Origin: Isoptericola cucumis
GTDB lineage: Bacteria > Actinomycetota > Actinomycetes > Actinomycetales > Cellulomonadaceae
Reading direction: 5' to 3'
DNA: 60,733 bases
Assembly (NCBI RefSeq): GCF_014635665.1
Contig: NZ_BMDG01000019.1
Location: forward strand, 1-60,733
The translations under genes were made by a program, and so were the position numbers. Shown piece after piece: positions 1 through 60,733 of this stretch; the stretch's first letter is position 1, and every line of letters starts with the position of its first letter. The notes below the pieces were generated by a model. That model worked only from the letters and a program-made list of their open reading frames with translations, had not been told where the DNA came from and made no database searches.

Positions 1-69
1 TGGCAGGACGTCGCCGCCCGCCTCGAGCGCGCCCGCACCCAGACCGCGGGCCTGATCGTCCCCGCCTGA
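1..69 (+). CDS. 3' end of an unidentified gene
   Basis: The first 69 bases read without a stop for 22 codons and end in TGA at 67-69. The visible tail is WQDVAARLERARTQTAGLIVPA-like, too short to assign to a family. Two hairpins follow (91-120 and 163-203), as expected behind the last gene of a transcription unit. The rest of the gene lies left of the window. Confidence 0.5.
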   Translation, partial: WQDVAARLERARTQTAGLIVPA

Positions 70-90
70 GGCCTGCTGGCCGTCCTCCGG

Positions 91-120
91 CCGTGGAGCG
101 CCTCTGCGGGCGCTCCACGG
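91..120 (+). terminator. hairpin terminator behind the first gene
   Basis: A perfect 10-bp inverted repeat (91-100 with 111-120, CCGTGGAGCG arms) has a 10-nt loop and starts 22 bases after the stop codon. There is no U-tract, as is usual in high-GC actinobacteria. Confidence 0.55.
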
Positions 121-162
121 AGTGGCGAGGGCCGGTCTCGTGCACGGTCACCGTGCACAAAG

Positions 163-203
163 ACGAGGGCCCCGCACGCGAACGTCGCGTGCGGGGCCCT
201 CGT
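163..203. terminator. bidirectional hairpin terminator
   Basis: A perfect 18-bp stem (163-180 with 186-203) has a 5-nt loop. It lies between the stop of the left-hand gene (+) and the stop of the lipoprotein gene (-, ends at 215), so it can serve both convergent genes. A separate 9-bp palindrome with a 1-nt centre sits just before it at 140-158. Confidence 0.75.
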
Positions 204-214
204 CGTCGGCCCGG

Positions 215-1051
215 TCAGCCGGCGGGTGCGAACTCCGAGTACGGGACCGTGTCCTTCTCGGCCGGGACCGTGATCTCGACCGGCTCGCCCCACTTGCTGA
301 ACGTGGTGTCCATGGTCAGCTCCTGGCCGGACACGTCCATGACGATGTCGGTCTCGAGCGGGAGCCCGTCGGGGGTCACCTTGTAGGTGACGGTCATCTC
401 GCCGACCTGCTCCGCCATGGACTTGTCGAGGCCGGCGGCCCCGTCCACCTTCGAGGGGTCCACCGTCATCGTGTAGACGTCCGTCTCGACGCCGTCGACC
501 TCTTCCACCCCGGCATGCTCGAAGGACGTCACGGCGTCCGCCATGGCCTCCGCCTGGGCGGCCGCGTCCATGCCCTCCATCGAATCCAGCGTGCCCGCGA
601 GGTTCGGGTCGTCCGCGAGCTCCTCGAGGGTCGCCGTGAGGAACTTCCCGTCGGTCATCGCCCCCATGCCGATGTACAGGGTGCCGTCGACCATCCGCAG
701 GTCCATGTCCAGGCCCATGGCGTTCATCGTCATCTGCATCTCGACGTCCTCCGGAGAGGCCGAGTCCCCCATGACGATGTCGCCGCTGGTACCCGACTCC
801 GTCAGGCCGGACGCCTTGGCGAGCTCGCCGCCGTAGGCCATCTCGAAGTGCGCGGAGGAGGCCCCGACCTGGGCGTCCTTCATCTGCGCCGCCAGGTCCG
901 TCAGGCTGGCCGGCTGCGCCGCCATCTCGCTGCTCGTGGACCCGCCGTCGGCGCCGGTCGCGGGCGCCTCGCCTTCGCTCCCGCAGGCCGCAAGGCTGCC
1001 CACCAGGGCCCCGGCAGCCACCAGGACCGTGAACTTCTTCGTGACGCGCAC
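215..1051 (-). CDS. LppX/LprG-like cell-envelope lipoprotein
   Basis: The product is 278 aa with a type II signal peptide: basic start MRVTKKF, hydrophobic core, lipobox SLAAC with the lipidated Cys at residue 23, then a Gly/Ser/Ala linker. The body alternates beta segments with MEMAYGGEL, MQMTMNAMGLDMDLRMVDG and YTMTVDPSKV-like stretches, typical of the LppX/LprA/LprF/LprG fold that holds lipids in a hydrophobic cavity. The GTG at 1051 is chosen because GAGGAG stands 5 bases before it; an ATG at 1090 would place 13 polar residues in front of the signal peptide. The gene is monocistronic and ends against the 163-203 terminator. Family assignment rests on fold-like features, so function (lipid carriage or other envelope role) is inferred. 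Confidence 0.75.
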   Translation of the reverse strand: MRVTKKFTVLVAAGALVGSLAACGSEGEAPATGADGGSTSSEMAAQPASLTDLAAQMKDAQVGASSAHFEMAYGGELAKASGLTESGTSGDIVMGDSASPEDVEMQMTMNAMGLDMDLRMVDGTLYIGMGAMTDGKFLTATLEELADDPNLAGTLDSMEGMDAAAQAEAMADAVTSFEHAGVEEVDGVETDVYTMTVDPSKVDGAAGLDKSMAEQVGEMTVTYKVTPDGLPLETDIVMDVSGQELTMDTTFSKWGEPVEITVPAEKDTVPYSEFAPAG

Positions 1052-1192
1052 TCGTGCTCCTCGTCGATACGTTGTCGGACCGCCCATCACATCACGTGCG
1101 AGCGAGTCACCCGGGCGGCCCAGCAGGCACCCGAGACCTTCATGACCAGTATGTGTCGCCGCCTGCCCGCGTCGCGAGCGGGGACGCCAAGA

Positions 1193-1234
1193 CGCCTGTG
1201 CCTCCGCACCCGGGCGGGAGCGGAGGCACAGGCG
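1193..1234 (-). terminator. terminator of the cta operon
   Basis: A perfect 15-bp stem (1193-1207 with 1220-1234) with a 12-nt loop begins 15 bases beyond the ctaF stop codon. Confidence 0.75.
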
Positions 1235-1249
1235 ATGCGTGGGACCGCG

Positions 1250-1651
1250 TCAGTGGGCGTGCTGCCCGCGGCTGAACTCGAAGACCCAGCCGACCAGGGC
1301 GATGACCCCGAGGGCGAAGCCGATGTACAGCACCCACCAGCCCACGGCCAGACCGAGGAAGCCGACGGCGGCGGCGGCACCGATGGCCAGCGGCCACCAG
1401 CTCCACGGGGCGTAGACGCCCTGGTCGCCGGCGCCCTGCTCGATCTCGCCGTCCTCGTCGTCCTCCGGACGGGCGTCGATGCGTCGCGCGGTGAGCGCCA
1501 GGTAGGCGCCGACCATCGCCATCAGCGCACCGACCAGCGGCAGCCCGAGGTAGCCCACGGGCTCCTCGAAGTCCGACATGAAGCCGTAGATCACGCCGAC
1601 CACGACGAAGAAGGGCGCGAGGTACAGGAAGAGCTTGGTCTCGATCTTCAC
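1250..1651 (-). CDS. ctaF: cytochrome c oxidase subunit 4 (CtaF)
   Basis: This 133-aa membrane protein is the small actinobacterial subunit IV of the aa3 oxidase. It begins [19 protein letters not shown], has two N-terminal membrane helices (about 8-24 and 33-53), an acidic cytoplasmic loop ([16 protein letters not shown]) and a C-terminal pair of helices around the WSWWPLAIG and [15 protein letters not shown] stretches. Its ATG overlaps the ctaD stop by 4 bp (ATGA), so translation is probably coupled. It is the last gene of ctaC-ctaD-ctaF and is followed by the 1193-1234 terminator. The position and topology make the assignment firm. Confidence 0.93.
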
Positions 1652-3486
1652 TTGCGGTCCTCTCCCTCGTCCGGGCGCTCGTCGTCGATCACGGTCGTGG
1701 TCGTGCTGTCCTGGCCCGGCTCCGGGTGGTGGCTGTCACGCCGCTCCTCCACCAGCGTCTGGTGACCGTGCCGGTTCGGGTCGCCGTACACCTCGTCGAG
1801 GCCGCCGTGGCCCGGCGCCTGCTCCATCGCCGCGACCTCGGGGTGGTGCAGGTCGAAGGCCGGCGACTCGGAGCGGATGCGCGGCAGCGAGGTGAAGTTG
1901 TGCCGCGGGGGCGGGCAGGAGGTCGCCCACTCGAGCGACCGGCCGTAGCCCCACGGGTCGTCCACGGTCACCTTCGGCGCGTTGCGCCAGGTGCTGTAGA
2001 CGTTCCACAGGAAGGGCAGCGTCGACGCGGCGAGGATGAACGCGCCGATCGTCGACACCTGGTTCTCCCAGGTGAAGCCCTCCTCGGGCATGTAGTCCGC
2101 GTAACGGCGCGGCATGCCCTCGACGCCCAGCCAGTGCTGGATGAGGAACGTCATGTGGAAGCCGATGAAGAGCAGCCAGAAGTGGACCTTGCCGAGGCGC
2201 TCGTCGAGCATGCGCCCGGTGAACTTGGGCCACCAGAAGTAGAAGCCGGCGAACATCGCGAAGACCACGGTGCCGAAGACCACGTAGTGGAAGTGCGCCA
2301 CCACGAAGTACGAGTCGGAGAGGTGGAAGTCGAGGGCCGGGCTCGACAGGATGATGCCGGTCAGACCACCGAAGAGGAACGTCACGAGGAACCCGATCGA
2401 CCACAGCATCGGCGTCTCGAACGTGAGCTTGCCGCGCCAGAGCGTGCCGATCCAGTTGAAGAACTTCACGCCGGTCGGGACCGCGATGAGCATCGTCATG
2501 AAGGCGAAGAACGGCAGCAGCACCGCGCCCGTCACGTACATGTGGTGCGCCCACACGGTGACCGAGAGCGCCGCGATGGCGATCGTCGCGTAGATGAGGC
2601 CCTTGTAGCCGAAGATCGGCTTGCGGGCGAAGACCGGGAAGATCTCCGACACGATGCCGAAGAACGGCAGCGCGATGATGTACACCTCGGGGTGCCCGAA
2701 GAACCAGAACAGGTGCTGCCACAGGATGGCGCCGCCGTTCTCCGGGTTGAAGACCTGTGCGCCCAGGCGCCGGTCGGCACCCAGCGCGAACAGGGCCGAC
2801 GCCAGCGGCGGGAACGCCATCAGCACGAGCAGGCTCGTCACGAGGGTGTTCCACGTGAAGATGGGCATCCGGAACATGGTCATGCCGGGCGCACGCATCG
2901 TGATGATGGTGGTGATGAAGTTGACTGCACCGAGGATCGTGCCGAAGCCCGCCAGCGCGAGCCCGAACACCCAGAGGTCTCCCCCGAGCCCCGGACTGAA
3001 TGTCGTGTTCGACAGGGGCGCGTAGGCGAACCATCCGAACGAGGCGGCGCCCTGCGGCGTCACGAAACCGGCCGCGGCGATGATGCCGCCGAAGAAGAAC
3101 AGCCAGTAGGCGAACATGTTGAGCCGCGGGAACGCGACGTCCGGCGCACCGATCTGCAGCGGCATGATCACGTTCGCGAAGCCCGCGAACAGCGGCGTCG
3201 CGAACAGCAGCAGCATGATCGTGCCGTGCATCGTGAAGAGCTGGTTGTACTGCTCCTTGCTCTGCACCAGCTGGATGCCCGGCGAGAAGAGCTCGGCCCG
3301 GATGAGCAGGGCGAGGATGCCGCCGATCGCGAACCACGCGAACGACGTGATGAGGTACATGTACCCGATCGTCTTGTGATCCGTGGAGGTGACCCACTTG
3401 ATCACGGTGCGACCGAGCGTCTGACGCTTGGGAGCGAGGCCGGGGATGACCTCGGTCCCGCCTGCGGTCTCGGCGACGGTGGCCAT
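1648..3486 (-). CDS. ctaD: cytochrome c oxidase subunit I (CtaD)
   Basis: This 612-aa haem-copper oxidase catalytic subunit reduces O2 to water and pumps protons. Twelve membrane helices are visible. Diagnostic residues are the haem a ligand in [11 protein letters not shown], the CuB His-Tyr crosslink motif GHPEVYI, the CuB pair in WAHHMYV, and the haem pair in VAHFHYVV. A hydrophilic C-terminal tail of about 60 residues, rich in His, Glu and Asp, extends past the last helix. It starts at ATG 3486, whose A is also the last base of the ctaC stop codon, and overlaps ctaF by 4 bp. Subunit III (ctaE) and the bc1 genes are not in the window; in actinobacteria they usually lie elsewhere. Confidence 0.97.
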
Positions 3487-4406
3487 CAGCCGTCGACCTC
3501 CTCGGTGGACTCGGACCCGGCAGAGGACGGGTGCTGCTGACGGTTGAGGTCGAGACCGAGCTCGCCGGTCTGCCCCGCGTCACGGAGGTCGTCCATGTGA
3601 GCGTCGTACTCGGCCCGGTCGACGACCTTGACGTTGAAGAGCATGCCGGAGTGGAACTCGCCGCAGAGCTCGGCGCACTTGCCGGCATAGGTGCCCTCAC
3701 GGGTGGGGGTCACCTGGAATGTGTTGGTACGGCCCGGGATCATGTCGAGCTTGTACAGGAACGCCGGGATCCAGAACGAGTGGATGACGTCGCGCGAGTC
3801 GAGCGTGAACTCGACCGACTCGTCGACCGGCAGGTACAGCGTCGGAACCTCCTGGGAGGTGCCGGGCGTGGAGTCCAGCTCGTCCTCGGCGGTCTGGCCG
3901 CCGACGTCGAGCAGGTGCTGCCCGGTGTCGTAGACCCCGTCGTCGAGGTAGTTGAAGTCCCAGCTCCACTGCTTGCCGATGACCTGGATGCTGACGTCGG
4001 GCTCACCGCTCGTGTCGGTGACCGCGGTCATGTCCCGGTCGGTGTAGAAGAACAGCACGAGGACCATGACGATCGGCACCGCCGTGTACATGATCTCGAG
4101 CGGCATGTGGTACCGGGTCTGGACCGGGAGCTGGTGGTCGTCACGGCGCTTGCGATAGGCGGCGACGCACCACAGCATCAGGCCCCACGTGATCACGCCG
4201 ACGATGAGCGCCGCGATCCAGGAGCCGACCCAGAGGTTGGTCAGCCGCTCGGTCTGGTTGGTCACCTCCCCGTCGCTGTAGCCGGGCAGGTATCCGCGCT
4301 TGACGGAGTCGCTGGCACAGCCGGAGGCCAGCACTGCGACCGCGCCGGCGATCGCCGTCGCGCGCAGGATGACCCGCGGGGTGCGGGTGGGGCTCTTCGA
4401 GTGCAA
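3486..4406 (-). CDS. ctaC: cytochrome c oxidase subunit II (CtaC)
   Basis: This 306-aa lipoprotein accepts electrons from the bc1 complex through its CuA centre and passes them to CtaD. It has a lipoprotein signal with lipobox LASGC (Cys30), two membrane helices (about 55-80 and 100-120), a tryptophan-rich QWSWDFNY motif and the CuA site [13 protein letters not shown] 30-residue polar tail follows. The start is a TTG at 4406 (reading MHSKS), since no ATG or GTG fits before the signal peptide; AAAGG lies 6 bases before it. It is the first gene of the operon. Confidence 0.95.
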
Positions 4407-4854
4407 GGGAGGCCTTTCACGTCACGTCCTGTACCGAACGCCACAGACCACCTGGTCACCGGGCACGCGGACAGGACCTTCGTCCTCGATGGGAAGCAGC
4501 CTAGCGCGCCCGGCGCGACTTCGACGCCGCAAAGCCCCCGTCCCGGCGTGACGATTTCCGCACGTGACGTCCACATCCACCCCCTTACGCACACACCTCG
4601 TGACGGTGTCAGATCGTTGCCCGCGAATGTCAGATCGTCCGGGGCCCCGGGCGGCCCGCCCGGGGCCCGCCCGCCGCTCCCTCGAACCGTCTCCCCGTCG
4701 GCGGACGACCCGCCCCGACCGCGGAACTCCGCACCAGGACGCCGTCGGGTCGCCAGCAGGTGGCACGATCGGACCTGACGACGGCCGACGCCCGCCCCTC
4801 CCCCGGGCCCCGCGCCGGCCACCTGGCACCGCACCCGACCCTCCGGAGACCCGT
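4407..4854. other. 448-bp divergent intergenic region with a paired 11-bp direct repeat
   Basis: No credible gene lies here; the open frame leading into 4855 is only Arg/Pro-rich out-of-character sequence. The region holds the cta promoter, a CACGTG palindrome around 4560, and two identical copies of TGTCAGATCGT at 4607-4617 and 4628-4638. The copies are 21 bp apart, two helical turns, so a dimeric regulator could bind both on one face. Confidence 0.5.
4498..4503 (-). promoter_or_regulatory. candidate -10 box of the cta operon
   Basis: TAGGCT on the minus strand, matching the actinobacterial TANNNT -10, would start transcription near 4491 and give a leader of about 85 nt. No good -35 is visible upstream, so this is a candidate only. 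Confidence 0.35.
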
Positions 4855-6078
4855 GTGACGCACAACACCGACCCCGCCGCCGGGCTGCCGGCTCCCGAGG
4901 CCGGGCAGGACGCCTCGATCACGTCGGAGGGGTCGACGTCGGAGCGCGCGCACCTCGACAACGGGGGCCGGGCGCCCTGGCACCCGCTCGCGCGCCAGGC
5001 GTTCCTCCAGGCGATCGACGACGGCTGGGCCGACCCGCGGCGCCTCCACTCAGAGGGCCGGCGCGCGGCGCGGCTGCTCGACGGGGCGCGGGAGGCCGTG
5101 GCCGCCGAGATCGGCGCCCGGACCGAGGAGGTGCGGTTCACCGCCACCCACACCACCGCCCTGCACCACGCGGTCCTCGGCTCCGCCGCCGCGCGGGCGC
5201 GCGTGGGCGCCGACGTCGTCGTCGGCGGCACGGAGCGGGCAGCCGTCCTGCACGCGGCCGCCGGCGCCGCGGCGGCACGTGGCGGCACACGCCGGGTCGT
5301 CCCCGTGGACCGCGCGGGGCGCGTGGACCTCGACGAGCTCCGCAGCGCGGTGGGCGCCCCGGGCGTCGCCCTGGCGGCGCTCCAGCACGCCAACGGCGAG
5401 GTGGGGACCCGCCAGCCGGTCGTCGAGGCGCACGAGGCCGCTCGCGCGGCGGGCGTGCCGCTCCTCGTGGACGCCGGGGCGTCGCTCGGCCACGACGTCG
5501 TGCCCGGCGCGTGGGACCTGCTGGCGGCCGACCCGGCGGACTGGGGCTCCCCCGCCGGGGTGGGCGTGCTGGCCGCACGCCAGCGGGTGCGCCTGGCGGC
5601 GACCGGGCCCGAGGAGGCCGACCCCTGGGCGCCCGGCGGCGTCAGCGTGCCCGCGGCCTTCGCGGCCGCGGTGGCGCTGCAGGCGGTGGCGGCGGACCGG
5701 TCGGCCGAGGACGCCCGCCGGCGTGCGCTCACGGACCGCGTCCGCGCCGAGGTGGCCCGCATCCCCGACGTCGAGGTCGTGGGCGACCCCGACGACCGCC
5801 TCCCCCACGTCGTGACGTTCTCGTTCCTCTACGTGGACGGCGAGGCCCTGGTGACCGAGCTCGACCGCGCCGGGGTCGCGGTGGGGTCCGGCTCGGCGTG
5901 CACGGCGAGCACGCTCGAGCCGTCGCACGTGCTCGCCGCGATGGGGGTGCTGACGCACGGCAACGTGCGGATCGCGCTCGACCGGTCGACGACCGAGGGC
6001 CACGTCGACCGGCTCCTTGCCGTCCTGCCCGGCGCCGTGGCGCGGGTGCGCGACCTGCTCGGGGTGACCGGGCTGTGA
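4855..6078 (+). CDS. cysteine desulfurase-like protein lacking the PLP lysine
   Basis: This 407-aa class V aminotransferase-fold protein resembles the NifS/IscS-type desulfurases that in many actinobacteria are fused to a TusA domain. It has the N-terminal LDNGGRAPWHP, TATHTTALHH-like PLP region, LLVDAGASLGHD and the C-terminal cysteine loop GSGSACTASTLEPSHVL with the persulfide Cys at 349. The usual S-x-H-K lysine motif is replaced by DPADWGSPAG, with Asp229 where the Schiff-base Lys belongs. It may therefore be a pseudoenzyme or act by another means. Start: GTG 4855 with GGAG 6 bases before it; upstream codons are Arg/Pro-rich and unlike the family. It overlaps the next gene by 4 bp. Confidence 0.85.
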   Translation: MTHNTDPAAGLPAPEAGQDASITSEGSTSERAHLDNGGRAPWHPLARQAFLQAIDDGWADPRRLHSEGRRAARLLDGAREAVAAEIGARTEEVRFTATHTTALHHAVLGSAAARARVGADVVVGGTERAAVLHAAAGAAAARGGTRRVVPVDRAGRVDLDELRSAVGAPGVALAALQHANGEVGTRQPVVEAHEAARAAGVPLLVDAGASLGHDVVPGAWDLLAADPADWGSPAGVGVLAARQRVRLAATGPEEADPWAPGGVSVPAAFAAAVALQAVAADRSAEDARRRALTDRVRAEVARIPDVEVVGDPDDRLPHVVTFSFLYVDGEALVTELDRAGVAVGSGSACTASTLEPSHVLAAMGVLTHGNVRIALDRSTTEGHVDRLLAVLPGAVARVRDLLGVTGL

Positions 6079-6383
6079 CCGCCCCGGAGGGCGCCCCCGT
6101 CGTCGTCGACGCCCGCGGGCTGCGCTGCCCGCTGCCGGTGATCCGCCTCGCCGCGCGGGCCAAGGAGCTGCCCGCCGGCACCGTCGTCACCCTCCTGGCG
6201 ACCGACCCCGCGGCACGTCACGACGTCCCCGCGTGGGCCCGCCTGCGCGGGCACACGAGCACGGGCGAGGAGCGCGTAGAGAACCCGGCCGCGCCCACCC
6301 GCACGGACGGCACCGACGACACCGACGAGACGGCCGGCCCGGACCCGTACTGGTCGCTGACCGTGCGCCTGGGCGACGGCTGA
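6075..6383 (+). CDS. TusA-family sulfur carrier/transferase
   Basis: This 102-aa protein has the TusA signature DARGLRCPLPVIRLA, in which the Cys of the CPxP motif carries a persulfide. A 20-residue acidic Thr/Asp insert (about residues 75-92) precedes the last strand. The GTG start overlaps the preceding stop as GTGA, so the two are translationally coupled, and together they look like a split form of the desulfurase-TusA fusion found in some actinobacteria (inference). The likely role is relaying sulfur within the cytoplasm, possibly towards Fe-S proteins such as neighbouring ErpA and NadA. Confidence 0.8.
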   Translation: MTAPEGAPVVVDARGLRCPLPVIRLAARAKELPAGTVVTLLATDPAARHDVPAWARLRGHTSTGEERVENPAAPTRTDGTDDTDETAGPDPYWSLTVRLGDG

Positions 6384-6435
6384 GCCGACGGGCCGCGGGA
6401 CCGGGCCGACCGTGCGCACGACCGCGCAGACGACG

Positions 6436-6469
6436 ACGGCCCGGCCGCCGGGAGGGGCGACCGGGCCGT
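6436..6469. terminator. hairpin between convergent tusA-like gene and erpA
   Basis: A 14-bp stem with one mismatch (6436-6449 with 6456-6469) and a 6-nt loop sits in the 124-bp gap between two convergent genes. Confidence 0.6.
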
Positions 6470-6507
6470 GCCGGAAAGGGGTGCCGGACGGTCCGTCCGA
6501 CGCGGCG

Positions 6508-6858
6508 TCAGCCGAAGGAGCCGCCGCAGGCGCAGGAGCTGCCGGCGTTCGGGTTGTCGATGGTGAAGCCCTGCTTCTCGATCGTGTCCGCGAAGTCGAT
6601 CTTCGCGCCCTCGAGGTACGGCACGCTCATGCGGTCCACGACGACCTCGACGCCGTCGAAGTCGCGCAGCGCGTCGCCGTCGAGGAGCCGCTCGTCGAAG
6701 TACAGCTGGTAGATGAGGCCGGAACAGCCGCCGGGCTGCACGGCCACGCGCAGACGGAGGTCGTCGCGGCCCTCCTGCTCGAGGAGGCTGCGGACCTTGC
6801 CGGCAGCGACGTCGGAAAGGTCCACGCCGTGGGTGGCGATCTCGGTGGTGTCGGTCAT
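6508..6858 (-). CDS. erpA: iron-sulfur cluster insertion protein ErpA (HesB/IscA family)
   Basis: This 116-aa A-type carrier hands Fe-S clusters to apo-enzymes. The family pattern is complete: VQPGGCSGLIYQL with the first Cys and the C-terminal SSCACGGSF with the Cys-x-Cys pair. The ATG at 6858 is preceded by GGAGGA four bases upstream; the longer frame lacks a ribosome site. A good -10 (TAGGAT) is at 6897-6902. nadA, an Fe-S enzyme, lies 725 bp away, a conserved neighbourhood in actinobacteria. Confidence 0.93.
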   Translation of the reverse strand: MTDTTEIATHGVDLSDVAAGKVRSLLEQEGRDDLRLRVAVQPGGCSGLIYQLYFDERLLDGDALRDFDGVEVVVDRMSVPYLEGAKIDFADTIEKQGFTIDNPNAGSSCACGGSFG

Positions 6859-6896
6859 GCTTCCTCCAACAAGCGGGGCCGGGCGGGCTGTTCCCG

Positions 6897-6902
6897 ATCC
6901 TA
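6897..6902 (-). promoter_or_regulatory. -10 box of erpA
   Basis: TAGGAT on the minus strand, predicted start near 6890 and a leader of about 32 nt that contains GGAGGA. Confidence 0.5.
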
Positions 6903-6967
6903 CGCGCGAATTCTCCCGACGCGAGGACACGGCCCCCGGGCGGGCCTCGGGGCGGTCGCCGGGAGGC

Positions 6968-7501
6968 TCATGCCCAGCTCGGGGCCCACGTCCGCGCCAC
7001 CCGCACGACGGCGGTCGAGTCGTCCCCGAGCTCGTGCACCCCGCTGACCCCCGCCCCGGACCACTCCCGCCGGGTGACGGCCACGCGCCCGGCGAGGACC
7101 ACGACCGGCACCGCGAGCTCGGCGGCCGCGCCCGCGACGGCGGCCACGACGCCGCCGTGCAGCCCGTCGCCGTCGAGCACCGGGACGGCCGCCACGGCGA
7201 GGTCGGCGTCCGCGACCTGCTCGCGCAGCCGGGCCGTCGCCGCCGAGACCTGCTCGGCCACCCGCGTCAGCCCGAGCGCCGTCACCGGCACGAAGACGCC
7301 GGGCGCGCTCGCGCCCCGGGACCCACCGGGTCCCCGCGGGCCCTCGTCGCCGGCGCGGGGCGCGGCGGGCAGCACGAGCGAGGTCACCGCGCACCGGGGC
7401 GCGCCGTCGCGCCACGCGGCCGCGAGCGCCGCCGCCCTCTCGTGGGCGGAGGGCCGGGAGCGGACGTCGGCGTCGTCCTCGACGCACAGCAGCACGTGCA
7501 T
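6968..7501 (-). CDS. short, degenerate glycerate-kinase-like protein
   Basis: The product is 177 aa. The C-terminal half (LAVAAVPVLDGDGLHGGVV, then AVPVVVLAGRVAV and a SGVHEL end) follows the glycerate kinase pattern in which LD-x-SLHGK and PVVAVAGRV occur. The N-terminal AAALAAAWRDGAP resembles the start of the same family. A full kinase is about 370-400 aa, so roughly half is missing from the middle and the conserved Lys of LHGK is Gly here. Activity is doubtful. A CACGAT box stands exactly 6 nt before the ATG (7508-7513), so the mRNA may be leaderless. In other actinobacteria a sugar/glycerate kinase gene often occupies this place, so it is probably a reduced relic retained by synteny (inference). 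Confidence 0.6.
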   Translation of the reverse strand: MHVLLCVEDDADVRSRPSAHERAAALAAAWRDGAPRCAVTSLVLPAAPRAGDEGPRGPGGSRGASAPGVFVPVTALGLTRVAEQVSAATARLREQVADADLAVAAVPVLDGDGLHGGVVAAVAGAAAELAVPVVVLAGRVAVTRREWSGAGVSGVHELGDDSTAVVRVARTWAPSWA

Positions 7502-7582
7502 GCGGCGATCGTGGCACAGGAACGGCGTCCGCCGCCCGGGCCGCCGGTCCCGCCCGTCCGGCTCTGTGGAAACATGTGACGG

Positions 7583-8821
7583 GTGAGCACGCTGCTGAAC
7601 GAACCGACGAGCGCCACCGCCACGTCGACGGGTTTGTCGACGGGTTTCGTGGAACCTGCACCGTCCGCGCTCCTGCTGCTCGGGCAGGGCCGCGACCTGG
7701 CCTCCGAGCGGGGGGTCGAGTGCACGGGCGCCCTGCCGTCGCCGTCCGACCCCGACCTCGTGGAGCGGGCGCGGGCCGCGCGCGCCGCCCTGGGCGACCG
7801 CGCCTTCGTCCTGGGCCACCACTACCAGCGCGACGAGGTCATCGACTTCGCCGACGTCACCGGCGACTCCTTCAAGCTCGCGCGCGAGGCCGCGGCCCGC
7901 CCGGACGCGGAGTTCGTGCTCTTCTGCGGCGTGCACTTCATGGCCGAGAGCGCGGACATCCTCACCTCGGACGCGCAGCAGGTCGTGCTGCCCGACCTCG
8001 CCGCCGGCTGCTCGATGGCCGACATGGCCGAGATCGGCCAGGTCGAGGAGGCCTGGGCGGTGCTCGAGGACGTCGGCATCGCCCCCGACACCGTCCCCGT
8101 GACCTACATGAACTCCTCGGCGGCGATCAAGGCGTTCACGGGACGCCGCGGGGGCACGGTCTGCACCTCCTCGAACGCGCAGGTGGCGCTGCGCTGGGCC
8201 TTCGAGCGCGTCGGTGGCGTCGAGGGCACCGGCAAGGTGCTCTTCATGCCGGACCAGCACCTGGGCCGCAACACCGCGGTGCGCCAGCTCGGCCTGAGCC
8301 TCGACGACTGCGTCGTCTACGACCCGCGCAAGCCGCAGGGCGGGCTGACCAGCCAGCAGCTGCGCGACGCCCGCATGATCCTGTGGCGCGGGCACTGCTC
8401 CGTGCACGGCCGGTTCTCGGAGCGCAACGTCTCCGACGTCCGCGCGAAGGTCCCGGGGGTCGAGGTGCTCGTGCACCCCGAGTGCAAGCACGAGGTCGTG
8501 ACGGCCGCCGACCACGTGGGCTCCACGGAGTTCATCATCAAGGCGCTGGACGCCGCCGAGCCGGGCAGCTCCTGGGCGATCGGCACGGAGCTCAACCTGG
8601 TGCGCCGGCTGGCCAAGGCACACCCCGACAAGCAGGTGCACTACCTCGACTCGACGGTGTGCTTCTGCTCCACGATGAACCGGATCGACCTGCCGCACCT
8701 CGTGTGGGCGATGGAGTCGCTGGCCGACGGGCGCGTCGTGAACCGCGTCGTCGTCGACGACGACGACGCCCACTGGGCGCGGGTCGCGCTCGACCAGATG
8801 CTCGCCCTGCCGGGGATCTGA
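7583..8821 (+). CDS. nadA: quinolinate synthase NadA
   Basis: This 412-aa enzyme condenses iminoaspartate with dihydroxyacetone phosphate to quinolinate in de novo NAD synthesis and carries a [4Fe-4S] cluster. Visible motifs: VLGHHYQRDEVIDFADVTGDS, FCGVHFMAESADIL (Cys115), VCTSSNA (Cys194) and VCFCSTMNRIDLPHL (Cys360/362). It is the long actinobacterial form with a 60-residue N-terminal extension. The GTG at 7583 has no clear ribosome site; an AAACAT element 7 nt upstream could make it leaderless. nadB and nadC are not nearby. A 7-bp hairpin (8837-8853) separates it from the next gene. Confidence 0.95.
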   Translation: MSTLLNEPTSATATSTGLSTGFVEPAPSALLLLGQGRDLASERGVECTGALPSPSDPDLVERARAARAALGDRAFVLGHHYQRDEVIDFADVTGDSFKLAREAAARPDAEFVLFCGVHFMAESADILTSDAQQVVLPDLAAGCSMADMAEIGQVEEAWAVLEDVGIAPDTVPVTYMNSSAAIKAFTGRRGGTVCTSSNAQVALRWAFERVGGVEGTGKVLFMPDQHLGRNTAVRQLGLSLDDCVVYDPRKPQGGLTSQQLRDARMILWRGHCSVHGRFSERNVSDVRAKVPGVEVLVHPECKHEVVTAADHVGSTEFIIKALDAAEPGSSWAIGTELNLVRRLAKAHPDKQVHYLDSTVCFCSTMNRIDLPHLVWAMESLADGRVVNRVVVDDDDAHWARVALDQMLALPGI

Positions 8822-8867
8822 CCCGGCGCGGCGGGCGCTCGGCCACGCCGAGCAGGAGGGCAGCACG

Positions 8868-9479
8868 ATGAGCACGGACGGCGGCCTGCACGTCGGCATC
8901 CTCGTCTTCGACGAGGCGGAGGAGCTCGACGTCGTCGGGCCGTTCGAGGTGCTCGCGGAGTGGGCGGAGCACTCCAGCGCCTCCTCGGGGCTCAAGCCGC
9001 ACGTGAGCACGTTCTCCGCGGACGGCGACGGCGTGCGGCTGGCGAAGGGGATGCGGCTGCTGCCGGCCCGGTCGGCGGACGACGTCGGCCCGCTGCACGT
9101 GCTCGTCTACCCGGGCGGCTGGGGCACCCGGACGATGGTCGCCGACGCCGCGCACCTCGAGTGGTTGCGGCAGGTGCGCGTCCAGACCCCGATCCTCGCC
9201 AGCGTGTGCACGGGGGCGCTCGTGCTGGCGGCGGCCGGACTCCTGTCCGGCCGGCCGGCGACCACGCACCGCGCCAGCTACGACGAGCTCGCGGCGATCG
9301 ACCCGAGCGTCGTCATCGACACCGAGGCGCGGTTCGTCGACGACGGCGACGTGGTCACCGCCGCCGGGGTGTCGGCGGGCATCGACATGGCGCTGCACCT
9401 CGTCGCTCGGCTGGAGTCCCCCGAGGTGGCCCGCGCCGTGCGGGCGGCGATCCAGTACGACCCCGCTCCCCCGGTCTGA
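8868..9479 (+). CDS. DJ-1/PfpI family protein (class I GATase-like)
   Basis: This 203-aa single-domain protein has the DJ-1/PfpI fold: VGILVFDEAEELDVVGPFEV at the start, the YPGGWGTR turn, and the nucleophile elbow SVCTGALVLAAAGLL with Cys near residue 112. A C-terminal DNA-binding domain of the AraC type is absent, so it is an enzyme or chaperone rather than a regulator. GGAGG is 8 bases before the ATG. It follows nadA by 46 bp with a small hairpin between them and may be cotranscribed. Substrate unknown; relatives include isonitrile hydratases, glyoxalases and deglycase-like proteins. Confidence 0.85.
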   Translation: MSTDGGLHVGILVFDEAEELDVVGPFEVLAEWAEHSSASSGLKPHVSTFSADGDGVRLAKGMRLLPARSADDVGPLHVLVYPGGWGTRTMVADAAHLEWLRQVRVQTPILASVCTGALVLAAAGLLSGRPATTHRASYDELAAIDPSVVIDTEARFVDDGDVVTAAGVSAGIDMALHLVARLESPEVARAVRAAIQYDPAPPV

Positions 9480-9563
9480 CCCGGTCCCGGCGGGTCAGGT
9501 GGGGCCAGCTGGATCCGCGCGTCCCTGCGCGCGGAAGATATCTAGTACCGACGGTCTCCGATA

Positions 9564-9569
9564 TAGCCT
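9564..9569 (+). promoter_or_regulatory. -10 box for leaderless thioesterase mRNA
   Basis: TAGCCT lies exactly 6 nt before the GTG at 9576, so transcription should start on the start codon itself. Confidence 0.6.
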
Positions 9570-9575
9570 GCTCGG

Positions 9576-10121
9576 GTGACTCGAATGATCCAGCTCACCT
9601 GGACGTCCCTGCGGCACCGCAAGCCCGTCCCCGGCATGGGCGTGCTCGACCCGTCCGTGACGCGCATGCGCGTGCACCCCGGCGACCTCGACATGCTCAT
9701 GCACGTCAACAACGGCGCGTACCTGCAGATGATGGACGTCGCACGGTTCAACTTCGTCGCCGACCTCGACGGCTTCGCCAAGATCGGCGAACGCAAGTGG
9801 TACCCGGTCGTGGCGGCGTCGACGATGACGTACAAGCGTTCTCTGAAGCTCGGCGACAGGTTCGAGATCACCACCCGGCTGCTCGGCTGGGACAAGCGGG
9901 TCATCTACCTCGAGCAGGTGTTCACCCACCGAGGGCAGGTCTGCGCCACGGGGTACGTGGCGGGCCGGTTCCTCGGGCCGGGGAACGCTCGCGTGCCGGC
10001 TCCCGACGTCATCGCCCTCATGGGGCCGGACGCCCCCGCCGAGAGCCCCGCGCTCCCCGACGACGTCGCCGCGTGGGCACGGGCGCTGGACGTCGCGCAC
10101 CGCGACCGCACCGACGTCTGA
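9576..10121 (+). CDS. 4HBT-family (hotdog) acyl-CoA thioesterase
   Basis: This 181-aa protein is a hotdog-fold thioesterase. The core is DLDMLMHVNNGAYLQMMDVARF, with the Asn-Asn and Asp pattern of 4-hydroxybenzoyl-CoA-type enzymes, followed by WYPVVAASTMTYKRSLKLGDRFEI and the strand pair ending TGYVAGRFLGPG. It probably hydrolyses an acyl-CoA or acyl-carrier thioester in the cytoplasm; the acyl group is unknown. The GTG start is supported by a -10 box 6 nt upstream rather than a ribosome site; an internal ATG at 9585 is the alternative. Confidence 0.85.
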   Translation: MTRMIQLTWTSLRHRKPVPGMGVLDPSVTRMRVHPGDLDMLMHVNNGAYLQMMDVARFNFVADLDGFAKIGERKWYPVVAASTMTYKRSLKLGDRFEITTRLLGWDKRVIYLEQVFTHRGQVCATGYVAGRFLGPGNARVPAPDVIALMGPDAPAESPALPDDVAAWARALDVAHRDRTDV

Positions 10122-10158
10122 CGACGCCTCGGCCGGCCGCCTCGGCGGGCCGGGGACG

Positions 10159-10995
10159 TCAGGCGTCGCGGAGCGTGCCGGCCGCCTCGGCGAGCGACGC
10201 CTCGAGCACGGACCGCTCGTCGGCGGTCGTCGTGCCGTCGGCCAGCCCCTCGAGCTCCGAGAACCGCTCCCGCGCGTCGTCCGGGTCGCCCGACCGCACG
10301 GCCAGCTCGACCAGGTAGGCGAGCGCCGGCGCGAGCTCCGCGACCGGCGGCGTCGCGCCGGCACGGGCCCGGCGCACGGCGCCCGCGAGGACCTTGCGCG
10401 CCTGCGGCACGTCGCCCTTGGAGTCGGCGACGACGACGGCGTTCTCGGTGGCCCGGGCCAGCGGCCCGCCGCCGCCCGACGTCCACGTCATGGTCCCGCC
10501 CTCGCCCGCGGTGATCGGCGTGGCCTCGTCCGGCGCGCGGGAGACGCGCACCCAGTTCCCCGCCGGGTCGACCACGCTGAAGCCGCTGAGCCCCGCGTTG
10601 TTGGCGCGCGTGCGCGGGCGCGTCACCCGCGGGACGCCCGAGGTCGGCAGGCGGCCGTGCAGGGCGCGCAGGCCCGCGGCGAACGCGGCGTAGAGCGGCT
10701 CGGTGTCCGGCACGACGAGCACGCAGGTGGAGTGGCTCGCCTCCGGGTCCCAGGCCGGCATCCCGTAGTACTGCAGCGCGATCCCGCCCCGGGCGAACGA
10801 GACGACCGGGTAGGGACGGACCTGGCGGTACGTGAGCTCCAGGCCGAGCGCCGTCCAGAACGAGGCCATCTCGTCGACGTCACCGCACGGCAGCAGCGGG
10901 ATCATGCGGGTCCGCGCGGCCACGTCGTCGAACGCACCGCCGAACACGTCGCCCGTCGCTTCGCCCGTCGCGGCCGTCGCGGACCCGCCCGTCAC
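10159..10995 (-). CDS. VOC-domain protein with C-terminal helical domain
   Basis: This 278-aa protein has an N-terminal glyoxalase/bleomycin-resistance (VOC) domain (about 30-160: MIPLLPCGDVDEMASFW, ELTYRQVRPYPVVSF, and FSVVDPAGNWVRVSR) joined to an all-helical Ala/Arg/Glu-rich part (175-278) reminiscent of TPR helices. A single VOC domain must pair with another to make a site. Its GTG overlaps the M20 peptidase stop as GTGA, so it is translated together with the peptidase. Function unknown; VOC proteins include resistance binders and isomerases, and the domain pairing here is unusual. Confidence 0.75.
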   Translation of the reverse strand: MTGGSATAATGEATGDVFGGAFDDVAARTRMIPLLPCGDVDEMASFWTALGLELTYRQVRPYPVVSFARGGIALQYYGMPAWDPEASHSTCVLVVPDTEPLYAAFAAGLRALHGRLPTSGVPRVTRPRTRANNAGLSGFSVVDPAGNWVRVSRAPDEATPITAGEGGTMTWTSGGGGPLARATENAVVVADSKGDVPQARKVLAGAVRRARAGATPPVAELAPALAYLVELAVRSGDPDDARERFSELEGLADGTTTADERSVLEASLAEAAGTLRDA

Positions 10996-12416
10996 GCCGG
11001 GGCCCCGGACAGCCCGGCCACCTGGCGCAGCAGCAGCGCCTCGGCGAGCACGACCTTGCGCAGCTCCCCGAGGTGCACCGACTCGTTCGCGCCGTGCGCG
11101 CGGGAGTCGGGGTCCTCGACGCCCGTGACGAGGATGGCCGCGGCGGGGAAGACCTCCAGCAGGTCGGCGATGAACGGGATGGAGCCGCCCACGCCGATGT
11201 CCACCGGCTCGGTGCCCCACGCCGTCGCGAACGCCGCCCGCGCCGCGCGCATCGCCGCCGAGTCCTCGACCGCGTGGAACGCCTTGCCCTGCTCCCCCGG
11301 CTTCCAGGTCACCCGCGCGCCGAAGGGTGCGTGCGCCTCGAGGTGGGCGCGCAGCGCGTCCTCCGCCGCCGCCGGGTCCTGGCCGGGCGGGACCCGCAGC
11401 GACAGCTTCGCGGCGGCGCGGGGCGCGATGGTGTTCGAGGCGTGCGCGATGCTCGTGGCGTCGATCCCGATGACGGACAGCGCCGGCTTCGTCCACAGCC
11501 GGCCCGCGATCGTGCCCTCGCCGGCGAGGCGGACGCCGTCGAGCAGGCCGGAGTCGGCACGGAAGGCCGCCTCGTCGTAGTCCACCTCGGGCTCGGCGCC
11601 GACGACGAGGCCGTCCACGGCGACGTTCCCGGCGTCGTCGTGCAGCGTCGCGACCAGGCGGGCCAGCTGGGTGTTGGCGTCCAGCACCGGGCCGCCGAAC
11701 ATGCCCGAGTGCACCGCGTGGCCGAGCACCTCGACCTCGACCACCCCGTCGACGAGGCCGCGCAGCGACGTCGTCAGCGCCGGCACCCCCACCTTCCAGT
11801 TGGTGGAGTCGGCGACGACGATGACGTCCGCCTCGAGGGCGTCGCGGTGGTCGGTGAGGAACTGGAGGAAGCTCGGCGAGCCCGACTCCTCCTCCCCCTC
11901 GACGAAGACCGTCACCCCGACGGCCAGGTCCTCGCCCAGCGCCGCGAGGGCGCGCAGCGCCCCCACGTGCGCCATGACGCCCGCCTTGTCGTCGGCGGCC
12001 CCGCGCCCGAAGAGACGCTCCCCCACCTGGACGGGCTCGAACGGGTCCGTGGCCCACGTCGCGGCGTCGCCCGGCGGCTGCACGTCGTGGTGGGCGTACA
12101 GCAGCACGGTCGGCGCGCCCTGCGGGGCCAGGCGGCGCGCGACGACGGCCGGCGCTCCCGGCGAGCCGTCCGGGCGGGCCGAGCGCAGGATCTGCACGTC
12201 CGGGAGGCCGGCGTCGCGCAGCAGCGCGGCGACCACGTCGGCGCTGGCGGCGACGTGCGCCTGGTCGAACGCGGCGGCGGAGACGCTGGGGATCCGGACC
12301 AGCGACTCGAGGTCGGACTGGAGGGCCGGGAACAGGGCGTCGACGTGGGCTCGCAGGGCCGACGCGGCTGCCGCGTCGTCGGCCACGCCTGGGGCGGGAG
12401 AGGTCGTGTCGGTCAC
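10992..12416 (-). CDS. M20 family dipeptidase/metallopeptidase
   Basis: This 474-aa zinc peptidase of the M20 (dipeptidase/CNDP-like) group has the metal motifs VLLYAHHDVQPP, GRGAADDKAGV (bridging Asp), VEGEEESGSPS (catalytic Glu) and the dimerisation-domain AVHSGMFGG. It likely releases amino acids from dipeptides in the cytoplasm; there is no signal peptide. The GTG start at 12416 has a TAGCGT box exactly 6 nt upstream, so the mRNA is probably leaderless. It shares a 38-bp gap with the divergent DUF3043 gene and is followed by an overlapping VOC gene. Confidence 0.9.
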   Translation of the reverse strand: MTDTTSPAPGVADDAAAASALRAHVDALFPALQSDLESLVRIPSVSAAAFDQAHVAASADVVAALLRDAGLPDVQILRSARPDGSPGAPAVVARRLAPQGAPTVLLYAHHDVQPPGDAATWATDPFEPVQVGERLFGRGAADDKAGVMAHVGALRALAALGEDLAVGVTVFVEGEEESGSPSFLQFLTDHRDALEADVIVVADSTNWKVGVPALTTSLRGLVDGVVEVEVLGHAVHSGMFGGPVLDANTQLARLVATLHDDAGNVAVDGLVVGAEPEVDYDEAAFRADSGLLDGVRLAGEGTIAGRLWTKPALSVIGIDATSIAHASNTIAPRAAAKLSLRVPPGQDPAAAEDALRAHLEAHAPFGARVTWKPGEQGKAFHAVEDSAAMRAARAAFATAWGTEPVDIGVGGSIPFIADLLEVFPAAAILVTGVEDPDSRAHGANESVHLGELRKVVLAEALLLRQVAGLSGAPA

Positions 12417-12422
12417 GGTCTC

Positions 12423-12448
12423 ACGCTACCCGCGGGCTCGACTACCCT
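12423..12448. promoter_or_regulatory. divergent leaderless promoters, M20 peptidase and DUF3043
   Basis: TAGCGT on the minus strand (12423-12428) is 6 nt before the GTG of the M20 gene, and TACCCT on the plus strand (12443-12448) is 6 nt before the GTG at 12455. The two boxes are 14 bp apart, so each promoter's -35 region lies across the other's -10 or gene. Confidence 0.6.
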
Positions 12449-12454
12449 GGTGCC

Positions 12455-13069
12455 GTGTTCTCCCGCAACAAGTCCGGCGCGCCGTCGTCCACCCCCGAGA
12501 CCCCCGACCCGGTCGACGCCGCGGCGGAGGTCGAGAAGGCCGGTGCCCCCGATCGCAAGGGCCGGCCCACGCCGAAGCGCAACGTCGCGCAGGCCGCCAA
12601 CAAGCGACCGCTCGTGCCGAACGACCGCAAGGCCGCCACGAAGGCCGCGCGGGAGAAGGCGCGCGAGCAGCGCAACCTCGAGTACAAGGCGATGCAGACC
12701 GGCGACGAGCGCCACCTGCCGCCCCGCGACAAGGGTCCGCTCAAGCGGTACGTGCGCGACTACGTGGACGCGCGCTGGAACCTCGGCGAGTTCTTCCTGC
12801 CGATCGCGTTCGGGTTCATCGTCCTGAACCTGCTGTTCATGTCGAACGCGACCATGTCCGTGATCGTGCTCCTGGCGCTGTACGGGATCGTGCTCCTGAC
12901 CATCGTCGACGCCGTCCTGCTCTGGCGAGGGCTCAAGAAGCGGCTGCGCGCCAAGTTCGGCGACGTGCCCAAGGGCACGATGATGTACGCCGTGATGCGC
13001 GCGTTCCAGATCCGCCGCTCGCGCCTGCCGAAGCCGTCGTCGAAGAAGCACGGCGTCTGGCCCGAGTGA
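12455..13069 (+). CDS. DUF3043 membrane protein
   Basis: This 204-aa protein of unknown function is specific to actinobacteria. It has a basic, disordered N-terminus with the family mark KGRPTPKRN (about residues 30-38), a Lys/Arg-rich helix, and two membrane helices (about 110-128 and 134-155) before a basic cytoplasmic tail. The GTG is preceded by a TACCCT box at exactly 6 nt and no ribosome site. The family's role is not established. Confidence 0.88.
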   Translation: MFSRNKSGAPSSTPETPDPVDAAAEVEKAGAPDRKGRPTPKRNVAQAANKRPLVPNDRKAATKAAREKAREQRNLEYKAMQTGDERHLPPRDKGPLKRYVRDYVDARWNLGEFFLPIAFGFIVLNLLFMSNATMSVIVLLALYGIVLLTIVDAVLLWRGLKKRLRAKFGDVPKGTMMYAVMRAFQIRRSRLPKPSSKKHGVWPE

Positions 13070-13084
13070 GGCGCCCGGCCGCCC

Positions 13085-13090
13085 TAGGGT
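13085..13090 (+). promoter_or_regulatory. -10 box of the aldo/keto reductase
   Basis: TAGGGT stands 7 nt before ATG 13098 and is 15 bases after the DUF3043 stop; it supports ATG 13098 over the GTG at 13089. Confidence 0.5.
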
Positions 13091-13097
13091 GAGTCGC

Positions 13098-14111
13098 ATG
13101 GTCAACTACCGGTACCTCGGCAACAGCGGTCTGAAGATCTCCGAGATCACCTACGGCAACTGGCTCACCCACGGCTCCCAGGTGGAGAACGACGTCGCCA
13201 CGCAGTGCGTGCGCGCCGCCCTCGACGCCGGCATCAGCACGTTCGACACCGCGGACGTCTACGCGAACACGAAGGCCGAGCAGGTGCTCGGCGACGCGCT
13301 GGCGGGCGAACGGCGCGAGTCGCTCGAGATCTTCACCAAGGTCTACTGGCCCACCGGGCCCGGCGGCCCCAACGACACAGGCCTGTCGCGCAAGCACGTC
13401 ATGGAGTCGATCGACGGCTCCCTGCGGCGGCTCGGCACCGACTACGTCGACCTCTACCAGGCGCACCGGTACGACACCGAGACGCCGCTGACCGAGACGA
13501 TGCAGGCGTTCGCCGACATCGTCCGCCAGGGCAAGGCGCTGTACATCGGCGTCAGCGAGTGGACCGCCGACCAGATCCGCGCCGGTGCGGCCCTGGCGAA
13601 GGACCTCGGCTTCCAGCTCATCTCCTCCCAGCCGCAGTACTCGATGCTGTGGCGCGTGATCGAGGACGAGGTCGTGCCCGCGTCGAAGGAGGCCGGCCTG
13701 TCGCAGATCGTGTGGTCGCCGATGGCGCAGGGCGTGCTGTCCGGCAAGTACCTGCCGGGCGAGGCCCCGCCCGCCGGCTCGCGCGCGACCGACACCAAGG
13801 GCGGCGCGGAGAGCATCGGGCGGTTCATGGACGACGACGTGCTGACCCGGGTGCAGGGCCTGCGGCCGGTGGCCGACGAGCTCGGGCTGTCGATGGCGCA
13901 GCTCGCGGTCGCCTGGGTGCTGCAGAACGACAACGTCGCCGCGGCGCTCGTCGGCGCGTCCCGGCCCGAGCAGGTCGCGGAGAACGTCAAGGCCTCCGGC
14001 GTGACGATCCCCGAAGAGCTCATGGCACGGATCGACGACGTCCTGGGCGACGTCGTCGAGCGCGACCCCGCGATGACGGCCCGCAACGCGCCGTCGACGC
14101 GCGTGGCCTGA
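13098..14111 (+). CDS. aldo/keto reductase, Kv-beta/YghZ type
   Basis: This 337-aa TIM-barrel reductase uses NADPH to reduce carbonyls. It begins MVNYRYLGNSGLKISE as the family does, then shows the catalytic FDTADVYANTKAEQVLG (Asp and Tyr), KVYW (Lys), YQAHRYD (His) and the cofactor-binding PMAQGVLSGKYLPG and GASRPEQVAEN. The ATG at 13098 is chosen because a TAGGGT box sits 7 nt before it and homologues start there. The physiological substrate is unknown. Confidence 0.9.
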   Translation: MVNYRYLGNSGLKISEITYGNWLTHGSQVENDVATQCVRAALDAGISTFDTADVYANTKAEQVLGDALAGERRESLEIFTKVYWPTGPGGPNDTGLSRKHVMESIDGSLRRLGTDYVDLYQAHRYDTETPLTETMQAFADIVRQGKALYIGVSEWTADQIRAGAALAKDLGFQLISSQPQYSMLWRVIEDEVVPASKEAGLSQIVWSPMAQGVLSGKYLPGEAPPAGSRATDTKGGAESIGRFMDDDVLTRVQGLRPVADELGLSMAQLAVAWVLQNDNVAAALVGASRPEQVAENVKASGVTIPEELMARIDDVLGDVVERDPAMTARNAPSTRVA

Positions 14112-14117
14112 CGGTCG

Positions 14118-14861
14118 TCACCCGCGCGCGGCACCGCGCCCGGCCGCGCCCCGCGGCGAGCCGTTCCGGCGGTCCGCCCGGGGCGCGCGGTCGGCCAGGC
14201 CCGCGGGCACGAGCCACCGCCACCGCACGGTCGCCTGCACGACCGGCCCCACCCCGAGCGCGTAGGCGATCGTCGCCCAGCCGAACGTGCCGCCGAGCAG
14301 GACGCCCACGAGCACGACGACCACCTCGATCCCGGTCTTGACCAGGCGCACGGACCAGCCCGTGCGGGCGACGAGACCGGTCATCAGCCCGTCGCGCGGT
14401 CCGGGGCCGAGGCGCACCCCGATGTAGGCGGCCGTCGACACGCCGTTCAGCACGATGCCGCCGACGGCGAGGGCGACCCGCGCCGCGGTCCCCGGGTCGG
14501 GCACCAGCACGGCGACGGCGGTCAGGAACGGCCCGATCGCCACGCTGATGACGACGGCGTTGGCCACGGTGCCGATCCCCGGGCGCTGCCGCAGGGGGAC
14601 CCACATCGCCAGCACCGCCACCGAGACGATCCCGGTCACCGCGCCGAACGACAGCCCCGTGGTGCGCACGAGGCCCTGGGAGAGCACGTCCCAGGGCATG
14701 GCGCCCATCGACGCGTGCAGCAGCATCGCCATCGACCACGCGTAACCCAGCAGGCCCAGGACCAGCTGCACCCCGCGGCGGACGGGGCCGAGAGCGACGG
14801 CGTCGCGCGCGACGGGAGGGCCGGGGACGCGGGCGCGCCGGGCGGGGGTCGGAGACGTCAT
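14118..14861 (-). CDS. YczE/YitT-family integral membrane protein
   Basis: This 247-aa protein has about six membrane helices after a basic N-terminal tail. The early motif GYAWSMAMLLHASMGAMPWDVLSQG and the later GPGPRDGLMTGL are typical of the YczE family. Such proteins are commonly divergent from a MocR/PdxR-type regulator, as here, and are suspected to carry a small metabolite or cofactor, but no substrate is proven. GACGAT lies 6 nt before the ATG. The 3' end reaches within 7 bp of the aldo/keto reductase gene (convergent). Confidence 0.8.
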   Translation of the reverse strand: MTSPTPARRARVPGPPVARDAVALGPVRRGVQLVLGLLGYAWSMAMLLHASMGAMPWDVLSQGLVRTTGLSFGAVTGIVSVAVLAMWVPLRQRPGIGTVANAVVISVAIGPFLTAVAVLVPDPGTAARVALAVGGIVLNGVSTAAYIGVRLGPGPRDGLMTGLVARTGWSVRLVKTGIEVVVVLVGVLLGGTFGWATIAYALGVGPVVQATVRWRWLVPAGLADRAPRADRRNGSPRGAAGRGAARG

Positions 14862-14877
14862 GGTGCCATCGTCGACC

Positions 14878-14906
14878 CGAATGGCCTTGCTTTCCATGGC
14901 CATTCG
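14878..14906. promoter_or_regulatory. candidate operator between YczE and MocR genes
   Basis: A 9-bp inverted repeat (CGAATGGCC at 14878-14886, GGCCATTCG at 14898-14906) encloses 11 bp, and ATGGCC recurs directly 15 bp apart (14881, 14896). It lies between the two divergent starts, the expected site for the MocR protein encoded next to it. Confidence 0.55.
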
Positions 14907-14921
14907 GCGAACAGTGGCCTC

Positions 14922-16442
14922 GTGACCGCCGTGCCCACGTCCCCCGCACCCGCCGCGGTGCGCCAGCTCTCCCCCACCGCCACCGCACGCCTCCTGGGCG
15001 ACTGGCGCGGAGGCGGCGCGGCGTACCGCGCGCTGGCCGACGCGCTGCGCGCCGCCGTCCTGGCGGGCAGCCTGCCGCCGCTCACCCGCGTCCCGAGCGA
15101 GCGCGAGCTCGCGGCCGCCCTCGGCGTCTCGCGCACCACGACCTCCGGCGCCTACGCCCACCTGCGCGAGCTCGGGTTCCTGGCCAGCCGGGTCGGCTCG
15201 GGCACCGTGACGACCCTCCCGCGCGGCGCGGTCGCCCCCCGCTCCCCGGAGCCGGCCGGCGACGCCCCGGCCGTGCCCGTCGGCGGGACGAGCGCCACCG
15301 AGCGCGGCACCGCGTCCGACGGCGGAGCCGTCGCGACGATCGACCTGGCCCAGGCCACCCCCGCCGCGACCCCCGCCCTGCACGACGCGTACACCGCCGC
15401 GCTCGACGACCTGCCGGGCTACCTCGGCGCGGGCGGCTACGCCCACCTCGGCATCGACCCGCTGCGCGCCGCGATCGCGGACCGCTACACGGCACGCGGC
15501 GTGCCCACCGTCCCGGAGCAGATCCTCGTCACGACGGGCGCCCAGCAGGCGATCTCGCTGCTCGCGCACGCGTTCGTCGGCCGCGGCGAGACCGCCGTCG
15601 TCGAGTCGCCCACGTACTTCCACGCGCCGGAGCCGATACGGCGCCTGGGCGCCCGGGTCGTCGGCGTCCCGGTGGGCGACGTCGAGACGCTCGCCTCCGC
15701 CGTGCGCCGCACCCGCCCCCGGCTCGTCTACCTGGTGCCCGACTTCCACAACCCCACCGGCGCCACGATGTCGGCCGAGGAGCGGGCCGCCGTGCGCCGG
15801 ATCGCCGACCGCGCGGGCGTCACCGTCGTGGGCGACGAGACGCTCACCGACCTCGCCCTCGACCCCGGCGCCGAGGTGCCGGCACCCTTCGACGGGGACG
15901 GGACGTCGCCGCACGTCGTGACCGTCGGCTCGGCGTCCAAGACGTTCTGGGGCGGCGTCCGGGTGGGCTGGGTGCGCGCCGAGGCGCAGGTCGTGCGGCG
16001 CCTGGCGCGGGTGCGCCAGTCCGCCGACGTCGCGACGCCCGTGCTGGAGCAGCTCGCCGTCGTCGAGCTGCTGCGGCGCCGCGAGGAGATCCTCCCGGCC
16101 CGGACCGCCGAGCTGCGCGCCCGCCGCGACCTGCTCGTGGACCTCGTGCGCCGGCAGCTGCCTGGATGGCAGGTGCCCGTCCCGGCGGGCGGGCTGTGCC
16201 TCTGGGCGGGGCTCGACCGGCCGCTGGCGCAGGCGTTCGCCGCGGCCGCGGTGCCGCACGGCGTCCTGGTCACGCCCGGGCCCGCGTTCACGCCCGACGG
16301 TTCGGCCCGCGACCGGGTGCGGCTCACGTTCGCGCGCGACCCCGACCAGCTCACCGAGGCCGTGCCCCGGCTGGCCCGCGCCTGGGCGCAGGTGACGGCC
16401 GGCCGTCAGACGGCGGGCAGCGCCACGCTCGGGGCCGCCTGA
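14922..16442 (+). CDS. MocR/PdxR-type regulator: GntR HTH fused to aminotransferase domain
   Basis: This 506-aa chimeric transcription factor has an N-terminal GntR winged helix (about 25-95, RVPSERELAAALGVSRTTTSGAYAHL) and a C-terminal class I aminotransferase fold (about 145-500) that binds PLP through the Lys of VGSASKTFWGG; the VPDFHNPTGATMS stretch contacts the cofactor ring. MocR proteins sense PLP or amino-acid adducts and regulate a neighbouring divergent gene, here probably the YczE transporter. The GTG at 14922 fits the domain start; the palindrome 14878-14906 is immediately upstream. Confidence 0.9.
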   Translation: MTAVPTSPAPAAVRQLSPTATARLLGDWRGGGAAYRALADALRAAVLAGSLPPLTRVPSERELAAALGVSRTTTSGAYAHLRELGFLASRVGSGTVTTLPRGAVAPRSPEPAGDAPAVPVGGTSATERGTASDGGAVATIDLAQATPAATPALHDAYTAALDDLPGYLGAGGYAHLGIDPLRAAIADRYTARGVPTVPEQILVTTGAQQAISLLAHAFVGRGETAVVESPTYFHAPEPIRRLGARVVGVPVGDVETLASAVRRTRPRLVYLVPDFHNPTGATMSAEERAAVRRIADRAGVTVVGDETLTDLALDPGAEVPAPFDGDGTSPHVVTVGSASKTFWGGVRVGWVRAEAQVVRRLARVRQSADVATPVLEQLAVVELLRRREEILPARTAELRARRDLLVDLVRRQLPGWQVPVPAGGLCLWAGLDRPLAQAFAAAAVPHGVLVTPGPAFTPDGSARDRVRLTFARDPDQLTEAVPRLARAWAQVTAGRQTAGSATLGAA

Positions 16443-16615
16443 GTCCCGTCGTGCAGCAGGCGTGCCGACGCGGCGCCCGCGGCGGCGAGCTCGCGCCAAT
16501 GCTCACCGAGCCACTGCTCGGCGTCGTACTGGGCGGTGAAGACAGGGCTCGGCACGCTCGGGACGGCCGCGCCCGCGGCGTCCTCGAGGGCCCACTCCCA
16601 GCGGGGGCGGATCAT
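16406..16615 (-). CDS. small conserved protein at the end of the pyrD unit
   Basis: This 69-aa protein has the core WEWALEDAAG, SPVFTAQYDAEQWLGEHWREL and ARLLHDG, which I recognise as a small actinobacterial family of unknown function. Its ATG overlaps the pyrD stop by 4 bp, so it is coexpressed with pyrD. Its last 37 bases overlap the 3' end of the convergent MocR gene, so the two transcripts are antisense there. Confidence 0.7.
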   Translation of the reverse strand: MIRPRWEWALEDAAGAAVPSVPSPVFTAQYDAEQWLGEHWRELAAAGAASARLLHDGTQAAPSVALPAV

Positions 16616-17703
16616 CCGGCGCTCCCCGCGATGCTGCCCGCGGCCACCGAGCCGCGGGTGCGGGTGAGCGCGCGGTTGACGCGCGACGGCCACATCGGCC
16701 CGGAGTAGATGAACGACGTGTAGCCCTGGGTGAGGTCGGCCCCCGCCCGCAGGTAGGCCCGCACGTCGTCGGCGCCGGCGATGCCGCCGACCCCGATGAT
16801 CACGGGGGCGGGCCCGAGCCGCTCGCGCAGCCGGGACACGACCTGCAGGCCGCGGGACAGCAGCGGCGGGCCGGACAGCCCGCCGGGGCCGCGGTCGTGG
16901 CCGATCGTGGTGTTCACGGCGACGACCCCGTCGAGGCCGAGCTCGGTGACGAGGTCCGCGACGGCGTCGACGTCCGCGTCCGCCAGGTCGGGAGCGATCT
17001 TCACGAGCAGCGGGACGCGTCGCTCGCCGGCCGCGGTGGTCGCCTCGTCGGCCGCGGCCCGGGCCGCCGTGAGGATCGGCCGCAGCTCGGCGGTCGTCTG
17101 CAGGTCGCGCAGCCCCGGGGTGTTCGGCGACGAGACGTTGACGACGAGGTAGTCCGCCCACGGCGCGAGCTCGCGCGCGCACGCCGCGTAGTCCTCGGCG
17201 GCCTGCTCGGGCGGGGTGGTCTTGTTCTTGCCGATGTTGGCGCCGACGACGACGGCGCGGCCCGCGGCCGTCGCGCGCAGCTCCCGGAGCCGCCCGGCCG
17301 CGGCGGCGGCGCCGTCGTTGTTGAAGCCCATCCGGTTGCGCACGCCCCGCACGTCGAGCTCGCGCCACATGCGCGGCCTGGGGTTGCCGGGCTGCGGGCG
17401 CGGCGTCACGGTGCCGATCTCGACGAAGCCGAACCCGAGCATCGTCAGCCCGCGGATCGCGCGGGCGTTCTTGTCGAAGCCGCCCGCGAGCCCGAACGGC
17501 GCCGGGACGGTGCGGCCCAGCACCTCGGTGCTGCCCGGCCCGCCGTGCCCGCGGCCGAGGTAGGGCGCGAGCGCTCCCTGCACGACGTCGCGCAGCACGG
17601 GCACCCGGCCGGCCCACGAGATCGCGCCGAACGCGAGCTCGTGGGCACGCTCGGGGTCCATCCGGCGGAAGACGCCGTTGAACAGCAGGGAGTACGGGGT
17701 CAT
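16612..17703 (-). CDS. pyrD: dihydroorotate dehydrogenase (quinone), class 2
   Basis: This 363-aa flavoprotein oxidises dihydroorotate to orotate in pyrimidine synthesis and passes electrons to quinone. Motifs are PFGLAGGFDKNARAI, EIGTVTPRPQPGNPRPR, RMGFNNDGA, VNVSSPNTPGLRDLQ (catalytic Ser), LVKIAPDL, GLSGPPLL and GVGGIAGADDV. The N-terminal amphipathic helix (residues 1-30) of class 2 enzymes is present. It lies third in a minus-strand set of four tightly coupled genes starting at 18541. Confidence 0.95.
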   Translation of the reverse strand: MTPYSLLFNGVFRRMDPERAHELAFGAISWAGRVPVLRDVVQGALAPYLGRGHGGPGSTEVLGRTVPAPFGLAGGFDKNARAIRGLTMLGFGFVEIGTVTPRPQPGNPRPRMWRELDVRGVRNRMGFNNDGAAAAAGRLRELRATAAGRAVVVGANIGKNKTTPPEQAAEDYAACARELAPWADYLVVNVSSPNTPGLRDLQTTAELRPILTAARAAADEATTAAGERRVPLLVKIAPDLADADVDAVADLVTELGLDGVVAVNTTIGHDRGPGGLSGPPLLSRGLQVVSRLRERLGPAPVIIGVGGIAGADDVRAYLRAGADLTQGYTSFIYSGPMWPSRVNRALTRTRGSVAAGSIAGSAG

Positions 17704-18185
17704 CAGGCCTCCGGTGGCGAGGTGGTCGAGGAGTCGTGCGCCGAGCCGTCCTCCGGGTCGCGGACGGCACCGGACCGGCCCGGTCGAGTGTGCCAGAGCC
17801 ACCACAGGCCGACGAAGGGCAGCACGAGGGGGACGTAGCCGTAGCCCTGGCCGAAGCCCGACCACACGGTGGTCTCGCCGAAGACGTCGGGGGCGGCGGC
17901 CGAGGCAGCGCCCACCGCGATCACCCCGACCGCCTCGAAGGCGACCGTCGCCCACGCGACCGCCCGCCAGCGCGGGCCGCCCTTCGCGAGGGCGAGCGTG
18001 GCGAGCACGTACACGACGGCCGACAGCGTCGACAGGGAGTACGCGACCGGGGCCTCGGAGAACTTCGTCGCCAGCTCGTACGACGACCGGCCGATCGCGG
18101 CGAACGCGAGGACCCCGTAGACGGTGACCAGCAGGCGCCCGAACCCGCTGCCCGTGCGCGGGCCGGTCCGCTCGGTGCGGCTCAT
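17703..18185 (-). CDS. four-helix membrane protein upstream of pyrD
   Basis: This 160-aa protein has four predicted membrane helices (near 17-35, 48-68, 78-98 and 118-132), starting RLLVTVYGVLAFAAIGRSSYEL and ending with an acidic Ser/Thr tail. The pattern is that of an actinobacterial membrane protein of unknown function found near pyrD. It starts at ATG 18185, overlapping the preceding gene by 4 bp, and shares one base with the pyrD ATG (TGATG). Function unknown. Confidence 0.7.
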   Translation of the reverse strand: MSRTERTGPRTGSGFGRLLVTVYGVLAFAAIGRSSYELATKFSEAPVAYSLSTLSAVVYVLATLALAKGGPRWRAVAWATVAFEAVGVIAVGAASAAAPDVFGETTVWSGFGQGYGYVPLVLPFVGLWWLWHTRPGRSGAVRDPEDGSAHDSSTTSPPEA

Positions 18186-18541
18186 GCCGCACCCCAGATC
18201 TGCCACAGCCGCCAGTCGAGGAACGCCACCGTCACCGCGGCGACGGCCAGCACGACCGACGACCACTTCGTGCGCTCGGCGAACGCCCAGAAGGCGGCGA
18301 CCGGGAGCAGGACGAGGGCCGTGGCGAGGTAGCCCCAGAACAGCGGGCCGTCGACGGAGCGGTCCTGCGTCACGAGCTGCACCCCCGCGACCACGGCCTG
18401 CACGACGAGCAGCGCCTCGATCGCGGCGGCCCCGAACAGCTGCCGCAGGATCACGGCCCGGTCGCGCAGCGCGAACCACAGCGCCCACCCGGCGAGGGCC
18501 GCGCACGCCACGACGAGAAGGATCAGCAGGGGGAGGAGCAC
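18182..18541 (-). CDS. small four-helix membrane protein
   Basis: This 119-aa hydrophobic protein has four helices (about 1-22, 35-57, 68-88 and 95-112). It starts at GTG 18541, 6 nt downstream of a TAGTCT box (18548-18553), which makes its mRNA leaderless and makes it the first gene of the pyrD unit. It overlaps the next gene by 4 bp. Function unknown; the pairing with the next membrane protein suggests they may form one complex (inference). Confidence 0.7.
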   Translation of the reverse strand: MLLPLLILLVVACAALAGWALWFALRDRAVILRQLFGAAAIEALLVVQAVVAGVQLVTQDRSVDGPLFWGYLATALVLLPVAAFWAFAERTKWSSVVLAVAAVTVAFLDWRLWQIWGAA

Positions 18542-18547
18542 GCCCGC

Positions 18548-18598
18548 AGACTACCGGCCCGGGCCCGGTGGGGGCGGGCCCGGCGGCGGCGATACGAT
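18548..18598. promoter_or_regulatory. divergent leaderless promoters, pyrD unit and pepA
   Basis: TAGTCT on the minus strand (18548-18553) lies 6 nt before GTG 18541, and TACGAT on the plus strand (18593-18598) lies 6 nt before GTG 18605. Confidence 0.6.
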
Positions 18599-18604
18599 CG
18601 GCGG

Positions 18605-20107
18605 GTGGCAGACCTCACCCTCACCGCCAAGAATCCCTCCACCCTCAAGGCCGACGCCCTCGTCGTCGGGACCTGCTCCACCTCGGACGGCGTCGCCGTC
18701 GTCGCGGACCAGCTCCCCGCCGACCTGGTCCGCCGGATCGAGACCCTCGCTCCCCGCCTCGGCGTCACCGGTGCCGTCGACGAGGTGCGCACGATCCCGG
18801 CCGCCGACGGCGTCAAGGCCGACGTCCTCGTGCTGACCGGCCTCGGCGAGCGCGACGCGGACGGGACCCTGTCCCACGAGACGCTGCGCCGCGCGGCCGG
18901 CGCCGCGACCCGCTCGCTCGCCGGGTCCGCCCACGCCGTGGTGGCGCTGCCCGCCGTCGACGAGGACGAGCTCGCCGCCGTCGTCGAGGGCGCGCTGTTC
19001 GGGGCGTACTCCTACACGCCGTACCGCGGCGCGGACGTCGCGGCCAAGCGCGCCCCCGTCGCGAGCCTCGAGGTGGTCACCTCCTTCGCCCGGTCCACGC
19101 GGGCCAAGGCCGCGGTCGCCCGCGCCGAGGTGCTCGCCGCCGCCGTGCACGGCACCCGCGACCTGGTGAACGCCCCGCCGAACGACCTGTTCCCCGCCGC
19201 GTTCGCGGACGCGGCGAAGGCCGCGGTCAAGGAGCTCGGCGTCAAGGGCGTCAAGGTCTCCGTGCTCGACGACAAGCAGCTGGCCGCCGGCGGCTACGGC
19301 GGGCTCGTCGGCGTCGGCCAGGGCTCGTCCCGCGGGCCGCGGCTGGTCAAGCTCACGTACGCGCCCGCCAAGGCGACGGCGAAGGTCGGCGTGGTCGGCA
19401 AGGGCATCACCTTCGACACGGGCGGCATCTCCCTCAAGCCGCCGGCCAGCATGCCCACGATGAAGTCCGACATGGCGGGGGCGGCCGCCGTGCTGCACAC
19501 CGTCCTGGCGGCGGCCCGCCTCGGCCTGCCCGTCGCGGTCACCGGCTACCTCTGCCTGGCCGAGAACATGCCGGGCGGCAACGCGCAGCGGCCGGCGGAC
19601 GTCGTGACCATGCGCGGCGGCAAGACCGTCGAGATCACCAACACCGACGCCGAGGGGCGTCTCGTCATGGCGGACGGTCTCGTCTCCGCCGTCGAGGACG
19701 GGCACGACGTCGTCCTGGACATCGCCACGCTGACCGGCGCGCAGATGGTGGCCCTCGGCCACCGCACGTCCGGGCTCCTGGGCACCGACGCCGTGCGCGA
19801 CGAGGTCAAGGTCGCCGCCGACGCCGTGGGCGAGGCGTTCTGGCCGATGCCGATGCCGGAGGAGCTGAAGGCCGGCCTCAAGTCGACGGTGGCCGACATG
19901 GTCAACTCCTCGCCCGAGCGCTGGGGCGGGATGCTCTTCGCGGGCCACTTCCTCGCCGAGTTCGTGGGCGACACCCCGTGGGCCCACCTCGACATCGCCG
20001 GCCCGTCGTACAACGAGAAGGCGCCGTACGGGTACACGCCGGCCGGGGGCACCGGCGTCGGCGTGCGCACGCTGCTCGGCTTCCTCGAGGGCCGCGCGCA
20101 GGCCTGA
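18605..20107 (+). CDS. pepA: leucyl aminopeptidase (M17)
   Basis: This 500-aa cytosolic dimetal aminopeptidase has the M17 signature NTDAEGRLVMADGL, the metal/active site stretch GKGITFDTGGISLKP with MKSDMAGAA, and ENMPGGNAQRPADVV. The N-terminal 170 residues form the macro-like domain of the family. Start GTG 18605 lies 6 nt behind TACGAT. In many actinobacteria lpd and sucB follow immediately; here a methyltransferase and a small gene come between. Confidence 0.95.
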   Translation: MADLTLTAKNPSTLKADALVVGTCSTSDGVAVVADQLPADLVRRIETLAPRLGVTGAVDEVRTIPAADGVKADVLVLTGLGERDADGTLSHETLRRAAGAATRSLAGSAHAVVALPAVDEDELAAVVEGALFGAYSYTPYRGADVAAKRAPVASLEVVTSFARSTRAKAAVARAEVLAAAVHGTRDLVNAPPNDLFPAAFADAAKAAVKELGVKGVKVSVLDDKQLAAGGYGGLVGVGQGSSRGPRLVKLTYAPAKATAKVGVVGKGITFDTGGISLKPPASMPTMKSDMAGAAAVLHTVLAAARLGLPVAVTGYLCLAENMPGGNAQRPADVVTMRGGKTVEITNTDAEGRLVMADGLVSAVEDGHDVVLDIATLTGAQMVALGHRTSGLLGTDAVRDEVKVAADAVGEAFWPMPMPEELKAGLKSTVADMVNSSPERWGGMLFAGHFLAEFVGDTPWAHLDIAGPSYNEKAPYGYTPAGGTGVGVRTLLGFLEGRAQA

Positions 20108-20119
20108 CCACGCTCGACC

Positions 20120-20151
20120 ACGGCGGCGCTCCCCACCCGGGGCGCCGCCGT
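20120..20151 (+). terminator. pepA terminator
   Basis: A 10-bp GC stem (20120-20129 with 20142-20151) begins 13 bases after the pepA stop. Confidence 0.6.
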
Positions 20152-20187
20152 CGTCGTGCCGGCCCGGCCGTCGTCCGCCGCGGCGGG

Positions 20188-20254
20188 GCTCGGTCGGGAT
20201 GCTCGGTCGGGGACGCTCGGACGGTTTGCTCGGGCGGGATGCTCAGGCGGGGTC
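20188..20254. repeat. five degenerate 13-bp tandem repeats
   Basis: Units of the form GCTCGGNCGGGAT begin at 20188, 20201, 20215, 20228 and 20241 (13-14 bp steps). The last unit runs into the methyltransferase stop codon at 20243. The array fills most of the gap between the convergent pepA and methyltransferase genes. Confidence 0.6.
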
Positions 20255-21013
20255 CGGCGACCCGCCGGGCGTGCGCGCCACGACCCACCGGAACGCGTTG
20301 CGCAGCACGTACCCACCGGCGGCCGTGCGGAACGGGCGGGCGGCGGCCACCACGACCGGGGCCAGCCGCTCGACGGTCGCCGGGTCCTCACCGAGCAGCA
20401 GCCCGCGCACCAGCCGGTCGTCGTCGGCCGCGTGCCACGGCGTCGGGGCGATCCCGGACGCGACGGGCCGCAGCCCCGCCTCGGCCAGCACCGCCGCCAG
20501 CCCGCCCGGCGCCCGCAGCTCGCCGTCCGGCAGCGGGTCGTCGTCCTGGGCGCGCGCCACGGCGCGCTCGACGACGTCGAGGTCGTTGCGGGCGCCCTCC
20601 GCCCAGTTCGCCACGGCCACCGCCCCGCCCGGGACCAGCACCCGCGTCACCTCGTCGAGCGCGCCGAACGTGTCCTCGGCGAACTGCAGGGCGTTGACCG
20701 CGACGACGACGTCCATGCTCGAGCCGCCGAACGGGAGGCGGTCCGCGTCCCCGTCGCGGACGTCGGCGCCCGGCACCAGAGCGGCGCGCGCCCGCATGGC
20801 CGGCGCCGGGTCGACACCCCACCCGCGCGCCCCGAGCGCGCCGAGGTGGGCCAGGAGCTCGCCCGTGCCGCACCCCACGTCCAGCACCCGGGTGCCGGGA
20901 CCCACGCCGGCGGCCGTGAGCATCGGCCCCCAGACGGGGGCGGCGACCCGGCCCCAGGACGCGGCCCACTCGTCGGCGACCGCCGACCACCGCTGGGCGC
21001 CTCCACCGTCCAC
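20243..21013 (-). CDS. class I SAM-dependent methyltransferase
   Basis: This 256-aa cytoplasmic protein has the UbiE/Methyltransf_11 pattern: SAM motif I VLDVGCGTGELLAHL (about 44-58), DPAPAMRARA, the acidic residue DADRLPFGGSSMD before VVVAVNALQF, and LVPGGAVAVANWA. GTG 21013 is preceded by GGGGAGA. The C-terminal 80 residues are helical and probably shape the acceptor site. The substrate cannot be told. It sits where lpd often stands in related genomes. Confidence 0.85.
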   Translation of the reverse strand: MDGGGAQRWSAVADEWAASWGRVAAPVWGPMLTAAGVGPGTRVLDVGCGTGELLAHLGALGARGWGVDPAPAMRARAALVPGADVRDGDADRLPFGGSSMDVVVAVNALQFAEDTFGALDEVTRVLVPGGAVAVANWAEGARNDLDVVERAVARAQDDDPLPDGELRAPGGLAAVLAEAGLRPVASGIAPTPWHAADDDRLVRGLLLGEDPATVERLAPVVVAAARPFRTAAGGYVLRNAFRWVVARTPGGSPDPA

Positions 21014-21067
21014 GTCTCTCCCCTGTCCGTCTCCCCCTGTCCGCCGGTCCGGCCCGGCGACGCCCGG

Positions 21068-21421
21068 TCAGCGGCGGCGCTGCTTCGCCCGCTGCGCGCT
21101 GTTCCAGTCCCGCATCCGCTGCGGGTAGCCGGTGAACCGGACGTTGTAGACCGGGATGCCGAGGGAGCGTGCGACCTCGAAGCCGGCGCGCTCGTCCGGG
21201 ACCCGGCGGCGCGTCCACTCCCCCGAGGTCGCGACGAGGAGCACGGTCGTCGGCGTCTGCGCGTTCGGGGGCTCCACGTAGGCCTCGACGCCGACGCGGG
21301 TGCGCACGAACTCCTGCAGATGGCCGACCGTGGCCTCCCGCGACCCTCGGGCCGGCGCGGTGGTCGGGTCCGGTGTCGCGGACCGTCCGAGCAGGCGGTC
21401 CATCGCGCTCCTGAGCGACAT
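21068..21421 (-). CDS. conserved hypothetical protein
   Basis: This 117-aa soluble protein has a basic N-terminus and an alpha/beta core VGVEAYVEPPNAQTPTTVLLV then GEWTRRRV and GIPVYNVRFTGYPQRM. I recognise the pattern from actinobacterial genomes but know no function. A TAGTCT box 7 nt before the ATG (21429-21434) suggests a leaderless message. It is divergent from sucB and shares the 269-bp upstream region with it. Confidence 0.7.
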   Translation of the reverse strand: MSLRSAMDRLLGRSATPDPTTAPARGSREATVGHLQEFVRTRVGVEAYVEPPNAQTPTTVLLVATSGEWTRRRVPDERAGFEVARSLGIPVYNVRFTGYPQRMRDWNSAQRAKQRRR

Positions 21422-21552
21422 GATCGTGAGACTACCGCCGCGCCCTGGTGCCCACCGTCACGTGACCAGGACGTGATCGTGATGCGTCGCTGTCCCGGAG
21501 GTGCTGTGCTTCAGGTGTTCGCAGCATCACACCATCGCGAGGCCCGGATCGA

Positions 21553-21582
21553 TTGGGGACCGCCCCCCGGAGATGACAAGAT
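21553..21582 (+). promoter_or_regulatory. candidate promoter of sucB
   Basis: TTGGGG (21553-21558) and CAAGAT (21577-21582), 18 bp apart, predict a start near 21589 and a leader of about 100 nt. Confidence 0.4.
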
Positions 21583-21690
21583 GGCAGGCAGTGACCAGAA
21601 CGCGGCAACCGGAAGAGGTTGCGGGCCGGCACGGACCGGTCCGCCTCGGCACGTCGCCTGACCCACTGATCGAAGGAGACTCCACAGGTC

Positions 21691-23484
21691 ATGTCTGAGA
21701 ACGTGCAGCTTCCTGCACTCGGCGAGTCCGTCACCGAGGGCACCGTCACCCGCTGGCTCAAGGCCGTCGGCGACACCATCGAGGTCGACGAGCCCTTGCT
21801 CGAGGTCTCCACCGACAAGGTCGACACCGAGATCCCGTCGCCGGTCGCCGGCACGCTCGAGCAGATCCTCGTCGAGGAGGACGAGACCGTCGAGGTCGGC
21901 GCCACCCTCGCGGTGATCGGCGACGGTTCCGGGTCCGGCAGCAGCGACGCCGCCCCGGCCGCCGAGGCACCCGCCGCCGAGGCCGCTCCCGCGGAGCCGG
22001 CCGCCGCGCCGGAGCCCGAGGCCGCCCCGGAGCCCGCCGCCGCGCCCGAGCCGGAGCCCGCTCCGGCCGCCGAGGCGCCCGCCGCCGGTGGCGGCGAGGG
22101 CACCGACGTGACCCTGCCGGCCCTGGGCGAGTCGGTCACCGAGGGCACCGTCACCCGCTGGCTCAAGGCCGTCGGCGACACCATCGAGGTCGACGAGCCG
22201 CTGCTCGAGGTCTCCACCGACAAGGTCGACACCGAGATCCCGTCGCCCGTCGCCGGCACGCTCCAGAAGATCCTGGTGGACGAGGACGAGACCGTCGAGG
22301 TCGGCGCCACCCTCGCCGTCGTCGGCTCCGGTGCGGCGTCGTCTGCTCCGGCAGCGCCCGCGCCGGCCGCCGAGCCCGCGAAGGCGCCGGAGCCCGTCGG
22401 CGCGCCGGAGAAGCCCGAGGCCTCTGCCCCGGCTCCCGCCGCGCCCGCGCCGGCTCCTGCCGCGCCGGCACCGACCCCGGCACCCGCCGCTCCGGCTCCC
22501 GCCGCGCCCGCCCCGGCGCAGCCGGCGGCTCCCGCCCAGGCGGCGTCCGGCAAGGGCTCGTACCTCACCCCGCTGGTCCGCAAGCTCGCGGCCGAGAAGG
22601 GCGTGGACGTCACGACCGTCCAGGGCACCGGCGTCGGTGGCCGCATCCGCAAGGAGGACGTGCTCGCGGCGGCGGAGAAGGCTGCCGCCCCCGCGGCGGC
22701 GCCCGCCGCACCGGCTCCGGCGGCGGCCTCGAAGCCCGCGGCCGTCCCGCCGGTCTCGCCCCTGCGGGGCACGACGGAGAAGATGTCGCGCCTGCGCAAG
22801 ATCGTGGCCGAGCGGATGGTCGAGTCCCTGCACACGCAGGCGCAGCTGACCACCGTGGTCGAGGTCGACGTCACCAAGGTCGCGAAGCTCCGGGCCAAGG
22901 CCAAGGAGTCGTTCAAGGCCCGCGAGGGTGCGAACCTCACCTACCTGCCCTTCTACACGCTCGCCGCGGTCGAGGCGCTCAAGGCGTACCCGAAGATCAA
23001 CGCGTCGATCGACCCGGAGAAGGGCGAGATCACCTACCACCCGTCGGAGAACGTCGGCATCGCCGTCGACACCGAGCGCGGCCTGGTGGTCCCGGTCATC
23101 AAGAACGCCGGCGACCTCAACCTGGCGGGCGTCGCCCGCCAGATCGGCGACCTGGGTGCCCGCACCCGCGCCAACAAGGTCGGCCCGGACGAGCTGTCCG
23201 GCGCGACGTTCACGATCACCAACACGGGCTCCGGCGGCGCGCTCATCGACACGCCGATCGTCCCGGTGGGCCAGGTCGCCATCCTCGGCACCGGCACGAT
23301 CACCAAGAAGCCGGCCGTCGTGACCGGTCCGGACGGCGAGGAGACCATCGCCATCCGCCAGTTCGCGTACCTCTTCCTCTCCTACGACCACCGCCTGGTC
23401 GACGGTGCGGACGCGGCACGCTTCCTCACGACGATCAAGGCCCGCATCGAGGAGGGCGCGTTCGAGTCCGAGGTCGGTCTCTGA
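21691..23484 (+). CDS. sucB: dihydrolipoyl acyltransferase (E2) of 2-oxoglutarate dehydrogenase
   Basis: This 597-aa E2 core enzyme transfers the acyl group from lipoate to CoA. Two lipoyl domains (about 3-78 and 140-215), each with the lipoylated Lys in [15 protein letters not shown], are joined by Ala/Pro/Glu-rich linkers. A peripheral-subunit-binding domain (about 291-325, [15 protein letters not shown]) and the catalytic domain (about 352-597) follow, ending with [16 protein letters not shown], whose His and Asp are catalytic. lipB and lipA, which make the lipoyl group, are in the same window. AAGGAG lies unusually far (15 bases) from the ATG. No lpd is next to it. Confidence 0.93.
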
Positions 23485-23517
23485 CCCCCGGCCCCTGAAC
23501 GCTCGTTCCCCGAGCAC

Positions 23518-23559
23518 CACGAAGGGCGCCCCCGGCACTCGCCGGGGGCGCCCTTCGTG
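23518..23559. terminator. bidirectional terminator between sucB and the pseudokinase
   Basis: A perfect 19-bp stem (23518-23536 with 23541-23559) has a 4-nt loop; it separates two convergent genes. Confidence 0.85.
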
Positions 23560-23571
23560 CGCCGGCGGACC

Positions 23572-25038
23572 TCATGCGACGGCGCTCACCCGCCAGCCGC
23601 CCTCGGTCCAGGTGAGGTCCAGCGTGGCGCTGCGCACGCCGGACGCCGCCACCTGCGTGGTCGCGCCGTCGGCCGCCTGCTGGACGTGCGCGCCGATCGT
23701 GTAGTCGACCTCCACCCGGGCCGTGCGCTCCGTCCGGTCGCGGGTGCGTGTCGCGTGCACCTCGACGTGCGCGCCCTCCACCTGGGTCCCCGCCGCCTCG
23801 ACCTGGGACAGCAGCCGGGAGTCGGCGGCGTGGGCGGCGGAACCCGCCAGGTCGATCTCGTCGGCGGAGCCGGGCCCGCCCGCGAGCAGGGCGACCCGCG
23901 CCCGGGTGAGGGCTGCCGCAGCAGCCGCGGGCTCCGCCCGGTCCCGCACCGGGTCGGCGTGCACCGCCTCGGCCGCCCCTTCGCGCGCGGCGCCGCCGGA
24001 GGCGCCCGCCGGCGTGGTCGCCGTGGCGACCGCCGGGGCGTCGGGCTGGCGCACCTCGAGCGCCACGACCACGATCCCTGCCACGACGACGCCCACCCCG
24101 ACCGCGGCCGCCACCCCGGAGAGCCGGCGGCGTGTCCCGGACGCGTCCCGCCGTGCCGCCCGGGCGCCACGCGTGCTCCCGCCCGTCCGCCCGTCCCCGG
24201 CCGCCGGTCGGCGGTGCGACGCGGCGCGGGCCCGCACAGCCGTCTCGCCCGTCGCCCCCGGCCGGCGCACGGCACGTCGCGCCACCGGCTCCGTGGACCG
24301 GTCCCACGACGCGTCGTGGGACCGGTGCGCCGGGTCGCGCACGGAGACGCCGAGGGCGGCCGCCGCCAGGCGGGCACGCTCCGGCAGGAGGACCGGCTCG
24401 TGCGCGCAGGCGTCGGCCGCCTGCGCCGCGAGGGTCCCGGCCTCCGGGCGGACGCGCGGGTCGGGGGCCAGCGCGGGAGCCAGCACCGCCTGCAGCGCGA
24501 CGGTCTCGTCGTCGGCCGATCCCGGCCCGCCCGGCCGGCCGCCCGGCCGGGCGGCCGGCTGGGCGCCCCCGAGCTCGGCGACCAGCGCGGCGAGCGTGTG
24601 CACGTCATGCGCCGCGGCGTCGACACCCGCCGGCCCGGGTCCGCTCGGCGCCCCGTCGCGCTCGAGCTGGAGGGCGGGGCGCAGCATGGCCGTGCCGTCG
24701 CCGTCCAGGACGACGTCCCCCGCGCCGACCCCGCCCTGCTCCAGACCGGCGCTGTGCAGCGCGGCGAGGCCCTGGGCGACGCAGACGAGCAGCCCGGACG
24801 CCTCGGTGGCCGTCAGCCGCCCGCGCACGGCGAGCACCGCGGGCAGGTCGGCGGCGGCGCCCGGCCCTCGGCGCACGACGAGGACGCCGTCGTCACGCGG
24901 CTCGGCGCCCACGACGGGCTCGACGCGCGGGTGGTCCAGCGCGGCCAGCTCCCGCACGCGGCGCAGCAGGGCGTCGCGCGCGGCGGCGTCGGCGGGGATC
25001 GGGATCAGGTCCTCGTGCGGCACGGCACCATCGAACAC
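23572..25038 (-). CDS. membrane-anchored pseudokinase-like protein
   Basis: The product is about 488 aa. Residues 25-125 follow the protein-kinase scaffold (LDHPRVEPVVG, GRLTATEASGLLVCVAQGLAALHSAGL), but the catalytic HRD/HGD triad reads QGGVGAGDVVLD, no glycine-rich loop or VAIK lysine is seen, and no DFG follows, so it should not phosphorylate. A Arg/Ala-rich linker, a single membrane helix (about 320-342) and an extracytoplasmic 130-residue part (ends WTEGGWRVSAVA) complete it. The GTG at 25038 has no ribosome site; GTG 25023 is possible. Neighbours give no partner. A ligand-binding or scaffolding role is a guess. Confidence 0.7.
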   Translation of the reverse strand: MFDGAVPHEDLIPIPADAAARDALLRRVRELAALDHPRVEPVVGAEPRDDGVLVVRRGPGAAADLPAVLAVRGRLTATEASGLLVCVAQGLAALHSAGLEQGGVGAGDVVLDGDGTAMLRPALQLERDGAPSGPGPAGVDAAAHDVHTLAALVAELGGAQPAARPGGRPGGPGSADDETVALQAVLAPALAPDPRVRPEAGTLAAQAADACAHEPVLLPERARLAAAALGVSVRDPAHRSHDASWDRSTEPVARRAVRRPGATGETAVRARAASHRRPAAGDGRTGGSTRGARAARRDASGTRRRLSGVAAAVGVGVVVAGIVVVALEVRQPDAPAVATATTPAGASGGAAREGAAEAVHADPVRDRAEPAAAAAALTRARVALLAGGPGSADEIDLAGSAAHAADSRLLSQVEAAGTQVEGAHVEVHATRTRDRTERTARVEVDYTIGAHVQQAADGATTQVAASGVRSATLDLTWTEGGWRVSAVA

Positions 25039-25121
25039 CGTCGGGCGGCGACCCCGCGGCCGTCGTCCACAGGCCCCGACCGACGACCCGCCGACGCCCG
25101 CCCAGCACCGTCGAGAACGGG

Positions 25122-26225
25122 TCAGACGTCCACGCGGCGGCCCTCGCGCGCGGACACCCGCGCGGCGTCGAGCACCTCGGCGGTGCGCACGGCGTCCGCA
25201 GGGTCCACGGGCGGCGGTGCGTCGCCGCCGAGCCACGGACCCAGCGCACGGTAGAAGTCGGCGTGCCCGCCAGGCGCAGCGGGCACGGCGCTGCGGTCAC
25301 GCCCGCGGGTGAACCAGCCGAGGGTGCCGGCGGGCGCGTCGTCGTCGAACACCTCGAAGGGCGAGCCGTCCTGCTCGAACGTCGTCACGACGTACGCCCC
25401 CGCCGACCCGAGCACACGGGTGCGCGGGCCGGGGGCGCCGACGACCGAACCGGCCCACAGCCGGGACACCACGGGCCGCGGGCTCGCCGCGAGCCCGCCG
25501 CCGGCCTCGTGCTGCAGCACCAGGAAGACGTCGTCCTCCGTCGGCGTGGTGAGGGCGCGCAGCTGCGCCCACACGGACTCGACGCGCCCGAACAGCTGGG
25601 TGGCGGAGTCCACGAGGTGCGGCCCGAGGTCGAGCAGCAGCCCGCCCCCGGTCGGGTCGTTCTCCTTCCAGCGCTGCCGCGGCACCGGCCGCCAGCGCTC
25701 CCACCGGCGCTCGAAGGTGTGCACGTCCCCCAGCTCCCCGCGCTCGAGCAGCCCGGCCAGCGTGAGCTGCTCGGGGTCCCACCGCCGGTTCTGGAACACG
25801 GTGAACGGCGTGGCGGTCGCCCGGGCCTCCTCGACCACGGCGCGGGCCTGGTGCCCGTCGAGCCCGATCGGCTTGTCGAGCACGAACGGCACCCCCGCGC
25901 GGGCCAGCTGGGCCGCCTGCTGGGCGTGCAGCGCGGTCGGGCTCGCCACGACGACGAGGTCGTAGGTCGACCGCGCCGCCAGCAACGAGTCCAGGTCCGC
26001 GTGCAGCCGCGCCCCCGGCCAGTCGCCGGCCGCCTGGTTGCGGCGGCCCGGGTCGCGGGTCACGACGGCCGTCACCGACAGGCCGGCCTCCGCCGCGAGC
26101 CGGGCGTGGATCTCCCGGCCCGCTCCCCCGTAGCCGACGATCGCCAGGCGCGGCGGCGCTCCCCTGCTGCCGGCCGCGTCGTCGGTCGAACCGTCCGTCG
26201 TCGTCACATCGGACTGATCAGTCAT
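25122..26225 (-). CDS. Gfo/Idh/MocA family oxidoreductase
   Basis: This 367-aa NAD(P)-dependent protein has a Rossmann start LAIVGYGGAGREIHARLA (about 28-45), VVVASPTALHA, the conserved DKPIGLDG with the catalytic-site Lys, and the C-terminal half beginning TVFQNRRWDPE with GGGLLLDLGPHLVD. The Glu-Lys-Pro of the classical motif is Asp-Lys-Pro here. The start at ATG 26225 (MTDQSDV) lacks a ribosome site; an in-frame ATG at 26234 is the alternative. Substrate unknown. Confidence 0.85.
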   Translation of the reverse strand: MTDQSDVTTTDGSTDDAAGSRGAPPRLAIVGYGGAGREIHARLAAEAGLSVTAVVTRDPGRRNQAAGDWPGARLHADLDSLLAARSTYDLVVVASPTALHAQQAAQLARAGVPFVLDKPIGLDGHQARAVVEEARATATPFTVFQNRRWDPEQLTLAGLLERGELGDVHTFERRWERWRPVPRQRWKENDPTGGGLLLDLGPHLVDSATQLFGRVESVWAQLRALTTPTEDDVFLVLQHEAGGGLAASPRPVVSRLWAGSVVGAPGPRTRVLGSAGAYVVTTFEQDGSPFEVFDDDAPAGTLGWFTRGRDRSAVPAAPGGHADFYRALGPWLGGDAPPPVDPADAVRTAEVLDAARVSAREGRRVDV

Positions 26226-26368
26226 GGCGTCCATGGTGCACGACGCGCGGCGCGGCGCGGCGGGAGCGCGCCGGGACGTGTCCGGCACGCCGCCGGGAAC
26301 GCCCGCCCGGCGGCCACCGGCCGGGAGACCACCTGACCGTCCGACAGGAAAAAGGTATGGCCAGGCAA

Positions 26369-26374
26369 TAGCGT
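26369..26374 (+). promoter_or_regulatory. candidate -10 box of the M14 peptidase
   Basis: TAGCGT predicts a start near 26381 and a 44-nt leader carrying AAAGGAG. A matching -35 is not evident. Confidence 0.35.
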
Positions 26375-26424
26375 GGCGCCGTCCTCACCGCAGAGGGCGG
26401 CGAGGCATGTGAAAGGAGCAGCAC

Positions 26425-29088
26425 ATGCGTGACAGACGCTCCACCGCCGTGACAGCGATGTCGGCGGCCGTGGTCGCCACGGCGCTGGTCGCCACGGCGC
26501 CGGGATCCTCCCCCGCCACGGCGGAGGGACCCGCGACCACCCTGCCGGCCGCATCGGCCGACATCCCCACCCCCGAGGAGCACTTCGGGTTCGAGATGGG
26601 CGCCGAGGGAAAGCTCGCCGCCTACCCGGACGTGCTCGACTACATGCGCTCGATCGCGGACAGCTCGGACCGCGTCGACTACGAGACCGTCGGCGAGACG
26701 ACCGAGGGCAACGAGTACGCCACCGTCTTCATCAGTGCCCCGGAGAACCTGGAGCGCCTCGACGAGATCGTGGAGCTCAACAAGCGCCTCTCCGACCCCC
26801 GCTCGACGACGCCCGACGAGGCTCGCGCACTGGCGCGCGAGAGCGTGCCGATCTACCACCTGGAGGCCACCGTGCACTCCACGGAGGTCGGCAACGGGCA
26901 GGCGATCAACGACATCGTGCACCGCCTCGCGACGGAGACCTCGGACTTCACCGAGAACGTGCTGACGAACTCGGTGATCATGCTGGTCCCGTCGCAGAAC
27001 CCGGACGGCCAGGTCAAGGTCGTCGACCACTTCGACCGCACCGCGGGGACCGACCTGGCGCGCGTCTACCCCGACCTGTACCAGAAGTACACGGGGCACG
27101 ACGACAACCGCGACTGGACGATGTTCACGCAGGTCGAGGCGCGGTACCGGCTCGGGCTCACCAACGAGTACCGGCCGGTGATGACGCACATCATGCACCA
27201 GCAGGGCAGCACCGGTGAGCGCATCTTCGTGCCGCCGTACGGCGGCGTCACCAGCCCGAACGTGCCGGCGAACTCGAACGCGTCGGCCTCCGCCGTCGGC
27301 CAGCACGCCATGCGCGGGCTGACCGCCGAGGGCAAGACCGGGGTCGGCACGGACGACTACCACATCTACTGGACCCTCGAGCAGCCCGTCGGCTTCTTCC
27401 CGTTCACGGGGACCGGCGTGTACCTCACCGAGATCGCGTCGGTGGTCGACCTCGCGTACCCGCAGCGTTCCGGCGACGGGAGCCCGCTCGGCCCGCAGAC
27501 GCCCACGCAGGACCTCATCCAGCCGTACGACAAGGACACGTGGACGCTGCGCGACATCGTCGAGTACGCCGAGACCGCCACGTACGCGGGCATGGAGTAC
27601 GTGGCCGACAACGGCACGGAGCTGCTGTACGACAACCTGTACGCCGCCCCGCACGAGTTCACCGAGAACGGTGTGGCCTCCGGCGTCGAGGCGTACGTGG
27701 TGGACGCCGAGCAGCGCGACCCGTACGCGACGTACGAGATGCTCGAGCGGCTCGAGTGGACCGGCGTCGAGATCGACCGGGCGACGGCGCCCTTCACGGC
27801 CGGGGGCGAGCAGTACCCCGCCGGGTCGTGGGTGGTGGCGACCCACCAGCCGCGGGGCAACTGGGTCGACCAGCTGCTCGGCACCGACGAGTACCCGACC
27901 GACGACCTGCCGTACGCCGAGGCGACGACGAGCCTGCCGCTGCAGCTCGGCGTGGACGTCGCCGCGGTCGACGAGCCGGTCGCCGCGGAGCTCGAGCGCG
28001 TGGAGCAGGTCGAGGTGCCCGACGTCGAGATGCCGGCCGCGCCGGGCTCGTCGGGCGCGTACCTCGTGCGGCCGGAGTCGTACGGCACGATCCCGATGGT
28101 CGCCGCCCTGCAGAAGGCCAACATCGCCACGTTCCGGGCGGGCGCGGAGTTCACGGCCGACGGGACCGCGTACCCGGCGGGGACGTACGTCGTGCCCGCC
28201 ACGCCCCAGGCCCGCCGGGTGCTCGCCACGTCGAGCGCCGACGTCGGCGTGCCCGTGGCGGCGACGCCCGAGGCCCCGGAGGTCGACGGGATCCAGCTCA
28301 AGCCGCGCACCCGTGTCGGCCTGCTGCGCGGGGCGAACAACATGCCGGGTGGCTGGGACATGTACGTCATGGACCAGTACAAGGTGAACTACGAGGTGGT
28401 CGGGGCGCAGGACTTCACGAGCGGCAGGCTCGGCGACGTCTACGACACGATCGTGCTGCCGAAGGGCATCTCGAAGGAGGACATCGTCGAGGGTCTCGAC
28501 CCGGCGAAGTACGACGAGGAGTTCGCCTGGGCGTACGGCGTCGGCGCCGACGGCTGGCGCAAGCTGCGCCAGTTCGTGCGCCAGGGCGGCACGCTGCTGG
28601 CGATCGGCGACTCCGTCGAGACGGCCCAGGACCTCCTGAAGCTGCCCATCGAGCCGGCCCTGCCGGAGGACGACGAGGAGTTCGCAACGGGCGGCAGCCT
28701 GCTCAACCACCAGTTCGACACCTCGGACATGGTGGCCTGGGGCATGCCGGAGGAGTGGCCCGTGTGGCTGTACGACACGCAGGCCTGGACCCCGACCGGG
28801 CCGGACGCCGACGTCGTGTCGAGCTACCCGGACGACGACGTGCTCGCCAGCGGCTACCTGCGCGGTGAGGAGCACGTCGCCGGCACCGCCAACGTGGTGT
28901 CGTTCGACGTGGGCAAGGGCAAGGTCGTCACGTACGGCAGCGAGGTGACCTTCCGGTCCCTGCCGCGGTCGTCGTTCAACCTGCTCTACAACGCCGTCTA
29001 CGGCGGGCCGGCGGCCGAGGTGAGCTCCACGCAGCTCGCCGGGCTGCAGCCGCAGTTCACGGCGGACGGTCGCCTGCGTCAGCGGTGA
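26425..29088 (+). CDS. secreted M14 family zinc carboxypeptidase with GATase-like tail
   Basis: This 887-aa exported protein has a signal peptide (hydrophobic residues about 9-27, cleavage near PATAEG). The M14 domain (about 40-420) has zinc ligands in ATVHSTEVGNGQ (His151, Glu154) and a third His in MTHIMHQQG, with the NPDGQ motif. A long C-terminal part (about 560-887) begins RVGLLRGANNMPGGWDMYVMD and runs to VRQGGTLLAIGDS, a class I glutamine amidotransferase-like fold often appended to these peptidases. AAAGGAG lies 7 bases before the ATG. It should degrade peptides outside the cell. The last 10 bases overlap the convergent MMPL gene. Confidence 0.85.
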   Translation: MRDRRSTAVTAMSAAVVATALVATAPGSSPATAEGPATTLPAASADIPTPEEHFGFEMGAEGKLAAYPDVLDYMRSIADSSDRVDYETVGETTEGNEYATVFISAPENLERLDEIVELNKRLSDPRSTTPDEARALARESVPIYHLEATVHSTEVGNGQAINDIVHRLATETSDFTENVLTNSVIMLVPSQNPDGQVKVVDHFDRTAGTDLARVYPDLYQKYTGHDDNRDWTMFTQVEARYRLGLTNEYRPVMTHIMHQQGSTGERIFVPPYGGVTSPNVPANSNASASAVGQHAMRGLTAEGKTGVGTDDYHIYWTLEQPVGFFPFTGTGVYLTEIASVVDLAYPQRSGDGSPLGPQTPTQDLIQPYDKDTWTLRDIVEYAETATYAGMEYVADNGTELLYDNLYAAPHEFTENGVASGVEAYVVDAEQRDPYATYEMLERLEWTGVEIDRATAPFTAGGEQYPAGSWVVATHQPRGNWVDQLLGTDEYPTDDLPYAEATTSLPLQLGVDVAAVDEPVAAELERVEQVEVPDVEMPAAPGSSGAYLVRPESYGTIPMVAALQKANIATFRAGAEFTADGTAYPAGTYVVPATPQARRVLATSSADVGVPVAATPEAPEVDGIQLKPRTRVGLLRGANNMPGGWDMYVMDQYKVNYEVVGAQDFTSGRLGDVYDTIVLPKGISKEDIVEGLDPAKYDEEFAWAYGVGADGWRKLRQFVRQGGTLLAIGDSVETAQDLLKLPIEPALPEDDEEFATGGSLLNHQFDTSDMVAWGMPEEWPVWLYDTQAWTPTGPDADVVSSYPDDDVLASGYLRGEEHVAGTANVVSFDVGKGKVVTYGSEVTFRSLPRSSFNLLYNAVYGGPAAEVSSTQLAGLQPQFTADGRLRQR

Positions 29089-29109
29089 GACCCGCTCAGC
29101 GGTGAGACC
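29079..29109. repeat. 14-bp direct repeat across two convergent stop codons
   Basis: TCAGCGGTGAGACC occurs at 29079-29092 and 29096-29109. The first copy holds both the M14 stop (TGA 29086-29088) and, on the other strand, the MMPL stop (29079-29081). Confidence 0.6.
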
Positions 29110-31436
29110 GGGCCGGCGGTGCGTCCCTCCGGGGGCGCGCCGCCGGCCTTCGCCAGCCGCGACGGCCACCAGGTGCGGTCGCCGACGTCGTGCACGAGCG
29201 CCGGGACGAGCAGGCTGCGCACGACGAGCGTGTCGACCAGCACCCCGAACGCCACGATGAACGCGAGCTGGGCCAGGAAGAGCAGCGGGATGACGCCGAG
29301 CGCGGCGAACGTGGCGGCGAGCACCACGCCGGCCGACGTGATGACCGAGCCCGTGACGGCCAGGCCCCGCAGGACACCGCGGCGCGTGCCGACCGCCAGG
29401 CTCTCCTCACGCACACGTGTCATGAGGAAGATCGAGTAGTCGACGCCCAGCGCGACGAGGAAGCAGAACGCGTACAGCGGTACCGCGGGGTCCGCGCCCG
29501 GGAAGTCCAGGACGTGGTTGAACACCAGCGCGGCGACGCCGAGCGCGAAGCCGAACGACAGCACGTTCGCCGCCATGAGCAGCACGGCCGCCAGCACGGA
29601 GCGCAGCAGCAGCATGAGGATCGCCAGGATCACGACCAGCACGACGGGCACGATGGTGCGCAGGTCGCGCTCCCCCGCGAGCTGGGTGTCGAGCCGCTCG
29701 GCGGCCGCGCCGCCGACCAGGGCGTCGGGGCTCACGTCGTGCACCGCGGTGCGCACGTCGGCGACGGTCTCCACGGCCTCCTGGCTGTCGGACGGGGCCG
29801 CGGTCGTCACGTCCACGCGCACCTGCCCGTCGACGACGAGCACCTCGCCGCGGGCGGGCTGTCCGGGGGCGGCGGCGGGCTGGTCGGTGACGACGGTCGC
29901 GGCGGTGACGCCGGCGGTCCCCTCGGCGGCCTCGACGACGTCGTCGACGGCCGCCTCCGGCGCGACGACGACCACCGGCTGCGCGGAGACGCCCTCGAAG
30001 TGGCTGGTGAGCGCCTCCTCGCCGTCGACCGAGTCGACCTGGGTGAGGAACACGTCCGAGTCGCCGGTGCCCTCCGCGTCCAGGGTCGGGACGAAGGCCG
30101 CGCCGCCCGCGAGGACGACCGCCGTGGCGATCCAGACCACGCGGTCGTGACGGCCGACGAAGCCCGCGACCCGGGACCAGACGCCGTGGCCCGCGACGTC
30201 CACGTGCGTGTCGTCGGGGGCCGGGGTCGCCGGCGTGCCCTCGCCGGGCACGGGGTCGGCGGGCGCCGGGACCTCGGGCGCGTCGGAGTGCCGGCCCAGC
30301 GCGTGCGGCACCTTGGGCCAGAACACCCATCGCGCCCGCCGGCCGCCGACGAGCAGCAGCGCGGGCAGGAGGGTCAGGGCGGACAGGAACGCCGCGACGA
30401 TGCCGATGGCGGCGACCGGCCCGAGGCTGCGGTTGGACGACAGGTCCGACAGCAGCAGGCAGAGCAGCCCCACGATCACCGTGCCCGCGCTGGCGGCGAT
30501 CGGCTCGATCGAGGCGCGCACGGCGCGGCGCATCGCGGTGTACGGGGAGACCGTCGCGCGCAGCTCCTCCCGGTAGCGGGCGACGAGCAGGAGGGCGTAG
30601 TCCACGGACGCCCCGACCACGAGGATCGACAGGATCCCCTGCGACTGCCCGTTGAGCGTGAGGACGTCACCGGCGGCCAGGTGGTAGACCGCGAGCCCGG
30701 CCAGGCAGAGCGCGAGCACCGCCGTGAAGATCACGACGAACGGCAGGACGGGCGAGCGGTAGACCAGCGCGAGGATGACGAAGACGGCGCCGAGCGCGAC
30801 GAGCAGCAGGACCGTGTCGATCGCCCCGAAGGCGCTCACGAGGTCGGCCACGAAGCCGGCGGGCCCGGTGACCCACGTGTCGAGCCCGGTGCCGGCCAGC
30901 CCGCCGTCCGCCGCGTCGGCGGCGGCGAGGGCGCGCAGCGCGCCGATCGCGAGCTCGGAGACGCTGGACTCCTCGGCGCCGACGTCCTCGGACGCCAGCG
31001 CGGCGTCGAGCGAGACGACCACGAGCGCCGCCTGCCCGTCCTCGGACGGCACGACGACGGGGTCCGCCACGCTCGCGTCACCGACGGTGCGGGGCTCGTC
31101 GCCCGAGGTGCCCTCGAGGGGTGCGTCGGCGATCGCGTCGGCGAAGGCCTGCACGTCGGCGAGCTGCTCGGGCGTCAGGGCGGACCCGTCGGCGGTCTCG
31201 CTCACGACCAGCGCGGGCAGGGTCTCGGAGTCGGTGAACTCGCGCCCGAGCTCGGCCGCCTGGGTCGACTCGGCGCTCTCGGGCAGGAACGCGGCGTCGT
31301 CGTTGGTCTGGACGCTGCTCAGGTTGCCCTGGGCCTGTCCGCCGACCGCGCCGATCGCCAACCACACCCCGATCGCTGCCAGAATGGCGAGACCTCGGAG
31401 AAAGCCGGACCGGCGATTACTAAGCATGCTGAGCAT
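29079..31436 (-). CDS. MMPL/RND-superfamily membrane transporter
   Basis: This 785-aa transporter has two copies of the MMPL unit: a helix, a large extracytoplasmic loop, then five or six helices. Motifs in the helices include VVGASVDYALLLVARYREEL (about residues 255-275) and the second-half VALGVDYSIFLMTRVREES, where Asp residues carry protons in the RND mechanism. Family members export lipids, drugs or siderophores. The divergent MarR-type gene is 19 bp away, so it is probably an efflux pump under MarR control. ATG 31436 has GAGG four bases upstream; ATG 31427 is an alternative, with a CAGAAT box 7 nt before it. Confidence 0.88.
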   Translation of the reverse strand: MLSMLSNRRSGFLRGLAILAAIGVWLAIGAVGGQAQGNLSSVQTNDDAAFLPESAESTQAAELGREFTDSETLPALVVSETADGSALTPEQLADVQAFADAIADAPLEGTSGDEPRTVGDASVADPVVVPSEDGQAALVVVSLDAALASEDVGAEESSVSELAIGALRALAAADAADGGLAGTGLDTWVTGPAGFVADLVSAFGAIDTVLLLVALGAVFVILALVYRSPVLPFVVIFTAVLALCLAGLAVYHLAAGDVLTLNGQSQGILSILVVGASVDYALLLVARYREELRATVSPYTAMRRAVRASIEPIAASAGTVIVGLLCLLLSDLSSNRSLGPVAAIGIVAAFLSALTLLPALLLVGGRRARWVFWPKVPHALGRHSDAPEVPAPADPVPGEGTPATPAPDDTHVDVAGHGVWSRVAGFVGRHDRVVWIATAVVLAGGAAFVPTLDAEGTGDSDVFLTQVDSVDGEEALTSHFEGVSAQPVVVVAPEAAVDDVVEAAEGTAGVTAATVVTDQPAAAPGQPARGEVLVVDGQVRVDVTTAAPSDSQEAVETVADVRTAVHDVSPDALVGGAAAERLDTQLAGERDLRTIVPVVLVVILAILMLLLRSVLAAVLLMAANVLSFGFALGVAALVFNHVLDFPGADPAVPLYAFCFLVALGVDYSIFLMTRVREESLAVGTRRGVLRGLAVTGSVITSAGVVLAATFAALGVIPLLFLAQLAFIVAFGVLVDTLVVRSLLVPALVHDVGDRTWWPSRLAKAGGAPPEGRTAGPVSPLSGSHR
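29111..29148 (+). terminator. candidate terminator of the M14 gene
   Basis: A 13-bp stem with one G-U pair (29111-29123 with 29136-29148) lies 22 bases after the stop, inside the 3' end of the MMPL gene. Confidence 0.4.
31423..31436. promoter_or_regulatory. candidate MarR operator
   Basis: Two overlapping palindromes, AGCATGCT (31423-31430) and ATGCTGAGCAT (31426-31436), lie at the start of the MMPL gene and 20 bp before the MarR start. Confidence 0.45.
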
Positions 31437-31455
31437 TCTGCCTCGGAGGGAGGAG

Positions 31456-31989
31456 ATGGAGCAAGTGCCAGAGGACCACGTGCCGCGTTCCCCCGCATGG
31501 CGGGACGCCGCGGCCGCGAACCCGACCAGCGACGACCCGGCGCAGTGGGCGACCGGCCGGCTGCTGTTCACGGTGGTGCGCCGCATCGAGCACGACTGGA
31601 ACGCCCACCTCGCCGGCTGGGACCTCAACCACGCCGGCTTCCCGGTGCTCCTGCACCTCATGGCCGGGCCGCGCACGCAGCGCGAGCTCGCCGGGCTGAA
31701 CGGTGTCACCGAGCAGACGATGGGCCGGGTCGTCGCCCGCCTCGAGCGCGCGGGGCACGTCGTGCGCGCGGACGACCCGCGCGACCGCCGGCGACGCGCG
31801 GTGAGCATCACCGAGGCCGGCCGCGCGGCCGCGGCCGAGGCCGGCCGGGTGCAGCCCGCCGAGGACCTCACCACGCACGGGCTGACCGCCGCCCAGGTCG
31901 AGGAGCTGCGGGAGATGCTCGTCACACTGGTGCGGGCACAGCGGTCCGACGACGGCACGCACCCGGCACCGGACGCGGCGGAGGGCTAG
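31456..31989 (+). CDS. MarR-family transcriptional regulator
   Basis: This 177-aa winged-helix protein has a dimerisation N-terminus ([24 protein letters not shown]), [32 protein letters not shown], and the wing [20 protein letters not shown] 31456 has GGAGG five bases upstream. It is divergent from and adjacent to the MMPL transporter, the normal relation of MarR to the efflux gene it represses. Its TAG stop (31987-31989) is the first half of the lipB -10 box. Confidence 0.9.
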
Positions 31990-31992
31990 CCT
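31987..31992 (+). promoter_or_regulatory. -10 box of lipB overlapping the MarR stop codon
   Basis: TAGCCT begins with the MarR TAG stop and lies 7 nt before GTG 32000, so lipB mRNA is probably leaderless. Confidence 0.55.
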
Positions 31993-31999
31993 GCACGAC

Positions 32000-32701
32000 G
32001 TGGACGTGATGACGCTGCCCGGACTGACCGACTACCACGAGGCGTGGGAGCTGCAGCGCCGCGTGCACGACCAGGTCGTGGCGGGCGAGAGCCCGGACAC
32101 CCTCATCGTCGTCGAGCACCCGGACGTCTACACCGCCGGGCGGCGCACCCGCCGCGACGAGCGGCCCGACGACGGCACCCCCGTGGTCGACGTCGACCGG
32201 GGCGGGAAGATCACCTGGCACGGTCCCGGCCAGCAGGTCGTCTACCCGATCGTGCGCCTCGCCGAGCCCGTCGACGTCGTGGCGTACGTGCGGGCCCTCG
32301 AGGAGGCCGTGATGCAGGTGTGCGCGGGGCTGGGCCTCGGCACCGTGCGCGTCGAGGGCCGCACCGGGGTGTGGCTCGCCGCCACGGACACGCTGCGCGA
32401 GCGCAAGGTCTGCGCGATCGGCGTGCGCACGGCGAAGCGCGTGACGATGCACGGCCTCGCCCTGAACTGCTGCCCCGACCTGAGCCGGTTCGAGAGCATC
32501 GTGCCGTGCGGCATCACCGACGCCGACGTCACGTCGCTCACGACCGAGACGGGCCGGACGGTCGCGCTCGGCGACGTCGCGGAGCCGCTGGTGGCCGCCC
32601 TGGCCACCCACCTCGAGCCGCTGCGCGCCACGGGGGGCGACGGGGTGCGGCACGTCCCCGCCCCGGCCGCCGAGCCTCAGGACGTGCCGCTGCCGGCATA
32701 G
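32000..32701 (+). CDS. lipB: octanoyl-ACP:protein N-octanoyltransferase LipB
   Basis: This 233-aa enzyme moves octanoate from ACP to the lipoyl domains of E2 proteins such as SucB. It has the signature [21 protein letters not shown], the KVCAIGVR segment with the catalytic Lys, and the acyl-thioester Cys in ESIVPCGI. The C-terminal 20 residues are a Pro/Ala tail. GTG 32000 lies 7 nt after TAGCCT and has no ribosome site. Confidence 0.95.
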
Positions 32702-32724
32702 CGCCCGCACCCCACGGGCCCCGG

Positions 32725-32730
32725 CTATCC
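32725..32730 (+). promoter_or_regulatory. candidate -10 box of the MFS gene
   Basis: TATCCT predicts a start near 32737 and a 69-nt leader with GAGG before ATG 32806. Confidence 0.4.
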
Positions 32731-32805
32731 TGGGGGTCCAGGGTTCGTTGCGCGCCGGAGATCGGGTGGGTCGGCGCGCGCCGAGGACGACCCCTGAGGC
32801 ACCGC

Positions 32806-34158
32806 ATGACCGACACCACCCCCCGCGCGCCTGCTCGCTCGACGCCTGCTCGCGAGACGCCCGCCACGACCGACGACGGTCCCGGCGACCCGACCGGCGG
32901 CCGGCTCGGCCCCTACTCCGCGCTCGCCCGGCTCGCCGGCGCCTGGTTCCTCCCGGTCGCATTCGCGGCGCGGCTCCCGTTCACGATGCTCACCATCGGC
33001 ACCCTGCTGCTGGTCAGCGGCGCCACCGGCTCCGTCGCCGCCGGCAGCCTCGCGGGCGCGGCCGCCGCCCTCGGCACCGCCGTCGGCGGTCCCACGCAGG
33101 GCGCGCTCGCCGACCGGTACGGGCAGCGCGCCGTGCTGCTCCTGTGCACCCCGCTCGCGACGGTCGCCCTGGTCGCCCTCGTCGCGGTGAACCTCCCGGG
33201 CCCGCCCGCGTCGACCGCGCTCACCCTGACCGCCGCCGCCCTCACCGGCGCGAGCGCCCCGCAGGTCGGGCCGTTGGCGCGCGTGCGGTGGATCGGGCTG
33301 ACCCGCGGCCGGCCCCGGACGCTGTCGGCCGCCCTGTCGTACGAGAGCACCGCCGACGAGGTGGGCTTCGTGCTCGGCCCGGCGCTCGTCGGCGTCCTGG
33401 CGACGACGGCCTCCCCCGCGGCCGCGATGCTGCTGGCCGCGGGCCTGCTCGCGGTGGGCGGCACCGCGTTCGCGCTGCATCCCACGGCCCGCGCCGTGCG
33501 TGCCGCGACCGCGCCGCGCGAGGCCGCGGCCCGCGAGTCCCGGGGCGTGCCCGGCATGCTCGCCCTCGCCCGCCGCGAGGCGGTGCCGCTGGCGGGCATG
33601 CTGTGCATGGGCGTCCTGTTCGGCGGCACGCAGACCGCCGCGACCGCGTTCACGACCGACGTCGGCCAGGCCGGGCTCGGCGGCGTCCTGTACGCCGTCC
33701 TCGGCGTCGGGTCGGCGGCCACGGCGCTGGCGGTCGTCGCCCTGCCGGCACGCTGGGGCCTCGGGTCCCGCTGGACGTGGTTCGCCGCCGGCCTCACGGC
33801 GTCGTTCGCGGCGCTCGTCCTCCTGGTGACGACGGGGTCCCTGGGCCTCGTCGTCGCCGGCATCGCCGTGGCCGGGCTGTTCGTGGGTCCGGTCATGGTC
33901 ACGGTCTTCACCGTCGCGAGCGAGCGTGCGCCGGTGGAGCGGACCGCCGCCGCGATGACGCTCGTCGCCAGCGCGAACGTGGTCGGGGTCGCCCTCGGCG
34001 CGGCCCTGGCCGGGCAGGCCGCCGGGCTGGGTGTCGCGCCCGCCTTCGTCGTGCCGGCCGTGGCCGCGGCGGGGCTGCTCGCCGTCGGGGTGTTGCTGAG
34101 GTCACGTCCAACGGGTGAGAGTCGCCGTCCGCCAGTCGACGCCGCTCACGTAGTCTGA
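32806..34158 (+). CDS. MFS transporter between lipB and lipA
   Basis: This 450-aa protein has 12 membrane helices after a 35-residue polar N-terminus. The helix 2-3 loop has the MFS motif (GGPTQGALADRYGQRAV). Two halves are joined by a cytoplasmic loop near residues 225-255. It resembles Micrococcales drug/unknown-substrate exporters. ATG 32806 has GAGG 6 bases upstream. It splits lipB from lipA, which are adjacent in most actinobacteria, so it is probably a later insertion. Its stop overlaps the lipA -10 box. Confidence 0.85.
   Translation: MTDTTPRAPARSTPARETPATTDDGPGDPTGGRLGPYSALARLAGAWFLPVAFAARLPFTMLTIGTLLLVSGATGSVAAGSLAGAAAALGTAVGGPTQGALADRYGQRAVLLLCTPLATVALVALVAVNLPGPPASTALTLTAAALTGASAPQVGPLARVRWIGLTRGRPRTLSAALSYESTADEVGFVLGPALVGVLATTASPAAAMLLAAGLLAVGGTAFALHPTARAVRAATAPREAAARESRGVPGMLALARREAVPLAGMLCMGVLFGGTQTAATAFTTDVGQAGLGGVLYAVLGVGSAATALAVVALPARWGLGSRWTWFAAGLTASFAALVLLVTTGSLGLVVAGIAVAGLFVGPVMVTVFTVASERAPVERTAAAMTLVASANVVGVALGAALAGQAAGLGVAPAFVVPAVAAAGLLAVGVLLRSRPTGESRRPPVDAAHVV
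34151..34156 (+). promoter_or_regulatory. -10 box of lipA overlapping the MFS stop codon
   Basis: TAGTCT ends in the T of the MFS TGA (34156-34158). A start near 34163 gives a 74-nt leader with GGGAGA before GTG 34237. Confidence 0.45.
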
Positions 34159-34236
34159 CGAGGTCCGGAGCGGTAGGGCCGCACAGCCCGCCCCGACCCG
34201 GACGTCCACCTGTTCGACGACGACCGGGAGACACCC

Positions 34237-35247
34237 GTGACGATCGCACCCGAGGGCCGCCGCATGCTGCGCGTCGAGGCCCGCAACGCCGCCACCCCCA
34301 TCGAGAAGAAGCCCGAGTGGATCAAGACGAAGGCTGTGATGGGTCCCGAGTACCGGGAGCTCAAGGGCCTGGTCAAGGGCGAGGGCCTGCACACGGTGTG
34401 CGAGGAGGCCGGCTGTCCCAACATCTTCGAGTGCTGGGAGGACCGGGAGGCGACCTTCCTCATCGGCGGTGACCAGTGCACCCGCCGGTGCGACTTCTGC
34501 CAGATCGACACGGGCAAGCCCGCCGCGTTCGACGCCGACGAGCCGCGGCGCGTCGCCGAGTCCGTCCGCACCATGGGGCTGAAGTACTCGACCATCACGG
34601 GCGTCGCCCGCGACGACCTGCCCGACGGCGGCGCGTGGCTGTACGCCGAGACGGTCCGCCAGATCCACGCGCTCAACCCGGGCACCGGCGTCGAGCTGCT
34701 CATCCCGGACTTCAACGCGATCCCCGAGCTGCTGGACCAGGTCAACGAGTCCCGCCCCGAGGTCCTCGCGCACAACGTCGAGACGGTGCCGCGCATCTTC
34801 AAGCAGATCCGCCCGGCCTTCCGGTACGAGCGCTCGCTGTCGGTGCTGACCCGCGCCCGCGAGGCGGGCCTCGTCACGAAGTCCAACCTCATCCTCGGCA
34901 TGGGCGAGACCATCGAGGAGTGCAAGGTCGCGCTGCAGGACCTGCACGACGCAGGCTGCGACCTCATCACGATCACGCAGTACCTGCGCCCGTCCCTGCG
35001 CCACCACCCGGTGGACCGCTGGGTGCGGCCGGAGGAGTTCGTCGAGCTCTCCGACGCCGCCGAGGAGATCGGCTTCCTCGGCGTCATGGCCGGCCCGCTG
35101 GTGCGCTCGTCGTACCGGGCCGGGCGCCTGTGGGGCCAGGCGATGACGCGCCGCGGGCTGCCCATCCCGGACGCCCTCGGCCACCTCGCGGAGCCGACCA
35201 CGTCTCGCCAGGAGGCCGCGAGCCTGCTGGCCCGCGCAGACCACTAG
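34237..35247 (+). CDS. lipA: lipoyl synthase LipA
   Basis: This 336-aa radical-SAM enzyme inserts two sulfurs into the octanoyl chain on E2 proteins. The auxiliary cluster motif [12 protein letters not shown] and the SAM cluster motif CTRRCDFCQ are intact, as is the C-terminal region VRSSYRAG with the conserved Ser that ligates the auxiliary cluster. GGGAGA is 5 bases before GTG 34237. Its TAG stop forms the start of the next promoter's -10. It works downstream of LipB on SucB. Confidence 0.97.
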
Positions 35248-35250
35248 ACT
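35245..35250 (+). promoter_or_regulatory. -10 box of DUF4191 overlapping the lipA stop codon
   Basis: TAGACT begins with the lipA TAG stop and ends 8 nt before ATG 35259. Confidence 0.5.
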
Positions 35251-35258
35251 TGGCGACC

Positions 35259-35993
35259 ATGGCCCGCACGAAGTCCGACGCCGGCGCGCCCGACGCCACC
35301 GGCAAGAAGCAGAAGAAGCCCAAGAAGCAGCGCTGGTACCACCAGGTGTGGTCCGCGTACCAGATGACGCGCAAGCAGGACCCGACGGTCACCTGGGTGC
35401 TCCTGGGCATCTTCGTCGGCGTGCTGCTCCTCGCGTTCGGCATCGGTCTCGTCTTCGACGCGCCGGTGTACTCGCTGGTCGTCGGGCTGCCGTTCGCGCT
35501 GCTCGCCGCGATGTTCACGCTGACGCGCAAGGCCGAGAAGGCCGCGTACACGCAGATCGCCGGGCAGCCCGGGGCCGCGCGCGCGGCCCTCGGCACGGTC
35601 CGCGGCGGGTGGACGTTCGACGACGAGCCGGTCGCGATCAACCCCCGTACGCAGGACTTCGTGTTCCGCGGCGTCGGCCGCCCGGGGGTCGTGCTGGTGA
35701 GCGAGGGGCCGTCGCACCGCGTGCAGCGGCTCCTGGAGGACGAGCGTCGCAAGACGGCGCGCGTGCTGCCGAACGTGCCGATCACGCTCATCCAGTGCGG
35801 GGACGAGGCCGACCAGGTCCCGCTGCCGAAGGTGGCGCGCCGGGTGCAGAAGCTCAAGCGCACGCTGACCAAGCCCGAGGCCGACCAGGTGCGCAAGCGG
35901 CTCCGGGCGCTCGGCGGCGCGCGGCTGCCGATCCCCAAGGGCGTCGACCCGATGCGCGCCCGCCCCGACCGCAAGGGCCTGCGCGGCCGCTGA
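35259..35993 (+). CDS. DUF4191 membrane protein
   Basis: This 244-aa protein family always lies near lipA in actinobacteria. It has a Lys-rich N-terminus (TGKKQKKPKKQRWYHQVW), two adjacent membrane helices (about 48-68 and 72-92) and a C-terminal cytoplasmic domain of about 150 residues rich in Arg/Lys (RTQDFVFRGVGRPGVVLVSEG, PKVARRVQKLKRTLT). No enzymatic motif is visible and no function is known; genetic linkage hints at lipoate or envelope metabolism. Confidence 0.88.
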   Translation: MARTKSDAGAPDATGKKQKKPKKQRWYHQVWSAYQMTRKQDPTVTWVLLGIFVGVLLLAFGIGLVFDAPVYSLVVGLPFALLAAMFTLTRKAEKAAYTQIAGQPGAARAALGTVRGGWTFDDEPVAINPRTQDFVFRGVGRPGVVLVSEGPSHRVQRLLEDERRKTARVLPNVPITLIQCGDEADQVPLPKVARRVQKLKRTLTKPEADQVRKRLRALGGARLPIPKGVDPMRARPDRKGLRGR

Positions 35994-36008
35994 CCGCCGC
36001 CGCAGCCG

Positions 36009-36055
36009 CACGAACGAGCCCCCGGAGCCTGCTCGGCTCCGGGGGCTCGTTCGTG
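36009..36055. terminator. bidirectional terminator
   Basis: A perfect 21-bp stem (36009-36029 with 36035-36055) with a 5-nt loop separates DUF4191 (+) from the RDD gene (-). Confidence 0.85.
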
Positions 36056-36060
36056 GGACC

Positions 36061-36507
36061 TCACCGGCGCACGATGACGGTGCCCGCGCCGCGGTCGTGC
36101 AGCCCGCGCCCGTCGGGGCCCCACACCACGGCCGGGATGACGAGGCACAGCAGCACGACCCGCACCGCACCCCGCACCAGGCCCACGGGGGTGCCCGCCG
36201 GCGCGCCGAGCACCCGCACCTGCAGCCGCAGCAGCCGGTGCCCGATGGTGAAGCCGACGGTGCTGACGAGCAGCAGGTTCTCCAGGGCGAAGATGCCGAG
36301 GGTCGCGAGCGAGTTCGCGTCGGCCACCAGGTAGCTGATCAGCATGGCGGCCGCCCAGTCGACGAGGAGCGCGACGATCCGGCGGGTCAGCGGCGCCGGC
36401 GAGCCCGGCCCCGAGGACGGGAGCCCGAGCCGCTCGACGGGCGACGAGCCCTGACCGGCGGACGTCCCGCCCTCGAGCCACGAGCCGAAGTCCTCACGCG
36501 ATGCCAT
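36061..36507 (-). CDS. RDD family membrane protein
   Basis: This 148-aa protein has the RDD signature: LTRRIVALLVDWAAAMLISYL (Arg and Asp) at the first helix, GHRLLRLQVRVL and WGPDGRGLHDRGAGTVIV at the end, with three helices in all. Function uncertain; RDD proteins occur next to transporters and glnA. TACCCT (36514-36519) exactly 6 nt before the ATG gives a leaderless start. Confidence 0.85.
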   Translation of the reverse strand: MASREDFGSWLEGGTSAGQGSSPVERLGLPSSGPGSPAPLTRRIVALLVDWAAAMLISYLVADANSLATLGIFALENLLLVSTVGFTIGHRLLRLQVRVLGAPAGTPVGLVRGAVRVVLLCLVIPAVVWGPDGRGLHDRGAGTVIVRR

Positions 36508-36513
36508 GGGCCC

Positions 36514-36519
36514 AGGGTA
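36514..36519 (-). promoter_or_regulatory. -10 box of the RDD gene
   Basis: TACCCT on the minus strand, 6 nt before ATG 36507. Confidence 0.6.
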
Positions 36520-36563
36520 GTTCTCCCGCGCGACGGCCCGCCCCGCCCGAGGGTCCGGCGGCC

Positions 36564-37973
36564 TCAGTCCAGCAGGCCGTTGATCCGTCCGTTCACCTCG
36601 GTGAGCGTCGAGACGTCCCGGTCGCCGATGTAGATCTCGTCCATGATCGGCGTCATCACGGCCTCGATCGCGCCGTACTCCTCCGTCACCGGGTGGAAGA
36701 GCGTGTGCCCCTTGTCCACCGTGTCGGTGAACACCGAGGTGTCCAGGCCCTTGTCGGCGAACGCCTCGACGGCCGCCTCGGTCCCGGCCGGCCGCGCCGG
36801 GAAGACCACGCCGGCCTCCCCCACCAGCCGCTGGCAGTCGTCCGACCCGAGGAACTCCACCCAGCGCGCGGCCTCCTCGGGGTTCGGCGACTGGGCGCTG
36901 ATCGAGTCGGCGAGGCCGTTGTACATCGACACGGGATGGCCCACCGGGCCGCTCGGCAGGGACGCGATGCCCAGGTCCACGCCCTCCAGGTTGGCGTAGG
37001 TGCCGAGCATCCAGGAGCCGTTCGCGGAGATCGCGGCGCGGCCCGAGCCGAGCGCCTGCTGCGGGTTGGGCTCCGTGCCCACCTCCTCGTAGGGCGCCAT
37101 GTACCCCTTCTCCACCAGGCCGAAGAGCCAGTCCAGCGACTTCTGCACCCGCGGGTCGTCGAAGTGGTACTCGGTGCCCCACACGTCCGCGTCGGTGAAC
37201 TTCCAGCCGGTCGCCCCCGCCAGCCAGGACCAGGTGGTCTGCCCGACCGTGCCGCCCGAGCCGTTCGAGGCGAGGCCGTAGACGGCGACGTTGTCGGGGT
37301 CGAAGCCCTCCTCGTCGCCGCGGACCCCGTTCTCGTCCACGGTGAGGTGGGCGAGGATCTTCTCGAAGCTGCCCCCGTCGTCCGGGTTCCAGTCGAGCCC
37401 GTCGAGGTCCTCGGGGCTCAGGCCGGCCTCGGTGATCACGTTCTCGTCGTAGAACAACCCGACCGTGTCGAAGTCCTTGGGCATGCCGTACTGCGCGCCC
37501 TCCTGCCCGACCCAGAGGTCCGACAGCCCCTCCTGGAACTCGCCGTAGTCGACGTCGGCGGTGGCGTCCAGCGCGTTCAGGTCCCGCAGCAGGCCGCGCT
37601 CCGCGAAGCCGGGGTACTGCGTGAGGTGGTCGGTGAACACGTCCGGGCCGGCGCCGGCCACGAACCCCGCGGTGAGCTTGCGCCAGTAGTCGTCCCAGCC
37701 GTACTGGCTGATCCGCACCTGCAGGTCCGGGTTCTGCCGCTCGAACTCGTCCGCGCACCGCTGGTACGCGGGCAGCTGGTTGGCGTCCCAGAGCCAGTAG
37801 TCCAGCACGACGAAGTCCTCCGCGGCCCCGGCGGCCGGACCGGGCCCGGCGCAGCCGGCCAGGGCGAGGGTGCCCGCGGCCACCGCGGCGGCCAGGGATG
37901 CGGTCGCCCGTCGTGCGTACCGCGTGGTCTGCTGCGTGGCCTGCTGCGAGGTCGTCCTCGTGGTCTGCTGCAC
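36564..37973 (-). CDS. sugar ABC transporter substrate-binding lipoprotein
   Basis: This 469-aa extracytoplasmic solute-binding protein of family 1 (CUT1 type) has a lipobox LALAGC (Cys near residue 35), FVVLDYWLWDANQLPAYQRCADEFERQNPDLQV at the start of the mature protein, and the GMPKDFDTVGLFYDE and GNG-like SMYNGLADSISAQSPNPEEAARW sites. The n-region is unusually repetitive (Gln-Gln-Thr-Thr motifs). GTG 37973 has AGGAGG 6 bases upstream and follows malG by 11 bp. It binds a sugar outside the cell for the two neighbouring permeases. Confidence 0.9.
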   Translation of the reverse strand: MQQTTRTTSQQATQQTTRYARRATASLAAAVAAGTLALAGCAGPGPAAGAAEDFVVLDYWLWDANQLPAYQRCADEFERQNPDLQVRISQYGWDDYWRKLTAGFVAGAGPDVFTDHLTQYPGFAERGLLRDLNALDATADVDYGEFQEGLSDLWVGQEGAQYGMPKDFDTVGLFYDENVITEAGLSPEDLDGLDWNPDDGGSFEKILAHLTVDENGVRGDEEGFDPDNVAVYGLASNGSGGTVGQTTWSWLAGATGWKFTDADVWGTEYHFDDPRVQKSLDWLFGLVEKGYMAPYEEVGTEPNPQQALGSGRAAISANGSWMLGTYANLEGVDLGIASLPSGPVGHPVSMYNGLADSISAQSPNPEEAARWVEFLGSDDCQRLVGEAGVVFPARPAGTEAAVEAFADKGLDTSVFTDTVDKGHTLFHPVTEEYGAIEAVMTPIMDEIYIGDRDVSTLTEVNGRINGLLD

Positions 37974-37984
37974 GGCCTGCCTCC

Positions 37985-38944
37985 TCACTTGATCCCGCTG
38001 AAGCCGATGGAGCTGACGATCCGTCTCGCGAACGCGAGGAAGAGCAGGATCATCGGCAGCGCGGCCACGAGCGTCGCCGCCATGAGCCCGGCCCAGTCCG
38101 GCCCGGTCTGCGGCGTCTGCGCGTTGAAGTTGCCCAGCGCCACGGTCAGCACCCGGGACTCGTCGGTGTACGAGACCATCAGCGGCCAGAAGTAGTCGTT
38201 CCACGACCCGATGTAGGTGAGGATCGCGATGGTGGCGATCGGCCCCACGGACATCGGGATGATGATCGCGAAGAACACCCGGACCTTGCTGGCGCCGTCG
38301 ATCAGCGCGGCCTCCTCCACCTCGGTGGAGACGTTCATGAAGAACTGCCGCAGGAAGAAGATCGCGAACGGGGTCATGAACAGCCCCGGCAGCATGATGC
38401 CGAGCAGCGTGTCCACCAGACCCAGGTCGCGGATCAGCACGAAGTTCGGCAGCAGCGTGAAGATCACCGGCACCATCAGCGAGAGCAGGAAGACGCCGAA
38501 GACGGCGTTGCGCCCCCGCCAGTGCAGCCGGGAGAACGCGTACGCGGCCATCGCCGAGAAGAACACCTGGCACGCGGTGACGACCGTGGCCACCACGACG
38601 GAGTTGCGCAGGTAGAGCCAGAAGTCGATCGAGGCCCCCGACCCGCCCTGGGCGATGGCCTCCTCGGTGGACTGCAGGCCGAACACCCGCTCGAACCCGC
38701 CCCAGGAGAAGTCGACGGGCAGCAGGGAGGTCGCTCCGGAGTACAGGGCGCCGTTGCTGGACAGCGCCGTGCGGAGCATCCAGTAGAACGGGAACAGCGT
38801 GATGAGCAGCAGCAGGATCATCACCACCCAGGCCAGCACGCGGCCGGGGCTGGGCGGGCGGCGTCGTCGCCGGGTCTCCTGGCGCTGCGGGGCGGGCGCC
38901 CCGGTGGTCGCGGGTTCGACGGGTGCCGTCGTGGTCTCGGTCAT
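37985..38944 (-). CDS. sugar ABC permease, MalG type
   Basis: This 319-aa permease has six membrane helices and the ATPase-contact EAA loop in EAALIDGASKVRVFFAIIIPM. The Arg-rich N-terminus (QRQETRRRRRPP) is cytoplasmic. GGGAGG stands 8 bases before the ATG. Its gene is 13 bp after malF and 11 bp before the binding protein gene, so the three form one transcription unit. Confidence 0.93.
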   Translation of the reverse strand: MTETTTAPVEPATTGAPAPQRQETRRRRRPPSPGRVLAWVVMILLLLITLFPFYWMLRTALSSNGALYSGATSLLPVDFSWGGFERVFGLQSTEEAIAQGGSGASIDFWLYLRNSVVVATVVTACQVFFSAMAAYAFSRLHWRGRNAVFGVFLLSLMVPVIFTLLPNFVLIRDLGLVDTLLGIMLPGLFMTPFAIFFLRQFFMNVSTEVEEAALIDGASKVRVFFAIIIPMSVGPIATIAILTYIGSWNDYFWPLMVSYTDESRVLTVALGNFNAQTPQTGPDWAGLMAATLVAALPMILLFLAFARRIVSSIGFSGIK

Positions 38945-38957
38945 GGTCGCCGCCTCC

Positions 38958-39902
38958 CTAGTTCAGGTCCGTCTGGCCGGCCCGCGTCACGCGGTACTGG
39001 AAGAAGGTGACCACCACCAGGATCAGCAGCATGGCCACGCTGAGCGCGGACGCGTACCCGAAGTCGAACTGGGCGAACGCCTTGTCGTAGATGTAGAGCT
39101 GCAGCACCCGGCTCGCGTCCACGGGCCCGCCGTTGGTGGTGACCGCCACCGTGTCGAAGACCTGGAACGAGCCGATCACGGAGATGATCAGGACCAGTCC
39201 GAGGATCGGGCGCAGCAGCGGCAGGGTGATGCCGAAGAACATCCGCGTCTCGGACGCGCCGTCGACCCGGGCCGCCTCGTAGGTGGTGGGCGAGATCGCC
39301 TGCAGGCCGGCGAAGATCAGCAGCGCGGTGTAGCCCATGTGCCGCCACACGTTCACCACGGCGATGGTCGGGATCGCCCAGGTCTCCGAGGTGAAGAACC
39401 CGATCCGGTCCAGCCCGACCCAGGACAGCAGCTGGTTGCCGATACCCAGCTGGAAGTCGAGGATCCACAGGAACACCAGCGCGGCGACCACGTTGGAGAC
39501 CAGGTACGGGGCGAGCACGAGCGAGCGCAGCAGGACGGAACGGCTGAGCCGTTGCATCAGCACCGCGATCAGCAGGGCCAGGACCGTCTGCAGCCCGATG
39601 TTGATCACCACGTAGAGCAGCGTGACCCGCACGGCGTTCCAGAACACCGGGTCCGCGACCATCGTGCGGTAGTTCTCCAGGCCGACGAACTCGGCCGGGC
39701 TGAGCAGGTCCCACGAGGTGAAGCTCAGCCAGATGCCGCGGACCAGCGGCCAGAAGTAGAACGCGACCAGGCCGACGGTGGCCGGCAGGATGAAGAGCAG
39801 GGCGAGCCGGGTGTCGTCCCGGCGGCGCCGCACCCGGCGCCCGGGGACGGAGGGTGCCGGCGGTGCTGACGATGCTGTGGGTATTGACGACGGTGCTGAC
39901 AT
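38958..39902 (-). CDS. sugar ABC permease, MalF type
   Basis: This 314-aa permease has six helices and the EAA loop EAARVDGASETRMFFGITLP. The ATG at 39902 has AAGGAGGT 6 bases upstream. A hairpin at 39942-39971 lies between this gene and the preceding oxidoreductase, and may lower or stabilise expression of the transporter genes. No ATPase gene is present; actinobacterial CUT1 systems commonly share one MsiK-type ATPase encoded elsewhere. Confidence 0.92.
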   Translation of the reverse strand: MSAPSSIPTASSAPPAPSVPGRRVRRRRDDTRLALLFILPATVGLVAFYFWPLVRGIWLSFTSWDLLSPAEFVGLENYRTMVADPVFWNAVRVTLLYVVINIGLQTVLALLIAVLMQRLSRSVLLRSLVLAPYLVSNVVAALVFLWILDFQLGIGNQLLSWVGLDRIGFFTSETWAIPTIAVVNVWRHMGYTALLIFAGLQAISPTTYEAARVDGASETRMFFGITLPLLRPILGLVLIISVIGSFQVFDTVAVTTNGGPVDASRVLQLYIYDKAFAQFDFGYASALSVAMLLILVVVTFFQYRVTRAGQTDLN

Positions 39903-39941
39903 GAGGGACCTCCTTGCGTCGTTGCAGGCGGTGCTCGCGGA

Positions 39942-39971
39942 CGGCCCGGCGTCGCCGATGACGCCGGGCCG
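39942..39971 (-). terminator. intercistronic hairpin in the sugar operon
   Basis: A perfect 12-bp stem (39942-39953 with 39960-39971) with a 6-nt loop sits in the 76-bp gap between the oxidoreductase and the permeases. It may be a partial terminator or an mRNA-stabilising element. Confidence 0.45.
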
Positions 39972-39978
39972 GTGGTGC

Positions 39979-41226
39979 TCAGTCGCGCGCGGGACGGCTC
40001 CCAAAGTCGGGGATGGGCAGCCGCTCGCCGCCGGCGAGGGCCGAGGCGTGCGCCACGATGCCGGGGGCGGTGAACAGGGCGGAGCGCCAGGCGTCCACCG
40101 GCGGGTGCTCCCCGCTGACCACGCCGCGCACGAAGTCGTCGGCGAGGAAGTGGTGCGAACCCTCGTGCCCGTTCGGCGCCTCGGCGTAGGTGGCGGGCAG
40201 CCGGGTGCGGTCGTGCACCGGCGCGGAGCCGGAGGTGAACGCTTCCCGCAGCGCCGGGTCGACGTCGGCGAGGTCCGCCTCGTCCACCGTGCTGCGGACC
40301 GGGACGAAGTCGGCCGAGACGTCCGTCGAGCCCTCCTTGTCGTTCCAGACGCTCTGGTGGGCGAGCTGCTCGAAGCTGGCGTCGGTGCCGAAGAAGCGGA
40401 ACCGCGACTCGCGGATGTGCGACGGGTAGCCCACCCGGCGCATCTCGTTCGTGCGCATCGCCCCGCCGTCGGACAGCTCGAACAGCGCCGTCGCGTTGGA
40501 GAAGCTGTTGCCGAACTGGCTGACCTCCCGGTCGAAGACGCCGTCGCCGCGCCGGTCCTCGACGCCGATGCAGCTGACGCTGACGGCCCGGGACGGCAGC
40601 GCGCCGAGCACCCCGCCGATCGCGTGCGTCGGGTAGAGCATGGGCGGGTAGCTGGCGGTGGCCTTCCAGTTCTCCCCGCCGCTGTACTGGTACGCGGCGT
40701 AGAAGCCGAGGTCCATGTCGTGGACGTAGTCGCCCTCGGCGTAGAAGACCTGCCCGAGCGCGCCCTCGCGGACCTTCTCGCGGATGTAGACGGTGGCCGG
40801 GTTGTAGTAGCTCGTCTCGCCCATCATGTAGGTGAGGCCGGTGCGCTGGACGGCCTCGATGATCGCCTCGATGTCGGTGAGCTCGGTGGCCATCGGCACG
40901 GCCGAGTAGACGTGCTTGCCGGCCTCCAGCGCGGCCAGCACCAGCGGCGCGTGCGTCCAGCGCTGCGTGAAGATGGCGACCGCGTCGACGTCCGAGTCGA
41001 GCATCTCCTCGAAGCTGTCGACGACGGTGGCACGCTCGTAGCGGTCCGCCAGCGACTTGGCGCGCTCCGGCACCAGGTCGGTGATCGTGAGCCGGTCGAC
41101 GTTCGGGTGCAGGTCCCAGAGCGTCGCGAAGCTCCGTGAGAACTGTCCGGCGCCGACGATGCCGATGCTGATCGAGCCGGCGTCCGCTCCGAGCGGCGTG
41201 GTGGGGTCGAGAGGCAGTGCGGACAA
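39979..41226 (-). CDS. Gfo/Idh/MocA family oxidoreductase of the sugar operon
   Basis: This 415-aa protein has ISIGIVGAGQFSRSFATLW (Rossmann), VAIFTQRWTHAPL, the Lys-containing GKHVYSAVPMATELTD and the substrate-side TYMMGETSYYNPATVYIREK. It probably oxidises or isomerises the sugar brought in by the adjacent transporter. The TTG at 41226 is chosen as start because AGGAGG lies 5 bases before it. An ATG at 41253, nine codons earlier, overlaps the ROK stop but has no ribosome site; a coupled start there is possible. The EKP of the usual motif is replaced by VPM. Confidence 0.88.
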   Translation of the reverse strand: MSALPLDPTTPLGADAGSISIGIVGAGQFSRSFATLWDLHPNVDRLTITDLVPERAKSLADRYERATVVDSFEEMLDSDVDAVAIFTQRWTHAPLVLAALEAGKHVYSAVPMATELTDIEAIIEAVQRTGLTYMMGETSYYNPATVYIREKVREGALGQVFYAEGDYVHDMDLGFYAAYQYSGGENWKATASYPPMLYPTHAIGGVLGALPSRAVSVSCIGVEDRRGDGVFDREVSQFGNSFSNATALFELSDGGAMRTNEMRRVGYPSHIRESRFRFFGTDASFEQLAHQSVWNDKEGSTDVSADFVPVRSTVDEADLADVDPALREAFTSGSAPVHDRTRLPATYAEAPNGHEGSHHFLADDFVRGVVSGEHPPVDAWRSALFTAPGIVAHASALAGGERLPIPDFGSRPARD

Positions 41227-41249
41227 CGGTTCCTCCTGGGGGTGGTGGG

Positions 41250-42425
41250 TCATGCCGGTTCGAGGGCGGGGCTGGGCGGGTCGACGAGCATCCACTGGCA
41301 GGCCACGACGGCCGCGCCTCGCGCCCACTCGTCGAAGCCGGAGGTGAAGGGCACGACGGACGGCGTCGTGGCGTTCGGGTCGAGGTGCTCCGCGAGGGCG
41401 GCGTCCATGCGCGGCCGGACGTGGGCGAGCATGCCGAGCCCGTCGCCGGCGAGGATGACGGCGGGCAGCCCGAGGATGTTCACGAGCTCCGCGATCAGCA
41501 CGCCCAGGGCGTGGCCGGCGTCGGCGAACACCCGCAGGGCGACGTCGTCGCCCTCCTCGGCGAGCCGGAACGCCGTCTCCAGGTCCAGGTCGGTCCGCCC
41601 GAGCGGCACGCCGATGCCCCGGGTGATGGCGTCCGTCGTGAGGAAGGCCGAGGCGCAGCCCCGGTGCCCGTTCGTGCACAGCGGGCCGGAGTCGGACACC
41701 CGGTGGTGGCCGAGCATGCCCACCTTGCCCGTCGGGCCCGCGAGCACCCGGTCCTCGAGGACGATCCCCAGCCCGACACCGACACCGACGGTCAGCACGG
41801 CGAAGTCGCTCAGCCCTCGGCCCGGTCCCGACCACTGGACCCCGGCGGTCAGCGCCCGGGCGTCGCCGCTGAGGACGGTGGGGATGCCGGTGGCCTGCTC
41901 CAGCAGACGCGCCAGCGGGACCTCGTCCCAGCCGAGGTAGGCGTTGCTGCGCACGGTGCGGTCGAAGCGGGACATCTGCCCGGCGAGGCCGACCCCGAGC
42001 GCCTGGACCGGGCCCGGCTCCGCGAGTTCCTTCACCAGGTGAACGATCTGGCCGACGACCGTCCCCTGTTTCACGTCCACCAGAGGCCGGTGCGCGCTCG
42101 CCTCCACCCGGCCGGCGGCGTCCGCCCGCACCCCGTACACCTCGCCCGCGGTGACCTTGACGCCGATGAACCGGTGCCGCGAGGCGTCCAGCGTCAGGGG
42201 CGCGCCGGGGCGCCCGCGGCTCTCCGAGAGAGGCGCGGTTTCCTCCTGGATCAGGCCGGAATCCAGCAGCGGCCGCGTGATCTTGGTGAGGCTCGCCGGG
42301 GAGCGCTCCAGGCGCCGAGCGAGCTCCGCCCGCGAGAGCGGCCCGGCGAGCAGCAGGGCGCGGACCACGGCACGGGCGGAGGACCCGAGCGAGCCGAGGG
42401 CGGGTATCTCTGCGCGGCGCTGCAC
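41250..42425 (-). CDS. ROK-family transcriptional regulator
   Basis: This 391-aa protein has an N-terminal winged helix (about 14-70, LSRAELARRLERSPASLTKITRPLLDSG) and a ROK sugar-kinase-like domain: FIGVKVTAGEV, SDFAVLTVGVGVGLGIVLED, and the zinc motif GPLCTNGHRGCASAF. It is the first gene of the sugar operon and probably represses it until a sugar binds. GTG 42425 is behind a GAGGAT element. The operator is probably in the 42432-42475 region. Confidence 0.88.
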   Translation of the reverse strand: MQRRAEIPALGSLGSSARAVVRALLLAGPLSRAELARRLERSPASLTKITRPLLDSGLIQEETAPLSESRGRPGAPLTLDASRHRFIGVKVTAGEVYGVRADAAGRVEASAHRPLVDVKQGTVVGQIVHLVKELAEPGPVQALGVGLAGQMSRFDRTVRSNAYLGWDEVPLARLLEQATGIPTVLSGDARALTAGVQWSGPGRGLSDFAVLTVGVGVGLGIVLEDRVLAGPTGKVGMLGHHRVSDSGPLCTNGHRGCASAFLTTDAITRGIGVPLGRTDLDLETAFRLAEEGDDVALRVFADAGHALGVLIAELVNILGLPAVILAGDGLGMLAHVRPRMDAALAEHLDPNATTPSVVPFTSGFDEWARGAAVVACQWMLVDPPSPALEPA

Positions 42426-42431
42426 CCGACC

Positions 42432-42461
42432 ATCCTCCCGTCCTTTCCTTCACTATGTCAA
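42432..42461 (-). promoter_or_regulatory. promoter of the sugar operon
   Basis: TTGACA on the minus strand (42456-42461) and GAGGAT (42432-42437), 18 bp apart, lie 6 nt before the ROK GTG. A nearly AT-rich TTTAGTTGACATAGTGAA block covers the -35 and could be the ROK operator. Confidence 0.5.
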
Positions 42462-42517
42462 CTAAAGAGTGATCCGTTCCACCGCACGAGACGCCAGGAC
42501 ACGCGGACCCGGGGCGC

Positions 42518-42555
42518 GTAACGTGCCGGAAACATCGGGGCCACGCCGGAGAAAC
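42518..42555 (+). promoter_or_regulatory. GlnR-like box upstream of glnA
   Basis: Four elements with exact 6-nt gaps fit the actinobacterial GlnR box: GTAAC (42518-42522), GAAAC (42529-42533), GCCAC (42540-42544) and GAAAC (42551-42555). The third differs from gTnAC at one base. The box is centred about 41 bp before the predicted start. Confidence 0.65.
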
Positions 42556-42565
42556 GCCTCCCCCC

Positions 42566-42571
42566 TAACCT
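42566..42571 (+). promoter_or_regulatory. -10 box of glnA
   Basis: TAACCT predicts a start near 42578 and a 51-nt leader with AAGGAGC before the ATG. Confidence 0.5.
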
Positions 42572-42628
42572 CGAGGGCGCCGACCACCGGTCCCTCACCG
42601 CGGGTAGATCCGAGCAAGGAGCGCACGC

Positions 42629-44053
42629 ATGTTCACCAACGCCGAAGAGGCCATCGCCTTCACCCGACGTGAGGGGGTGGAGTTCATCGACGTCCGCTTC
42701 ATCGACCTGCCCGGGGTGATGCAGCACTTCAACATCCCGGTCGAGCAGTTCTCCGAGGACTCCTTCACCGAGGGCCTCATGTTCGACGGCTCGTCGATCC
42801 GTGGGTTCCAGGCGATCCACGAGTCCGACATGAAGCTGGTCCCCGACGTCACCACGGCGTACCTGGACCCGTTCCGCAAGCGCAAGACCCTCATCGTGAA
42901 CTTCTCGATCGTCGACCCGTTCACGGACGAGCCCTACTCGCGCGACCCGCGCACCATCGCGGCCAAGGCCGAGGCCTACCTGAAGTCGACCGGCATCGCC
43001 GACACCGCCTTCTTCGCCCCCGAGGCCGAGTTCTACGTCTTCGACGACGTGCGCTTCAAGACGTCGGCGAACGAGGGCTACTACCACCTGGACTCCGTCG
43101 AGGCGGCGTGGAACACCGGTCGTGAGGAGGAGGGCGGCAACCTCGGATACAAGACCCGCTACAAGGGCGGCTACTTCCCCGTCTCCCCCAACGACCAGTT
43201 CGCCGACCTGCGCGACGAGATGTGCGCCGCGCTCGCCCAGGTGGGCCTGGACGTCGAGCGCGCGCACCACGAGGTGGGCACCGCCGGCCAGCAGGAGATC
43301 AACTACCGGTTCAACACCCTGCTCCACTCCGCCGACGACCTGATGAAGTTCAAGTACGTCATCAAGAACGTCGCGTGGGAGCACGGCAAGACCGTCACCT
43401 TCATGCCGAAGCCGCTCTTCGGCGACAACGGCTCGGGCATGCACTCCCACCAGTCGCTGTGGCTGAACGGCGAGCCGCTGTTCTACGACGAGAAGGGCTA
43501 CGGCGGCCTGTCCGACACGGCCCGCTGGTACATCGGCGGCCTGCTCAAGCACGCGCCGTCGCTGCTCGCGTTCACCAACCCGTCGGTGAACTCCTACCGT
43601 CGCCTGGTCCCCGGCTACGAGGCCCCGGTCAACCTGGTCTACTCGGCCCGCAACCGCTCCGCGTGCATCCGCATCCCGGTGACGGGCTCGTCCCCGAAGG
43701 CGAAGCGCGTCGAGTTCCGCGTGCCCGACCCGACGGCCAACCCCTACCTCGCGTTCGCCGCCCAGCTCCTGGCCGGCATCGACGGCATCAAGAACCGCAT
43801 CGAGCCGCCGGCGCCGATCGACAAGGACCTGTACGAGCTGCCGCCCGAGGAGCACGCGCAGATCGCCCAGGTGCCCGCCAGCCTCGAGGAGGCGCTGGAC
43901 AACCTCGAGCGCGACCACGACTTCCTCACCGAGGGCGACGTCTTCTCCGAGGACCTCATCGCCACGTGGATCGACTACAAGCGCACGCACGAGATCGACC
44001 CGATCCGCCTGCGCCCGCACCCCCACGAGTTCGAGCTCTACTACGACATCTGA
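42629..44053 (+). CDS. glnA: glutamine synthetase type I (GlnA)
   Basis: This 474-aa enzyme makes glutamine from glutamate, ammonia and ATP. It has [22 protein letters not shown], the metal/ammonia site [32 protein letters not shown] and the adenylylation loop [10 protein letters not shown], with the target Tyr at residue 402. Its activity is therefore controllable by GlnE (50447-53587). ATG 42629 has AAGGAG 7 bases upstream, and a GlnR-like box precedes the promoter. Confidence 0.98.
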
Positions 44054-44066
44054 GTCGCGTGCGGAG

Positions 44067-44115
44067 AGCCCGCACGGGTCACCGGCACCTCGACGGTGAC
44101 GGCCCCGTGCGGGCT
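44067..44115 (+). terminator. glnA terminator
   Basis: An 18-bp stem with a 3-nt bulge (44067-44084 with 44094-44115) follows the glnA stop by 14 bases and is followed by TTCTC. Confidence 0.7.
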
Positions 44116-44167
44116 TTCTCGTGCCCGGTCACCGATGAGTTGCGACGGTGCAGGCCGTCGAGAGGGG

Positions 44168-44569
44168 ATGAACTCCTTCGACCTCACCGTCGCGCTGCCC
44201 ACCGAGGACCGTCGGCGTGCGTACGCCTTTGCGCAGGCCATGGGCTTCGAGACCCCGGGCGGGCTCGCCGAGGACGGCGTTCCCGAGCCGCTCCAGGTCG
44301 TCGTCAACGACGGTGCCCGGGTCATGTACATCCCGACCGGCGGTTTCGGCTGGGTCACCGCGGACCACGACACGGCCGCCGCGGGCACCTCGGAGTGCCT
44401 GCTGAGCATCGCCGTCGGCTCGGCCCGTGCGGTGGACGACCTGGTGCGTACCGCGGAGGAGGCGGGCGCGAGGATCGCCATGGCACCGGTGCAACGCGAA
44501 TGGGGCTACATCGGTACCTTCGCCGACCCCGACGGTCACCTCTGGGAGGTCGTCCACCCCGCTGGATGA
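44168..44569 (+). CDS. VOC-family protein (glyoxalase/bleomycin-resistance fold)
   Basis: This 133-aa protein begins FDLTVALPTEDRRRAYAFAQAMGF and ends GYIGTFADPDGHLWEVVHPAG, with the His and Glu of the VOC metal site in HLWEV. It could be a lyase, isomerase or drug binder. No ribosome site fits ATG 44168 well. It is convergent with the next gene, 16 bp away. Confidence 0.75.
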   Translation: MNSFDLTVALPTEDRRRAYAFAQAMGFETPGGLAEDGVPEPLQVVVNDGARVMYIPTGGFGWVTADHDTAAAGTSECLLSIAVGSARAVDDLVRTAEEAGARIAMAPVQREWGYIGTFADPDGHLWEVVHPAG

Positions 44570-44585
44570 CGCGCGGAGCGGTCCG

Positions 44586-45698
44586 TCAGCGGCCGGGCGT
44601 CGCGCGACTGCGGGGCGTCAGCAACGTCGCGACGACGAGCCCGACGGCGATGGCGCCGGCGAGGGCGACGAACGCGCCCGCGTAACCGAGCCCGGCCACC
44701 ACCCCGCCGAGCGCGACGGCGCCCAGCCCGAGCCCGCCGTCGTAGGCGATGTTCCAGATCGTGCTGGCGGTGCCGCTGCGGGCAGGCCCGAGCCGGCGGA
44801 CGACGGTCACGAACGAGTCGTTCTGCGCGGTGCCGAAACCCAGCCCGAGCAGTGCGGCGCCGACCTGCAGGGCGGCCCCGCCGTCCAACGACCCGGCCAG
44901 GACCGCGAGTCCGGCGGCGCAGAGCAGGACGCCTGCGGGCAGCAGCCTGCCCGGCCCGAGCCGGTCTCCGACTGCCCCGGACCCGAGGCGTCCGACGACG
45001 AGCGCCACGGACGCCACGAGCAGCGCGAGCGCGGCGTCGCCGGTGCCCGGGACGGCCACGGGAAGAAACGTCGTGACGGCGCCGAACGACGCCGCGGACA
45101 GCACGAAGACCACGAGCGGCGCCGCGATGGCCCGCACGTCGACCATGGCGACGCGGTCGGAGCTCCCCCGCAGCCCGGGCAGCGCGAGCGCCAGGGCGGC
45201 CCCCGCGAGCGCCGCCGCCCCGGCGGCCCAGAAGACGGCGGTGAAGCCGACGGTCCGCGCGAGCCACACGCCCCCGGCGAGAGCGCCGAGGTTGGGCAGC
45301 GCCGCGGCCGCGCCGTAGAGGGACGCCGCGGCCGCGAGTCTTCCCGGCCGGGCGACGGCCGTGACCAGGGTCGCCCCCGCGACGACCATGAGGCCGAAGC
45401 CCACCCCCCGCACGACGGTCAGCCCCATGACCGGGACGATCGACGACGAGAGGACGTAGAACGGCGTCGGCACGCCCAGCAGCACGGCACCGAGCAGCAG
45501 CATCGCGCGCAGGCTCAACACCCTGAACAGCCACGGCATCGCCAGCTGGGTGGCGACGGTGGCCGCCATCATCACGCCGGTCGTGGCCCCCACGGCCCCG
45601 CTCGCGGCACCCCCGTGCGCCGCCCACAGCGGCACCACGGCGAGCATCGCCGCGTAGTTGCAGAAGGCCAGGAACGTCACGACCAGGAGCACGGGCAT
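44586..45698 (-). CDS. MFS transporter
   Basis: This 370-aa protein has about 12 helices in two homologous halves, with VRGVGFGLMVVAGATLVTAVARPGRLAAAAS in helix 4-5 and a GDRLGPGRLLPAG loop between helices 8 and 9. The pattern is that of small MFS exporters of unknown substrate. The ATG at 45698 lies 6 nt behind CAACCT, so the message may be leaderless. Confidence 0.82.
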   Translation of the reverse strand: MPVLLVVTFLAFCNYAAMLAVVPLWAAHGGAASGAVGATTGVMMAATVATQLAMPWLFRVLSLRAMLLLGAVLLGVPTPFYVLSSSIVPVMGLTVVRGVGFGLMVVAGATLVTAVARPGRLAAAASLYGAAAALPNLGALAGGVWLARTVGFTAVFWAAGAAALAGAALALALPGLRGSSDRVAMVDVRAIAAPLVVFVLSAASFGAVTTFLPVAVPGTGDAALALLVASVALVVGRLGSGAVGDRLGPGRLLPAGVLLCAAGLAVLAGSLDGGAALQVGAALLGLGFGTAQNDSFVTVVRRLGPARSGTASTIWNIAYDGGLGLGAVALGGVVAGLGYAGAFVALAGAIAVGLVVATLLTPRSRATPGR

Positions 45699-45704
45699 CC
45701 CCCG

Positions 45705-45815
45705 AGGTTGCCATCAGGGCTCGCGTGCCGTGACACGTCTCGTCCGGGGTTCACCCTGAGATCCCCCTGAACTGTGCCCGTACGGGTTCCCGGCACCCTG
45801 ACAGGGGCATACGGT
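45705..45815. promoter_or_regulatory. divergent leaderless promoters, MFS gene and ABC operon
   Basis: CAACCT on the minus strand (45705-45710) is 6 nt before ATG 45698; TACGGT on the plus strand (45810-45815) is 7 nt before GTG 45823. Confidence 0.45.
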
Positions 45816-45822
45816 CGGTGCC

Positions 45823-46806
45823 GTGCCAGTCATCGCGACGCAGCAGCTCACGAAGCGCTACCCCCGGGTCACCGCTCTCGACGGCCTCTCGCTGGAGGTC
45901 GGCGACGGCGTCACGGGGCTGGTCGGCGCGAACGGCGCCGGCAAGTCCACGCTGATCAAGATCCTGCTCGGCCTCTCGGACCCGACGTCGGGCAGCGCCC
46001 AGGTGCTGGGTCACGACGTCCGCGACGACGGCGCCGCGCTGCGCAGCCGCGTCGGGTACATGCCCGAGCACGACTGCCTGCCCGCCGACGTCTCCGCCAC
46101 CGAGCTGGTGGTGCACCTGGCCCGGATGTCGGGGCTGCCGACGGACGCCGCCCGCGAGCGGGCGGCCGACACCCTGCGCCACGTCGGGCTCTACGAGGAG
46201 CGGTACCGGCCGATCGGCGGCTACTCCACGGGCATGAAGCAGCGCGTGAAGCTCGCGCAGGCGCTCGTGCACGACCCGGACGTCGTCTTCCTCGACGAGC
46301 CCACCAACGGTCTCGACCCGACGGGGCGCGACGAGATGCTCGGCCTGGTGCGGCGGATCTACGACGACTTCGGGATCTCGGTCCTCGTCACGTCGCACCT
46401 GCTCGGCGAGCTGGAGCGCATCTGCGACCAGGTCGTGATCGTCGACGGCGGCGTGCTCCTGCGGTCCTCCACGGTCGCCGACTTCACCCGGGCGAGCGCC
46501 CAGCTCGCCGTCGAGGTCGCGCACGACACGGCCGGCGCCGCCGCGGCGCTGACGGCGGCCGGGCTGCGCGTCTCCCGGGAAGGCGAGACCCTGCTCGTCG
46601 AGATCGGCGCCGGCGTCGACGGCGACGACACCGACGACACCGACGCAGGTGCCGTCCACGACACCGTCCGCGACGTGGTCGCGGACGGGTACGGCCTGGT
46701 CCGGCTGGAGTCCCGTCGCCACCACATCGCCGAGGTCTTCGACCCCACCACGACCGGCCCGTCCGGCCCGACCTCCGACCAGGGAGCCACCGATGACGCA
46801 GCCTGA
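45823..46806 (+). CDS. ABC transporter ATP-binding protein 1
   Basis: This 327-aa ATPase has Walker A GANGAGKSTLIKIL, Q-loop, signature STGMKQRVKLAQAL and Walker B PDVVFLDEPTNGLDP. A C-terminal extension of about 90 residues (ending in an acidic Asp-rich DGDDTDDTDAG stretch) follows the NBD. GTG 45823 is 7 nt after TACGGT. It overlaps the permease gene by 14 bp. The partner permease is 46793-47698. Confidence 0.92.
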   Translation: MPVIATQQLTKRYPRVTALDGLSLEVGDGVTGLVGANGAGKSTLIKILLGLSDPTSGSAQVLGHDVRDDGAALRSRVGYMPEHDCLPADVSATELVVHLARMSGLPTDAARERAADTLRHVGLYEERYRPIGGYSTGMKQRVKLAQALVHDPDVVFLDEPTNGLDPTGRDEMLGLVRRIYDDFGISVLVTSHLLGELERICDQVVIVDGGVLLRSSTVADFTRASAQLAVEVAHDTAGAAAALTAAGLRVSREGETLLVEIGAGVDGDDTDDTDAGAVHDTVRDVVADGYGLVRLESRRHHIAEVFDPTTTGPSGPTSDQGATDDAA

Positions 46807-47698
46807 GGCGTCCCCCGCGGGCGTCATCCACAACATCGGGTACCGCGCGTACGACGGCGAGCGGCTCCCCCGGCGCGGGGTGGCCCTCGCGCTCTACTCG
46901 CACACGCTGCGGGGCGTGTTCGGGCTGGGGCGCGCGGCCCGGTCCAAGGTCGTGCCGTTCGGGATGGTCGCGGTGATGCTGGTGCCGGCGATCGTTCTGT
47001 CCGTCGTCTCCGTCGTCATGGCCGGGCAGGGGATGATCGCCGAACCGGTGCTGCCGTACACGCGGTACGCGATGGTGACGCAGGCGGCGGTGGCCATCTT
47101 CGTCGCCGTCGCCGCACCACAGGCGGTCTCCCTCGACCTGCGGTTCCACACGCTGCCGCTGTACCTCTCGCGACCGCTGGAGCGCGTCGACTACGTCCGG
47201 GCCAAGCTGGCGGCCCTGGCGACCGCGGTGTTCCTCCTGCTCGCGGCGCCGCTGCTCGTCATGTACCTGGGTGCGCTGGCGGCCGGGTTCGACGCGGGCA
47301 CCCAGACGGTCGAGCTCCTGCAGGCGCTGGCCGGGGCGGTCCTGTTCGCGGCGGTGCTGTCCGGCATCGGCCTGGTGATCGCGTCGCTGACGGCCCGCCG
47401 CGGGTTCGGCGTCGCCGCCATCATGACGGTCCTGGCCCTCAGCTACGCGGTCGTCACCAGCATGCAGGCGCTGGTCGGCTTCGAGGCCGGCGACATGACC
47501 ACCGCCGGCTGGATCGGCCTCTTCTCGCCGATGACCCTGGTCGACGGCGTGCAGGTCTGGGCGTTCGGCGTGGAGACGTCGTCGCCCGCCGGCCCGCCGG
47601 AGGGCGTCGCCGGCGCCGCGTTCCCCGTCGTCACGCTGGGGGTCGTCGCGCTGACCTACCTGGCCCTGTCCGCGCGCTACCGGAAGGTGAGGCTCTGA
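46793..47698 (+). CDS. ABC transporter permease 1
   Basis: This 301-aa membrane protein has about six helices of the ABC-2 type, starting after a cytoplasmic IHNIGYRAYDGERLPR motif, with LDLRFHTLPLYLSRPLERVDYVRAKL preceding helix 3. ATG 46793 has GGGAG 6 bases upstream and overlaps the preceding gene. The substrate is unknown. Confidence 0.85.
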   Translation: MTQPEASPAGVIHNIGYRAYDGERLPRRGVALALYSHTLRGVFGLGRAARSKVVPFGMVAVMLVPAIVLSVVSVVMAGQGMIAEPVLPYTRYAMVTQAAVAIFVAVAAPQAVSLDLRFHTLPLYLSRPLERVDYVRAKLAALATAVFLLLAAPLLVMYLGALAAGFDAGTQTVELLQALAGAVLFAAVLSGIGLVIASLTARRGFGVAAIMTVLALSYAVVTSMQALVGFEAGDMTTAGWIGLFSPMTLVDGVQVWAFGVETSSPAGPPEGVAGAAFPVVTLGVVALTYLALSARYRKVRL

Positions 47699-48609
47699 TG
47701 GCCACGCTCAGGCTCGACGCCTGCTCGCGCTGGTTCGGCAACGTCGTGGCCGTCAACGACGTGACGATGACGATCGGCCCCGGCATCACCGGGCTGCTCG
47801 GGCCGAACGGTGCCGGCAAGTCCACCCTGATCCACCTGCTCGCGGGCTTCCTCCCGCCGTCCACCGGCACCGTGACCCTGGACGAGGCGCCGATCTGGAA
47901 GAACCCGGAGGTCTACCGCGCCCTCGGCATCGTGCCCGAGCGCGAGGCCACCTACGACCACCTCACCGGCCGCCAGCTCACCGTGGCCAGCGCCGAGCTG
48001 CACCGCCTGCCCGACCCGGGCGCGGCCGCGCGCCGCGCCCTCGCCGCCGTCGAGATGACGGACGCGCAGGACCGCAAGGTCGGCGAGTACTCCAAGGGGA
48101 TGAAGCAGCGGATCAAGATGGCGTCCGCGCTCGTGCACGACCCGGCCGTCCTCCTGCTCGACGAGCCGTTCAACGGTATGGACCCGCGCCAGCGCCTGCA
48201 CCTGATCCAGCTGCTGCGCGCGATGGGCGACGAGGGCCGGACGGTCCTCTTCAGCTCCCACATCCTGGAGGAGGTCGAGCAGCTCGCCCACCAGATCGAG
48301 GTCGTCGTCGCGGGCCGCTACGCCGCGTCCGGCGACTACCGGGAGATCCGGCGGCTGATGACCGACCGCCCGCACCAGTACACGATCGTCTCCAGCGACA
48401 ACCGGGCGCTGGCCTCGGCGCTCGTCGCGGACGGCTCGACGGCAGGCGTCAGCCTGGACGGCGACGTCCTGCGGGTGCAGGCCGCGGAGTTCCTGCGCTT
48501 CGCCGCGCTGCTGCCGCGCGTGGCGCGCGACGCCGGCGTGCGGCTGCTGCAGGTGACCCCCGCGGACGAGTCCCTGGAGAGCGTGTTCTCCTACCTGGTC
48601 GAGAACTGA
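47698..48609 (+). CDS. ABC transporter ATP-binding protein 2
   Basis: This 303-aa ATPase has Walker A GPNGAGKSTLIHLL, signature YSKGMKQRIKMASAL and Walker B PAVLLLDEPFNGMDP, with a C-terminal extension of about 80 residues. ATG 47698 shares one base with the preceding stop (TGATG), so translation is coupled. It is a second ATPase in the same operon. Confidence 0.92.
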   Translation: MATLRLDACSRWFGNVVAVNDVTMTIGPGITGLLGPNGAGKSTLIHLLAGFLPPSTGTVTLDEAPIWKNPEVYRALGIVPEREATYDHLTGRQLTVASAELHRLPDPGAAARRALAAVEMTDAQDRKVGEYSKGMKQRIKMASALVHDPAVLLLDEPFNGMDPRQRLHLIQLLRAMGDEGRTVLFSSHILEEVEQLAHQIEVVVAGRYAASGDYREIRRLMTDRPHQYTIVSSDNRALASALVADGSTAGVSLDGDVLRVQAAEFLRFAALLPRVARDAGVRLLQVTPADESLESVFSYLVEN

Positions 48610-48625
48610 GCTGAGGAGCGCCGAC

Positions 48626-49339
48626 GTGAACCGCACGATCGTCCGTCTGACCGCCCGCGGGATGCTCGGCGGGAGGCGCGTGTGGCTGCTCGCCGCCCTG
48701 GCGCTGCTGCTCGTGGGCATCGCCGTCCTCGCCCGCGTGCTCGTCCCCGTGAGCGACGCCGACGCCGCCGCCCTGCTGCAGGGCGTGTCGTTCGCGACGT
48801 TCCTGCCGCTGTTCGGGCTGATCGTCGGCACGGGGGCGATCGCGCCCGAGATCGACGACGGGTCCATCGTCCACCTGCTGTCGAAGCCGGTCTCGCGGCA
48901 CACGATCGTGCAGAGCAAGCTCGCGGTGGCCGTCGGGGCGACGGTCGTCTTCGCGGTGCTGCCGACGATGCTGGCCGCGGTCGTCCTCGGCGCCGGCCCC
49001 AGCACGGTGCTGGCGTTCGGGGCGGGGGCCCTCGCCGCGGGGGCCGTCTACAGCGTGGCCTTCCTGCTCCTGTCGATCCTCACCCGGCACGCCGTGATCA
49101 TCGGGCTCCTGTACGCCCTGATGTGGGAGAGCCTGGTGGGCAGCTTCGTGCCGGGTGCGCGCAACCTCAGCGTGCAGCAGTGGGCCCTGTCCGTGACCGG
49201 CTCGATCGCCCCACCGGGCCTCGTCACCGCGAACGTCGCGCTCGGGCTCGCGTGCGCCCTCATCGTCGGCGTGCTCGTCGCCGCGACCTGGTACGCCGGC
49301 AGCCGCCTGCGGGTGCTCACCCTCGCCGCGGAGGAGTGA
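48626..49339 (+). CDS. ABC transporter permease 2
   Basis: This 237-aa protein has six helices and the ABC-2 pattern IAPEIDDGSIVHLLSKPVSRHTIVQSKLAV before helix 3. GTG 48626 has GAGGAG 8 bases upstream. The four-gene set encodes two NBDs and two permeases, which could form one heterodimeric exporter or two transporters. Confidence 0.83.
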   Translation: MNRTIVRLTARGMLGGRRVWLLAALALLLVGIAVLARVLVPVSDADAAALLQGVSFATFLPLFGLIVGTGAIAPEIDDGSIVHLLSKPVSRHTIVQSKLAVAVGATVVFAVLPTMLAAVVLGAGPSTVLAFGAGALAAGAVYSVAFLLLSILTRHAVIIGLLYALMWESLVGSFVPGARNLSVQQWALSVTGSIAPPGLVTANVALGLACALIVGVLVAATWYAGSRLRVLTLAAEE

Positions 49340-49363
49340 CCGGCGGCCCTTCGTCCGCGCTGC

Positions 49364-50326
49364 TCAGTGGGCGGCGGCGGCCTCGTCGTGCTCCTTGCCG
49401 TGCTTCTTGCCGAACGGCAGGACGTGCACCACCGCGAGGACGACGGCTCCGACGACGACGCCCACGAGCGCGGAGCACAGCGTGTTGACCAGCCAGGCCA
49501 GGAACCCGCCGACGCCGGGCACGTGCGCGACGCCCTCCTCCAGGTGGTGGACGACGTCGTAGAGGCCGTGCCAGCCGAGCTCGTCCACGCCGACGAGCAG
49601 GATGTGCCCGCCCACCCAGAGCATCGCCACGGTGCCCACCACGGAGATGACCGCCAGCACCTTCGGCATGCCGGACACGAGCCCGCGGCCGACCCGCTGG
49701 CGGAACGCCGTCCCGCCCCGCGCGAGGGCGAGCCCGACGTCGTCCATCTTCACGATGAGGGCCACGACGCCGTACACGATCACCGTGATCGCGAGCGCCA
49801 CGACGAGCAGGATCGCGAGCCGCGACCAGAACCCCTCGTCGGCGACCTCGTTGAGCGCGATGACCATGATCTCGGCCGACAGGATGAGGTCGGTGCGCAC
49901 GGCGCCGGCGACGAGCGTCTTCTCGGCCTCCGGCCCGACGGTGGCGGCGGGGGCGTCGTGGTTGCTGTGCCCCCGCAGCCGGCCCCAGATCTTCTCGGCC
50001 CCCTCGAAGGCGAGGTAGGTGCCACCGAGCATGAGGATCGGCGTGAGCAGCCACGGCGCCCACTGGCTGAGGATCAGCGCCACCGGGAGGATGATCAGGA
50101 CCTTGTTCCGGATCGACCCGACCGCGATCTTCTTCACGATCGGCAGCTCGCGGTCCGCGGCGACCCCGTGCACGTACTGGGGGGTCACGGCGGTGTCGTC
50201 GACGACGACGCCCGCGGCCTTCGCCGTCGCGCGCCCCGCCGCGGCCCCGACGTCGTCGAGCGACGCCGCGGCGAGCTTCGCGATGGCGGCGACGTCGTCG
50301 AGCAGCCCGAGGAGGCCCGCGCTCAT
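49364..50326 (-). CDS. DUF808 (YedI-like) membrane protein
   Basis: This 320-aa protein begins AGLLGLLDDVAAIAKLAAASLDDVGAA, a DUF808 mark, and has several helices (about 72-90, 150-175, 200-220 and 275-300), with the family motif GVVVDDTAVTPQYVHG. Function is unknown; the family occurs across bacteria. The C-terminus is short and basic. It is 24 bp from the convergent ABC operon. Confidence 0.88.
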   Translation of the reverse strand: MSAGLLGLLDDVAAIAKLAAASLDDVGAAAGRATAKAAGVVVDDTAVTPQYVHGVAADRELPIVKKIAVGSIRNKVLIILPVALILSQWAPWLLTPILMLGGTYLAFEGAEKIWGRLRGHSNHDAPAATVGPEAEKTLVAGAVRTDLILSAEIMVIALNEVADEGFWSRLAILLVVALAITVIVYGVVALIVKMDDVGLALARGGTAFRQRVGRGLVSGMPKVLAVISVVGTVAMLWVGGHILLVGVDELGWHGLYDVVHHLEEGVAHVPGVGGFLAWLVNTLCSALVGVVVGAVVLAVVHVLPFGKKHGKEHDEAAAAH

Positions 50327-50446
50327 GCGGTCACCGCCCGGAAGGTCTGACGGGCGGTGCGGCCGCTCGAGGTCACGAGCGTCGAAGATGGCGTGCGCAT
50401 GCGCTCATCCTGCCGCACGACGGCTGCCGCGGCGGGCACCGTCCGC

Positions 50447-53400
50447 TCATTCTTCACCGTAGAAGACCCGCTCCACCACGGCCCGGGCCCGCCGGGCGGT
50501 GCGCAGGTACAGGTCCTCGACCTCGCCGCCGTTGCCGACGTCGCCCAGCAGGCCCGCGACCCCGGTGAGCGAGCGGGCGTCGTGCGGGAGCACGTCGACC
50601 TGAGGGCCGGTCGTGCGGCCCGACCACAGCACGACCGCCGAGCGCAGCCGGGACGCCAGCACCCACGCGTCCCGCAGCTGCGCGGCGTCGTCCGCGTCCA
50701 GCAGGCCCGCGTCCTGCGCGGCCTCGAGCGCCGCGACGGTCCCGGTGGTCCGCAGGGCCGGCACCCGGCCCGCGTGCTGCAGCTGCAGCAGCTGCACGGT
50801 CCACTCGACGTCGGTCACTCCCCCGCGTCCGAGCTTGAGGTGGCGCGCCGGGTCGGTGCCGCGCGGGAGCCGCTCCGCCTCGACCCGCGCCTTGATGCGC
50901 CGCACCTCGCGCAGCTGCGTGTAGTCGAGACCGTCCGCGCGGTAGCGCAGCGGGTCGACCAGCGTCGTGAAGCGCTCCCCCAGGCCTGCCGTCCCCACGT
51001 CACCGGCGACCGGGCGGGCGCGCAGCAGCGCCTGCGACTCCCACACGCTCGACCAGCGCTCGTAGTACTCGGCGTAGGACGCGAGCGTGCGCACGAGCGG
51101 GCCCTGTCGTCCCTCGGGCCGCAGGTCGGCGTCGAGCGGCAGCGCGGGCTCAGGCCCGACGGCGGACAGCAGCTTCTGCAGGCGGCGCGCGGTGCGCAGG
51201 GCGAAGTCCTGCGCCACCTGGGGGTCGGCGCCCGGGGCCGGGTCGTGCACGAACAGCACGTCCGCGTCCGAGCCGTACCCCATCTCCCGGCCACCGAAGC
51301 GGCCCATCGCCACGACGAGCAGGCGGGTCGGGTCCGCGTCCTGCGACGTCCCGAGGCCCAGGTCGGTGCGCGCCGCGTACGCCGCCGCGCGCAGGCCGCC
51401 CGCCACGACGACGTCGGCCGCGTCCGAGATCGCCGCGGCGGCGTCGACCGGCTCCAGGTACCCCAGGACCTCCGCCGCGCCGGTGCGCGCGAGCTCGCGG
51501 CGCCGCAGCGCCCGCAGCCGGGACACCGCGGGCTCGACCTCCTCCGCTCGCGTGAGCACGGCGTCCGCCTCCGCGGCGAGACGCTGCGCCCCGCGCGGCT
51601 CCAGGCCCGCGGCGTCGGCGAGCCACTGCACGGACTCCGGGGACCGCGCGAGGGCGTCCGCCAGGTAGGTCGAGGAGGACAGGAGCTGCGCCAGCCGGTA
51701 CGCGGCGTTCTCCGAGTCGCGCAGCAGCCGCAGGTACCAGGGCGTCGCCCCGAGCTCGTCCGACAGCTTGCGGAAGGCGAGCAGCCCGCCGTCCGGGTCG
51801 GCGCCCTCGGCGAACCACCCGAGCAGCACGGGCAGGAGCTGGCGCTGCAGGGCCGCACGACGCGACGTGCCGGCCGTCAGGGCGGTCACGTGCCGCATGG
51901 CGCCGTCGGGGTCGCGGTACCCGATGCCCGCGAAGCGCTCGCGCGCCATGTCCGGCGCGAGCGCGAGCTCGTCCTCCGACAGCTGCGCCGACGCCGGCAG
52001 CAGGGGACGGTAGAAGACCTCCTCGTGCAGCGAGCGCACCTCCCGCCGGGTGGCGCGCCAGCGGCGCAGCAGCCCGTCGGCGCCCTCGGCGCGCATCCCG
52101 AGCGACCGGGCCAACCGGCGCAGGTCGTCCTCGGCCGTGGGCAGCAGGTGGGTGCGCCGGAGCCGGAAGAGCTGGACGCGGTGCTCCAGCGCGCGCAGGA
52201 ACCGGTAGCAGACACCCATCCGGGCGGCGTGCTCGCGCCCCACGAAGCCGCCGGCCGCGAGCTCGGAGAGGGCCGTCAGGGTGTGCGGCGAGCGGATCCG
52301 CGGGTCGGTGCGCCCGTGCACGAGCTGCAGCAGCTGGACGGTGAACTCCACGTCGCGCAGCCCGCCCTTGCCGAGCTTGATCTGCCGGTCCACCTCCGCG
52401 GGCGGCACATGCTCCTCCACGCGGCGGCGCATCGCGCGGGCGTCCTCGACGAAGTTCTCCCGGTGTGCCGCCGTCCAGACGAACGGGTGGACGGCGTCGC
52501 AGTACGCGCGCCCGAGCGCCGCGTCGCCCGCCACCGGTCGGGACTTGAGCAGGGCCTGGAACTCCCACGTCGAGGCCCACCGCTCGTAGTAGGCGACGTG
52601 GCTGGCCAGCGTGCGCACGAGCGGACCCTGCTTGCCCTCCGGCCGCAGCGCCGCGTCGACGGGCCACAGCGCCGGCTCGGCGGACGACGAGGAGCACACG
52701 CGCTGCAGCGCCGTCGCCAGGCGCGTCCCGGCCGCGAGGGCCTCGTCCTCGTCCGGGACGGTGCCGTCGGCACGCTCGCCGGGCTCGCCCACGTACACCA
52801 CGTCGACGTCGGAGACGTAGTTGAGCTCCCGCCCACCCGTCTTGCCCATGCCGATGACGGCGAGGCGCACGCCGTCGGCCTCCTCGCCCACCTCGGCCCG
52901 CGCGACGGCGAGGGCCGCCTCCAGGGCCGCGGCCGCCAGGTCCGCGAGCGCCGCGGCGACCGCGGGCAGCCGCGCCAGCGGGTCGTCGGCGGTGAGGTCG
53001 CTCGCCGCGACGCGCAGCAGCCGGGACCGGTAGGCGCGTCGCAATGCGTCGGTCGTGGTGGCCGCCTCCGGGTCGGGCCAGGCGGGGGACGGTCCGGAGT
53101 GCGGGCCGATGTCCTGCGCGGCGGCGGCCACCGGGACGTCGGCGTCCGGGTCGGCCCCGACGGCACGCAGCAGCTCGGCCCGCACCGCCTCGGAGGATGC
53201 CTCGACCGGGTCGTCGTCCGTGGCAGCGAGCGCGTCCAGCAGCGCGGGGCGGCGCACCACCTCGTCCCCGAGCGCCGACGACGCCCCCAGCACGGCCAGC
53301 AGCCGTGTCCGGGCGAGACCGTCCGACGTGCCCGGGCGCGCCGCCAGCACCGTGGCGACCCGGTCCTCGGCGTCCGGCTGCTCCGCGAGCCGGACCAGCT

Positions 53401-53587
53401 GCAGCAGCGCCAGGTCCGGGTCGGCGCTCGCGCCCAGCGCCGGGAGCACGGTCTCGTCGGCGTCGGGGGGCAGCACCCGCTGCAGCGCGCCGTCGGCCCA
53501 CAGCGACGCCGACCGCGTGAGGTCGGCGAACCCCGCCTGCAGGAACCGTCGCGTGGCGCTGGCGGGACGGCCGGCCCCCGTGCTCAC
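50447..53587 (-). CDS. glnE: bifunctional glutamine synthetase adenylyltransferase/deadenylylase GlnE
   Basis: This 1046-aa enzyme adenylylates or deadenylylates GlnA at its Tyr. It has two nucleotidyltransferase domains: GGRELNYVSDVDVVYVGE (near residue 249, the deadenylylase half) and GGREMGYGSDADVLFVHD (near 767, the adenylyltransferase half), with the central regulatory helices between. GTG 53587 begins 10 bp after glnA2, so it is the second gene of that unit. Its target is glnA at 42629, 8 kb away. Confidence 0.97.
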   Translation of the reverse strand: MSTGAGRPASATRRFLQAGFADLTRSASLWADGALQRVLPPDADETVLPALGASADPDLALLQLVRLAEQPDAEDRVATVLAARPGTSDGLARTRLLAVLGASSALGDEVVRRPALLDALAATDDDPVEASSEAVRAELLRAVGADPDADVPVAAAAQDIGPHSGPSPAWPDPEAATTTDALRRAYRSRLLRVAASDLTADDPLARLPAVAAALADLAAAALEAALAVARAEVGEEADGVRLAVIGMGKTGGRELNYVSDVDVVYVGEPGERADGTVPDEDEALAAGTRLATALQRVCSSSSAEPALWPVDAALRPEGKQGPLVRTLASHVAYYERWASTWEFQALLKSRPVAGDAALGRAYCDAVHPFVWTAAHRENFVEDARAMRRRVEEHVPPAEVDRQIKLGKGGLRDVEFTVQLLQLVHGRTDPRIRSPHTLTALSELAAGGFVGREHAARMGVCYRFLRALEHRVQLFRLRRTHLLPTAEDDLRRLARSLGMRAEGADGLLRRWRATRREVRSLHEEVFYRPLLPASAQLSEDELALAPDMARERFAGIGYRDPDGAMRHVTALTAGTSRRAALQRQLLPVLLGWFAEGADPDGGLLAFRKLSDELGATPWYLRLLRDSENAAYRLAQLLSSSTYLADALARSPESVQWLADAAGLEPRGAQRLAAEADAVLTRAEEVEPAVSRLRALRRRELARTGAAEVLGYLEPVDAAAAISDAADVVVAGGLRAAAYAARTDLGLGTSQDADPTRLLVVAMGRFGGREMGYGSDADVLFVHDPAPGADPQVAQDFALRTARRLQKLLSAVGPEPALPLDADLRPEGRQGPLVRTLASYAEYYERWSSVWESQALLRARPVAGDVGTAGLGERFTTLVDPLRYRADGLDYTQLREVRRIKARVEAERLPRGTDPARHLKLGRGGVTDVEWTVQLLQLQHAGRVPALRTTGTVAALEAAQDAGLLDADDAAQLRDAWVLASRLRSAVVLWSGRTTGPQVDVLPHDARSLTGVAGLLGDVGNGGEVEDLYLRTARRARAVVERVFYGEE

Positions 53588-53597
53588 GACCCGACCC

Positions 53598-54935
53598 TCA
53601 GAGGAACTGCAGGAAGCGGCGCAGCTCGTACGGCGTGACCTGGGCGCGGTAGGCGTCCCATTCCTGGCGCTTGTTGCGCAGCACGTAGTCGAAGACGTGC
53701 TCGCCGAGGGTCTCCGCGACCAGCTCCGAGCTCTCCATGAGGTCGACGGCGTCGTCCAGCGACTGCGGCAGCGGCGCGATGCCCAGCGAGCGCCGCTCGC
53801 GGTCCGTCAGCTCCCAGACGTCGTCCCCGGTGGCCTCGGGCAGGTCGTAACCGTGCTCGATGCCCTTGAGGCCGGCGGCGAGCAGCACCGCGAACGCCAG
53901 GTACGGGTTCGCGGCCGAGTCCAGGGCGCGGTACTCCACCCGCGCGGAGTTGCCCTTGCCCGGCTTGTACATCGGCACCCGCACGAGGGCGGACCGGTTG
54001 TTGTGGCCCCAGCAGATGTAGCTCGGCGCCTCGGCGCCGCCCCACACGCGCTTGTAGGAGTTCACGTACTGGTTGGTGATCGCGGTGATCTCCGCGGCGT
54101 GCACCAGCAGGCCGGCGATGAACTGCCGCGCCGTCTTGGACAGCTCGAACTGCGCGCCCGGCTCGTGGAAGGCGTTGCGGTCCCCCTCGAACAGTGACAG
54201 GTGCGTGTGCATCCCCGAGCCTGGCTGGTCGGCCATCGGCTTGGGCATGAACGACGCGAACACGCCCTGCTCGAGGGCCACCTCCTTCACCACGGTGCGG
54301 AACGTCATGAGGTTGTCCGCGGTGGTGAGGGCGTCGGCGTAGCGCAGGTCGATCTCGTTCTGGCCCGGGCCGGCCTCGTGGTGGGAGAACTCCACCGAGA
54401 TGCCCATCGACTCCAGCATCGTGATGGCGGCGCGCCGGAAGTCGTGCGTGCTGCCGCGGGCCAGGTGGTCGAAGTAGCCGCCGTTGTCGACGGGGACCAG
54501 CGGGTCCTCCGGGGAGGCGACCTGGTTGAACAGGTAGAACTCCACCTCGGGGTGCGTGTAGAAGGTGAATCCGCGGTCGCTCGCCTTCGCGAGCGTGCGC
54601 TTGAGCACGTTGCGCGAGTCCGCGAGCGACGGCTCGCCGTCCGGCGTGAGGATGTCGCAGAACATGCGCCCGGTACCGTGCCGCTCGCCGCGCCAGGGAA
54701 GCACCTGGAACGTGGTGGGGTCGGGCTTGGCGATCATGTCGGCCTCGTACACGCGCGTGAGGCCCTCGATCGAGCTGCCGTCGAAGCCGATGCCCTCGGC
54801 GAACGCCTGCTCGAGCTCGGCCGGGGCGACCGCCACCGACTTGAGGATGCCGAGCACGTCGGTGAACCAGAGCCGGATGAAGCGGATGTCGCGCTCCTCG
54901 ACCGTGCGGAGCACGAACTCCTGCTGCCTGTCCAT
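53598..54935 (-). CDS. glnA2: glutamine synthetase-like protein GlnA2
   Basis: This 445-aa member of the glutamine synthetase family has GIGFDGSSIEGLTRVYE, HPEVEFYLFN, FSHHEAGPGQNEID and FMPKPMADQPGSGMHTHLSLFEG. The adenylylation Tyr loop is replaced by DDVWELTDRERRS, so it cannot be modified by GlnE. The family includes both true synthetases and gamma-glutamylpolyamine synthetases, which this sequence alone does not decide. The ATG at 54935 is 6 nt after CAGGAT, so leaderless. It is followed by glnE. Confidence 0.9.
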   Translation of the reverse strand: MDRQQEFVLRTVEERDIRFIRLWFTDVLGILKSVAVAPAELEQAFAEGIGFDGSSIEGLTRVYEADMIAKPDPTTFQVLPWRGERHGTGRMFCDILTPDGEPSLADSRNVLKRTLAKASDRGFTFYTHPEVEFYLFNQVASPEDPLVPVDNGGYFDHLARGSTHDFRRAAITMLESMGISVEFSHHEAGPGQNEIDLRYADALTTADNLMTFRTVVKEVALEQGVFASFMPKPMADQPGSGMHTHLSLFEGDRNAFHEPGAQFELSKTARQFIAGLLVHAAEITAITNQYVNSYKRVWGGAEAPSYICWGHNNRSALVRVPMYKPGKGNSARVEYRALDSAANPYLAFAVLLAAGLKGIEHGYDLPEATGDDVWELTDRERRSLGIAPLPQSLDDAVDLMESSELVAETLGEHVFDYVLRNKRQEWDAYRAQVTPYELRRFLQFL

Positions 54936-54941
54936 GCCCCC

Positions 54942-54989
54942 ATCCTGCACGACAAGTGTTAAGAGCGGATGACATGCGACCGATACGCT
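54942..54989. promoter_or_regulatory. divergent leaderless promoters, glnA2 and panB
   Basis: CAGGAT on the minus strand (54942-54947) is 6 nt before ATG 54935; TACGCT on the plus strand (54984-54989) is 7 nt before ATG 54997. Confidence 0.55.
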
Positions 54990-54996
54990 GTCCGCC

Positions 54997-55842
54997 ATGG
55001 CGACAGGCGACAACGCAGTTCAGGCTGCCGATGCTCCCCGGCGGCGGCGCTACCGGGTCCACCACCTCGCGCAGGCGAAGGAGCAAGGCTCCAAGATCAC
55101 CATGCTGACGGCGTACGACGCGGTCACCGCCGCCGTCTTCGACGCCGCCGGCATCGACGTCCTCCTCGTCGGCGACTCCATCGGCAACACCATGCACGGG
55201 CACACGACGACGCTGCCCGTCACGGTCGACGACATGATCCCGGCGGCACGTGCCGTGGCTGGCGCCGCCCGGTACGCGCTCGTCGTGGTGGACCTGCCGT
55301 TCGGGTCGTACGAGGCGGGCCCGGAGCAGGCGCTGGCCACCGCCGTGCGGTTCATGAAGGAGACCGGCGCCGCCGCGGTCAAGCTGGAGGGCGGCCGCAG
55401 CGTCGCCCCGCAGATCCGCGCGATCACCGACGCCGGCATCCCCGTCGTCGGGCACCTCGGCTTCACCCCGCAGTCGGAGCACGCGCTCGGCGGGCACCGG
55501 GTGCAGGGTCGGGGCGAGGACGCCGCGGAGGCCCTGTGCGCCGACGCGCTCGCGGTCCAGGAGGCCGGCGCGGTCGCCGTCGTCCTCGAGATGACGACGG
55601 TCGAGGTCGCCGCCCGGGCGACCGAGATCCTGCAGATCCCGACCATCGGCATCGGCGCGGGCCCGGCGACCGACGGCCAGGTGCTCGTCTGGACGGACAT
55701 GGCGGGCATGACCGAGTGGACGCCGCGGTTCGCCCGACGGTTCGCCGAGCTCGGCACCGCGCTGCGCGAGGCCGCCGAGGACTACGCGGCCGACGTGCGC
55801 GGGGGCACGTTCCCCGACGCCGCCCACTCGTTCGAGCGCTGA
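54997..55842 (+). CDS. panB: 3-methyl-2-oxobutanoate hydroxymethyltransferase PanB
   Basis: This 281-aa enzyme makes ketopantoate in pantothenate synthesis. Motifs are [47 protein letters not shown] and [12 protein letters not shown], with catalytic Glu in VVLEMTTVE. The ATG is 7 nt after TACGCT. No panC or panD is near. It is divergent from glnA2, an arrangement also known in mycobacteria. Confidence 0.96.
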
Positions 55843-55858
55843 CGCCCCGCCCGCACGG

Positions 55859-56056
55859 TCACTCCTTGGCGCGCCAGTCGGCGTCCTCCTCGTCCCACGA
55901 CTCGTTGCGCTGCTGGGCCGTGTCCAGGGCCTTCTCGGCCGCCTCGCGCGTCGGGTAGGGGCCCATGCGGTGCGTCCAGCTCGAGCGGGCCGCGCTCTCC
56001 TCGACCTCGCCGGTCGCGGTGTTGTACCAGTACTGGACCGGGTTGTTGTCGCTCAT
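55859..56056 (-). CDS. small SPOR-like conserved protein
   Basis: This 65-aa protein has the pattern [34 protein letters not shown] and [13 protein letters not shown], resembling a small actinobacterial family with a SPOR-like core. No membrane helix or signal peptide is seen. CAGGAT is 6 nt before the ATG, so its mRNA is leaderless. It is divergent from ppgK with only 27 bp between start codons. Confidence 0.75.
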
Positions 56057-56062
56057 AGGTCG

Positions 56063-56077
56063 ATCCTGCACCAGGAT
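56063..56077. promoter_or_regulatory. back-to-back leaderless promoters with 3 bp between -10 boxes
   Basis: On the minus strand CAGGAT (56063-56068) is exactly 6 nt before ATG 56056. On the plus strand CAGGAT (56072-56077) is exactly 6 nt before ATG 56084. Only CAC separates the boxes, so they form an inverted repeat and cannot both bind polymerase at once. Confidence 0.65.
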
Positions 56078-56083
56078 GAGCCC

Positions 56084-56848
56084 ATGACGCAGGTATCCGT
56101 GGCACTGGGGATCGACATCGGCGGCTCGGGGATCAAGGGGGCTCCGGTCGACCTGGCCACCGGGGAGTTCGCGGCGGAGCGGGAGCGCATCGCCACCCCG
56201 CAGCCGTCGACGCCGGAGGCGGTCTCCGAGGTTCTCGCCCGGCTCGTCGAGGGGTTCGACCTGCCCGACGACGCCCCGGTGGGAGTCGCGTTCCCGGCGC
56301 CGATGGATCACGGCGTGGTGCGGTTCATCGCCAACCTGCACAAGTCGTGGAAGGGCGTGGACGTCCCCGGCCTCGTGCGGGACGCCACGGGGCGCGAGGT
56401 GCGCGCCGTCAACGACGCCGACGCCGCAGGGGTCGGCGAGGACCGCTACGGCGCGGCACAGGGTCGCGACGGGGTGGTGCTCGTCGTCACGCTCGGGACG
56501 GGGATCGGCTCAGCCCTGCTCGTGGACGGGGTGCTCGTGCCCAACACCGAGCTCGGGCACCTCGAGATCGACGGGCACGACGCCGAGCGCCGCGCGGCCG
56601 AGTCGGCGCGGGAGCGCGACGACCTGTCGTGGGAGAAGTGGGCGCACCGGCTCCAGCGCTACTTCGAGACGGTGGAGATGCTGCTCTCCCCCGACCTGAT
56701 CGTCGTGGGCGGAGGCGTGAGCAAGCAGCACGACAAGTTCCTCCCCCTGCTGGACCTGCGCGCGCCGATCATCCCCGCGACGCTGCGCAACCGCGCGGGC
56801 ATCGTCGGCGCCGCGGCGCTGGCCGCCGACCCGGTGCACGGCCACTGA
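56084..56848 (+). CDS. ppgK: polyphosphate glucokinase PpgK
   Basis: This 254-aa ROK-type kinase phosphorylates glucose using polyphosphate (or ATP) and is typical of actinobacteria. It has [17 protein letters not shown] (phosphate loop), [18 protein letters not shown] and [23 protein letters not shown], whose Glu and His bind glucose. The short zinc-less C-terminus agrees with the PpgK group. The ATG is 6 nt after CAGGAT (leaderless). Confidence 0.93.
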
Positions 56849-56903
56849 CGCACGGCCACCGGCCGTCCCTCTCGGCGAGTGCCGTCAGCGACGGTCGGGG
56901 CCG

Positions 56904-57278
56904 TCAGCTCGCGGAGCCCTGGAGCTCGCTGTCCTTGCGCGGGTCGTCCCGCACCAGCGCGTCGTCGACGGTGTCGAGGTCCAGCATGTGGAGCACGTCC
57001 CGGACGGCCTCGGGCGGATCGTGCACCGTCACCCGCAGGCCCTCGTCGCGCCCGATCCTGCACAGCTGCACGAGGAAGGCCACCCCCGCGGAGTCGATGA
57101 ACGTCACCCGTGCGGTGTCGACCACCACCGGCAGGTCACGTTCGAACGCACGCGCGAGCGCCGCGCCTGCCTCGTTGCGCAGGGCGATGTCGATCTCGCC
57201 CCACATGTCCACCACGCTGACGTCGGGCCGCTCCACGAGCGCGATGCCCCCGGTCTGTGCCCCGCTGGTGAGAGTCAC
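56904..57278 (-). CDS. STAS-domain protein (anti-sigma factor antagonist-like)
   Basis: This 124-aa protein carries a STAS domain: VSVVDMWGEIDIALRNEAGAAL, VVVDTARVTFIDSAGVAFLVQL with the phosphorylatable Ser, and VTVHDPPEAVRDVLHMLDLD. It may antagonise an anti-sigma factor. GTG 57278 is chosen because GAAGG lies 7 bases before it; an in-frame GTG at 57371 would add 31 residues. No kinase or sigma gene is near. Confidence 0.8.
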   Translation of the reverse strand: MTLTSGAQTGGIALVERPDVSVVDMWGEIDIALRNEAGAALARAFERDLPVVVDTARVTFIDSAGVAFLVQLCRIGRDEGLRVTVHDPPEAVRDVLHMLDLDTVDDALVRDDPRKDSELQGSAS

Positions 57279-57474
57279 TGCCACACCTTCGTCCCACGTC
57301 TCGGCGTCCTGCGCGCCGCTGTCTCGAGCGCTGCGGATCTCTCGCGACCTCGTTGTCGCGACGCCCGCCACCGTACACCGCCCGAGACCCGGAGCGGAAC
57401 GGAGGCAGAGGATTTCTTTACGGACTGTTCACACGCCGATGCCCTCCATGACGTGGGCGTGGCGGGCCGTCTCG
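57279..57474. other. 196-bp gap between STAS and universal stress genes
   Basis: The gap holds a TACGGT -10 candidate (57370-57375, minus strand) for the STAS gene and an AT-richer patch at 57407-57430. No terminator or gene was recognised. Confidence 0.35.
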
Positions 57475-58416
57475 TCAGTCCGTCGAGGTCCCGACCACGA
57501 GCACCGGACAGTGGGCGCTGCGCAGCACGGCCTGGCTGGTCGAGCCGAGCAGCAGGCCCCGGAAGCCCCCGCGGCCCCGCGACCCGACGACGACGAGGTC
57601 GGCCGACTCGGACAGCTCCGCCAGGGCGCGCGGGGCGCCTCCGTCCATGGCCCGGGCGGTGATGCTCAGCTCCGGAGCGCTCGCACGGACCGGGGCGACG
57701 CGGGAGGCCAGCTCGTCGCCGGCCGCCGCCAGCAGTGCCTCGCGGTCCGGTGGCACCGGGGTCCAGGGCAGGTGGGTCCAGCGGTCCGCCGCCAGCGCGT
57801 GGACCACGAGCAGCTCCGCGGCGAGGGCGCGCGCCTGGGCCGCGCCCTCGGCCATGGCGGCGTCCGATCCCGGCGAGCCGTCCACGCCCACCACGACGCG
57901 CCCGAACCGGCGCACCGTGTCGGCGGTCGGCCCGTCGCCGGGACGAGCGTCAGACGCCGCCTCCGGGGCGCCCCCGTGGCCTTCCCGGAACGGCACCACC
58001 ACGGTCGGGCACCGGGCGTAGGCCGGCAGGGTGGCCGAGACGGTGCCCAGCAGCCGCTCGGCGAACCCGCCGTGACCGCGCGCGCCGACGACCGCCAGCG
58101 CATGGTCACCCGACCGCTCGACGAGCACCCCCGTGGGGTCGCCGGTCGCGACCTCGGTGGTCGCCTCCACCCCGGCCCGCGCCGCGCGCTCCGCGGCCTG
58201 GGCGACGGTGCGCTCGACGTGGGTGCGCACCCGCACGTCGTCGGGGACGATGCGCCGGCCCTCCTCGTCGAGGGGCAGGAAGAAGCCGGGCAGGGTGTAG
58301 CTGCTCACGACGTGCAGGGCGGCGGCGGTCCGCTTCGCGTACGCGGCGGCCCAGTCCAGGGCGTGGTCGCTCTCGGCGGACCCGTCGACGCCGACCAGGA
58401 TCGTTGACGCGCTCAT
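57475..58416 (-). CDS. tandem universal stress protein
   Basis: This 313-aa protein has two Usp domains. Each begins with VGVDGS (residues 7-13 and about 172-178) and ends with a nucleotide-binding G-2x-G-9x-G-S/T stretch: GARGHGGFAERLLGTVS and GSRGRGGFRGLLLGSTS. An internal 15-residue linker (EGHGGAPEAASDARP) joins the halves. AAAGG lies 7 bases before the ATG. Such proteins are usually induced by stress or low oxygen. Confidence 0.93.
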   Translation of the reverse strand: MSASTILVGVDGSAESDHALDWAAAYAKRTAAALHVVSSYTLPGFFLPLDEEGRRIVPDDVRVRTHVERTVAQAAERAARAGVEATTEVATGDPTGVLVERSGDHALAVVGARGHGGFAERLLGTVSATLPAYARCPTVVVPFREGHGGAPEAASDARPGDGPTADTVRRFGRVVVGVDGSPGSDAAMAEGAAQARALAAELLVVHALAADRWTHLPWTPVPPDREALLAAAGDELASRVAPVRASAPELSITARAMDGGAPRALAELSESADLVVVGSRGRGGFRGLLLGSTSQAVLRSAHCPVLVVGTSTD

Positions 58417-58624
58417 CGAGCACCTTTCGCATCTGCTGCAGGCCTGTCCTGCCAGGTCGCGACCACTACATCACGGCCCCGACCCGTGCACATCTCGTCC
58501 GCCGTCGCGCCTGCGTCGCGGCCCTTTGAGGCCCCGAACCGGCAGTCCTCGGGCGACCATCCGGCCGCTTGGTGACGATGGAAGGGCGAACACCTGCGAA
58601 CCGCACCCGCGCGAAGGAGGACCG
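58417..58624. other. 208-bp divergent gap between USP and PNPOx-like genes
   Basis: The gap contains both leaders; GAAGGAGG lies 5 bases before 58625 and AAAGG before 58416. A DosR-type palindrome was searched for by eye and not found. No other feature was seen. Confidence 0.4.
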
Positions 58625-59047
58625 ATGTTCATCCAGCCGCTGCCGTCGCAGCCGTCCCAGTCCGAGATCTCCGGGGAGGAGTGCTGGCAGCTGCTCGCCG
58701 GGCAGAAGGTCGGCCGGCTGGCCACGTCCGTCGCCGGTGAGCCGGAGATCTTCCCCGTGAGCTTCGCCGTCGCCGACCACCGCGTCTACCTGCGGACCAA
58801 GCCCGGGACCAAGCTCGCCGAGATCACCATCAGCCCCCGCGTGGCGTTCGAGGTCGACGAGGTCGGCGAGGACTCCGCGTGGAGCGTCGTCCTCAAGGGG
58901 CGTGCCCGGGCCCTCCGGAGCGAGAGCGAGATCGACGAGGCGCGCGGCACCGGCCTGGTCAGCTATCTCGAGGACGGCAAGAGCGAGTGGATCTGCATCG
59001 CGGCCAGCGAGATCTCCGGCCGCCGCCTGGTCCCGGGCGAGGCCTGA
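58625..59047 (+). CDS. pyridoxamine 5'-phosphate oxidase-like flavin protein
   Basis: This 140-aa protein is a split-barrel FMN/F420-type binder. It has QKVGRLATSVAGEPEIFPVSFAVADHRVYLRT and ISPRVAFEVDEV. A second strand set ends WSVVLKGRARALRS. GAAGGAGG is 5 bases before the ATG. Such proteins often lie with universal stress genes in dormancy or redox clusters. Confidence 0.85.
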   Translation: MFIQPLPSQPSQSEISGEECWQLLAGQKVGRLATSVAGEPEIFPVSFAVADHRVYLRTKPGTKLAEITISPRVAFEVDEVGEDSAWSVVLKGRARALRSESEIDEARGTGLVSYLEDGKSEWICIAASEISGRRLVPGEA

Positions 59048-59052
59048 ACCGC

Positions 59053-59964
59053 TCAGCCGTGCCGCGACGCGGCGCCGGCCACGAGCTGCCACATCTCGTC
59101 GTTCCCGCACTCTGCGGTGATCTCGGCCGTCGCCCGGGCGGCGGCGAAGAAGTCGTCGACGATCGGTGAGGTGCGCGACGCCGCCATCGCGACGAACACC
59201 TGGTCGGGCGCGAGGTCCGGGACGGGCACGTAGCTGATGTCCGGGCGCGAGTAGAAGACGGTCTCCGACCGTGCCACGAAGGAGATGCCGCGCCCCGCCG
59301 CGACGTGCTCGAGCTTCTCCTCCACCCCGCGAGCACGCAGCCCGGAGTCGGGGTGCGGGCGCCTGGTGGGCTGTGTGCTCGCGCCGGCGTGCCAGACCAG
59401 CGGCTCACCGGCCAGGTCGGCCTCGCCGATCTCCTCCTTGCCCGCCAACCGGTGGTCGGTGGGCAGCACCACCATGAGCGGCTCGGTGTAGAGCGGGCTC
59501 AGCCGCAGGCCGGTCTCGTCGACGGGCAGGCGCACGAAGCCGACGTCCACGCGCCCGTCGAGCAGCATCGGGGCCTGGTCGTCCCACTCCATGCGCTGCA
59601 CGTCCACGACCACATCCGGATGCTGGGTCCCGAACTCCCGGGCCGCCGGGATGACCGGGATGCCGGCGCGGAAGCCGACCACCAGCCGCCGGCCGCCGCG
59701 CGCCGCCGCGGACACCCGGTGCCGGACGGCGTGCGCGGAGGCGAGCAGCGGACCGGCGTCGTCCAGCAGCTGCCGGCCCGCGTCGGTGAGCGTCACGCCG
59801 TGGCTGTCCCGGACGAACAGCGGGGCGCTGAGCTCCTTCTCGAGTGCGCGGATCTGGCGGCTGAGCACCGGCTGCGCGATGTGCAGCCCGTCCGCCGCGC
59901 GGCCGAAGTGCAGCGTGTCGGCGACGGCGACGAAGTAGCGCAGCTTGCGCAGGTCCAGATCCAT
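59053..59964 (-). CDS. LysR-family transcriptional regulator
   Basis: This 303-aa regulator has an N-terminal HTH (LRKLRYFVAVADTLHFGRAADGLHIAQPVLSRQIRALEKE) and a periplasmic-binding-like effector domain (about 90-295). GGGAGG lies 4 bases before the ATG. It is divergent from the F420-dependent reductase gene, whose operator region (60058-60109) it probably reads. The effector is unknown. Confidence 0.9.
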   Translation of the reverse strand: MDLDLRKLRYFVAVADTLHFGRAADGLHIAQPVLSRQIRALEKELSAPLFVRDSHGVTLTDAGRQLLDDAGPLLASAHAVRHRVSAAARGGRRLVVGFRAGIPVIPAAREFGTQHPDVVVDVQRMEWDDQAPMLLDGRVDVGFVRLPVDETGLRLSPLYTEPLMVVLPTDHRLAGKEEIGEADLAGEPLVWHAGASTQPTRRPHPDSGLRARGVEEKLEHVAAGRGISFVARSETVFYSRPDISYVPVPDLAPDQVFVAMAASRTSPIVDDFFAAARATAEITAECGNDEMWQLVAGAASRHG

Positions 59965-60057
59965 GGGGCCTCCCGGCGGGGCAATGTCCTCAAGGTATCA
60001 CCGGCGCTGAAAAGGGTCTTGGACACCCGCTCGGGCCAATGGCACCGTTCATGGGGC

Positions 60058-60109
60058 GGAATGAATTCGGCGGAAGAATTTCCGGATCGATATCCGAGAA
60101 GAACATTCC
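60058..60109. promoter_or_regulatory. nested palindromic operator region
   Basis: TTC-N7-GAA (60066-60078) is a LysR T-N11-A motif. Around it lie GGAATG/CATTCC arms (60058-60063 and 60104-60109), GGAA-N4-TTCC (60072-60083) and CGGAT-N4-ATCCG (60083-60096). The block is clearly AT-richer than its surroundings. Confidence 0.55.
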
Positions 60110-60148
60110 TGAACCACACGTCGCGAGCACAGGAAGAGAGCAGCTCTC

Positions 60149-60646
60149 ATGAGCAACATCACCCTCATCGGTACGGGGAACATGGCCCGCGCCCTCGGCA
60201 CACGCGCGGTCGCGGGAGGCGACACCGTCGAGATCATGGGACGCGACCAGTCCCGGGCCGAAGACCTCGCCCAGGCACTGGGCGGCGGTGCGACGGCCGG
60301 CAAGTGGGGTGCCGTCCCGGCCGGGGACATCGTCGTCACGGCCCTCCTCGCCGACGCGGTCGTCCCGGTCGTCGCCGAGTACGGCGACGCCCTCGCGGGC
60401 AAGGTCGTCGTCGACATCAGCAACCCTTTCAACGCCGCGTTCGACGGCCTCGTCCACGGCGAGGAGACGTCGGTCGCGCAGGAGGCCGCCACGGTGGCAC
60501 CGGCCGGCACCAGCGTGGTGAAGGCCTTCAACACCATCTTCCGGAATGTCCTGGAGAACGGCACTCCCACCGTCTTCATGGCCGGTGACGATGCGCAGGC
60601 AAAGGGGCTCTTCGCAGATGAGGGGGGTCAGGGTCTGTCTGATTAA
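60149..60646 (+). CDS. NADPH-dependent F420 reductase-like protein, truncated by insertion
   Basis: The first 150 or so codons encode an F420H2:NADP oxidoreductase-like Rossmann protein: ITLIGTGNMARALGTRAVAGGDTVEIMGRD, DIVVTALLADAVVPVV, VVDISNPFNAAFDGL and VVKAFNTIF. Family members are about 205-220 aa; here the reading ends at 165, with GLFADEGGQGLSD as foreign tail. The last bases match a mobile-element end, so the native C-terminal third is lost. LysR divergent at 59053-59964 probably controlled it. Confidence 0.75.
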   Translation: MSNITLIGTGNMARALGTRAVAGGDTVEIMGRDQSRAEDLAQALGGGATAGKWGAVPAGDIVVTALLADAVVPVVAEYGDALAGKVVVDISNPFNAAFDGLVHGEETSVAQEAATVAPAGTSVVKAFNTIFRNVLENGTPTVFMAGDDAQAKGLFADEGGQGLSD

Positions 60647-60733
60647 CGGTGGGTGGGTCTCGGCCTGACACGCCGAGCAAGGCTTGGCGGGAAGCAGGCA
60701 GAGTGACCGAGATCATCGAGCCCGTGACGCTCG
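60621..60733 (+). mobile_element. left end of an insertion element (partial)
   Basis: From about 60621 the sequence stops resembling a reductase gene. It has a 60-bp non-coding leader with tandem TGGG(T) and then a GTG-initiated frame at 60703. The breakpoint is estimated from protein homology by eye; terminal inverted repeats and target duplication cannot be checked because the other end is outside the window. The family is not assigned. Confidence 0.5.
60703..60733 (+). CDS. 5' end of a probable transposase
   Basis: GTG 60703 begins the frame VTEIIEPVTL and runs off the window after 10 codons. The assignment as transposase rests on its place just inside a sequence that interrupts another gene. 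Confidence 0.4.
   Translation, partial: MTEIIEPVTL

Follow-up and report, generated by a model that had tools for sequence, protein, structure and literature searches.

The window, by which we mean the whole 60,733-nucleotide stretch of Isoptericola cucumis DNA that was analysed, carries two divergent genes separated by 27 bp (56057..56083). On the plus strand, ppgK (56084..56848) encodes a polyphosphate glucokinase of 254 aa from the ROK family (PF00480). Its match to the polyphosphate--glucose phosphotransferase model NF045942 scores 343.5 bits against a cut-off of 250, which bears out the gene name given in an earlier note on this DNA. On the minus strand, an open reading frame lying in a longer open frame (55859..56056; start codon ATG 56056-56054) encodes a protein of 65 aa that the same note had labelled SPOR-like. 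The likeness to PF05036 exists, but it is weak and sub-threshold (E 0.0018; 19 bits against a cut-off of 21) and covers part of the domain (profile positions 35-65 of 76). Transcription is predicted to start at 56084 for ppgK and at 56056 for the SPOR-like gene, 28 bp apart. The neighbouring genes seen encode PanB, a STAS-domain protein and a universal-stress protein, and none of them is a DNA-binding regulator by Pfam.

Read directly, the plus strand of the intergenic region is AGGTCG-ATCCTG-CAC-CAGGAT-GAGCCC. The hexamer CAGGAT occurs in it once on each strand, on the minus strand (56068..56063) 6 nt from the ATG at 56056 and on the plus strand (56072-56077) 6 nt from the ATG at 56084, with CAC between the two copies, just as the earlier note had placed them. 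Both genes therefore have an xAxxxT hexamer, a putative -10 element, within 6-8 nt of the start codon, in each case at a spacing of six nucleotides (N6). The two hexamers together make a perfect inverted repeat (6-3-6), ATCCTG-CAC-CAGGAT (56063..56077). Allowing at most one mismatch, this repeat has a single match in the window, where shuffled sequences lead one to expect 0.03, and the exact pattern ATCCTGN3CAGGAT has one copy in the 4.46-Mb genome, with none for a control pattern. The window alone cannot discriminate between a -10 element and a Shine-Dalgarno site, since the AGGA within CAGGAT is well placed for a Shine-Dalgarno sequence, 7 nt from the ATG on both sides; here the hexamers may even serve in both capacities. 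In both copies the first letter is C, as opposed to the T of the actinobacterial consensus TANNNT, and for this reason the predicted promoters of ppgK and the SPOR-like gene may be weak.

The earlier note had also placed the -35 element of each promoter inside the other gene. The usual spacing does fall within the first codons of the opposite gene, but no good -35 hexamer is found there. At a spacer of 17, the expected -35 position of the ppgK promoter (56049..56054, plus strand, inside the SPOR-like gene) reads TCGCTC, with 2/6 matches, and that of the SPOR-like promoter (56086..56091, minus strand, inside ppgK) reads TGCGTC, with 1/6. Across spacers 16-18 neither promoter has a good -35 hexamer, the best reaching 3/6, and TTGTCG (4/6) sits at spacer 20 from the ppgK element, where it is not convincing as a -35. 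Leaderless-type sites of the window's genome carry little -35 signal in general, with TTG at spacer 17 in 4 of 98. For M. tuberculosis promoters, the portion of PMC3898074 used here likewise describes TANNNT as dominant and a -35 consensus as not found. Scanning 55400-56800 with a consensus sigma-70 model gave 0 promoter-like sites, but 0.0 were expected, so this result is uninformative.

Hexamer counts ahead of start codons in the window's genome

In order to separate the two readings of CAGGAT, we counted hexamers at fixed distances before ATG in 1.24 Mb of this genome, a sample made up of the window and 60 further stretches and amounting to about 28 percent of the total. Counts at N6 were compared with the mean of seven control distances in the same reading phase, a restriction adopted because in-frame GAT..ATG codons flood one phase. 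In this sample, TANNNT-N6-ATG occurred 44 times against 5.43 at the control spacings, CANNAT-N6-ATG 24 times against 5.43 (4.4-fold) and NAGGAT-N6-ATG 15 times against 1.71 (8.8-fold). CAGGAT itself was found 7 times against a mean of 0.29; four of the seven sites lie inside the window and include both focal hexamers, so the NAGGAT and TANNNT counts weigh more. In the same 1.24 Mb, no enrichment at N6 was seen for NAGGAC (31 against 33.86), NAGGAA (3 against 2.29), NCNNAT (25 against 32.29) or NGNNAT (39 against 34.43), and that of GANNAT was not clear (16 against 10.71). The signal is thus carried by A at the second position and T at the sixth, the pattern of a -10 element, and AGGA alone does not carry it. 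NAGGAG, the true Shine-Dalgarno core, was also enriched in the sample (69 against 40.71), indicating that both modes of initiation exist in this genome.

In the own-genome sample, four divergent ATG/ATG pairs separated by 8-80 nt have hexamers of this kind before both starts, and the focal pair is the tightest of them. A second divergent leaderless-type pair within the window lies at 54933-54999, between glnA (start 54935, minus strand; CAGGAT-N6-ATG) and panB (start 54997, plus strand; TACGCT-N7-ATG). Ahead of glnA, CATCCTGC or CATCTTGC recurs in several relatives, as does a TGTTA..TGACA-like block at 54957-54974, which we take to recall a GlnR box. At L119:11893-11930 (G000 contig 5), divergent genes for an EamA transporter and a TetR regulator have TATAGT before both ATGs, and these hexamers lie inside a perfect inverted repeat, GACTATAC-N6-GTATAGTC, which is possibly a TetR operator over two leaderless promoters.

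Hexamers and gene order among relatives

We compared the window's own locus with the best 80 of 456 named ppgK loci, a selection that favours close relatives (81 loci in all). On the ppgK tree, the window's genome clusters with Isoptericola. SPOR-like homologues occur in 66 of these best 80 relative loci; over all 81, the gene is adjacent and divergent to ppgK in 32, lies about 1 kb off in 35 and was not found in 14. In each of the 35 non-adjacent loci, the intervening gene is map, encoding methionine aminopeptidase (named by similarity and by its M24 family). The hexamer search required A at the second position, T at the sixth and a distance of 5-8 nt, leaving A at the fifth position and the exact distance free.

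On the SPOR side, 39 of the 67 loci with the gene have NANNAT at a distance of exactly 6 nt from the start listed first; these comprise 31 of the 32 adjacent loci and 8 of the 35 with map between. The 39 hexamers are CAGGAT in 29, CACGAT in 3, CAGAAT and AAGGAT in 2 each, and CAAGAT, GAGGAT and GAAGAT in 1 each. L015 has no such hexamer before its SPOR start, and L054, where TAGAAT-N5 precedes a distant ATG (87 nt upstream of the match to SPOR), was not counted. On the ppgK side, xAxxxT is found at N6 or N7 in 28 of the 32 adjacent loci and no such hexamer in the other four (L019, L034, L037 and L038). The 28 hexamers are CAAGAT (11), CAGGAT (7) and CACTAT (1), which make up 19 Isoptericola-type loci, and GACGAT in 9 Promicromonospora loci; GACGAT belongs to the GANNAT class, for which the window's genome shows no clear enrichment at starts. 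In these 9 loci the gap is 14 nt, the hexamers overlap by two bases (AT) and the predicted starts lie 15 bp apart.

The main rival to leaderless -10 elements takes the two CAGGAT hexamers as Shine-Dalgarno sites, AGGA being 7 nt before each ATG, with leaders that begin in the opposite gene and transcripts that overlap antisense. Of the map-present loci among these 80 that have no SPOR N6 hexamer, 21 of 27 have a Shine-Dalgarno-like site recorded for their first start, which suggests that the SPOR-like gene is leadered in many relatives; the other six (L041, L052, L054, L068, L073 and L079) list none. However, among the loci that keep xAxxAT, AGGA is gone in 21 of 28 on the ppgK side and in 7 of 39 on the SPOR side, and in the 1.24-Mb sample enrichment follows the base after AGGA, T being favoured and C and A not. 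On both counts we mostly reject the Shine-Dalgarno reading, which we regard as unlikely. The role proposed in the earlier note, that of leaderless -10 elements, is better supported by the genome statistics and the comparison. As a side observation, a Shine-Dalgarno site precedes the SPOR-like gene in many Cellulomonas loci (L042, L053, L070 and others) and a leaderless-type -10 precedes it in most Promicromonosporaceae loci and in Luteimicrobium; the predicted initiation mode of this gene has changed between these groups.

Gene order bears on how two leaderless-type elements came to face each other. Among the best 80 loci and our own, the stop codon of map and the start codon of ppgK share the sequence ATGA in 31 of the 35 map-present loci, so that ppgK directly follows map there. 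Also in 31 of the 35, the side of the SPOR match that faces map has a TAGACT-N6/7-ATG no more than 300 nt away, and this element is present in 7 of the 8 map-present loci that have the SPOR hexamer. A divergent leaderless-type SPOR/map pair thus probably predates the SPOR/ppgK arrangement; the SPOR-map gap in L024 is 36 nt, counted by eye. In the DNA around the 32 adjacent loci, map was not found. Paraoerskovia marina (L038) is without map, and its tree neighbours L044 and L060 keep it. Relocation of map elsewhere in the genome was considered and rejected: the window's genome has five M24 peptidase genes, the best of which is 36.6% identical to the map gene of L048 (L048:1491-2480); in the remaining 34 map-present loci, map reaches 64.5-93.6% in the same comparison. 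The gene was therefore probably lost in this lineage, not moved.

On a ppgK protein tree (midpoint-drawn, unrooted), SPOR/ppgK adjacency needs four changes, at least two of them forced by well-supported branches, and the tree does not settle the number of map losses. With the tree unrooted, it is the presence of map in outer groups that gives the direction of change. The arrangement in the window looks derived, the simplest account being that map was lost, perhaps more than once, and that ppgK then came to lie beside the SPOR promoter.

A more elaborate version of this history sees a partner-swapping module. Here the older SPOR/map leaderless pair would have lost map, possibly by recombination at GATCCTG, and the vacated spot would have gone to ppgK more than once; the overlapping hexamers of Promicromonospora would couple glucose phosphorylation from polyphosphate to the SPOR-like protein by polymerase exclusion. 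Of the 35 map-present loci among the best 80 and our own, 24 do have GATCCTG within the final 27 nt of map, and the Promicromonospora junction reads like a SPOR promoter joined to a map tail at a common GATCCTG. Upstream of SPOR, GATCCTG was found in L024 alone among the 35, and L024 has no copy in map; since none of the 35 map-present loci carries both copies, we lowered our estimate of the partner-swapping account slightly, to a level at which we hold it to be quite improbable. Loss of map through this microhomology is a conjecture, and the Promicromonospora junction is the one place that suggests it.

Expression of the two genes

Taking these lines together, we consider it probable that the 27-bp gap holds two separate, divergent housekeeping promoters, each driven by its own -10 element and starting at its own ATG, that the SPOR-like gene had its -10 first and ppgK acquired one after map loss, and that the two promoters fire independently. 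The sequence, the genome-wide enrichment, the conservation pattern and the gene order are direct observations, and from them we infer the start sites, the promoter activity and the sigma factor. In both directions transcription would begin with the A of the start codon, so that ppgK and the small SPOR-like protein would each have a leaderless mRNA. The predicted order of events begins with the state seen in relatives, in which map would be read in the ppgK direction from its leaderless-type TAGACT, usually overlapping ppgK by ATGA. Once map was lost in this lineage, ppgK would have adjoined the SPOR promoter, next to which the SPOR-like gene's -10 would be the older part and a second CA(A/G)GAT element would now serve ppgK. 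Both promoters would fire at low basal rates and interfere little or not at all; exclusion of one polymerase by another would become important only on strong activation of either promoter.

The earlier note had gone further and proposed a true switch, in which polymerase at one promoter shuts off the other so that the two proteins are made alternately. Geometry is on the side of this proposal, as the -10 boxes lie 3 bp apart and the predicted starts 28 bp apart, and two polymerases, given the size of their footprints, could hardly sit on both promoters together. No activator or feedback was seen among the neighbouring genes, which tells against a switch. In the part of PMC12825309 used here, competition in E. 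coli bidirectional promoters appears once one direction is strongly activated, but basal activity is too low for it, with none in 5 of 5 promoters tested. The leaderless divergent pair prpD/Rv1129c of M. tuberculosis, in the part of PMC3898074 on which we draw, is upregulated together. Alternate expression is not supported by these comparisons, and we judge it very improbable; by the same reasoning, mutating one CAGGAT would be unlikely to raise the other gene under basal conditions.

The perfect 15-bp inverted repeat could also be the operator of a dimeric regulator controlling both genes, and it was examined in the 18 chosen Isoptericola-type loci (L015 omitted), where the gap is 27-28 nt. 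Because the pattern used for choosing them fixes 8 of the 12 hexamer letters, only the other columns are informative; a looser pattern returned the same 18 matches across all 81 loci. The free hexamer columns vary at the third letter only, the CG next to the minus-strand hexamer is constant, and the four bases by the SPOR ATG and most of those by the ppgK ATG vary. The block CGATCYTGCNNCARGATG recurs in all 18 loci, and it has 24 matches in the genome at up to two mismatches against 7 for the reversed control. Of these matches, however, one is exact, one has a single mismatch and the others all have two; three of the two-mismatch matches share one sequence, which appears to be the beginning of 16S rRNA. 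No regulon stood out clearly from the whole-genome searches, and the adjoining genes include no regulator, as described above. The repeat is still perfectly symmetrical in 8 of the 18 loci, among them L017 with a third-letter change on both arms, and no longer so in 10 (ATCCTG..CAAGAT); this loss argues against a symmetrical protein reading the site. The conserved letters are also those expected of two -10 boxes, and we consider an operator very improbable.

Comparison with known systems

Among open-licence papers, none was found that names polyphosphate glucokinase and methionine aminopeptidase together, none on leaderless start sites of Cellulomonas and, judged by title and the start of the abstract, none on bidirectional or overlapping leaderless promoters that deals with the ppgK/SPOR pair. 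The two independent promoters that we favour nevertheless have several relatives in the literature. Leaderless genes with TANNNT about 12 bp before the start codon account for roughly a fifth of actinobacterial genes in the portion of PMC3160421 used here, and 27% of M. tuberculosis starts lack TANNNT according to that of PMC3898074. Like the TA-led leaderless genes of Actinobacteria in these two sources, the focal pair has xAxxxT about 12 nt before each start codon and no -35 consensus; unlike them, it has C as the first letter and two elements facing each other across 3 bp.

The bidirectional promoters of E. coli and other prokaryotes, as described in the part of PMC12825309 used here, also have divergent starts tens of bases apart, symmetrical -10 letters and mutually exclusive binding. 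There, however, the -10 is shared and the starts are most often separated by 18 bp, and commonly also by 10 or 23, whereas the hexamers of the window are separate, 3 bp apart, with predicted starts at 28 bp. The sequence arrangement in the window thus falls outside bidirectional promoters strictly defined by a common -10, and the Promicromonospora version, with its overlapping hexamers and closer predicted starts, comes nearer to one. The relatives provide a series of natural variants with separate hexamers, overlapping hexamers or a different partner gene. Comparing these variants could reveal if exclusion between polymerases has consequences in bacteria other than E. coli, and by what route a gene deprived of its operon leader gains a promoter.

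Further comparisons come from gene pairs of M. tuberculosis. In prpD/Rv1129c (PMC3898074, in the portion cited), two divergent genes are both leaderless, as predicted here; there prpD is paired with its own regulator, and at the focal pair no regulator is seen and the gap is 27 bp. The lysG/lysE pair, in the part of PMC5648196 used here, likewise combines a short intergenic region, overlapping promoters, an inverted repeat and one leaderless start, but it is controlled by the LysR-type product of one of its genes and has a 108-bp gap. Closely juxtaposed divergent promoters are described as common in M. tuberculosis, and divergent leaderless pairs are already known, in the same portion of PMC3898074. 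The arrangement in the window is a compact instance of known principles, and a clean, testable case of two predicted leaderless promoters within 27 bp.
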